34,645 nt of DNA, from IMG/VR virus record IMGVR_UViG_3300006802_009853, positions 1-34,645 of that record. One strand, given 5' to 3'. The DNA comes from a virus. The translations under genes and the position numbers were made by a program. Positions within the stretch are counted from its first letter, which is position 1, and each line of letters begins with the position of its first letter. Of the stretch, positions 1 to 34,645 are shown piece after piece. Under the pieces are notes generated by a model, which was not told the origin of the DNA, did no database searches, and saw only the letters and a program-made list of their open reading frames with translations.

Positions 1-57
1 GTATTTGCTTATGGTGATTAGTTCAGCGATGACGAGATTGATTAGAGTGAATAACAT
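1..57 (-). CDS. Partial minus-strand gene, N-terminal 19 codons only
   Basis: The reverse strand opens with ATG at 57-55 and stays open to the window edge. An AAGG Shine-Dalgarno lies at 68-65, seven bases upstream, and a consensus promoter sits at 123-96. The visible 19 residues begin MLFTLINLVIAELITI, a hydrophobic start compatible with a membrane anchor or signal segment. The product cannot be identified. It points away from the structural cluster, as the DUF1289 gene does, so it probably belongs to a leftward early or middle operon. Promoter plus SD make it credible despite the truncation. Confidence 0.55.
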   Translation of the reverse strand, partial: MLFTLINLVIAELITISKY

Positions 58-95
58 TGTTTTACCTTAAAGAGTTGTTGTTTGTTATGTCTCCC

Positions 96-123
96 ATTAT
101 ACATACTTATCGGGATTTGTCAA
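96..123 (-). promoter_or_regulatory. Consensus sigma-70 promoter reading leftward
   Basis: On the minus strand, TTGACA (123-118) and TATAAT (101-96) are separated by 16 bases. Transcription would begin near 88, about 30 bases before the ATG at 57. Both hexamers match the bacterial consensus exactly, unlike the plus-strand promoters of this window, which mostly lack a -35 box. The 295 bases between the partial gene and the DUF1289 gene hold this promoter and otherwise no convincing gene. Confidence 0.7.
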
Positions 124-352
124 GTCCTTTCGCCACTAATTCCGAAAGTTTTTGGAAAGTTTTTAGATGGGGTGGGTGTTTTATTTTCGCAGTTTTTTCT
201 GGATTTGGGGTTGACATTTGCCGGGGTGGTGTACTCGCAGCAAGGGGGGACAGAATAGAATGTCTTATCCAATCCATAAACATAAACACATATAAGTATA
301 TTATGTGGATTCTTTTCGCCCCTTAGTCGCCCTGCACATGATGCACTTGAAT

Positions 353-556
353 TTATTTTTCCCTATCATCAACAAAACCTTCGTCCCGCAATTTTTGCAT
401 ACTGTCGAGTCGTAGACGACTCTCTGTGATGATTTTTTCTCTTGTTTGGTCATCTGTGCTTCTCCAGATTCTTAAATCTCTAACAGTCATTCCACACGCT
501 TGGCAAATGCCTTCGCGGGTTAATCCGCACATCCTGATACACGGTGATCTTATCAT
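353..556 (-). CDS. DUF1289 family small cysteine-rich protein
   Basis: The product has 67 residues. The N-terminal half has the DUF1289 pattern: SPC (Cys6), Cys10, then a GICQACG block with Cys18 and Cys21, followed by a region containing WRSTDDQTR. The four cysteines probably bind one zinc ion; that is family-based inference. The family is widespread in bacteria as short proteins of unknown function and also occurs in phages. An AAGGAA Shine-Dalgarno (570-565) lies eight bases from the ATG. The gene is transcribed leftward, away from the morphogenesis genes. The length is normal for the family. Family assignment is confident; the role is unknown. Confidence 0.85.
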   Translation of the reverse strand: MIRSPCIRMCGLTREGICQACGMTVRDLRIWRSTDDQTREKIITESRLRLDSMQKLRDEGFVDDREK

Positions 557-1039
557 AATCTATATTCCTTATGTGTGTAAATAATACGGCGAGATTTGAT
601 AACTCACAGCCTGTGTAAGTCCGAACCCCTCCCTTTTATCCTACCAAGCAAGTACCTGATAGGATATAAGATAGTAACCAGTGAGCCACAAACCAGACGC
701 TTGCTTTTGGTGTGGGTGAGAGGGATCAACTCACAGTTCCATAAACTATTATGTGAACTTCTTATTACTAAGACCTTCGTCTGCCAAATGTATCAGGCGC
801 GGGTAACACCTGAGTCCAACTCCTAGCCATCATCAATTTTTCTACATCTGACTTTCGCCGTCCAAGCGCCACGAACAGGACAAATTTTTTACGTGACTGC
901 GTTATGTAGAGTGAATTAAGTCCTACTATCCACTTGATTATAGACAATTCAGGTTATTTTTCACCAATAAATCTGTATATTTAATAAAAACTTGTCTTTT
1001 TTGTATCTTGCTGTGTATAATAGATAAAAGGAGAAAAAT
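557..1039. other. Intergenic region between divergent gene sets, no convincing gene
   Basis: This 480-bp stretch separates the leftward DUF1289 gene from the rightward operon. The only long open frame (596-826, +) has no ATG and no Shine-Dalgarno, and its translation looks random. The stretch holds a direct repeat AACTCACAG (about 600-608 and 729-737), an imperfect inverted repeat ATCCTACC/GATAGGAT (638-665), a small TCAGG/CCTGA hairpin near 789-810, and the promoter at 992-1022. No tRNA cloverleaf was found. It may be a regulatory or replication-related spacer, but nothing decides this. Confidence 0.5.
992..1022 (+). promoter_or_regulatory. Promoter with TGTGTATAATA element, first plus-strand operon
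   Basis: TGTGTATAATA lies at 1012-1022, with TATAAT at 1016-1021. A possible -35 box TTGTCT (992-997, 4 of 6 matches to TTGACA) is 18 bases upstream. It sits 18 bp before the 56-codon gene and would drive the operon that includes the sigma-like gene. Of the six copies of this element, it is the one with the best -35 match, which would allow early recognition by the host polymerase. Confidence 0.65.
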
Positions 1040-1210
1040 ATGCAATCAAAGAAAATCAAGTCAGAACTGGTAACAAAGGCAACAGCCGAACTAAAAGCCC
1101 AAGTAAAGAAGGAATTAGATCAAGAAGATAAAAATTTAGAGGATTTATTAAATGAAAAAGAATCAAAAGCAAGTCTTTCAGATGAGCGTAGTAAAATACG
1201 CCGACAATGA
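1040..1210 (+). CDS. Small charged protein, 56 aa, unknown
   Basis: ATG at 1040 is preceded by AAAGGAG (1027-1033), six bases away, directly downstream of the TGTGTATAATA promoter. The predicted 56-residue product is very rich in Lys and Glu, begins MQSKKIKSELVTKATAELKA, and is probably largely helical. It has no recognisable domain. It overlaps the next gene by 59 bp in another frame. Promoter, SD and start codon line up well, so this is the probable first gene of the operon, although a leader-type translated segment cannot be excluded. Confidence 0.6.
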   Translation: MQSKKIKSELVTKATAELKAQVKKELDQEDKNLEDLLNEKESKASLSDERSKIRRQ

Positions 1211-1943
1211 TGACCATAATAACACAGATTTACTATTAGTCAATGACACAGTAAGGTTTTTTACAAAAAATCAAGAAGGTGAAGATAATTTCTTTACAGA
1301 GCAGAACATTTTCTATAAATTACAAAGAGTTTCAGAAAATGGTGTTGATTTTAACTATGTCGAGACTGGCATAGGCGAGTTGTATAAAAAGGGTAAGAAT
1401 TTCTTATTTAAACGAGAGTGGTGCTTTGATTTCAATGATTCAAACTCTGTAGGCCGTCGAAAGATACCCAAAAACGGCAATATACCGAAAACAAAGGTGT
1501 CAGAGAAAGAAAAGCTCTTTCTTTCTAAATACACCCCAGAAAACTTCAGAAAAACTCTCGTAAGTAAAAACAGTGTTATGTGTTCAACGGATAGGTTTAC
1601 TCCGTGTCCAGTAGAACTACAGAATAGCACACTTCTTGGCCGTCTAAATAATCAGATACAGTCTATCAATAAATCTGAGCTTAGAAAGATATTGACAGAC
1701 GAAGAAATGATACAGGCTATATCTTACAACAAAAAGACATTTGACTTTCATACTCGTAATATAAATATTCTTAATAAGAAGGGCCGTTTGTCAACGCCGT
1801 ATCTGCACCTTAAATTCAACGAAGAAATAAGGCCCAAAAAGGGATATTTAAGATACAACTACGAAGATGATTGTTTTGAGGGGTATGATGGAAAAAGATG
1901 GAGAGCTTTGATATGGGAGGGTAATGATGAAGATTCCAAGTAA
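1152..1943 (+). CDS. Hypothetical phage protein with fibre-like C-terminal motif
   Basis: The product has 263 residues. AGAGGA (1138-1143) lies eight bases before the ATG. The body has no recognised domain; it contains a few cysteines and a basic central region. The last 35 residues include GYLRYNYEDDCFEGYDGKRW, which resembles the short G-x-[IL]-R-[YF]-N...FEGYDG..W motif common in phage tail-fibre and structural proteins. That hints at a virion or capsid-associated role, but the gene lies with regulatory genes rather than the tail cluster. It overlaps the sigma-like gene at its 3' end, so the two are translationally coupled. Function unknown. Confidence 0.75.
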   Translation: MKKNQKQVFQMSVVKYADNDDHNNTDLLLVNDTVRFFTKNQEGEDNFFTEQNIFYKLQRVSENGVDFNYVETGIGELYKKGKNFLFKREWCFDFNDSNSVGRRKIPKNGNIPKTKVSEKEKLFLSKYTPENFRKTLVSKNSVMCSTDRFTPCPVELQNSTLLGRLNNQIQSINKSELRKILTDEEMIQAISYNKKTFDFHTRNINILNKKGRLSTPYLHLKFNEEIRPKKGYLRYNYEDDCFEGYDGKRWRALIWEGNDEDSK

Positions 1944-2451
1944 TCACAACGAACAAGAAACCCTAGACATAATGAAAAAGGTTATTAACAGAATATCTCC
2001 TAAGTATGTATTTTATGGTTATACAATTGATGATATAAAACAAGAGTCCTACATTATATGTATAGAAGCACTTGAAAGATATGATGAAACTCGCCCGTTG
2101 GAAAACTTCCTATCGGTAAACTTGTCAAATCGTCTAAAAAATTTCATCAGAGACAATTATTTTATAATAAGCGACGATGAAGAAAAAAACGAATCAAAAA
2201 TTAAGGTTCTACAGCCTGCGCAGCTTGATTACGAGTTTAATATAGTGGACGATGGAGAAAAGTACTCAGTAAATGATGAGCAAATAGATCTAAGCGAAAT
2301 GTCGTCGGTTATAGATAGAGAATTACCTTCTTCTCTAAGGATGGAATACTTAAAGATGATTAATAACATTTACGTTAATAAATTCAAGAAAGAAGAAATA
2401 TTACATAAAATAGATGAAATCTTAACGGAGAATGGCTATGAAAAAAGGTAG
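1927..2451 (+). CDS. Sigma-factor-like protein (region 2 only), candidate late sigma factor
   Basis: The product has about 174 residues. GGGAGG (1915-1920) lies six bases before the ATG at 1927 and only three before the alternative ATG at 1924, so 1927 is preferred. Residues about 30-78 read like sigma-70 region 2: TIDDIKQESYIICIEALERY matches the core-binding helix of the DLIQEG..GL..A...FD type, followed by a FLSVNLSNRLKNFIRDN helix where promoter melting and -10 contacts are expected. No sigma region 4 is recognisable, as in phage late sigma factors of the T4 gp55 type. An acidic segment (DDEEKNE) follows. The gene overlaps its upstream neighbour by 17 bp and its downstream neighbour by 14 bp. 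Its partner is expected to be host core RNA polymerase. The natural candidate target is the TGTGTATAATA element found before six gene blocks here; that pairing is inference. Confidence 0.7.
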   Translation: MKIPSNHNEQETLDIMKKVINRISPKYVFYGYTIDDIKQESYIICIEALERYDETRPLENFLSVNLSNRLKNFIRDNYFIISDDEEKNESKIKVLQPAQLDYEFNIVDDGEKYSVNDEQIDLSEMSSVIDRELPSSLRMEYLKMINNIYVNKFKKEEILHKIDEILTENGYEKR

Positions 2452-3226
2452 GTTCTCTAAAAATGAGATTGCACTGATAGAATCTTTACATTTAACACAT
2501 TCCGCGAAGGAGATTGCGGAAAAATTAAACAGAGATCCAGATAGTATTCATAACTTTCTAAAGAAGAAGCATGGAAAGGGCGCTTCTGCGGAGGAACTGG
2601 CGGCTTTTGACCTCGAAAACAGGGCTTACTGGCCCGAAATTAAAAATCAATTTACTGACGATGAGTTGAAGCTATTCAGATACCACTGGGCTAGAATTAT
2701 CTCCCAATTTCGCGATGATGTTATTCCTACTGAAGAACTTCAGGTTGTAGACTTAATAAAACTTGAACTACTAATGAATAGATCTTTAAAAAGTAATAAA
2801 TCGAACATTGAGCAGATTTCAGTGTTAGAGTCGCTCATACAAGAAGAAAGACAGAGAGATCCAGACCAGCAGAATCAAGATCAATTATTTAACATGGAGC
2901 GGCAGGTTGCTTCTCTTAAAGCCTCCCAGGAGGCTCTCAACAAGGACTACAGAGAGTTACAGACAAAGAAGAACTCTATGCTCAAAGAAATGAAAGCAAC
3001 GCGAGAGCAGCGCGTGAAGCGACTTGAGGACAGCAAGCAGAGTCTCACTGGATGGATAGCTTTTCTTATGTCTAATCCAGATGTGACCAAGCAATACGGC
3101 ATCGAGATGGAGAAAATGAGATTAGCTATGGAGAAAGAAAAAACTAGATTATCTCAGTATCATAAATATCAAGATGGTATGATAGATCAGCCATTTTTAA
3201 ACTCGGAAACAGCAAAGGAAGGATAA
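2438..3226 (+). CDS. HTH and coiled-coil protein, candidate small terminase
   Basis: The product has 262 residues from ATG 2438, chosen because ACGGAG (2425-2430) is seven bases upstream; the ATG at 2432 is too close. Residues about 6-42 form a helix-turn-helix (SAKEIAEKLNRDPDSIHNFL) of the type found in small terminases and MarR/GcrA-like binders. A conserved-looking helical block with WPEIKNQFTDDELKLFRYHW follows, then a long Gln/Glu/Lys-rich coiled coil (about 125-205), consistent with oligomerisation. Small terminases combine an N-terminal HTH with a central oligomerisation segment, and no other small terminase is visible before the large subunit 2.7 kb downstream. Lying next to the sigma-like gene, it could instead be a transcription regulator. 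DNA binding is moderately supported; the packaging role is inference. Confidence 0.55.
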   Translation: MKKGRFSKNEIALIESLHLTHSAKEIAEKLNRDPDSIHNFLKKKHGKGASAEELAAFDLENRAYWPEIKNQFTDDELKLFRYHWARIISQFRDDVIPTEELQVVDLIKLELLMNRSLKSNKSNIEQISVLESLIQEERQRDPDQQNQDQLFNMERQVASLKASQEALNKDYRELQTKKNSMLKEMKATREQRVKRLEDSKQSLTGWIAFLMSNPDVTKQYGIEMEKMRLAMEKEKTRLSQYHKYQDGMIDQPFLNSETAKEG

Positions 3227-3227
3227 A

Positions 3228-4301
3228 ATGAAGGTAGCTATAATTTTTGGGGTTACGGGTCAAGACGGAAGTCATTTGTCGGATCTCTTATTAGAAAAAG
3301 ATTACTTCGTATATGGTGTATCCAGAAGGTGTAGCACTGACAACACGGAACGTATCTCGCACCTCGGTGATAATAATAATTTTAAGCTATTGGAGGGCGA
3401 CATAACAGATCCGTCCAGTGTTTTAAATATACTTAGTTATCACGGAAATGTAGATGAAGTCTACAATTTGGCGGCGCAGTCCCACGTAGGAACATCGTTC
3501 AACCAACCTGGATTAACATGGGACATCACTGGAAAGGGTTGTTTGAATATACTACAAGGTATAGTAGATCTTAGAATGAATAATACCAAATTTTATCAGG
3601 CAAGCTCCAGCGAGATGTTTGGTAGCAATTACGACATGAAAGACGATCTAGTTTCTCAGTATAAATATCAGAATGAAGAAACCAAGTTTTTGCCGCAAAG
3701 CCCGTATGCTATCGCTAAATGTGCCGCTCATTATATGACTAGATTATATAGAGAGGGATATGGACTACATGCAAGTGCCGGAATCTTATTTAATCATGAA
3801 GGTCCACGCAGGGGTGAGAATTTTGTTACTCGAAAGATTACAAAGTGGATTGGCGAGTTTGTAAAGTGGATTGACCAGACTGGATATACAATGCAAGAGC
3901 TTGAATCAGATGATTTTAAAATCTCAGAAGATCATATCACAAATTTAGACGGTAGCTTTCCTAAGCTGCGATTGGGAAATCTTAATGCTTATCGTGATTG
4001 GGGGTATGCAGGAGATTACTGTGAAGCGATGTGGATGATGCTACAACAAGACGAGCCAGATGATTATGTTATATGTACTGGCAAAACACACAGTATTAGA
4101 TATTTCTTAGATATAGCCTTTTCTCATATTGGTATAAATAATTGGTCTGATTATGTAGTACAAGACCCAGAGTTTTATCGTCCAGCAGAGGTAGATTACT
4201 TACGTGGCGATGCAAGCAAAGCAGAGAAAAAATTGGGCTGGAAACCAAAACACAGCTTTGAAGATTTAGTAAAAATAATGGTAAATCATGATCTAAAATG
4301 A
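3228..4301 (+). CDS. gmd: GDP-mannose 4,6-dehydratase
   Basis: The product has 357 residues, close to the usual 340-375. It is an extended short-chain dehydrogenase that converts GDP-mannose to GDP-4-dehydro-6-deoxy-mannose, the precursor of GDP-fucose, GDP-rhamnose and related sugars. The NAD(P)-binding loop GVTGQDGSHL (Gly8, Gly11, Gly14) is intact. The catalytic Ser127 lies in SSSEMFG with Glu129, and Tyr160-x3-Lys164 is in PYAIAK. C-terminal family motifs include YRDWGYAGDY and the FYRPAEVDYLRGD block. A short insertion lies between SSSEMFG and the Tyr motif. A purine-rich AAGGAAGGA site precedes the ATG. No second-step enzyme (fcl/rmd) is in the window, so the product must feed host or distant phage enzymes. 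The glycosyltransferase at 20473 is a possible consumer. The 3' end overlaps the next gene by 4 bp. Confidence 0.93.
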   Translation: MKVAIIFGVTGQDGSHLSDLLLEKDYFVYGVSRRCSTDNTERISHLGDNNNFKLLEGDITDPSSVLNILSYHGNVDEVYNLAAQSHVGTSFNQPGLTWDITGKGCLNILQGIVDLRMNNTKFYQASSSEMFGSNYDMKDDLVSQYKYQNEETKFLPQSPYAIAKCAAHYMTRLYREGYGLHASAGILFNHEGPRRGENFVTRKITKWIGEFVKWIDQTGYTMQELESDDFKISEDHITNLDGSFPKLRLGNLNAYRDWGYAGDYCEAMWMMLQQDEPDDYVICTGKTHSIRYFLDIAFSHIGINNWSDYVVQDPEFYRPAEVDYLRGDASKAEKKLGWKPKHSFEDLVKIMVNHDLK

Positions 4302-4561
4302 AGATATACAAAGTTCATATATGCTTATCGGAAGTAATAGCTAGGCTTAAAAAATATGATCTAGAAGAATATAATTCATCAAATCCAATAATTTTTGTAG
4401 AAGCGTCTGATCCAGATGGAGCTTGCTATAAAACTATTTATAACTTTGCCCAAAAAATAACAAGAAAAGATCATTCAATCGAAACACTAGAGTTTGTAAA
4501 AGATTTATTCCACGATATAAGAGTAATAAAAATAGAGCTTGCAAATGAAAAGAAACTATGA
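4298..4561 (+). CDS. Small hypothetical protein, 87 aa
   Basis: ATG overlaps the gmd stop (ATGA), so translation is coupled. The 87-residue product has no family I recognise. It reads as a compact alpha/beta protein (MKIYKVHICLSEVIARLKKY start; central FVEASDPDGACYKTIYNFAQ), without membrane segments or cysteine clusters. Its 3' end overlaps the HNH gene by 17 bp. It sits in the nuclease/protease subcluster upstream of the terminase; a role in DNA metabolism is possible but unsupported. Confidence 0.65.
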   Translation: MKIYKVHICLSEVIARLKKYDLEEYNSSNPIIFVEASDPDGACYKTIYNFAQKITRKDHSIETLEFVKDLFHDIRVIKIELANEKKL

Positions 4562-4811
4562 AGACAAGGTGTATGCCGATTGGAGATTGGCTGTATTTAA
4601 AAGAGATAAGTTTAGATGTCAAATGCCCTCCTGCAAAAACAAAAAAGGCTTAAACGCCCATCATATTCACAAGTGGTCTACTGCTAGTACTCTTAGGTAT
4701 GATGTATTTAATGGTATTACATTATGTTATTCATGCCATAAAAAGGTTACTGGACACGAACATCTCTATATCGGTGTCTTTGAAGATATAAATAGAAGGA
4801 AAAAACACTAA
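4545..4811 (+). CDS. HNH endonuclease
   Basis: The product has 88 residues from ATG 4545; the upstream TTG at 4539 is less likely. It is a compact HNH nuclease: Cys25 and Cys30 form the first zinc pair, AHHIH (39-42) carries the catalytic His, Asn56 lies in FNGITLC, and Cys61 and Cys64 with His65 complete the second zinc pair and the motif. HNH proteins encoded near terminase genes stimulate terminase cleavage in several long-tailed phages (HK97 gp74 is the known case), and this one lies about 1.1 kb before the large terminase. A free-standing homing endonuclease is the alternative. It is followed directly, without a gap, by a second nuclease gene. Confidence 0.88.
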   Translation: MKRNYEDKVYADWRLAVFKRDKFRCQMPSCKNKKGLNAHHIHKWSTASTLRYDVFNGITLCYSCHKKVTGHEHLYIGVFEDINRRKKH

Positions 4812-5315
4812 ATGGCTAAATATAAGACAGCACCCGGATACACAGTTGTTAGAGACACAAGAGAGCAACAGGGGTATTTCTTTAAAAAATTCAACACCTG
4901 TAATGGCACAATACAGAAAAAGCTAGACACAGGAGACTACTCAATCTTGGGAATGGAAGACAAAGTTTGCATAGAAAGAAAGTCAAGCGTATCTGAAATA
5001 GCTATCAATTTAGGAAAAGGCAAGTACGCTTTTTATAATGAGATAGAAAGAATGAGAGACTATGAACACAAATACATTGTTTGTGAGTTCTCTATGGAAG
5101 ATATCATGAAGTTTCCAGAAGGAGCAAAAATACCAAAAGAACTTAAAAGTAAGGTAAAGATAACTGGAAAATACATACTGAGATGTTTAATGGAGTTTGC
5201 GGTTTTTAATGATGTTCACGTAATTTTTGCGGGCAGCGAAAGGGGAGCTTTTGATCTAATAAGCAGCTTACTTAAAAGAATAAATGAGAAATACACCATA
5301 GGGCGAAAAACATGA
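4812..5315 (+). CDS. ERCC4-type nuclease
   Basis: The product has 167 residues. The XPF/ERCC4 nuclease motif is complete: VVRDTREQ with Asp15, LDTGDYSI with Asp42, and VCIERKS with Glu55-Arg56-Lys57, matching the GDx(n)ERKx metal-dependent core. There is no helicase or tandem HhH domain; the remainder (to residue 167) completes the nuclease fold, so this is the minimal phage/archaeal-type version. Such enzymes cut branched or flapped DNA, which would suit recombination or debranching before packaging. The ATG abuts the HNH stop codon, and the 3' end overlaps the ClpP-like gene by 4 bp (ATGA), indicating tight translational coupling. Confidence 0.88.
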   Translation: MAKYKTAPGYTVVRDTREQQGYFFKKFNTCNGTIQKKLDTGDYSILGMEDKVCIERKSSVSEIAINLGKGKYAFYNEIERMRDYEHKYIVCEFSMEDIMKFPEGAKIPKELKSKVKITGKYILRCLMEFAVFNDVHVIFAGSERGAFDLISSLLKRINEKYTIGRKT

Positions 5316-5926
5316 CTATTAATAGAGATACTATAAGTGAAATTCACAATTATGGAATTGATGTTAAGAATAGGGAAATCTATATAAATGAGTTTGATGA
5401 TTCTGGAGAGTCTGCTGGTGTTGACCACAGGATGATACAGAATTTCGTAAAAAACATAAACTTCTTAAAAAACCAGAACAAAGAGCCTATAACAATATTC
5501 TTACAAACAGTTGGTGGTTGCTGGTATGCAGGAATGGGTATTTATGACGCTATAAAAAATTGTAAATGTAAAACTACCGTGATTGGTTATTCGCAAATAT
5601 GTTCTATGGGTAGCCTAATACTACAGGCATCAAGCAAAAGACTCCTTACTCCCAATGCTATATTCATGTGTCACTATGGGTCTATTGATTTAACTGGTGA
5701 TTATCTTAGCGCTCAAAACTATGCTCTAATAAATAAAAATAACGCAGAAACTATGGTTTCTATTTATGCAGAAAAGTGCTATAAGCACGGACTTTATTTC
5801 AAAGAAAGAAAATATAACTTATCAAAGACAAAATCTTACATCAAAAGGAAGATGAAAGATGGTGACTGGTACATGACGGCGGAAGAAGCTATTAACTACG
5901 GATTTATAGATGGGATACATAAGTGA
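5312..5926 (+). CDS. ClpP-like serine protease (S14 family)
   Basis: The product has 204 residues, the usual ClpP size. The GG motif and following helix (QTVGGCWYAGMGIYDAIK, about 66-82), nucleophile Ser98 in ICSMGS, His121 in FMCHYGS and Asp185 in DGDWYMTAEEAINYGFID give a full catalytic triad. There is no signal peptide. In some phages S14 proteases are the head maturation protease, but this genome also has a separate protease-scaffold gene at 10053. The present protein may therefore act elsewhere, for example by interfering with host Clp complexes or with a dedicated substrate. It sits between the ERCC4 nuclease and large terminase and overlaps both by 4 bp (ATGA and GTGA). Confidence 0.88.
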   Translation: MTINRDTISEIHNYGIDVKNREIYINEFDDSGESAGVDHRMIQNFVKNINFLKNQNKEPITIFLQTVGGCWYAGMGIYDAIKNCKCKTTVIGYSQICSMGSLILQASSKRLLTPNAIFMCHYGSIDLTGDYLSAQNYALINKNNAETMVSIYAEKCYKHGLYFKERKYNLSKTKSYIKRKMKDGDWYMTAEEAINYGFIDGIHK

Positions 5927-7908
5927 ATAAACTAAAAAAAATAGATGAAGCTTGGTTAAAAATAGATGTTAATGAAGATGAAATATTTAACCCGACCAGT
6001 ATACTCAAGTCATCAGAGGATGATTTTCACCTAAAGCTTTCCTGGCTAATGACTAAGCCAGAGTACTTCTCTTTTCTTGTAAAAGAAATATTTAACATCA
6101 ATCTATTACCTTCTCAGGCTTTAATCTTATACGAACTTTGGAACCGTAAATTTCCAATGCTTATAGCTAGTCGTGGATTTGGTAAATCCTTTATGTTGTC
6201 TCTTTATGCTATGCTAAGGGCCGTTTTATTACCTAAGAGAAAAGTAGTAGTTGTTGGTGCTGCTTTTCGTCAATCTAAAGTTCTTTTTGAATACATGGAA
6301 ACCATATGGAACAATGCGCCAATTTTAAGGGATATATGCGATGGGAATAGTGGACCCCGTAGAGATGTTGACCGTTGCGTTATGCGTATTAATGATTCAA
6401 GGGTTACTTGCTTACCTCTTGGTGACGGGCAAAAAATTAGAGGTCAAAGAGCTAATGATATTATTAGCGATGAATTTGCTTCCATACCTCGCGATATCTT
6501 TGAAACGGTTGTTGCAGGTTTTGCTGCCGTAAGTTCAGACCCAATTGAAAATGTCAAAAGATTGGCCGCAGAAAAAAAGGCAAAAGAACTAGGGGTTGAT
6601 ATTACCGTCGATGAAGATTCTGCCATACAAGAAAAAGACAACCAAATTATCCTAAGCGGTACAGCTTACTATGACTTTAATCATTTTGCAGACTACTGGA
6701 AAAGATGGAAAAAAATAATCAAAAGCAAAGGAGATCCTGAAAAATTAAGAGACTTGTTTGGTGGAGAAGAAGTGCCAAAAAACTTTAGGGCAGATGAGTA
6801 CTCTGTTATAAGAATACCTTACGAATTGCTTCCAGAAGGATTTATGGATGCGGCGCAGGTTGCAAGATCTAAAGCTACTGTTCATACTGGTATTTACCAA
6901 ATGGAGTTTGGTGCAGTATTTACTAGAGACTCAGAGGGATTTTTTAAACGATCATTAATCGAGTCTTGCGTCGTTAACGAAAAAGAGCCAATTAGAGATG
7001 CTAAAAATAACGAAATAATGTTTGAGGCCAAACTTTCGGGCGATTTAAACAAGAGATATGTATTTGGTGTTGACCCTGCCTCTGAGGTAGATAATTTTAG
7101 TATAATTGTTTTAGAGATTTGTGAAGATCATAGGAAGATTGTTTATTGCTGGACTACCACTAGATCACAACACAAAGAAAAAGTTAAGAAAGGTTATTCA
7201 ACTGAAACTGACTTCTACTCTTATTGTGCTAGAAAAATTAGAGATTTAATGAAATTGTTTCCATGTGTCCATATAGCTATGGATGCTCAGGGTGGCGGTA
7301 TAGCTGTCATGGAGTCTTTACATGACAACGATAAAATCAAAGAAGGAGAATTACCTATATGGGAAGTAATAAATGAAGATAAACCGAAAGATACAGATGA
7401 TAATCGTGGTTTACATATATTAGAAATGTGTCAGTTTGCTAAACATGAATGGCTGGCAGAGGCTAATCATGGGCTGAGAAAAGACTTTGAGGATAAAGTT
7501 TTACTGTTCCCAGCTTTCGACCCTATTACTTTAGGTGTGTCAACAATAGAAGACGGCATTAAAAATAGAATGTACGACACTCTTGAGGAATGTGTGCTTG
7601 ACATAGAAGAACTAAAAGATGAATTAGCTATGATACAGATGACACAAACCGCTTCCGGTAAGGACAAATGGGATACGCCAGAGGTTATTGTGGCGGCGGG
7701 TAAAAAATCCAAGATGAGAAAAGACAGGTACTCATCTTTACTGATGGCTAATATGGCGGCTAGAATAATATCCAGAACGCCAGAGCAAGAGTTATATGAA
7801 TTTTATGGTGGGTTTGCGACAACTCATAAAAAGAAAACAAAGAAGGATTCTGGGAAGCTATATAACGCACCGGCTTGGTTTACTGATAATATTCAAGATG
7901 CTTACTAA
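5923..7908 (+). CDS. terL: Terminase large subunit (ATPase and nuclease)
   Basis: The product has 661 residues and begins with GTG overlapping the preceding stop (GTGA). It powers DNA translocation into the prohead and cuts concatemers. The N-terminal ATPase has a Walker A-like loop ASRGFGKS (82-89), Walker B IISDEF (180-185) and a coupling motif LSGTAYYD (244-251). The RNase H-like nuclease carries Asp384 (FGVDPAS), Asp454 (AMDAQGGG) and a probable third metal ligand Asp601 (KMRKDRYSS). Length and motif order are typical. An insertion rich in Lys and Glu (about 207-238) lies between Walker B and the coupling motif. The portal gene follows after a promoter. There is no intein or frameshift. 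Confidence 0.93.
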   Translation: MNKLKKIDEAWLKIDVNEDEIFNPTSILKSSEDDFHLKLSWLMTKPEYFSFLVKEIFNINLLPSQALILYELWNRKFPMLIASRGFGKSFMLSLYAMLRAVLLPKRKVVVVGAAFRQSKVLFEYMETIWNNAPILRDICDGNSGPRRDVDRCVMRINDSRVTCLPLGDGQKIRGQRANDIISDEFASIPRDIFETVVAGFAAVSSDPIENVKRLAAEKKAKELGVDITVDEDSAIQEKDNQIILSGTAYYDFNHFADYWKRWKKIIKSKGDPEKLRDLFGGEEVPKNFRADEYSVIRIPYELLPEGFMDAAQVARSKATVHTGIYQMEFGAVFTRDSEGFFKRSLIESCVVNEKEPIRDAKNNEIMFEAKLSGDLNKRYVFGVDPASEVDNFSIIVLEICEDHRKIVYCWTTTRSQHKEKVKKGYSTETDFYSYCARKIRDLMKLFPCVHIAMDAQGGGIAVMESLHDNDKIKEGELPIWEVINEDKPKDTDDNRGLHILEMCQFAKHEWLAEANHGLRKDFEDKVLLFPAFDPITLGVSTIEDGIKNRMYDTLEECVLDIEELKDELAMIQMTQTASGKDKWDTPEVIVAAGKKSKMRKDRYSSLLMANMAARIISRTPEQELYEFYGGFATTHKKKTKKDSGKLYNAPAWFTDNIQDAY

Positions 7909-7910
7909 AA

Positions 7911-7921
7911 TGTGTATAATA
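7911..7921 (+). promoter_or_regulatory. TGTGTATAATA promoter before portal gene
   Basis: An exact copy of TGTGTATAATA starts three bases after the terL stop; TATAAT is at 7915-7920. A weak -35-like TTCAAG (7892-7897) lies 17 bp upstream, inside terL. The transcript would have a leader of about 45 bases before the portal ATG. The leader begins ATAACAACATTCGTAAA, loosely like the leaders at 21665 and 28347. Confidence 0.7.
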
Positions 7922-7972
7922 TAACAACATTCGTAAACCATTCAAATAGGAATTCAATTACTCAAGGCTATC

Positions 7973-9997
7973 ATGAACAAAGAAAAATCTTTAATTACTT
8001 GGAACGAGTCTGACGCACACAGTAAAGCTTTAGCTTTTGAGCAATTTGCAGAAGCTGGAGATGCTTATACTGGCGTTTCAAAGGGTAATCACTATAGAGA
8101 CTTTAAAGATATAGAACCGAACAGAAGTGTTCGACCAGGGTATACACTTCGTGATTATTACTCTTTTAGGCCGGAAGAAAGACCAGCCGGTAAACAAAAA
8201 AGAGTCATCAAGATGTGCATGGATGCATATGACAAGGTTGGAATCATTAGAAATGTCATAGACTTGATGGGAGATTTTGGTTGTCAAGGTATAAACATAG
8301 TCCATGAGAATAAAAGTGTAGAGAAGTTTTATCAGCAGTGGTTTAAAAAGATAGGGGGAAAAGAAAGATCAGAAAGATTTCTTAATACTTTATACAGAAC
8401 CGGTCAGGTTATTTGCTATAGAAGTTTTGCTAATATTACTCCAGAGATAGTAAAATACATAAAGTCTATGGGGTCAGAGATAACAGTTGAGCTTCCAGAG
8501 TTCGATAAAAATCAAATACCTTGGAGGTATACGTTCTTTAACCCCCTAACGATTGACACTTCTAATGGCAATATTAATCTCTTTTTGGGTAGGAGAGATC
8601 TAGAAATAACAGTAAATACATTTCTAGACAACTTTAAAGACGGAGAAGTACCTCAAAAAATAATAAACTCTTTACCTCCTGACATACAAAGCAGAGTAAA
8701 GAAAGGCGAACGAAAGATACCTCTAGATCCAAAAAGGCTTGCGGTTTTCTTCTATAAAAAAGACGACTGGAACAACTGGGCCAACCCGCTTATATACGCA
8801 ATTCTCGATGATATTATAATGCTTGAGAAAATGCGTCTTGCCGACCTGTCTGCATTAGATGGTGCAATCTCCAATATCAGACTATGGACACTTGGTGATT
8901 TAGATCATAAAATCCTTCCAAATAAAGCTGCTATCAATAAGCTTAGAGATATTTTAGCTAGTAATGTTGGCGGCGGTACTATGGATCTTGTCTGGGGTCC
9001 AGAGCTTAAATTCTCAGAGAGTAATTCTCAGATATATAAATTCTTAGGTTCTGAGAAGTACCAATCTGTATTAAATAGTATTTATGCTGGACTTGGCGTT
9101 CCTCCCACTCTAACTGGTATAGCCGGTCAGTCCGGTGGATTTACTAATAATTTCATATCTTTAAAGACTCTGGTCGAAAGACTTCAATACGGTAGAGATC
9201 AACTCACTCTATTCTGGGAGAGGGAGTGCGAGATAGTCAGAAAGGCTATGGGCTTTAGAAAATCTCCACATATTATGTATGACCAAATGAGCTTATCTGA
9301 TGAGTCTAGTGAGAAAAACTTATTAATCCAACTGGCAGATAGAGACATTATATCACACGAAACTATTCTTGAAAGATTTAAAGAAGTTCCATCCGTTGAA
9401 AAGATGAGACTAAAAAGAGAAGATAAAGACAGAACAAAAGATAATCTACCAGAAAAAGCTAGTCCTTTTCACAACCCCAACCATAATCAAGATATGGAAA
9501 AGATTGATAGGCAAGGCGAAATCAATGAAAAAATAGCCGTAGAAAAAGAAAAACAAAAACCAGCACCAGCCGCACCTCAAGGTGGAAGACCTGCAAATAA
9601 GCAAGACAGTGGCCCTAGAAAAAAGAGGGTAGATACTCCAAGATCAAAACCCGGAGTTGCAGAGTTAATGGTTTGGACAAACGACAAGTATGACAAAATA
9701 TCAAGATTTGTCAATGAGGCTTACTTATCTTCTCATAACAAGAAAAATATGCGTAATCTCACAAAAGCCGAGGTTGCTGACATAGAATCCATTAAATTAG
9801 ATATACTATCTAATGTTAAATTAATGGGAGATTGTGATGTAGATGAAATTGTAGAGTGTTTAAATTCTCAAAAAAGACTTCCCTCGCAGGTTAGAAATAC
9901 CTTAAAATCTAAAAATATTTCTCCAAACAACATGAGCCTTTTAGATTATCAAAGACGGGCTATATCAGCATTTATTGAGCATTCTTTGGGTAGTTAA
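7973..9997 (+). CDS. Portal protein
   Basis: The product has 674 residues. It should form the dodecameric ring at the capsid vertex, through which DNA enters and to which the neck attaches. Support comes from its place directly after terL and before the protease-scaffold gene, its length, and a typical portal layout: an N-terminal region with RDYYSFRPEERPAGKQKR, a central clip/stem, and a GVPPTLTGIAGQSGG segment (about 380-395) characteristic of portals, followed by a long helix. The C-terminal 170 residues add a Lys/Pro/Ala-rich linker (EKQKPAPAAPQGGRPANK) and a helical domain that may lie inside the capsid. The start uses a weak AAGG site five bases upstream. Confidence 0.88.
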   Translation: MNKEKSLITWNESDAHSKALAFEQFAEAGDAYTGVSKGNHYRDFKDIEPNRSVRPGYTLRDYYSFRPEERPAGKQKRVIKMCMDAYDKVGIIRNVIDLMGDFGCQGINIVHENKSVEKFYQQWFKKIGGKERSERFLNTLYRTGQVICYRSFANITPEIVKYIKSMGSEITVELPEFDKNQIPWRYTFFNPLTIDTSNGNINLFLGRRDLEITVNTFLDNFKDGEVPQKIINSLPPDIQSRVKKGERKIPLDPKRLAVFFYKKDDWNNWANPLIYAILDDIIMLEKMRLADLSALDGAISNIRLWTLGDLDHKILPNKAAINKLRDILASNVGGGTMDLVWGPELKFSESNSQIYKFLGSEKYQSVLNSIYAGLGVPPTLTGIAGQSGGFTNNFISLKTLVERLQYGRDQLTLFWERECEIVRKAMGFRKSPHIMYDQMSLSDESSEKNLLIQLADRDIISHETILERFKEVPSVEKMRLKREDKDRTKDNLPEKASPFHNPNHNQDMEKIDRQGEINEKIAVEKEKQKPAPAAPQGGRPANKQDSGPRKKRVDTPRSKPGVAELMVWTNDKYDKISRFVNEAYLSSHNKKNMRNLTKAEVADIESIKLDILSNVKLMGDCDVDEIVECLNSQKRLPSQVRNTLKSKNISPNNMSLLDYQRRAISAFIEHSLGS

Positions 9998-10026
9998 ATT
10001 CAGTTTCCTTAAAAAAATAATTTTTT

Positions 10027-10037
10027 TGTGTATATTA
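10027..10037 (+). promoter_or_regulatory. TGTGTATATTA promoter variant before protease-scaffold gene
   Basis: TGTGTATATTA differs by one base from the other five copies and follows a run of seven T. The -10-like hexamer TATATT is at 10031-10036. No -35 box is visible. The GAGGT ribosome site and ATG at 10053 follow 16 bases after the element, so the leader is very short. Confidence 0.55.
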
Positions 10038-10052
10038 TCTGTAGAGGTAAAA

Positions 10053-11543
10053 ATGACTATACAAATATTCCAAAACGAAATAGATGACGGCATTGGTGAA
10101 CTCGTTAAGAGTACTGCCAGTGTTGCGTATTGCTCTGAGGCTATTAAGGCTGACGCTTTTAAAGTTCCAGTCAGTATTTCCGACAGAGCTTTTGCAGAAA
10201 ATAAAGACCAAATAGACCTATATTACTTAGAGTCTGTTTTAGTTTCGTGTGGCTGGAATAAGAACGACGATGTGTTTATGCCAGAGGCGACCTGGGCAGC
10301 AAGAAACACACCAGAAGATAAACAATTCAATTTTATGCACGATGAGAATGATATTATCGGGCATATTACTGGTAGTTATGTCTTAGGTAAAGACGGTAAG
10401 GCTATTGCAGACGATTCTGAGCCACCAAAAGACTTTGACATAATTACTCAGGCTGTCCTTTATAATAGCTGGACTGGTGAAGAAAATAGAGAAAGGATGG
10501 AGAAAATAATCTCCGAAATAGAGGATGGGAAGTGGTACGTTTCTATGGAGTGTCTATTTGCTGGCTTTGATTATGCATTAATTGATAATAAAGGTGTAGC
10601 AAAAGTGTTAGCTAGAACGGAAGAATCTTCGTTTTTAACAAAGCACCTTAGATCATACGGTGGAGACGGAATATACGAAGGTTACAAGGTAGGTAGAGCA
10701 TTGAAAAATATTTCTTTTTCTGGTAAGGGTTTAGTTTCTAAGCCTGCTAACCCAAGAAGTGTAATATTAAAATCAGTTGCTTTTAACGTAGACTCAAACG
10801 ATCTTAATTTCAATATAGGAGAATTTAATATGAGTGACGATCTCTTAGAAAAGCAGTTGGCAGATGTGGTTTCACAGCTTGCCGAAGCAAAAGCTGAGAA
10901 TGAAGCCATTAAAGATAAGATTGAAGAAGCAAAAGATAAAGAATTTGCTACTAAAATTCAAGCTTTTGAGAACTCAGCAGAACAAAGTCAAGCAACCATT
11001 GATGAGCTTAATGAATCAATTAAGGCAAATCAAGCTCGCGTAGCAGAACTTGAAGATGCGCTTCAAACATCTCAAAGCGAATTAGCAGAAGCCATGAAAG
11101 AAATGGACGACATGAAGAAAAAAGCTATGATGCAAAAAAGAAAAGCAAGCTTGACTGAAGCTGGACTTGACGAACAAGAGGTTGAAGACACTATTGCTTC
11201 ATTCGACGCTCTAGGAGAAGAAGCTTTTGAGGCTGTTGTAGCTCTCATGAAAAAGAAGTATGCCGATAAGCACCCTATGAAGAAAAAAGAAGATGAAGCT
11301 GAAGCAGCAATGCCTCCAGAACTAAAGGAAGCTATCGAGAAGAAGAAAAAAGAAAAAGAAAAAGAAGCTAAGGCAGACGAAGAAGAAGCTTTAGCAGAAG
11401 AAGCAACACCAGAGCTTGTTGAAGATTTAGAAACATCTGAGGCCGCATTGGTAGAACAAGAAGTTGAACTAGAAGATCAACTTGAATCAACTAGAGCCTC
11501 AATTTCTGACTGGCTTTCTAAGAACGTACTCTCAACCAAGTAA
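10053..11543 (+). CDS. Prohead protease fused to scaffold domain
   Basis: The product has 496 residues from ATG 10053 (GAGGT at 10044-10048); the open frame extends further upstream but without an ATG or SD. Residues about 1-240 look like a herpesvirus/HK97-type prohead serine protease: a His in NFMHDENDIIG (His96), a Ser in WYVSMECLF (Ser164), and the closing GLVSKPANPRSVI signature. Residues 260-496 form an acidic, Glu/Lys/Ala-rich coiled coil with low-complexity stretches, as in scaffolding proteins. This is the classical protease-scaffold fusion, cleaved out during head maturation. It lies directly between portal and capsid genes. A second start inside the gene (10830) probably produces free scaffold. 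Confidence 0.85.
   Translation: MTIQIFQNEIDDGIGELVKSTASVAYCSEAIKADAFKVPVSISDRAFAENKDQIDLYYLESVLVSCGWNKNDDVFMPEATWAARNTPEDKQFNFMHDENDIIGHITGSYVLGKDGKAIADDSEPPKDFDIITQAVLYNSWTGEENRERMEKIISEIEDGKWYVSMECLFAGFDYALIDNKGVAKVLARTEESSFLTKHLRSYGGDGIYEGYKVGRALKNISFSGKGLVSKPANPRSVILKSVAFNVDSNDLNFNIGEFNMSDDLLEKQLADVVSQLAEAKAENEAIKDKIEEAKDKEFATKIQAFENSAEQSQATIDELNESIKANQARVAELEDALQTSQSELAEAMKEMDDMKKKAMMQKRKASLTEAGLDEQEVEDTIASFDALGEEAFEAVVALMKKKYADKHPMKKKEDEAEAAMPPELKEAIEKKKKEKEKEAKADEEEALAEEATPELVEDLETSEAALVEQEVELEDQLESTRASISDWLSKNVLSTK
10830..11543 (+). CDS. Nested in-frame scaffold protein from internal start
   Basis: Within the protease-scaffold gene, ATAGGAG (10815-10821) lies eight bases before an in-frame ATG at 10830 (Met260 of the fusion). 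It falls just after the protease signature and exactly where the coiled-coil scaffold begins (MSDDLLEKQLADVVSQLAEA). Translation from here gives a 237-residue acidic scaffold sharing its C-terminus with the long form. The arrangement parallels lambda C/Nu3. Start-site quality and domain boundary coincide, which supports real use; expression is inferred. Confidence 0.7.
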   Translation: MSDDLLEKQLADVVSQLAEAKAENEAIKDKIEEAKDKEFATKIQAFENSAEQSQATIDELNESIKANQARVAELEDALQTSQSELAEAMKEMDDMKKKAMMQKRKASLTEAGLDEQEVEDTIASFDALGEEAFEAVVALMKKKYADKHPMKKKEDEAEAAMPPELKEAIEKKKKEKEKEAKADEEEALAEEATPELVEDLETSEAALVEQEVELEDQLESTRASISDWLSKNVLSTK

Positions 11544-11562
11544 TCAATAGGAGATAATAATC

Positions 11563-12057
11563 ATGGCTCTTAAAACAGATAGATACGAAGAATCAACTGA
11601 TATCAGCTATTTTTATAATGCTGGTACAGCAACTCGCGGTGGCGTTGTTTGCCACAGCGTTTTGAGCGCTTCTGGTGCAGCCTTGGATCAAGGTGATAAC
11701 CAAGTGGCATATACTACTGCTGCTGCAACAAGCGTTCCTGTTGGCATCCTTTTAAACGATGTTGTCAATAAAGATTTAACAAGAACCCACTTGAATTTCT
11801 ATAAAGATGAAATTCAGCAAGGTGGTAAGGTGACTGTTATGACTCGCGGTTGGGTTGTTACAGACAACGTAGATGGAACACCTAGCCCTGGCGATATGGC
11901 CTATGCTTCAAATGCAGTAGCTGGTAACATTTCTACCACTGCTGATGACGCACAAGCTTCCGGCAACTTGGCTATTGGTCGTTTTATGTCAGCACCAGAT
12001 GCTGATGGCTATTGTAAAGTCTATGTAAATCTTCCTAATCACGGCCCACTTGCGTAA
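11563..12057 (+). CDS. Head decoration / capsid cement protein
   Basis: The product has 164 residues with an AGGAG site nine bases upstream. It is a beta-rich sequence (TRGGVVCHSVLSASG, PVGILLNDVVNKD, GGKVTVMTRGWVVTDNVDG, SPGDMAYAS, LAIGRFMSAPDADGY) with the layout of small trimeric capsid-stabilising proteins, in which a Gly-Trp-Val strand and a P.pGD.aY turn recur. It sits between scaffold and major capsid, the usual place for lambda gpD-like and DUF2190-like decoration proteins. Codon use is richer in C and G than in the fibre genes, as in the capsid gene, consistent with high expression. The family assignment rests on pattern and synteny. Confidence 0.7.
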   Translation: MALKTDRYEESTDISYFYNAGTATRGGVVCHSVLSASGAALDQGDNQVAYTTAAATSVPVGILLNDVVNKDLTRTHLNFYKDEIQQGGKVTVMTRGWVVTDNVDGTPSPGDMAYASNAVAGNISTTADDAQASGNLAIGRFMSAPDADGYCKVYVNLPNHGPLA

Positions 12058-12083
12058 GCCATAACTCAAAGGAGAAAATAATA

Positions 12084-13088
12084 ATGTCATATACAGAAAG
12101 ACCTAGTGATGAATTCATCAAACTGCTCCGTCAGTCTGGTGATGCAGATATGAATGTAGCTTATGCTGCGCAAAGAGAGTTTGCTAAAGCTCTTGAGACA
12201 CCTCTTAGAAAAGGTGTTTTAATCGGTAATATTCTTGGTGATATTTTCGAGACTATCAATGTCGAGCCAGGAGGAAGCACAGAGTATCCATTGGATCTTC
12301 TTGCGCCTGGAACAGAAGGTGAACACGTAGCTTATACCAATCCCGGTCATGGTCGTATTCCTGAGCGTGCGGTTGAGAGTGACTACGTTATGATTCCAAC
12401 TTATAGCATTGCAAGCAGCATTGACTTCTTGCTTCGCTATGCTCGCGAGGCACGTTGGGACATCGCCGCTCGCGCTATGCAAGTCATGGAAGCTGGTTTT
12501 GTTAAGAAGATGAATGATGACGGTTGGCACACACTTCTTGCTGCTGGTGTTGATCGTAACATCTTGGTTTTCGACGGTGACGCAACAGCAGGTTTCTTCA
12601 CAAAGAGACTGGTTAGCTTAATGCAAACTGTTATGAGAAGAAATGCTGGCGGTAACACCGGAAGCGGTAATCGTGGTCGTTTGACAGATCTGTATGGATC
12701 TCCAGAAATGCTTGAAGACGTTCGTAACTGGGGTCTTGACCAAGTTTCTGACGCTGTTAGAACTACTATCTACAATACCGGTGGTGAATCACCTGTTACT
12801 AATTTGTTTGGCGTTCAGCTTCACGATTTAGATGAGCTTGGTGAAGGTCAGGAATATCAAGACTTCTTCGTTGACGCTCTTGGCGGTTCTGTCGAAGCAA
12901 GTGACGTAGAATTGGTTGTTGGTCTTGACCAAAGCACAAATGACAGCTTCGTGATGCCAATGAAGCAAGCTGTTTCTGTCCACGAAGACCCTGCGTTGCA
13001 CAGACAACAAAGAGTTGGATGGTATGGTTGGGCTGAGTTAGGTTTCGGTGTTCTTGACAACCGAAGAATAATCTTAGGCTCATTCTAA
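12084..13088 (+). CDS. Major capsid protein (HK97 fold)
   Basis: The product has 334 residues, with AAAGGAG about ten bases before the ATG. It follows scaffold and decoration genes and is followed by a strong terminator, the usual setting of the capsid gene. An N-terminal helical arm (about 1-45) leads into a fold with ETINVEPGGSTEYPLDLLAP, a long spine-helix region (LLRYAREARWDIAARAMQVM) and a C-terminal strand series ending RVGWYGWAELGFGVLDNRRI, typical of HK97-type capsid proteins. There is no obvious long delta domain, which fits use of a separate scaffold. Codon use is the least AT-rich in the window. Confidence 0.88.
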   Translation: MSYTERPSDEFIKLLRQSGDADMNVAYAAQREFAKALETPLRKGVLIGNILGDIFETINVEPGGSTEYPLDLLAPGTEGEHVAYTNPGHGRIPERAVESDYVMIPTYSIASSIDFLLRYAREARWDIAARAMQVMEAGFVKKMNDDGWHTLLAAGVDRNILVFDGDATAGFFTKRLVSLMQTVMRRNAGGNTGSGNRGRLTDLYGSPEMLEDVRNWGLDQVSDAVRTTIYNTGGESPVTNLFGVQLHDLDELGEGQEYQDFFVDALGGSVEASDVELVVGLDQSTNDSFVMPMKQAVSVHEDPALHRQQRVGWYGWAELGFGVLDNRRIILGSF

Positions 13089-13114
13089 GCTATCACTCCA
13101 TTTAGAATTCAGTC

Positions 13115-13149
13115 GGAAAGGTAATCGAATGATTGCCTTTCCTTTTTTT
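13115..13149 (+). terminator. Rho-independent terminator after capsid gene
   Basis: GGAAAGGTAATC (13115-13126) pairs with GATTGCCTTTCC (13131-13142) through 12 pairs, one of them G-T, around a GAAT loop, followed directly by seven T. It is the clearest terminator of the window and separates the head genes from the fibre module, whose own promoter lies 17 bp downstream. Confidence 0.92.
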
Positions 13150-13165
13150 ATATATGGATTGGAAA

Positions 13166-13176
13166 TGTGTATAATA
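13166..13176 (+). promoter_or_regulatory. TGTGTATAATA promoter before fibre module
   Basis: An exact copy of TGTGTATAATA lies between the capsid terminator and the gene at 13216; TATAAT is at 13170-13175. No -35 hexamer is recognisable because the upstream bases are the terminator T-run. It allows the adhesion module to be transcribed independently of the head genes. Confidence 0.75.
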
Positions 13177-13215
13177 CCATAGAATATATTAGGATCTTTT
13201 TTTTAGGAGTAAAAA

Positions 13216-13710
13216 ATGGCAGCTTTGTCTGATTATCTAGAATCCGGGCTACTACATCATATTTTTAGAGGGGATTCTTTCCCAAAACCAACAGGCATTG
13301 CTTTAGCTTTGTGTAGCGGGGTTCCTCCAGAGTCTGGAAATGGTGCAAATTATGAAACTGGTGGGTGGCTACCAGAACTCCCCTCTGGCATTAATGGGTC
13401 TGGAACTGGATATTCTAGAATAGACCTGGGAGATCCATCTACGGCTGGAAATGCTGCATGGAACTTCAACACAGCAACACTAGACAATGGAAGTAGCGGT
13501 GTATTTAGTGTCATATGGAATTCTGGTAATTTAACATTTGATACAGCTTTGCTTGACTTAGGTTGGGTTTCTGGCATTGCCATTACAGACCACGCAGGGT
13601 ATGGTTCTGGAAACTTACTCATGGTAGCCGCGCTAAATAACCCAAGGATAGTATACATGGGAGACAATCTAAAGTTTGATCCAGAAGCATTACAAATTAG
13701 TTTTAAATAG
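13216..13710 (+). CDS. Small virion structural protein, tail-fibre associated family
   Basis: The product has 164 residues with TTAGGAG upstream. It matches the common phage pattern of a short N-terminal helix (LSDYLESGLLHHIFRGDSF), a strand with IALALCSGVPPESG, a GYSRIDLG turn, an LGWVSGIAITD strand and a GNLLMVAALNNPRIVYMGDN ending. Proteins of this shape are usually annotated as tail-fibre or minor structural proteins and lie beside fibre genes, as here, ten bases before the 1780-aa fibre. The precise role (fibre attachment or decoration) is not known. Confidence 0.7.
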   Translation: MAALSDYLESGLLHHIFRGDSFPKPTGIALALCSGVPPESGNGANYETGGWLPELPSGINGSGTGYSRIDLGDPSTAGNAAWNFNTATLDNGSSGVFSVIWNSGNLTFDTALLDLGWVSGIAITDHAGYGSGNLLMVAALNNPRIVYMGDNLKFDPEALQISFK

Positions 13711-13719
13711 AGATAAATA

Positions 13720-16700
13720 ATGGCAATACTATCTAAGTCAGAGTATTTAAATCAAATAAATACTCTATTCCCAGACCAGTCTTCTCAGGCTATATCTCCG
13801 TCAGATCTGAGAACAATGTTTGTGGATTTGGGAGATTCTATAAATAGCCTCTTGTCCGGTGTCAATTTATATAGCAATAATTTTAAAGAAGAAAATAGGA
13901 CAGGAAGCTCTAGATACAAAAGAACTATTATAATAGGTAGGGACAACTTACAAAAATTAGAGTTTGTTGGACGAGAAACTTGTGATAATATTGCTATTGG
14001 ATATAATGTATTAAAGCAAAACTACGACGGTAAAGAAAATGTATCTATAGGTATAAACACCTTAGATTGTAATCTTTACGGGTCTTTAAATACAGCATTG
14101 GGCCACTATGCGTTAACTTCAAACCTCCAGGGTTCTGGTAATACAGCTTTAGGATATTTAGCTTTATCTGATAATAAGCAAGGTAACTTTAATGTAGGAG
14201 TTGGTTATGGGGCTGGTTATTACATTAATCAATACGACAATTATAAATTGTTTATTGGTGCGCATCCAGGGGCAGTTTCTGGTTGTGTAACAAACTATGA
14301 TGATGGTCCAAACCCCCTTATATACGGGGATATGGATTCACGTAGAATGGGTGTTAATGTAAAGTACCTACATCCACATGGTGTATTACAAACTTCTGGT
14401 GATATAACCCCTTCTTTAGACTACAACTTTAATCTAGGTAATGCAAATACGGCTTGGTCTTCTGTTAATGAGCTTGTTTATTTTTCTGGCGGTAAGGTTG
14501 GTATTGGTACGGACTCTCCCTCTGGAGTTCAGGGTATTCTTACTGTAGATGGTAATGTTGTACCTAATATAGATAGTGTATATAGTCTAGGTGTTGAAAA
14601 CTTGAGGTGGGATGGTTATTTCAACGACATTCTAGTTAGTGGCAGAGCTAGTATTAATAATTTTGAGTACAACACCCTAACGGAATGTTTATATGAATGC
14701 ACAACTTTACACCTTGGTTCTAGCGGATTGTGCGATGACGGTGACTGGGCAGAAGCAAGCAAGGTTTGCGGATATTTAAGCGATGCCGGTATTGATGGTG
14801 CTGGATTCATAGCTCACGCCAGTGGTACTAGTTACATAAGAGATTATAGTTGGTTATTTAGGTCTAGTGACCAAAATATAGAATGCCTAGAAGAAGACAG
14901 TGTTTATTCTAGATCTCATTGGGAATCTAATGTAAGTATCAAAACTCTCCCCGGCAGACATGTTGCTACAGATAGGATTCTTGGTGACAGTAAGTTAGCT
15001 TTAGTTAAGCAGAGTGGTTGCCAAGGTATATTTTTAACTACTAATTCTCCAGATAAAGTACATGTTGCTTATGAAAGAGATTTAGATGCTGATTATCCAT
15101 ATTTCTCTGGAGTAGACGTAAACTTCCTTGGTGATTCTGGTGTTAATGATAACTATATAGTTTCTTTTGGTTCTCCTGGCTCTGGCATTGAAGTAGGAAC
15201 TAGATATACAACAAGAGTTTCTGGCGACCCTCACGGTTTTGGTTTTATTTATCATGACCATAAAAATGAGTTAAATTCTAATAATCAACCTAAAGACAGG
15301 CTATCATTACATATTTATGATTCTGGAAATGTAAATCCAGTTCTAGAAGCTGTAACTGTTATGCGGACAAGCGGAGAGCTTGGTAACGGCTTAGTAGGTG
15401 TAACTAATGTTAGCTACGCAGACAACACAGAAGTATTTAATCCAGAGACTATATTCAATATCTACTCTGATTCTGAGGCTGATCTTAGAGTTTCTTCTTC
15501 TGGTAAGAATGAAGTTTCTTTACAGCTTATGTCTAATGGTAATAAGCCTGCCTCTGGTATTGAGGTGTCTTATAATCCAATTGATAACAACACTTACTTC
15601 AGATCATATGATGATATAGATACTTATACTCAAGCCATTGAAATAAGTCATACAACCAATGATGTACAGCTAACAAATGGAAGACTAGAAGTTAGTGGAA
15701 ATGTTACAATTGGTCCAACCGCTTACGGTATGACAGATCCATTAATTGTTTCTCTTAATTCTACAAATAGTGGAACAATCGCAATAAAAGAACAGGCTGT
15801 AGACCCATCTACTACAACTGACTTCGGTAAATTATATGTAAAAGAAAAGATTGCCGGTGGTCAAACTCAAAGTTTGTACTTTATGGATGATGGTGGAAAT
15901 ATCCACAATATGATCCCAAATCCAAACAGCACTCAAGATGGATTGCTGTATGGCGATGCCAATGGAAACACTTTTGGCGGATGGTTTTCTCCTGCGACAA
16001 GACCTGTCGCTGGTGCGGCGACCGAGAATACGGCCCTTGGATATTCAGCCCTAAGTGGCATATCTACTGGAGATCAGAATACCGCAGTTGGATTTAAGGC
16101 GGGCGAGGCGACAGAAACGGGTGTAAATAATACATATCTTGGTCATGGTGCCTTCTCTGGTGTAGATGGTAGTTATAATACTATAGTCGGCTGGGGTAAT
16201 AATGTTTCATCAGATGTTGATTATAATATATCACTTGGGACAGATTTAACGAGTCAGACTGGAAATTATGTATTACAGATTGGTGTCACAACTCCGGTTA
16301 TTTCTGGCTTAGTAGGCCCAAATAAAAGACTTTATCTTGCTGCTCAACAAGAAGTAGCAGTAGAATCGGAGAGTCTTAATCTTCGTGAGGGTGATCTTAA
16401 TTTATTCCACGATGCCGCTGGTAACAACTTACTACAGTTTACATACGGTACTTCTGGCGGCAGAGAAGTTGCTGATACTAATTTTGTAGATAATGCTAAT
16501 AACGATAGAGTTGATGGTTACGTTGCGTTTAATTTTGTTGATGGAGATGGTGACTCCAGAGTGTTATTACATCTAGATCATCAAGCAGACCCCATGACCA
16601 ATGAAGTTAATTACTTTACACCTTCTCCAACTAGACCTTACGCAAAACTAGACGGTGATTTATTACTTCGTGGAGCAATAAGATTTGCTAATGGGTTTTC

Positions 16701-19062
16701 TTTAGAAACTTCAAGTGGAATTGCTAGTATTGGTGGCACTGGAATAAGGTATGAGTACGATGAAGTTACTAGTTCAGGAGAATTCCATTTAGACTTCACT
16801 GACTTATTTGATGTATCTAATACTGGCCTATTAGACACTCAAGAATCATACTTGCCTGTTGAGATTGCTAGCGGCCTAGGTGACATGGTTGCTAAAATAT
16901 CTATTGATGACCTTGGAGAATATATTTCATCTGGACTAGATGCACCCTCACTAGTTGTGGATAATTGCAATGTAGTTGTTGCAAACAATCCACCATTAAT
17001 ACAAGAGACTTTAAACTCTGGAACTGTATTTATTGGTTGCAATGTTGGCAGTGCTGCGACGGGATGGTTAAATACTATCATGATTGGTAGTGAGGCTGGC
17101 TCTAATGCAACTACGCCTAACCCATCTTTAGCGATTGATACTGCATCAATATTTATTGGTCATAACGCTGGTAATAATGCCGACAGTATAGACAATGGAT
17201 TATTCATAGGTACAAATGCTGGTAAGAACTCTGCTTCTGCTACAGATTCTGTATTCATTGGTCAAAACGCTGGACTAGACAGTAATTTTTCTTACTCCTT
17301 GGGTATTGGTCAAAACGCCCTTCGTGGGGTTGTAAACAGTACAGAGACTGGATCGAACAATATAGAAATAGTCGTTGGATTAGATGATAACCAAAGAATA
17401 TTGTACGCCCAAGACGTTAGCGATAAAATACACATACAGAATGTAATCGCTGGAGACACCAATGATAGAAAACTATCTATTGGCGATGCAGTATTAGACC
17501 CAGAAGCTCCACTATCTGTAAGAAAAGATAGCTTATTCCAAGGTCACGTAGATACACCGTCTGGTTTCATGCAGACTTGGTACTGTGATGACGAGTTTGT
17601 TTGGGGTGTAAGCTGTAGTGGTTTTGACTTTGATGATTTCTACCATAGATCTGGGTCTGGTCTTTTAAGTGGAATACTAGGTGTTAGCGGCTGGGCCGCA
17701 AATACATTTAATGCTGGTGGAAGTTATTCTTGGACTGTTAGTGATGGATCTAACACTGAAACCGTTGGAAATACCACACAAATTAATTGGGTTGGCAGTA
17801 AAGGTGTTGAGACATCATATAACGACGGTACTAATAATTTAACTATAACGGCAGATGGTCTTAGTGGTTGGGCCTTAGAAACTATTATTAACAGTGGGAT
17901 TGCTGTCAGCGGTTGGGCAGATGGGACATTCAGTACTGGCGGCGGCGGGATGACATCGTTTAATGTTGGAGATGGTCTTACAAATAGAGGATCAATAACC
18001 AATGATGAAACCCTGTTTGTTAGTGGTATTAGCGGCATCAATGTGTCTTACAATGCGGTGGATCAAAATTTTGTAGTAGATCCTATTGGTATAAGTGGAT
18101 GGGCGGAAGGCTCATTTGCTTTAACAGTAAAAGAAGCTGATGGTAGCCCGTCAGTATCAGATGTAAATACAATTGTTGTTAGTAACGGAACATTAACAGA
18201 TGATGGTGGGGGTCAAGTAACTATTACCACCGGTGGTGGTGGTGGTATGACCTCATTTGATGTTGGAGATGGAGTTACAAATAGAGGAACGATAACTAAC
18301 GGGGAGACATTATTTGTTAGTGGGATTAGCGGTATCAATGTTTCCTACAATTCGGTAGATCAGAATTTTGTTATTGACCCAATTGGTATAAGTGGCTGGG
18401 CCACATCAACAATTATAGACTCTGGAATAGCTGTAAGCGGCTGGGCAGCAGGAACATTCGGCGGTGGTGTAGGTGGAACTTATACCGCTGGTTCTGGCTT
18501 GACACTAGTTGGTACTGAATTTAATACTGCCGGAAGTGGTAATTTCAATGCATTACAAATACGTAAAACTTCCTATGATTTTGCTGCCCCTGTTGATTCT
18601 GGATTGTTAGTTGTTGATAGTGGTGATAATAGTTTTATTGGAAATGTAATTGTTAACTCTGGTGGATATTTATCCGCTCCATATTATGGTTCTGGTGAGA
18701 GTGACGCATTTAATAATCTAACTGTTATGAAGACTCATAGTGGCTCTTTTGCTTTTGCAGGAGCTTATCCAAGAGTAACAGATGGGGTTAATTTCTCTCC
18801 AGAACCAATGATTGAGGGGTTTGTTAGTGGTCTTACTGGTAGTCATGGTCAATCTACATTTAATATAGAAGCTCCAACTGATTTTCAAACCCCAACTAGC
18901 GGTTATTTAAAAACTAGAAATAATACATTCAGTTTTGGTGGCGATGAAGTAATTGTAAATAGGGATAAAAGTTTAGCCATTAGTGGTGGAGACTATGTTG
19001 TTGCTACTTTTATAAATGGTGAATATAGACCTATTTATGTGTCTTGTTCTGGTTGTCTTTAG
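13720..19062 (+). CDS. Giant tail fibre / adhesin with YadA-like repeats
   Basis: The product has 1780 residues and is probably the main host-contact fibre, likely trimeric. The N-terminus (1-48, with ISPSDLRTMFVDLGDSINSL) resembles that of the protein at 23643 and may be the virion anchor. Three blocks of about 14-residue left-handed beta-roll repeats of the YadA/trimeric autotransporter head type follow: about 124-166 (NTALGHYAL...NTALGYLAL), 769-814 (NTALGYSAL...NTAVGFKAG) and 1103-1204 (IFIGHNAG, LFIGTNAG, VFIGQNAG). Motifs such as KVGIGTDSPSG and YSLGVENLRWDGYF are typical of phage and adhesin fibres. From about 1320 to 1580 there are SGW-x repeats and a duplicated 53-residue domain. A Cys-containing segment lies at about 320-395. 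The C-terminus ends in Gly/Ser-rich beta sequence and SCSGCL. It ends 25 bp before the Cys-rich gene. Confidence 0.85.
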   Translation: MAILSKSEYLNQINTLFPDQSSQAISPSDLRTMFVDLGDSINSLLSGVNLYSNNFKEENRTGSSRYKRTIIIGRDNLQKLEFVGRETCDNIAIGYNVLKQNYDGKENVSIGINTLDCNLYGSLNTALGHYALTSNLQGSGNTALGYLALSDNKQGNFNVGVGYGAGYYINQYDNYKLFIGAHPGAVSGCVTNYDDGPNPLIYGDMDSRRMGVNVKYLHPHGVLQTSGDITPSLDYNFNLGNANTAWSSVNELVYFSGGKVGIGTDSPSGVQGILTVDGNVVPNIDSVYSLGVENLRWDGYFNDILVSGRASINNFEYNTLTECLYECTTLHLGSSGLCDDGDWAEASKVCGYLSDAGIDGAGFIAHASGTSYIRDYSWLFRSSDQNIECLEEDSVYSRSHWESNVSIKTLPGRHVATDRILGDSKLALVKQSGCQGIFLTTNSPDKVHVAYERDLDADYPYFSGVDVNFLGDSGVNDNYIVSFGSPGSGIEVGTRYTTRVSGDPHGFGFIYHDHKNELNSNNQPKDRLSLHIYDSGNVNPVLEAVTVMRTSGELGNGLVGVTNVSYADNTEVFNPETIFNIYSDSEADLRVSSSGKNEVSLQLMSNGNKPASGIEVSYNPIDNNTYFRSYDDIDTYTQAIEISHTTNDVQLTNGRLEVSGNVTIGPTAYGMTDPLIVSLNSTNSGTIAIKEQAVDPSTTTDFGKLYVKEKIAGGQTQSLYFMDDGGNIHNMIPNPNSTQDGLLYGDANGNTFGGWFSPATRPVAGAATENTALGYSALSGISTGDQNTAVGFKAGEATETGVNNTYLGHGAFSGVDGSYNTIVGWGNNVSSDVDYNISLGTDLTSQTGNYVLQIGVTTPVISGLVGPNKRLYLAAQQEVAVESESLNLREGDLNLFHDAAGNNLLQFTYGTSGGREVADTNFVDNANNDRVDGYVAFNFVDGDGDSRVLLHLDHQADPMTNEVNYFTPSPTRPYAKLDGDLLLRGAIRFANGFSLETSSGIASIGGTGIRYEYDEVTSSGEFHLDFTDLFDVSNTGLLDTQESYLPVEIASGLGDMVAKISIDDLGEYISSGLDAPSLVVDNCNVVVANNPPLIQETLNSGTVFIGCNVGSAATGWLNTIMIGSEAGSNATTPNPSLAIDTASIFIGHNAGNNADSIDNGLFIGTNAGKNSASATDSVFIGQNAGLDSNFSYSLGIGQNALRGVVNSTETGSNNIEIVVGLDDNQRILYAQDVSDKIHIQNVIAGDTNDRKLSIGDAVLDPEAPLSVRKDSLFQGHVDTPSGFMQTWYCDDEFVWGVSCSGFDFDDFYHRSGSGLLSGILGVSGWAANTFNAGGSYSWTVSDGSNTETVGNTTQINWVGSKGVETSYNDGTNNLTITADGLSGWALETIINSGIAVSGWADGTFSTGGGGMTSFNVGDGLTNRGSITNDETLFVSGISGINVSYNAVDQNFVVDPIGISGWAEGSFALTVKEADGSPSVSDVNTIVVSNGTLTDDGGGQVTITTGGGGGMTSFDVGDGVTNRGTITNGETLFVSGISGINVSYNSVDQNFVIDPIGISGWATSTIIDSGIAVSGWAAGTFGGGVGGTYTAGSGLTLVGTEFNTAGSGNFNALQIRKTSYDFAAPVDSGLLVVDSGDNSFIGNVIVNSGGYLSAPYYGSGESDAFNNLTVMKTHSGSFAFAGAYPRVTDGVNFSPEPMIEGFVSGLTGSHGQSTFNIEAPTDFQTPTSGYLKTRNNTFSFGGDEVIVNRDKSLAISGGDYVVATFINGEYRPIYVSCSGCL
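17950..18404 (+). repeat. Duplicated 53-codon fibre module with SGW motifs
   Basis: Bases 17950-18107 and 18247-18404 encode near-identical modules (MTSF[ND]VGDG.TNRG[ST]ITN.ETLFVSG, then GINVSYN.VDQNF ending IGISGWA) 297 bp apart. Nucleotide identity is high, but many third positions differ, so the duplication is not recent or was followed by synonymous drift. VSGWA motifs flank both copies. Confidence 0.85.
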
Positions 19063-19087
19063 GGTTTAGCGTGATAAAGGAAATTTA

Positions 19088-20464
19088 ATGGGAAGACCTA
19101 GAAGTTTTTACCAGGGTTATAACCCTTACTGTGATGAATCTTGGAAATGTTGTACTCCAGCCCCTTGTGTTTCAGGCGCTTGTTGTTGGATACCGGGGTG
19201 TCAAAATTGTGGCAACTGTGATAGCTTATGTTCTTATGCTACAGATTTTGAATGTATGGTCTTTGGGGGTAATTTTATACCTGATATTGGTTGCGTTGGG
19301 AGTGGTTTGGATGAAATACGTCCTACTAATAACAAACCATCGCCCAACTCACAGGTTTGGATACAACCTTATGGTTCTGGATGTGGTGGGATCTATACAT
19401 GTTTTACATCTGGCTCTTTAGTATTAACTCCAACTGGTAATAAATCTATAGAAGAAATACAGGTTGGTGACACAGTTTCTACTCTAGATGGCGATAAAAA
19501 AGTACACGCTTTAGAAAACCCCTGCTTGGGGGATAGAAGGCTGATATCAATAAATAATAGCAAGTTCTTCTTTACTGAGGATCACCCAATAAAAACAACA
19601 GAAGGATTTAAAGCCGCTAACTACGAAATGTGTAATAATAATTATTCTTACATTGATTTAGTTGGGGAGTTGTCAGTAGGTGATTGTGTAGTTTCTAAAG
19701 ACGGATATGAAACAATCAAAGATATAGAATTTTCAGGTGCTGATTTTCAAACTAAACTTTATGATATAACTATAGATGATCCTCATGAATTTATTTGCGA
19801 GGATTTTGTTTTTCATAATTGTAGTATTTGTCCCGAACCAGCTTTTTGTTTTAGTGGTTGTTCTTTACCTTATGATTTTACTAGAGAGTTTATTGATGAT
19901 CGTACAGGTCAAGTTATTGACTCAATGAGTATTAGAATCACACAAAGTGGTTGTTATCCTCAGAGATTCCTGGCGACAAAAATAAGAGTTAGAGATGGTT
20001 CTTGCTATACTTCAGCCGGTAGAGTTGATGAAATGATACCATGTCTTGGTAAATGTTGTGGCGAAGAAGGTTGTTCGACCAGCAACGTTCGCCGCCTCTG
20101 TGATAGTTTGGGTACATTAGATTCATCCGCTACTTACGATGGGCCGGAAAATTGTGCTTATGTGCAACTTAGTGGGTATGGCGCTTGTTGTCCACCGTTT
20201 GGAAAAATAGGTTCAGCAGTAGGTGATTGCAGTTGGCAACCCGATCAAGAGGCTTGTGATGATTATTGGGCGTCAGAAGGTCTTGGGCCTGGAAGATTTT
20301 TTGAAGGAGAAGACTGCGTTGATAATCCATGTACTTTTATGGGTGGAGCTTGTTGTTATGATGATGGAACACCCTGCGTTGAAACGGGGGTTTTACAATG
20401 CGGTGGAACTTATTATGCTGGTCTTTCGTGCGCAGACGTAATACCTTTTACTTGTACCGGTTAG
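19088..20464 (+). CDS. Cysteine-rich GACC-repeat virion protein interrupted by a mini-intein
   Basis: The precursor has 458 residues with AAAGGAA upstream. Residues 105-244 form a mini-intein; removing it leaves a 318-residue protein with an exceptional number of cysteines. The mature part contains four repeats that open with G[AK]CC (about 30, 321, 365 and 420) and continue with spaced cysteines and an F/Y-x-G-x-x-C ending, a pattern seen in bacterial cell-surface proteins and probably disulfide-stabilised. Between repeats 1 and 2 lies a non-repetitive domain with FTREFIDDRTGQVIDSMSIR. No signal peptide is present, so folding would be completed outside the reducing cytoplasm. Its position between the giant fibre and a glycosyltransferase suggests a fibre-tip or decoration protein. 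The alternative is a secreted phage protein. Confidence 0.75.
   Translation: MGRPRSFYQGYNPYCDESWKCCTPAPCVSGACCWIPGCQNCGNCDSLCSYATDFECMVFGGNFIPDIGCVGSGLDEIRPTNNKPSPNSQVWIQPYGSGCGGIYTCFTSGSLVLTPTGNKSIEEIQVGDTVSTLDGDKKVHALENPCLGDRRLISINNSKFFFTEDHPIKTTEGFKAANYEMCNNNYSYIDLVGELSVGDCVVSKDGYETIKDIEFSGADFQTKLYDITIDDPHEFICEDFVFHNCSICPEPAFCFSGCSLPYDFTREFIDDRTGQVIDSMSIRITQSGCYPQRFLATKIRVRDGSCYTSAGRVDEMIPCLGKCCGEEGCSTSNVRRLCDSLGTLDSSATYDGPENCAYVQLSGYGACCPPFGKIGSAVGDCSWQPDQEACDDYWASEGLGPGRFFEGEDCVDNPCTFMGGACCYDDGTPCVETGVLQCGGTYYAGLSCADVIPFTCTG
19400..19819 (+). other. Mini-intein (Hint domain), 140 codons
   Basis: This protein-splicing element lies inside the Cys-rich gene. Block A starts at Cys105 with CFTSGSLVLTP and continues IEEIQVGDTV. 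Block B is FFTEDHPIKT with the expected T-x-x-H (Thr163, His166). Block F is LYDITIDDPHEF. Block G ends VFHN (His243, Asn244) before Cys245, the +1 nucleophile. All residues needed for standard cysteine-type splicing are present. At 140 residues there is no room for a homing endonuclease, so the element cannot spread by itself. Splicing would join ..GGIYT to CSICPEP... A bacterial intein-like (BIL type A) domain that cleaves rather than splices is the alternative. Confidence 0.85.
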
Positions 20465-20472
20465 GAGGAAAA

Positions 20473-21513
20473 ATGAAGAAATTATCAATAGGAATTGCTC
20501 ATCATCATGATTTTGATGGAGCTTGGTTTACAATACAGGACATAAAAAAAGAATTAATGTTCAATGATAGGATGGATTTATTAGATAAAATAGAATTTGT
20601 GATTGTTGACAATAGTTACAACTCTCCACACTCAGATATGTTAAAAAGATTTGCAACTGAGTCTCTAGCGCCACTAGTCTATGATGTATACGACGAGGAA
20701 GGTTCTGCAAAAGTAAAAAATAGGATTATTGAAAAGTCTAATAGTCCTTTTGTTTTAGTTTTAGATTGCCATGTTTTGCTATGCCCCGTTGTTAATACGA
20801 TGGAAAAAATAATTAACTTTATAGATGAAAATCAAGATACAGAGGATTTGTTTTATGGACCATTAGTGCAGGATAGATTATCAGTATCATTTCCGTTTTT
20901 TAAAAAGAAGTGGTCTAATGGCATGTGGGGTACTTGGCAGCTTGGTATGAGGTGTAGGTGTGGATCTTTCTACTTTTTTGCAGAAAATTTTGAAGTCTTT
21001 GATAGTGTAAAACAAATAAAACACACAAAATGTCCTCACTGCGATTTGTCATTTGAGGACGATGATTTAGATCTAGAAAATCCAGAATCCTACTACAAAT
21101 TTCTAAAAAAAGAAGAATGTGAATTTACTTGTTTGCTCAATAGTGATAGACCCTTTGAGATATGGGCGCAAGGTACTGGTTGTTTTTTAACAAAAAAAGA
21201 TAGTTGGCTGGGCTATAATAAATTACTTCAAGGTTTTGGTGGTGAAGAAGGATACATAGCAGAAAAATACAGAAAGAATGGAAGAAAAGTTTATTGCTTA
21301 CCGTTCTTGAAGTGGCTTCATAGGTTTGAGAAACCAAGCGGTGTATATTATAATACGGGAAACACTAGTAAAGCTAGAAATTATGTACTTGGTTTGTCAG
21401 AAATTGACTGTCCGCTACATGAGACTTATGAACACTTCGTTCAAGATCTTGAATTAGATCCGCTTTTGTTTCAGTCATTTGTCAACGAGGCTCGTTATCT
21501 TCTCAATAAATAG
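20473..21513 (+). CDS. Glycosyltransferase (GT-A fold, family 2-like) with zinc-ribbon insert
   Basis: The product has 346 residues from ATG 20473, which directly follows TAGGAGGA; the frame is open further upstream but without an SD. The N-terminal half has a GT-A nucleotide-sugar layout: an early strand, VIVDNSYN at about 43-50, and the metal-binding D-x-H motif in FVLVLDCH (Asp98, His100). Residues 161-190 hold two Cys pairs (CRC, CPHC) that look like an inserted zinc ribbon. The acceptor side has GTGCFLTKK, FGGEEG (255-260) and a His in WLHRF (281-285), as in GalNAc/Glc transferases. It may glycosylate the adjacent fibre or Cys-rich protein, possibly with a 6-deoxy sugar from the gmd pathway. 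The sugar and acceptor are inference. Confidence 0.8.
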   Translation: MKKLSIGIAHHHDFDGAWFTIQDIKKELMFNDRMDLLDKIEFVIVDNSYNSPHSDMLKRFATESLAPLVYDVYDEEGSAKVKNRIIEKSNSPFVLVLDCHVLLCPVVNTMEKIINFIDENQDTEDLFYGPLVQDRLSVSFPFFKKKWSNGMWGTWQLGMRCRCGSFYFFAENFEVFDSVKQIKHTKCPHCDLSFEDDDLDLENPESYYKFLKKEECEFTCLLNSDRPFEIWAQGTGCFLTKKDSWLGYNKLLQGFGGEEGYIAEKYRKNGRKVYCLPFLKWLHRFEKPSGVYYNTGNTSKARNYVLGLSEIDCPLHETYEHFVQDLELDPLLFQSFVNEARYLLNK

Positions 21514-21618
21514 GTGAAAAATGGCAGGAATAGTATAATTTTAGGAACAAGAATAACAGACGTTTCCTCCACTACTAACTGGGGTGTTAGACGGAGTAAA
21601 GGAAACACCCTTGATTAA
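21514..21618 (+). other. 34-codon in-frame extension after glycosyltransferase stop
   Basis: The glycosyltransferase ends with TAG followed by GTG, and the same frame stays open for 34 codons to a TAA at 21616-21618 (VKNGRNSIILGTRITDVSST and onward). It could be amber readthrough, a GTG-started mini-gene without its own SD, or the remnant of a small gene: an ATG at 21521, with AGGTG upstream, gives only five codons (MAGIV) before a stop, and a one-base shift would join it to this frame. Coding status is uncertain. Confidence 0.3.
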
Positions 21619-21623
21619 AGGGT
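21562..21623 (+). promoter_or_regulatory. Mutually exclusive hairpins after glycosyltransferase
   Basis: Three inverted repeats overlap: GTTTCC/GGAAAC (21562-21567 with 21601-21606), GGGTGTT/AACACCC (21582-21588 with 21604-21610), and ACCCTT/AAGGGT (21607-21612 with 21618-21623, five-base loop). The second and third share 21607-21610 and cannot form together, an attenuator-like layout. The eight-T run lies 16 bases farther on, so a simple intrinsic terminator is not formed. It may end or attenuate the fibre-module transcript. Confidence 0.4.
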
Positions 21624-21645
21624 TAGATTATTAAATAGTTTTTTT

Positions 21646-21656
21646 TGTGTATAATA
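21646..21656 (+). promoter_or_regulatory. TGTGTATAATA promoter before structural/neck block
   Basis: An exact copy of TGTGTATAATA preceded by eight T and without a visible -35 box; TATAAT is at 21650-21655. It precedes the gene at 21756 with a leader of about 95 bases, the longest of the series, containing a hairpin (21668-21693) and a short upstream open frame. Confidence 0.75.
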
Positions 21657-21664
21657 TTATATAA

Positions 21665-21693
21665 ATACAGCATTCTACATGGAGAAAATGCTG
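21665..21693 (+). promoter_or_regulatory. Leader with conserved ATACAGCATTCTACA and hairpin
   Basis: ATACAGCATTCTACA (21665-21679) recurs with one inserted base after the promoter at 28336 (28347-28362). Here CAGCATT (21668-21674) also pairs with AATGCTG (21687-21693) around a 12-base loop that contains GGAG. An 11-codon upstream frame begins at ATG 21679 and ends at 21714. The hairpin could tune translation or RNA stability; its function is not shown. Confidence 0.45.
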
Positions 21694-21755
21694 ATATTTA
21701 TGAGCTTATACTAACTGTAAACAGAATACTACACCTAGAACTTGCGAGATAATAA

Positions 21756-22511
21756 ATGGCAGATAATGTTCAAATAACCCCAGGCGCTGGCGCGAATATA
21801 GCTGCGGATGAGATTCTTGGCGTAAAATATCCTCGTTCTAAAATGATTATAGGCGATGACGGTGTTAATGACGGTGATGTTTCTGATACTAATCCTGTGC
21901 CAATGAAAATTCGTGGTGACGAGTTTTTCTCCGGTGCTACAAAGTTTGACGCTAAGGTAACAGAAGATGGTGAGCTTGCAACAACAGTTACAGAGCGAGA
22001 AAGAAATGTTTATGCAGTTGTTCATGATGATTCTGTCGGCACCGGAAATACTGATTATATTTTAGTAGACCTAGATGATACAGTTAATTTCCCGCATGAT
22101 GATGTGTCTAGAATCGACATATCTACCATTAATGTACACTTAGCTCATGATAGCGGAAATCCAGATGGAGAACTGGCTATAGGCGTTATAACAAGAGTCG
22201 ATGGTACAGACGCAGATATTACTTGGGGTTTTGCTGTTGACTTTAATCTTCCTTCAAATACTAATATTAGAGAGGATTTTAATTTTGCTCCATCTCAGTT
22301 GAAATTTGAAGTAATAGCGGGAAGTACAACCAGAATAATTAGCAATTATAATGAGGTTGCGGATGTCACTATTAACACGGCAACTCCTATGGATAGCCCA
22401 AGGGGTGCAGCAACAGTTACTCCAGACGTTGGAGATGTTGTACTTAGGTTAACTAACGGTGCTGGTGGATTAAGGATTTTTTGTGGCGTGATGTATCATG
22501 GAGAACCGTAA
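21756..22511 (+). CDS. Phage structural protein (fibre/tail associated), 251 aa
   Basis: The product has 251 residues. Its N-terminus (ITPGAGANIAADEILGVKYP, then MIIGDDGVNDGDVSDTNPVP) is a recurrent opening of minor virion proteins in tailed phages, where a short ADE-x-x-G-V-x-Y/F motif is followed by a G.DG...GDVS..NP block. The rest is beta-rich and acidic with few helices and no cysteine pairs, consistent with a virion surface or tail protein. Only a weak purine-rich stretch (GCGAGATAAT) precedes the ATG. Its last base overlaps the first base of the next ATG (TAATG). Confidence 0.7.
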   Translation: MADNVQITPGAGANIAADEILGVKYPRSKMIIGDDGVNDGDVSDTNPVPMKIRGDEFFSGATKFDAKVTEDGELATTVTERERNVYAVVHDDSVGTGNTDYILVDLDDTVNFPHDDVSRIDISTINVHLAHDSGNPDGELAIGVITRVDGTDADITWGFAVDFNLPSNTNIREDFNFAPSQLKFEVIAGSTTRIISNYNEVADVTINTATPMDSPRGAATVTPDVGDVVLRLTNGAGGLRIFCGVMYHGEP

Positions 22512-22780
22512 TGATAAATGGCTCACTATTACCTATATTTTTTCAAGAGGGAGAAGCTAAATCTGGTGGAACTTATTTTGCCAACAGGTATTTTGCTTTA
22601 AGTTATTTTTCAAATTATATGCCTCCGCTTGACTTATTTTTAATTTCAGATCCTCTTGCAGATAAATTAGAACTTGACCTAAGTTTGAATAAAAAAAATG
22701 AAATTTTACTATCTATGAACACTGAAAAAGATGTAGAATTAACAATGAACACAGATGTTATTTTCGAGGTAGAAAGATAA
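22511..22780 (+). CDS. Small hypothetical structural-cluster protein, 89 aa
   Basis: ATG 22511 overlaps the preceding stop (TAATG), with GGAG (22500-22503) inside the preceding gene seven bases upstream. The 89-residue product begins MINGSLLPIFFQEGEAKSGG. Its second half is built of short alternating strands with a loose repeat (LELDLSLNKKNEILLSMNTE and VELTMNTDVIF), suggesting a small beta domain. The family is not recognised. Chained starts with both neighbours indicate expression with the virion genes at 21756 and 22780. Confidence 0.65.
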   Translation: MINGSLLPIFFQEGEAKSGGTYFANRYFALSYFSNYMPPLDLFLISDPLADKLELDLSLNKKNEILLSMNTEKDVELTMNTDVIFEVER

Positions 22781-23106
22781 TGGCTTGTATAGAAGATTTA
22801 CACGTAGGTGATATTGGCACTATAATAAGAGCCACACTACAAGATACTAATGCTAATTGTGTTGCTTCTGCATTGAATGTTAGTTCTGCCACAACGATTA
22901 CATTTACTTTTAAAAAACCAGACGGAAGTAAGATAACAAGAAATGGTGGATTTACTACAGATGGATCTGACGGCAAGGTTCAATATACCACAGTTGAAGA
23001 CGACCTAGATCAAGATGGTGAATGGAGGGTTCAGCTATATTTAGTACTTTCGTCGGGTAGTTGGAGAAGCGAAATAGGCAGATTCAAGGTAATAGATAAT
23101 CTTTAA
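22780..23106 (+). CDS. BppU-like / Ig-like small baseplate or fibre protein
   Basis: The product has 108 residues whose ATG shares a base with the preceding stop. The sequence HVGDIGTIIRATLQD..., TITFTFKKPDGS, TTDGSDGKVQYTT and DLDQDGEWRVQLYLVLSSGSW matches the short Ig-like domain found at the N-terminus of upper baseplate proteins (BppU type) and as stand-alone phage proteins next to fibres. It probably links fibres to the tail or neck. The length fits one domain. It is followed by an adaptor-like gene. Confidence 0.7.
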   Translation: MACIEDLHVGDIGTIIRATLQDTNANCVASALNVSSATTITFTFKKPDGSKITRNGGFTTDGSDGKVQYTTVEDDLDQDGEWRVQLYLVLSSGSWRSEIGRFKVIDNL

Positions 23107-23117
23107 TGGAGATAGCA

Positions 23118-23630
23118 ATGGCTCACGATGTTTGGCAAGACACAGCTATACAGATAGTTAGAGTTTTAATAAATGATACAGACTATGATAATTATACATA
23201 CTCAGATAGCAAACTTTTAACAGCTTTTGTTGTGAATGGTTATACAGTTACGACGGAGGTAGAATTTACCGAGGATTACACTATAGATATCCCCTCTAAC
23301 TCTATCACCCCAGACCCATCAGATGATTCTGACTTTATAACTTTGGTGTCTTACAAAACCGCGTGTATGATATATACAAACGAGTATAAAGATGCTGCTA
23401 ATTGTGCGGTTACTGTTAAAGATGGTGTTTCGAGTATTAGTTATGGCCCCGTTGCCGACAACCTAAGTAAACTTGCTGACCATATGTGTTCTAAGTATGA
23501 ACAATTAAAATCAGATTTTGAATATGGTAGTCAAGTTGGACAGGCTATACTTAGTCCATATAGCCCAGGTTCAGATTTAATTTCAAGAAATAATACAGAT
23601 CATAGATCTGGTGGATATTTTAATTATTAG
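23118..23630 (+). CDS. Putative head-tail adaptor (neck) protein
   Basis: The product has 170 residues from ATG 23118, chosen because GGAG (23108-23111) is six bases upstream; the ATG at 23106 lies before that site. The N-terminal helix WQDTAIQIVRVLINDTDYDN, the YSDSKLLTAFVVNGYTVTTE strand-helix segment and a second helical half around LVSYKTACMIYTNEYKDAA resemble the all-helical gp6/gp15-type adaptors that dock under the portal. Its spacing from other connector genes (26246-28327) by two fibre genes is unusual. The assignment is by pattern and synteny only. Confidence 0.55.
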   Translation: MAHDVWQDTAIQIVRVLINDTDYDNYTYSDSKLLTAFVVNGYTVTTEVEFTEDYTIDIPSNSITPDPSDDSDFITLVSYKTACMIYTNEYKDAANCAVTVKDGVSSISYGPVADNLSKLADHMCSKYEQLKSDFEYGSQVGQAILSPYSPGSDLISRNNTDHRSGGYFNY

Positions 23631-23642
23631 GAGAGAATAATA

Positions 23643-24626
23643 ATGCCTACAATAAGAAGTTCTGGAGATATTATTTCCAGCATCTCATCGGAATTAGCAG
23701 ACAATAATGCGGGTCTTATTTCCGCTTACGACGTAAGACACAATATGGAAGACACTGTTGCTTCCATTTCTAGGATCGTTGCCAGTGGAGACACAGAAAC
23801 AGAGTATCCATTCTATAACAATGTAACAGTTCGTCACATACCAGGGGATGGCAATGGATTGCTTTATGTTGAGTCTGGTATATATTTTCCAAATAGTTCA
23901 GAAAATCCATCATTACTTCAAGAAGATCCATATCCAGGCAATGATGCTATAGATCACGGCCAATTAGCCCCTGGTAGCTTACTAGACGATGACCATCCTC
24001 AATATATGAACCTAAATGGCACTAGGTCGATGGATGACAACCTGGGAGTAGGAACTACCAATTGGATTAATAGTTCTGGTCTAGAAAATGGAGCCTCTGA
24101 CGACAGAGGTATTCAATTTGTTTATCAAGGGGATCATGACGATCTCTATATTGGTACATCTGGAAAACTTGAGTTTAATCTAGATAATACTTATACAGAT
24201 AGTTTTCATGGGTTAGCCAAAGCTTGGTTGAGCTTTGATGCTAGTGGAAACTTACCTCCAGATCATAACGCCCCTGTAATTAAGTCCTATTACAATGTTG
24301 AAAATCTAACTAAAGACGATACAGGTAAATTTACAATAACATTTAATAGCGGTGTATTTGAAGATAACAAGTATGTAGCTTTAGGCTTGAGTAATGCAAC
24401 GTCAACCTCTGGAAGTCAAGAGGATATGGATCTTAACACCGTTGGTATTGTTTTAAGAACTGGAAACGATGGTCCAGACGATGTAGATAATCCTAGAAAG
24501 CTTACTTTTGTTGTTCAAAATGATGGCAATCAGTATATTGATGCTCAAAATAATGATTTGGTAGTTTATGGCTATAATCCAGGCTCTAAGTCTGGGGTTG
24601 TTCCAACAGTCACCAACAATGCGTAA
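23643..24626 (+). CDS. Tail fibre / collar-type structural protein
   Basis: The product has 327 residues with a GGAG-containing site upstream. The N-terminal 50 residues (ISSISSELADNNAGLISAYD, then VRHNMEDTVASI) resemble the N-terminus of the giant fibre (13720), suggesting a common virion anchor. Around 103-130 lies HGQLAPGSLLDDDHPQYMNL..GTR, the conserved HG.L.GL.DDDHPQY motif of phage fibre proteins. The C-terminal 110 residues form a beta-rich domain (KFTITFNSGVF, GIVLRTGNDGP) likely to be a knob or binding domain. It ends seven bases before the next fibre gene. Confidence 0.8.
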   Translation: MPTIRSSGDIISSISSELADNNAGLISAYDVRHNMEDTVASISRIVASGDTETEYPFYNNVTVRHIPGDGNGLLYVESGIYFPNSSENPSLLQEDPYPGNDAIDHGQLAPGSLLDDDHPQYMNLNGTRSMDDNLGVGTTNWINSSGLENGASDDRGIQFVYQGDHDDLYIGTSGKLEFNLDNTYTDSFHGLAKAWLSFDASGNLPPDHNAPVIKSYYNVENLTKDDTGKFTITFNSGVFEDNKYVALGLSNATSTSGSQEDMDLNTVGIVLRTGNDGPDDVDNPRKLTFVVQNDGNQYIDAQNNDLVVYGYNPGSKSGVVPTVTNNA

Positions 24627-24632
24627 GCCAAT

Positions 24633-26021
24633 ATGCCGAATAGTAATCCCGCACTAACAGATAGAATAAAACAATTAAGCAGAACAACCGGAACCGGTCC
24701 CTGCTGCTTAGAAGAAATCCCAGATGGATTTAGTGAATTTTCTAAATTCTATACATCTGGAGATGTTTTATTTTATGCCATCTCTGATGGAGACAACTAT
24801 GAGGTTGGTTTAGGAGCTTTTATAAGAGACGCTATACCAAAAGATTTCATATCTAGAACTACAGTATACAACAGTAGCAATTCTAATAATCTTGTTGATT
24901 TTCCAGCAGGTTTAAAAGAAGTATACGTTACTTACCCAGGAGAAAAGGCGGTTTTCTCTGCCTTTAATACGCCGGTAAAAAGTGGTATAGCAGTTTTTGA
25001 TAGCAATCAGATATTGTTTACAGATAATTCTTTTGTAATAAATTCTTCTCAGAATAGGATGGGCGTTAACACTTCTGACCCATCATCAACTTTAGATGTA
25101 AATGGTTTGATAACAAGCGATGGCTTAATTCTAGAAAATTATGGAATATACTTTAGTGGTATAGATGGTTCTGGAGAAGGCTTTCAAAAAGAGCCATTCA
25201 TGAAGAATGAATTAAATAATGACACTGGTACGGACATTGTTTTCAGTTATAGTGGTCTTGTAAATCAAGCATTGACATTTAACAAACAACCAAGAACTTA
25301 TATCCTTTGTGGCCCTTCTGGTGGTGATCCTTTATCAGAAGATTATCCTACATTCAGACAATTAAGATTTGACGACGTTCCAGAAGTTTCTGGTTTTATT
25401 CTCGGTGTGAGCGGCTGGGCAGATTCTACAATAACAGATACTGGAGTATTGGTTAGTGGCTGGTCAGACTCTACAATAACAGATACTGGAGTATTGGTTA
25501 GTGGCTGGGCAGATTCTACAATAACAGACACTGGAGTATTGGTTAGTGGCTGGTCAGATTCTACAATAACAGACACTGGAGTATTGGTTAGTGGCTGGTC
25601 AGACTCTACAATAACAGACACTGGAGTATTGGTTAGTGGCTGGGCAGATTCTACAATAATAGATTCCGACCTTGCTGTTAGTGGCTGGACTAGGGGTACT
25701 TTTGAAAACACTGGAAGTGGATTGTCTTTTGTTGAAGATTCCTTAAATACGGCTGGTACAGGAAACTTCAATCAATTACAAACAAACAAGGAGTCCGCTT
25801 CTCAAAACTATGCTCAGGTAGTAAGCGATAGTGGATTATCTAACACAATAGTTAGTGAGAGTGGTTTTTTAACGATTCCCGTATTTAACACTGTAATAGA
25901 TGTTAAAGATCAAATTCCAGCATCAAATACCGGAGTTATCGCATTTGCTAGTGGTAATCTAACGAGTCAATGGATTATGATTGCGAATGGAACAAACTGG
26001 GTTAGTGGACAACTAATATAA
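24633..26021 (+). CDS. Tail fibre with 15-residue SGW tandem repeats
   Basis: The product has 462 residues. The N-terminal 70 residues (DRIKQLSRTTGTGPCCLEEI followed by GFSEFSKFY, YAISDGDNYEVGLG) are a common phage particle-binding domain of the DR[IV]K..S.TTGTG type. Residues about 140-170 carry RMGVNTSDPSSTLDVNG, the usual fibre linker. Residues 259-348 are six 15-residue repeats with consensus VSGW[AS]DSTITDTGVL. The remaining 115 residues (SGLSFVEDSLNTAGTGNFNQ onward) are homologous to a segment of the giant fibre, so the two genes share modules. The upstream SD is weak, suggesting coupling to the gene before it. Confidence 0.82.
   Translation: MPNSNPALTDRIKQLSRTTGTGPCCLEEIPDGFSEFSKFYTSGDVLFYAISDGDNYEVGLGAFIRDAIPKDFISRTTVYNSSNSNNLVDFPAGLKEVYVTYPGEKAVFSAFNTPVKSGIAVFDSNQILFTDNSFVINSSQNRMGVNTSDPSSTLDVNGLITSDGLILENYGIYFSGIDGSGEGFQKEPFMKNELNNDTGTDIVFSYSGLVNQALTFNKQPRTYILCGPSGGDPLSEDYPTFRQLRFDDVPEVSGFILGVSGWADSTITDTGVLVSGWSDSTITDTGVLVSGWADSTITDTGVLVSGWSDSTITDTGVLVSGWSDSTITDTGVLVSGWADSTIIDSDLAVSGWTRGTFENTGSGLSFVEDSLNTAGTGNFNQLQTNKESASQNYAQVVSDSGLSNTIVSESGFLTIPVFNTVIDVKDQIPASNTGVIAFASGNLTSQWIMIANGTNWVSGQLI
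25407..25676 (+). repeat. Six tandem 45-bp repeats in fibre gene
   Basis: Each unit encodes VSGW[AS]DSTITDTGVL; five units are nearly identical at the DNA level and the sixth is diverged (DSTIIDSDLA). A seventh VSGW starts at 25677. The repeat length is a multiple of three, so gain or loss of units would change fibre length without shifting the frame. The same SGW motif occurs singly in the giant fibre at about 17690, 17860, 17910, 18100, 18390 and 18440. Confidence 0.92.
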
Positions 26022-26039
26022 TATTTTTTGGAGATAAAA

Positions 26040-26237
26040 ATGTCAGATGTATTAAGGCCAGTTATTAATGGCAATCAAATAAAAAATGGATCTATAACTG
26101 TTTACCCTAAAGAAACTGGAGCAACATCAAAGAGAGATCCAGATCTAAATTCTTTTGTACCTTCTGGTGAACTTCATATTAAACTTGACGATAGATTTGA
26201 TGATGTGAGATACTACACAGGTGATTCAGACATATAA
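26040..26237 (+). CDS. Small hypothetical structural-cluster protein, 65 aa
   Basis: ATG 26040 follows TTTGGAGA, which makes it the start rather than the TTG at 26028. The 65-residue product (MSDVLRPVINGNQIKNGSIT..., ending DDRFDDVRYYTGDSDI) has no recognised family. Its composition, rich in Asp, Ser and Gly with short strands, suggests a small beta domain. It lies between the repeat fibre and the neck genes, so it may be a fibre accessory or connector peptide. Confidence 0.6.
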   Translation: MSDVLRPVINGNQIKNGSITVYPKETGATSKRDPDLNSFVPSGELHIKLDDRFDDVRYYTGDSDI

Positions 26238-26245
26238 GGTTTAAC

Positions 26246-26725
26246 ATGGCTTTTAGTATTCCACAGAAAATATTTGATAAGTATAATGAGATTATTGATG
26301 CCACAATCAATGATCTAGGGGTTGACTGTCAGTTGATATACGTAGAAAAAGTAGAAGAATTAGATAACCCTGATGACAACCGTCCAGAAAATAGATCCAT
26401 TAATCCACACAGAAGAAAAAAAGATCAATACAATAGAGACAACAAGACATATAAAGAAGTAGAAAAGACCGAAACAATAAAGATGAAAGTTTATTGGGAC
26501 AGAAAGGCTTGGCTTAAAGTCGGTGGAGTTTTAGTGGTTCCAGATAATTCCATACAAACGGTTTTTTTTGGTTCTGATTTAGGAAAAGTAATGAGAGCTA
26601 AACAGCTTATTGCTCATACCGAAATAGATGATGACATTGAGATGAAATTTAAAAAGTTTGGAGAACCTTTTCCAATAGGTTTTCACAAAGAGCGATACTG
26701 GGTTTGTTTTTGGGAGAGAACCTAA
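26246..26725 (+). CDS. Putative head-closure / neck protein
   Basis: The product has 159 residues with AAGG upstream. It begins FSIPQKIFDKYNEIIDATINDLGVDCQLIY, a pattern I associate with a conserved neck protein of tailed phages, then has a charged disordered stretch (NRPENRSINPHRRKKDQYNR) and a beta-rich half with IKMKVYWDRKAWLKVGG and PIGFHKERYWVCFWERT. The size and position as the first of three consecutive connector-like genes before the tail tube fit a head-closure protein. The assignment is mainly positional. Its stop overlaps the next start (TAATG). Confidence 0.55.
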   Translation: MAFSIPQKIFDKYNEIIDATINDLGVDCQLIYVEKVEELDNPDDNRPENRSINPHRRKKDQYNRDNKTYKEVEKTETIKMKVYWDRKAWLKVGGVLVVPDNSIQTVFFGSDLGKVMRAKQLIAHTEIDDDIEMKFKKFGEPFPIGFHKERYWVCFWERT

Positions 26726-27357
26726 TGCCTATTAGAATAAAAAATTCAAAACAAGACATACAAAAAAAAATAAACATTTCCATTGCTGACGCATTAAAAA
26801 CGGTGTTTAGAAAGAAAAGGTCAAGTATTGAGAGAGAAATAAAGAGAAAAGTTTCTCAATGGATTTACCTTCAGCCAGAGATAAGAAGTTTACTGCAAGA
26901 GGGCGTTCCTGGCTCACTTAATGCCACTCTTGGTTTTGAACCTTCGCAGGCTGGCGGTGCTGTTGATAGTATAGTGAGATCTATCGTAGATTCTACAGAG
27001 GTTAAGGTTACGCAGATAAATAAGAACTTAAAAGGTGGAATACAAATAAATTGCCAACCAAGTTCTTTTGCAAACTTACTAAACTCTACATATTCTGTAA
27101 TAAATACAGAAAAGGGAGTATCTCTAAATTGGTTAGATTGGTTATTGACCCAGGGGGATAAAATAATTGTTGTTGGTTATGAATATAAAGCAGGTTCTGT
27201 CGGTAGATCTGGCGCTGGGTATATGCAATCTTCCAGTGTTGGATTTAGAATAGATCCTCAGTTTTCAGGTACGGCAGACGATAACTTTATAACTAGGGCG
27301 TTTTCAGGAAAAGAAGAAGAAATAAAATCAATAGTTCAAAGGATAATAAATGCCTAA
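26725..27357 (+). CDS. Putative neck / tail-completion protein
   Basis: The product has 210 residues from ATG 26725, with GGGAGAG inside the preceding gene. A basic helical N-terminus (SKQDIQKKINISIADALKTV, FRKKRSSIEREIKRKV) is followed by a mixed alpha/beta domain (LNWLDWLLTQGDKIIVVGYE) and a Gly/Ser-rich loop near SVGRSGAGYMQSSSVG. The pattern recalls HK97 gp10-like neck proteins, but this is not firm. The 3' end overlaps the next gene by 8 bp. It is probably a connector component. Confidence 0.5.
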   Translation: MPIRIKNSKQDIQKKINISIADALKTVFRKKRSSIEREIKRKVSQWIYLQPEIRSLLQEGVPGSLNATLGFEPSQAGGAVDSIVRSIVDSTEVKVTQINKNLKGGIQINCQPSSFANLLNSTYSVINTEKGVSLNWLDWLLTQGDKIIVVGYEYKAGSVGRSGAGYMQSSSVGFRIDPQFSGTADDNFITRAFSGKEEEIKSIVQRIINA

Positions 27358-28327
27358 TTATTATCAGCCACTAAAAGGTATTTCAGATATAAACTCCTAC
27401 ACCCTGTCTAATGACATACAGGATGCAGTTGTAGAATATTTTGATTGGGCATTATTAGATATAGGAAATTACTTTAATATTACCTCTGGTGAGCTTTCTC
27501 CAGATGGCTATGACTACAGTAGACTTAAAGTTTCTGAAAGCGGGACTTATGAGGCGGGAAAAGTCTGGGAGGGTTTTAGGAAGAATTGGGTTTGGCAAAG
27601 CGGTGTAGATTATACCCCAGCACCATTAGTTGGGACTGACAATGATAACCCAGGTGTTTCTGGTGTCTATGTAGATGGTGTTTTTCATCCTAATAGTTCA
27701 ACTGGTACATACGCTCACTACATAGATCATTTTAATGGTAGAGTTATCTTTGACAACCCTATACCTTCTGGATCTTTGGTTCAGGCTGAATACAGCTATA
27801 AATGGATAAATGTAGTTTATGCCAATAACTTGCCTTGGTTAAAAAATATTCAAAAAGATACGCTAGAGCCAGATTCTAGTTTTTTGGAGCCAGATAAGGG
27901 TAGGTGGAATATCCCCCCGGAAGGTAGACTTCAACTACCAGCAATAGCCGTAGAGATTGTACCATTCAGAAAATTTAAAGGATATCAATTAGGAGGTGGT
28001 CAATGGGTGTATACAGATATTATTTTTCATTGTTTGGCTGAAGATGAGATAACGAGAAATAAGCTATTGGACATAGTTTCTTTACAAAGTGACAAACATA
28101 TATACCTTTTTAATTCCAATCAAATGTATGAAAATAATGAATACCCTCTAGATTATAGGGGCGTTCCCAATTCTGGTGCTATGAGATATCCAGAAATTTT
28201 AGAAAATTATCAGGCTGGAAAAATGAGGATGACTAGTTGCACCATACAGGAAATGGAATTTATTGACTCTGACCTATTTGGCGGTCTAGTCAGATTTTCC
28301 ACAGAAGGTGTCAAAGAAGATATTTAA
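27350..28327 (+). CDS. Putative tail terminator / connector protein
   Basis: The product has 325 residues with AAAGGAT upstream. The central part looks like a beta-sandwich (GRVIFDNPIPSGSLVQAEYS with YKWINVVY), and the C-terminal half has an alpha/beta layout (LPAIAVEIVPFRKFKGYQLG, YTDIIFHCLAEDEITRNKLL) that fits tail-terminator proteins capping the tube. It is the last gene before a promoter and the tail tube gene, the usual place of a tail terminator. The family is not recognised with certainty. Confidence 0.5.
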   Translation: MPNYYQPLKGISDINSYTLSNDIQDAVVEYFDWALLDIGNYFNITSGELSPDGYDYSRLKVSESGTYEAGKVWEGFRKNWVWQSGVDYTPAPLVGTDNDNPGVSGVYVDGVFHPNSSTGTYAHYIDHFNGRVIFDNPIPSGSLVQAEYSYKWINVVYANNLPWLKNIQKDTLEPDSSFLEPDKGRWNIPPEGRLQLPAIAVEIVPFRKFKGYQLGGGQWVYTDIIFHCLAEDEITRNKLLDIVSLQSDKHIYLFNSNQMYENNEYPLDYRGVPNSGAMRYPEILENYQAGKMRMTSCTIQEMEFIDSDLFGGLVRFSTEGVKEDI

Positions 28328-28335
28328 TCATTTTT

Positions 28336-28346
28336 TGTGTATAATA
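28336..28346 (+). promoter_or_regulatory. TGTGTATAATA promoter before tail tube gene
   Basis: An exact copy of TGTGTATAATA following a T-run, eight bases after the preceding stop; TATAAT is at 28340-28345 and no -35 box is visible. The transcript leader begins ATACAGCAATTCTACA (28347-28362), matching the leader at 21665 except for one base, and then has AAGGAG before the ATG at 28384. Confidence 0.78.
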
Positions 28347-28383
28347 ATACAGCAATTCTACAATAGTTAAGGAGAAAACAACA

Positions 28384-29547
28384 ATGTCATCCAATAATAG
28401 AATTATATATTCGTGTCAGGGGGTTTCGATAGCTCCTGTCGGAAAGACAAATATAGCTGCTGCAGACATGGTTCATGGTGTTCAGAGTGTAGGTGTAACT
28501 ACAAACTTTAACCTAGAACAAATCTTTGAACTGGGACAAATTGAAATTTATGAGAACATTGAAGGTACTCCAGACGTAGAGGTGACTCTAGAAAAGGTTC
28601 TAGATGGCTATCCGCTTATGTACTTAATGGCAAGCACCGGCGTGACTGGAACTCCAAACAGCGGTCTAGTTGCAAGATCCAAGGAACAGTGCGATTTAAG
28701 ACTGGGCATTTTTGACGAAGCTTCTGATAATATAGCTTCTGCTTCAACCGGAAAGTCAGAAGTTGAAGTTTACTGCTCAGGCATGTACATTTCAAATGTA
28801 TCTTATACTTTTCCAGTTGATGGCAATTGCACAGAGAGCTTAACATTAGTCGGTAACAATAAGCAGTGGTTGACTGGTAATGCCGTTAGCATGGCGGACG
28901 CAGACGTTGATGCTTTTGATGGAACTGATTCTCCATTTGCCCTCGCCCCAGGTAGTGGTGGTGTTCAAAGACGAGAAGATGTTAGAATGGATTATAGCAT
29001 TCTACCGCAAGGTATTTATGGGGTTGTTGGATCGAACCCTGGAAATGCTTATGGAGACATAAATGCAGAAGATAATCAGCAGGCAAGCGGTCTTCTTGTT
29101 CACCTTCAAAGTGTCAATATTAGCACTGACTTTAGTCGTGAAGATATATTTGAGCTTGGTAGGAAAACACCTTACTTCCGTCCTGCTGCATTCCCAGTCG
29201 AAGTTACCTGTGAGATTGAAGCTATTTCTACTTCTGGTGATTTTGTTCAAGGCTTAGAAAGTGGTGATCCAGACTTGTTCAACACGAATGCATCCGGTAA
29301 CAACACCGGAGAAGAAACTATATACTTCGCTTTGCGCGGGGGTATGTCCTTCGACCTAGGAACAAAAAATAGATTATCAAGTATTAGTTATGGCGGGGGT
29401 GATGCTACCGGTGGTAATGTCTCTAACTCCTACAGTTACTCTAACTTTAACGATTTGGAAGTTAAACAACTTGGTCATAACAACAGTGGTGTTATGGGTC
29501 AAGGCGGAACTGCTAGTACACTTTGGGCAAAGCAGGTACTTAATTAG
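28384..29547 (+). CDS. Major tail (tube) protein
   Basis: The product has 387 residues preceded by its own promoter and a clear AAGGAG. Its position between connector genes and the chaperone/tape-measure genes is that of the tail tube. It has an internal duplication: VHGVQSVGVTTNFNLEQIFE (about 31-50) and VHLQSVNISTDFSREDIFEL (about 239-258) are homologous, each followed by a P.(D/V).VEVT.E strand, indicating two tube-type beta domains. No sheath gene is in the window. The C-terminal region is Gly/Asn-rich. An independent promoter suits a protein needed in many copies. Confidence 0.8.
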   Translation: MSSNNRIIYSCQGVSIAPVGKTNIAAADMVHGVQSVGVTTNFNLEQIFELGQIEIYENIEGTPDVEVTLEKVLDGYPLMYLMASTGVTGTPNSGLVARSKEQCDLRLGIFDEASDNIASASTGKSEVEVYCSGMYISNVSYTFPVDGNCTESLTLVGNNKQWLTGNAVSMADADVDAFDGTDSPFALAPGSGGVQRREDVRMDYSILPQGIYGVVGSNPGNAYGDINAEDNQQASGLLVHLQSVNISTDFSREDIFELGRKTPYFRPAAFPVEVTCEIEAISTSGDFVQGLESGDPDLFNTNASGNNTGEETIYFALRGGMSFDLGTKNRLSSISYGGGDATGGNVSNSYSYSNFNDLEVKQLGHNNSGVMGQGGTASTLWAKQVLN

Positions 29548-29613
29548 AATATTATACCACAACGGCGATAGCTTTTTAGGATAGCGAGTTTTGTGGATAT
29601 TAGGAAGGATAAA

Positions 29614-29646
29614 ATGCATATATACACTCCCGTCATGAGGTTTTAA
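29614..29646 (+). CDS. Ten-codon leader peptide coupled to chaperone start
   Basis: A strong AGGAAGG site (29602-29608) stands five bases before ATG 29614, which opens a 10-codon frame encoding MHIYTPVMRF. Its TAA (29644-29646) directly abuts the ATG of the next gene (29647). The frame crosses the 5' arm of a hairpin that encloses that ATG, so translating the leader would open the hairpin and deliver terminating ribosomes to the start. The layout is typical of translational coupling; peptide function is not implied. Confidence 0.6.
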   Translation: MHIYTPVMRF

Positions 29647-29668
29647 ATGAAACAGCATGAACGGGAGT
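29626..29668 (+). promoter_or_regulatory. Hairpin enclosing the start codon of the first tail chaperone
   Basis: ACTCCCGTCATG (29626-29637) pairs with CATG-A-ACGGGAGT (29656-29668): 12 pairs with one bulged A at 29660. The 18-base loop contains a weak AGG and the ATG at 29647. Bases of the leader peptide frame form the upstream arm. The stem is long for chance in AT-rich DNA and would restrain independent initiation. Confidence 0.65.
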
Positions 29669-30684
29669 ATTTTATATCTAGGATAAGATCTGGGAAGACT
29701 ATTGTAAAAGAAAATAACATAAAGCTAAGTGTATTAACACCCACTGTTGATGATGAATTAGAAATAAACATTGCCTATATGGAAGCTTACAAAGAGTCCA
29801 TAGATAATGGCTGCATGACAATGGAAGAAAATTTAAAATGGATGACAGAACAGGGGGTTTGGGGCAAAGAGAAAGATAAAAAGATTAAAGAGATAGAGGA
29901 AAATGTTGAAAAAATAAAACTAAAAATGTTTGAAATGAGAAATAAAGAAGATATCAGAGAAGGCGGTAGGAGGCTTTTAAGAACATCAGAACAGGCGCTA
30001 TCTAAGCTTCTGGAAGAAAAAAATACTTATTTCTCTACTACTGCTGAAGGGATTGCGACGACATTTAAAACTTATGAAATGATTAGAAGATGCACTTACG
30101 TTGATAATCAAAAATATGACTTCAAAGAATTATCTGTTGACCACATAGCAGAAAGATATTTCAGTAGTTTTTTAAGTGAAAAAAACATAAGAGAACTTTC
30201 AAGAACTGACCCTTGGGTTAATTTTTGGAACTACTGTGATAAAGATATTAATAAACTATTTCCAAACAAAGGTAGAGAGCTTTCAGTTGACCAAAAAAAT
30301 ATTTTCATGTGGTCAAAAATGTATGACAATATTCACGATTCTTCTGAGTGTCCAGACGATAGCGTGATAAATGATGACGACGTTTTAGACGGGTGGTTTA
30401 TACTACAAAGGAAAAAAAGAGAACAAGAAAAAAAGGAATCTGATATGGAACAAAATTTAAATTCAGAGATATCTAGCAAACAAGAAGTATTTTTAATGGC
30501 CTCTGATCGAGAAGAAGCAATGAAAATTGATTCTATAAACAATCAGGGGGCACAATTCGTTAAACGTCAAAGGTTTAACAAACTCAAAAAAGCCGGTCAG
30601 CTAAATCAAATTGATTTTGAAGATGAGCAGTTGAAACTAAAAACACAGGCCACAGAAGGAATAAGAACTAGACTTAGGAGATAA
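29647..30684 (+). CDS. Tail assembly chaperone-like protein 1
   Basis: The product has 345 residues. Residues about 42-95 (AYMEAYKESIDNGCMTMEEN, then LKWMTEQGVWGKEKDKKIKE) are homologous to 33-86 of the protein at 31045; the shared A...Y..A...G..t...l...~~e.GvW pattern is found in phage proteins lying before the tape measure, where tail chaperones are encoded. A long charged coiled coil follows (75-130), then a mixed domain with WVNFWNYCDKDINKLFPNKG and a basic C-terminus. Its own SD is poor; initiation is probably coupled to a 10-codon leader. It is expected to hold the tape measure during tube polymerisation. There is no classic -1 slippery overlap with the next gene. Confidence 0.65.
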   Translation: MKQHEREYFISRIRSGKTIVKENNIKLSVLTPTVDDELEINIAYMEAYKESIDNGCMTMEENLKWMTEQGVWGKEKDKKIKEIEENVEKIKLKMFEMRNKEDIREGGRRLLRTSEQALSKLLEEKNTYFSTTAEGIATTFKTYEMIRRCTYVDNQKYDFKELSVDHIAERYFSSFLSEKNIRELSRTDPWVNFWNYCDKDINKLFPNKGRELSVDQKNIFMWSKMYDNIHDSSECPDDSVINDDDVLDGWFILQRKKREQEKKESDMEQNLNSEISSKQEVFLMASDREEAMKIDSINNQGAQFVKRQRFNKLKKAGQLNQIDFEDEQLKLKTQATEGIRTRLRR

Positions 30685-30685
30685 A

Positions 30686-31048
30686 ATGGAAAATTATAAT
30701 TCTTTAATAAGACAGCACGCTGAGTACAAGAAAGTAAAAGAAGATAAATATCGCTTCGACTCGAAAGAAAGACTTTCTAAGATCCTAAAGAAAAAAGTTA
30801 TCACTACTATGATAGGGTCTTTAAGCACAATCGAAAAACATTTTGGTTTTTTATGGGATAGTGATGACCCAGAAAGTATAACACCTGAACAAAAAGTGAT
30901 GTATGATATTTACCAAAAAGCTAGACAGGAAATATTAGATAAAGGAAATGCACAGGCTAAGAACATTGACGCTGAGATATCTCAGTATGAAATAAAATGG
31001 TTAAGATATAATGTTAGTATCCCGGTTAAGAAAGAGGAAAAAGAATGA
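30686..31048 (+). CDS. Conserved small tail-region protein, 120 aa
   Basis: The product has 120 residues with GGAG upstream, starting one base after the previous stop and overlapping the next start by 4 bp (ATGA). It is helical and charged; the C-terminal half holds YDIYQKARQEILDKGNAQAK, NIDAEISQYEIKW and LRYNV, a pattern I recognise from conserved uncharacterised proteins of tailed phages. Sandwiched between two chaperone paralogs, it probably acts in tail assembly as well. Exact function unknown. Confidence 0.65.
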   Translation: MENYNSLIRQHAEYKKVKEDKYRFDSKERLSKILKKKVITTMIGSLSTIEKHFGFLWDSDDPESITPEQKVMYDIYQKARQEILDKGNAQAKNIDAEISQYEIKWLRYNVSIPVKKEEKE

Positions 31049-31923
31049 CTAAAAGAAACATAGAAGTTAAGACGGAAGATGGAAAAGTAGTTAAAATTTA
31101 CATTACCAAGCCGCCGTCTGAAGTTGTCGGAAAAGCAGACATGTATAGAGCCAAGGTCTGGACAGAATGCATTGACCAAGGCATTAAAACAAAAGAACAA
31201 TTAGCTAAATTCATGGTCGAGAAAGGAGTCTGGACGATTGAATCGGTAGAAAGGGAAACTGACATAATTGAAGAATTAGGAATTTTAGAAAAAAGACTCT
31301 ACATTGGAGACTCAAAAAGAGAAAAAAAGAAATTCTTAATAGAAGAAGGTAAAAATATTGCAATTAAAATGAGGGTTTTAAGGAATGAACTCAGGCAAAT
31401 ATATTTAGAAAGAAGCAGTATAGAGCAAAACACCGCAGAAGCTCTTGCTGATAATGCTAGGTTTGATTATTTGGTAGCTAGCTGTACCTTTTATGAAAAC
31501 GGACAAAAGGTGTATAATACAATAGAAGAATATAATCAAAAAGCCGCTGATGAAATTGCTTACTCAGCAGCTTCTGAGTTGGCAAATATAATGTATGGAT
31601 ATGATCCTAAAAGTCAAGAATCATTACCTGAAAATAGATGGCTTAAAAAATTCAATTTAGTAAATGATAAGGGGAGTTTAGTCAATAAAGATGACAAACT
31701 AGTTGACCTAGAAGGAAGACTTATTAACGAAAAAGGTCATTATATTGACGAGCAGGGGAACAGAATTGATATTGATGGTAATCCTCTAGACGAAGATGGT
31801 AACTATAAACTTGTTATAGAATATGTAGAAGAAAAAGCAAAACCCGTTAAGAAAAAAACCACCAAAAAAGTAACTAAAAGAACAACAAAGTCTACAGATA
31901 GCAAAACGGATAGTGTGGCTTAA
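31045..31923 (+). CDS. Tail assembly chaperone-like protein 2 with heptapeptide repeats
   Basis: The product has 292 residues with GAGG upstream. Residues 33-86 (MYRAKVWTECIDQGIKTKEQ, then LAKFMVEKGVWTIE) share the domain of the protein at 29647. A helical region follows. Residues 206-254 are seven successive heptapeptides of the form [VIL][ND]x[DEKQ][GD]xx, probably a short beta-solenoid or ion-binding stalk. The C-terminal 30 residues are a Lys/Thr-rich basic tail (KPVKKKTTKKVTKRTTK), likely disordered. It ends 17 bp before the tape measure. The chaperone role is based on position and paralogy. Confidence 0.65.
   Translation: MTKRNIEVKTEDGKVVKIYITKPPSEVVGKADMYRAKVWTECIDQGIKTKEQLAKFMVEKGVWTIESVERETDIIEELGILEKRLYIGDSKREKKKFLIEEGKNIAIKMRVLRNELRQIYLERSSIEQNTAEALADNARFDYLVASCTFYENGQKVYNTIEEYNQKAADEIAYSAASELANIMYGYDPKSQESLPENRWLKKFNLVNDKGSLVNKDDKLVDLEGRLINEKGHYIDEQGNRIDIDGNPLDEDGNYKLVIEYVEEKAKPVKKKTTKKVTKRTTKSTDSKTDSVA
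31660..31806 (+). repeat. Seven heptapeptide repeats encoded in chaperone 2
   Basis: Successive seven-residue units read VNDKGSL, VNKDDKL, VDLEGRL, INEKGHY, IDEQGNR, IDIDGNP and LDEDGNY. Position 1 is hydrophobic, 2 is N/D, 4 is usually acidic or Lys, and 5 is Gly in six of seven. DNA identity between units is low, so the repeat is maintained at the protein level. Confidence 0.85.
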
Positions 31924-31940
31924 CTTAACAGAGAGATAAA

Positions 31941-33836
31941 ATGGCGAGATTTGAATTAACTGCTGAGTTAGATCTTCAAGCACCTAATCTTGGGCGTACC
32001 ATAAATGACTTACGAAGGCAATTGAATGGTATTGATATTGATGTATCAATTGTCAATGGTAGGCGATCAGCTAGGCAGATAGGAGAAATCAATAGAAGAT
32101 TAGATGAAACAAACAATTTAACTTCTAGCTTAGTTAAAAACTTAGGTGTTTCTGTAAGAAGATTTACCGCTTTCGCTATTGCTACTAGGACTGTAAGTTT
32201 ATTTACAAACACTTTGGGTAAAGCTACCGAAGAAGCTATTGAATTTGAGAAAGAGTTGATTAAAATTTCTCAAGTTAGTGGTAAAACTCTTTCAGAGTTA
32301 CAAGGTCTTGAAAACACTATAACTAGCCTCTCAACATCTCTTGGTACATCCTCTAAAAATCTATTATCTGCTACTAGAATTCTTGCACAGGCGGGTATTG
32401 AAGCTGGTAGGTTAGATGTGGCCTTAGATGCTCTTGCTAAAACTACTCTTGCTCCTACGTTTGAAGACATAGAAAAAACTGCGGAAGGCGCAGTCGCTAT
32501 TCTGAGTCAGTTTGAAAGAGGTGTTGGCGCTTTGTCTGAACAGCTTGGTGCTATCAATGCTGTTGCCGGTCAATTCGCCGTCGAGTCTGGAGACTTAATT
32601 TCTGCTGTTCGTCGTACTGGTGGTGTCTTTAAATCTGCCGGTGGTGATCTTAATGAATTGCTAGCTTTGTTCACAAGTGTTCGTGCAACCACGCGAGAGA
32701 GTGCAGAAAGTATAGCGACAGGCTTGCGTACTATCTTTACTCGTATTCAACGCCCCAAAACAATTGAGTTTTTGAAGCAGTTTGGTGTTGAGCTTACTGA
32801 TTTAAACGGGAAATTTATTGGCCCCTTTGAGGCTGTTAAACAATTAAGTCAGGCTTTGGCTGGACTAGAAGAAGGTGATATTCAATTTGTCCGAATTGCC
32901 GAAGAACTTGGTGGTTTTAGGCAAATCGGTAAGGTTATTCCTCTTATTCAGCAATTTGAAACAGCAGAGCGCGCTAGGCAAGCTGCGATAGAAGGCGGAA
33001 CCTCTTTAGATAGAGACGCTATTACTGCTCAACAGTCATTGTCAAATCAGCTTGAAAAAACAAGAGAGAAGTTTTTAGCACTAATTAGATCTATAGCAGA
33101 CACAGGAACTTTTCAAACTTCTATCAGAACTGTATTAAAACTAGCTGATAGCTTTATAGATCTTGCTGATGCAATCAAGCCAATATTACCCTTAATTGGC
33201 GCTATTGGCGCTTTTAGTGCGGTTAGAGGTCTTGCTGGATTTGGTAGAAACTTTACGGCTGGATTTACTGGTCAACGAAGAAACCAGGGTGGTCCGATAC
33301 AGGCTTTTGCTACAGGGGGTATGGTTCCCGGCACTGGCAATAGAGATACCGTGCCTGCTATGCTCACCCCCGGTGAGTTTGTTATACGAAAGAGTAGTGT
33401 TGAGAGTATTGGTGCTGAAAATCTCGCTAGGATGAACAGGGGCGGTGTAGCAAGATATCGAAAAGGAACTAAGAAGAAAGGCGCTCAAAAAAAAGATATT
33501 CAGCAGGGCGAAACTGTTAAAATAAAGGGAGACTCTCCATCTAATCCTATTATTGGTCAAATTGCTCCAGGCGGTACTCCCGGCGTCTCTACCGATGGAA
33601 AATATGAAACAACTTTAAGTAAGTTAGGAATTCGACTAAGAAAAGGTGAAAAACCAAATACTAAGGTTGTTGTTAGGGCAAATGTTGATAAAAATGTATT
33701 AGCCCCAAAAGACGTTGGATTTGAAGAAACTGTTTCTAAGTCTTTGAATAAAGTTCAGCCTGTACTTGATTCCGCCGCAAGCAAGGCTTTTGATTTAAAG
33801 ACTAAGGCAAAGTTGCTGATGACAAAAAGGCTGTAG
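31941..33836 (+). CDS. Tape measure protein, N-terminal part
   Basis: This frame encodes 631 residues and is the N-terminal portion of the protein that sets tail length and helps DNA ejection. Residues about 1-90 are helical; about 95-375 form a TP901-type minor tail core (FEKELIKISQVSGKTLSELQ, LLSATRILAQAGIE, GDLISAVRRTGGVFKSAGGD, RATTRESAESIATGLRTIFT). A hydrophobic segment (PILPLIGAIGAFSAVRGLAG) lies near 420. Next comes the very common FATGGMVPGTGNRDTVPAML motif with LTPGEFVI. The frame stops at TAG 33834 after an unnatural-looking KLLMTKRL, while coding continues in the -1 frame, so the gene is split by a frameshift. Confidence 0.85.
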   Translation: MARFELTAELDLQAPNLGRTINDLRRQLNGIDIDVSIVNGRRSARQIGEINRRLDETNNLTSSLVKNLGVSVRRFTAFAIATRTVSLFTNTLGKATEEAIEFEKELIKISQVSGKTLSELQGLENTITSLSTSLGTSSKNLLSATRILAQAGIEAGRLDVALDALAKTTLAPTFEDIEKTAEGAVAILSQFERGVGALSEQLGAINAVAGQFAVESGDLISAVRRTGGVFKSAGGDLNELLALFTSVRATTRESAESIATGLRTIFTRIQRPKTIEFLKQFGVELTDLNGKFIGPFEAVKQLSQALAGLEEGDIQFVRIAEELGGFRQIGKVIPLIQQFETAERARQAAIEGGTSLDRDAITAQQSLSNQLEKTREKFLALIRSIADTGTFQTSIRTVLKLADSFIDLADAIKPILPLIGAIGAFSAVRGLAGFGRNFTAGFTGQRRNQGGPIQAFATGGMVPGTGNRDTVPAMLTPGEFVIRKSSVESIGAENLARMNRGGVARYRKGTKKKGAQKKDIQQGETVKIKGDSPSNPIIGQIAPGGTPGVSTDGKYETTLSKLGIRLRKGEKPNTKVVVRANVDKNVLAPKDVGFEETVSKSLNKVQPVLDSAASKAFDLKTKAKLLMTKRL

Positions 33837-34645
33837 ATAGTATATCTGGTTTCTTGTTTGAATCTTTTGCTTCTGCCGTAGCGGGTAAAGCTTCGGGAGA
33901 TAAAAATCCGTTTGACTTTATAGGAGAAAAAAAATCAAAACAAATTTCAAAGTTTGCAGATGCAGATCCGATAGCAGAACTTTTAGATGCCAAAAATACA
34001 TTTGTAAACCCAGGGCAAATAATCAAAAAGGCTGTAGATTATAAAAACGGTATAGGTAAATTTGACAACAGGCTTAAATTCGACAGATCTAAAAATTTCT
34101 TCGGTGGTCTAATTCAAAAATTCGCCGCAAGCGGTATCGTTGACCAAAAAGCTGCTGGTGCAGCTATACTTGATCCAGAGCCAGCTTCAAGCAAGAGTGT
34201 TTCAATAGGTGTAGAAGATGTAAAGAAGAAATTTTCTGAGTTTAGTAAATTAGCCAAGGGCAAAGACCCTGTTTCTAAATTTTATAAGTCTACAAGTTTT
34301 GATGTAACTAAATCAGGATTAAATAAAGAGACTTCTGATAAGTTTAAGGTTGCATTGGAAGATGGGTTGATTAGTGGTGTTAATACTTCTGCTAGTATTC
34401 TTGCTAATGATCTTGGAACACCTAATGCGAAAATTGATCAAAGTCAAGCCACTAACTTTGTAAAAGGCATTAATACTCAAGTATTTGGTAGGCTTTTTGA
34501 AACTACTGTAGATAGTATTAAGAGACAGGGTAATTATGATAAACCAGATAATAATCCCAATAGACCATTTGACGCAGAACAGGGCTTGCCTTCTGTTTTA
34601 AAGGATAATTTCAAAGGTCTTCCTGATAAGTTTATTGATCTTAAA
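33806..34645 (+). CDS. Tape measure protein, C-terminal part in -1 frame (partial at window end)
   Basis: From 33806 the -1 frame is open without interruption to the window edge (280 codons). It reads GKVADDKKAVDSISGFLFES and onward, with a later GRLFETTVDSIKRQGNYDKP. No ATG occurs anywhere in it and no SD precedes a GTG or TTG, so it cannot be a separate gene and must be the continuation of the tape measure. The composition (Lys, Asp, Phe, Gly) is like that of the upstream part. The frame change must happen between 33806 and 33836; a missing A in GCAAAG (33807-33812) would join AK to VADDKKAVD most naturally. A sequencing or assembly indel, a real mutation and a programmed -1 shift are all possible. 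Confidence 0.75.
33823..34039 (+). repeat. 16-bp direct repeat flanking tape-measure frame break
   Basis: CAAAAAGGCTGTAGAT occurs at 33823-33838 and again at 34024-34039, 201 bp apart and in the same reading frame (KKAVD in both). The first copy covers the premature TAG of the tape measure and an A5 run. Confidence 0.85.

Follow-up and report, generated by a model that had tools for sequence, protein, structure and literature searches.

In the T4 sigma factor gp55, a sigma-2 domain is present but region 4 has not been recognised, and the T4 late promoters are -10-like elements without a -35 (PMC7892883, PMC2988020). The T4 review literature raises the question of why no fused late-transcription sigma exists. 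In phages phiEco32 and 7-11, the sigma gene is predicted to lie under both host and phage promoters, giving an early start and later self-maintenance (PMC4331800). Here, we analysed a window of 34,645 bases, a virus record that is probably a fragment, in which a 174-aa protein (S1; coordinates exact in the window, Table 1) is encoded at the head of the packaging operon, unlike gp55. In function, gp55 offers the closest model for S1, both being small phage sigmas with a sigma-2 domain and -35-less late promoters. The phiEco32 and 7-11 circuit is analogous to the one we propose for S1 (host start, then self-maintenance), with the difference that the host and phage promoters occupy separate positions in those phages, whereas a host -35 and a phage element are combined in one promoter here.

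S1 is a protein of the sigma-70 superfamily. Its start, MKIP.N, is kept among homologues, and the frame is real. Pfam Sigma70_r2 matched all 31 aligned homologues (best E=8e-8), and its cut-off of 24 bits was passed by S1 in 15 of 18 records, the window protein taken alone falling just under it (19.8 bits, E=6.8e-4). The window protein was also matched by the PHROG sigma factor profile (3.6e-6) and by NCBIfam sigma70-ECF (1.3e-5, under that profile's cut-off), and a profile search of the PDB gave weak sigma matches with SigB on top. In the AlphaFold model, residues 3-78 superposed on sigma domain 2 with a Z score of 10.0 and an rmsd of 2.0-2.8 A across 71-74 residues; the fold matches displayed for this segment were sigma factors. 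The sigma region 2 signature that the earlier note had read from the letters, and for which it had proposed a comparison with region 2 profile families, was thus borne out. The DIKQE motif of region 2.2 was invariant in 31 sequences and aligned with the core-binding DLIQE of sigma-70. Against a hand-entered sequence of sigma-70 regions 2.1-2.2, the homologue L028 scored 65 (shuffles, 22.9 +/- 4) and the window S1 scored 47. The segment after the clamp helix, where regions 2.3 and 2.4 lie, was conserved as RPLENFLSVNLSNRLKNF.RDN. Cellular sigma-70 and ECF sigmas share with S1 the region 2 fold and the DxxQE core-binding motif; unlike them, S1 has no detectable region 4 helix-turn-helix, and by inspection its melting region does not carry the tryptophan pair typical of sigma-70. 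Stop-codon recoding was considered for the four records in which a TAG fell within the S1 match, and was rejected, the inspected cases (L213, L215, and L216) carrying a true stop.

The remainder of S1 consists of a disordered linker and a conserved C-terminal domain of about 60 residues, whose three helices reached a pLDDT of about 95 when predicted alone. Within the core of this domain (LPxxxRxDYLK), P, R, Y, and L did not vary. Both the LPxxxR motif and the helix-LP-helix order recall sigma region 4.1, which contacts the beta flap in cellular sigmas, and region 4 was considered for this domain; profile and fold searches gave it no support. Foldseek returned no significant match for the C-terminal model, the best fold match was an unrelated chain (Z 4.8), the C-terminal profile reached 0.8% against a sigma-4 set, and a PDB sequence search gave no region 4 match, a lack of matches that does not amount to proof of absence. 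The likeness of the helix-LP-helix start to sigma 4.1 is a resemblance only and serves as a lead. The claim that no region 4 is recognisable thus stands, whereas the label 'region-2-only' gives way to the conserved three-helix domain; S1 is better described as region 2 joined to a domain without a recognised fold relative. This second, conserved domain may represent a flap-binding half that has been remodelled. Tentatively, S1 could then be a fused late sigma, in which a sigma-2 domain and a remodelled flap-binding domain that has lost -35 reading would do the job of gp55 and gp33 in one chain and read the seven-base core GTGTATA; we consider this doubtful, and it depends on whether the C-terminal domain binds the beta flap.

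The comparison with gp55 drawn in the earlier note held for the presence of region 2 without a recognised region 4, and was weaker in other respects. Alignment of S1 to gp55 by hhalign gave a weak match (E=0.0029, probability 10.6%, 47 columns only), and 3 of 31 S1 members weakly matched the PHROG late sigma family. Where S1 has its conserved three-helix domain, gp55 has a helix-loop-helix and a hydrophobic/acidic clamp-binding C-terminal tail; by inspection, the 31 S1 C-termini were short charged tails (e.g., GYEKR or EEG) and none was hydrophobic. T4 uses the clamp gp45 together with gp33, whereas no match to the gp45-type clamp family PF02916 was obtained in seven records, which may be incomplete, and clamps diverge. 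PolA was not found in the records searched. The T4 late promoter motif is TATAAATA, as opposed to GTGTATAnT here; when the T4 motif was tried as the element, it showed no strand bias in the loci (33 versus 28) and was rejected. Having seen no tail of the clamp-binding kind, no late promoters of the T4 type, and only a weak profile link, we do not file S1 under the gp55 family, with which it may nevertheless share its way of working.

A -35-less late promoter family with the core GTGTATAnT is real, conserved, and accompanies S1, in agreement with the earlier note, which had described such a set. The window contained eight sites, all on the coding strand, typified by GTGTATAATA (Table 1). The string GTGTATAAT occurred six times on the plus strand and not at all on the minus strand (0.3 expected under a third-order model), and TGTGTATAATA occurred five times (0.02 expected). 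Although 97.6% of the region is coding, six of the eight GTGTATAnT sites were intergenic, and elements were located 27-109 bp upstream of the genes at 1040, 7973, 13216, 21756, and 28384. The site at 31510 is similarly placed in relatives, a recurrence that reflects either a promoter or a coding constraint.

Table 1. Positions of the sigma operon, its product, and the promoter elements in the window
Feature	Position	Strand	Remarks
Perfect host-type promoter, TTGACA-N16-TATAAT	96..123	-	points left out of the window, to the presumed early arm
Sigma operon promoter	992..1022	+	TTGTCT (992-997), 18 bp, GTG+TATAATA (1013-1022)
Small ORF, 39 codons	1040..1159	+	opens the sigma operon; kept in many relatives
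Fast-evolving 263-aa protein	1152..1943	+	directly 5' of sigma; 20-41% identity in relatives
S1, 174 aa	1927..2451	+	sigma domain 2, aa 3-78; flexible linker, about 80-116; three-helix C-terminal domain, 117-168 (profiles, alignment, model)
HTH and coiled-coil protein	2432..3226	+	overlaps the sigma stop; PHROG 'D5-like' HTH match
Element GTGTATAATA	7912..7921	+	61 bp 5' of portal-position gene; no -35
Element GTGTATATTA	10028..10037	+	after T-rich stretch; 5' of gene with likely start about 10054
Intrinsic terminator-like site	13115..13142	+	12 pairs, T run; directly 5' of next element
Element GTGTATAATA	13167..13176	+	49 bp 5' of head-protein gene at 13216
Element GTGTATATTA	21341..21350	+	within coding frame; may be chance
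Element GTGTATAATA	21647..21656	+	109 bp 5' of gene 21756
Element GTGTATAATA	28337..28346	+	47 bp 5' of gene 28384
Element GTGTATAATA	31510..31519	+	within gene, 431 bp 5' of tape-measure gene

Among 105 related loci, the element recurred in many upstream of the sigma operon, of the portal gene, and of the gene that comes next. The records come from uncultured phages and many are fragments; because the loci are related, these and the other locus counts overstate independence. The first loci contained 41 sense and 5 antisense occurrences of GTGTATAAT. Genomes of 80-163 kb carried the element along their late arms, and in G009, G029, and G032 the late-arm elements were on the sense strand and mostly intergenic. 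Some GTGTATAAT sites were present on the early arm too. The eighth position varied by clade and site (TATAAT, TATATT, TATAGT, and TATACT). Separately, in L022-L039 and L045 (e.g., L028:15950-15970), a clade without the portal element, the TerL stop (VY*) showed the nearly invariant sequence GTGTATTAAT, which may be coding or a variant element.

The sigma operon itself carries the same element, as had been claimed, and the further claim that its -35 is the best of the set was upheld by the relatives and not by the window. The window hexamer TTGTCT is a modest 4/6 match that ties with two other window sites on simple matches. For the comparison across relatives, near-identical sites were removed (for that test alone), leaving 41 non-redundant sigma-operon sites. 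A TTG at exactly 17 bp was found at 18 of the 41, compared with 0/34 portal sites and 0/42 third sites, and the match to TTGACA peaked sharply at 17 bp at the S1 operon only. At least five of six TTGACA positions were matched at 11/41 S1-operon sites versus 4/76 other sites (Fisher P=0.0015); on a simple 16-18 bp measure, the S1-operon -35 score was not above that of the AT-rich third site (P=0.22). Perfect TTGACA-17-TATAAT promoters preceded the operon in L015, L108, and L111, and in the 163-kb record G029 the sigma operon had the only perfect host-type promoter on the late arm, TTGACA-N17-TATAAT, whose -10 hexamer is preceded by GTG. The most divergent clade (L026-L039 and L045) had no clear -35 at the S1 operon, so that transcription by the host would have to begin from a different promoter in that clade.

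Records of 122 to 163 kb consist of two arms running in opposite directions, with the elements on the sense strand of the late arm and many near-perfect TTGACA-N16/17-TATAAT promoters on the early arm. Within 2.5 kb upstream of the S1 operon, at least one near-perfect host-type promoter pointed away from it (minus strand) in 42 of 51 loci and lay on the plus strand in 3 of 51. A simple sigma-70 scan of the window gave no excess over shuffles, so single matches mean little without comparison.

On this comparative evidence, we propose, with a probability of roughly 0.72, that S1 is a phage late sigma whose expression is started by the host and which then reads the GTGTATA late promoters, including its own, and so amplifies itself. 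In this scheme, host RNA polymerase with the host main sigma would transcribe the early arm from the strong TTGACA/TATAAT promoters, and the host polymerase would also transcribe the S1 operon, the late-arm unit that keeps its -35 at 17 bp in many lineages. Through D36, Q39, and E40 (DxxQE, region 2.2), S1 would bind to the clamp helices of beta' in the host core, and its C-terminal helical domain would most likely bind the core as well (e.g., at the beta flap) without reading a -35. It would then open the GTGTATA promoters of the portal, head, tail, and other late genes and of its own operon, and with its own promoter among the targets, late transcription would amplify itself. Host-started, self-amplified late transcription, which the earlier note had suggested, appears well supported by the comparison of relatives, many of which have a host-type -35 at the sigma operon that fits it.

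The main rival as reader is a second phage sigma, S2, of about 157 aa, encoded on the early arm and found through its region 4 helix-turn-helix (26.2 bits in G029, above the Sigma70_r4 cut-off). S2 was detected at 31 loci in IMG/VR (e.g., L054:6426-6896 (+), L164:14289-14795 (-), and L178-L208), and no relatives were found among cultured phages. Under this alternative, S2 reads the GTGTATA family, while S1 serves other promoters or partners S2 as a two-part late sigma. In line with it, S2 occurs with S1 in near-complete records and accompanies it in the records of at least 130 kb that have S1 and were searched with the S2 profile (G023, G029, G030, and G031), the S2 gene in these same four is immediately followed by a GTGTATA site, and S1 was found in 6 of 11 S2-bearing records, one as a broken match. 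The element, however, has no conserved -35 of the kind normally used by a region-4 sigma, which favours S1 over S2 as the reader, and S1 is itself encoded at the start of the late operon, behind a promoter of this -35-less family. Moreover, S2 was not found in G009, a possibly incomplete record with ten late-arm elements, and its region 2 is visible by eye and weak by profile. We therefore consider it unlikely that S2 reads the family and infer that S1 does so; S2 may instead be a middle-gene sigma.

It is more improbable that the host main sigma uses the elements as extended -10 promoters, with S1 a minor regulator. In favour of this reading, TATAAT matches the host -10 perfectly, and many relatives also have a -35 at the S1 operon. 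Extended -10 promoters carry TGn, whereas the GTG of the element directly abuts the hexamer and is thus one base off, and the early and late arms have different promoter classes. In the clade of G018 and G023, the late elements have drifted to GTGTATATCT, GTGTATACCT, and GTGTATAGAT; the last bases of the hexamer decay and GTGTATA is mostly kept, while the host-type promoters of G023 remain perfect TTGACA/TATAAT. Because the late elements drift while these promoters stay, the late reader is probably not a host sigma. Finally, S1 can hardly act as a decoy or anti-host factor whose sigma domain 2 would fill the clamp and stop host transcription: although that domain could bind the beta' clamp by itself, the part after the clamp helix (regions 2.3/2.4) is conserved and the S1 gene shares its operon with the element.

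S1 as a late sigma would probably be the late-gene switch of a large lineage of uncultured phages. A first IMG/VR scan yielded 44 S1 loci, one a copy of the window, and one profile-guided scan yielded 283 encoding stretches. By tblastn, no S1 relatives were found in the cultured-phage collection; with L028 S1, only two unannotated fragments appeared (32%, E 0.02 and 0.8). TerL was 21-28% identical to those of Bacillus and other phages. The HTH protein adjoined sigma in 44 of 44 loci and is a candidate small terminase or late regulator; S1, HTH protein, and TerL occur together, in an order that held in the 44 loci as far as these reach and in six of six further records. The sigma-operon promoter may be a readable host-to-phage handover within one promoter (host -35 and phage core), and the short, clean element could make late genes predictable in metagenomic fragments.

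Regarding the host, the relative L096 lies in contig VFHP01000009.1 of a SAR202 MAG, which is either bin contamination or a host hint. Other contigs of the bin also carried element runs, one resembling the phage record G030 by element spacing, and SAR202 is thus not established as the host. The phages are presumably marine, a label that we take from general knowledge of such IMG/VR samples and from the SAR202 bin.

Several minor observations were also made. Rfam and tRNA scans of the window gave no matches. Of 192 distinct perfect TTGACA-TATAAT promoters (early arms of G009, G023, and G029; window 123-96 (-)), 81 had the sequence CCGATA in their spacer, where it may be an operator for early shut-off. 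On the early-arm side of the sigma operon, positions 353-556 (-) encode a 67-aa DUF1289 protein (Pfam E=3.8e-11). The C-terminus of the 263-aa protein (GYLRYNYEDDCFEGYDGKRW) resembles a virion-protein motif, with a weak PHROG virion match. A 90-aa ORF at 4539-4811 weakly matched part of IscB (NCBIfam E=3.8e-7, far under the cut-off), and a gene of the structural region (19088-20464) contained a Hint/intein-like domain (Pfam Hint_2, E=1e-6).
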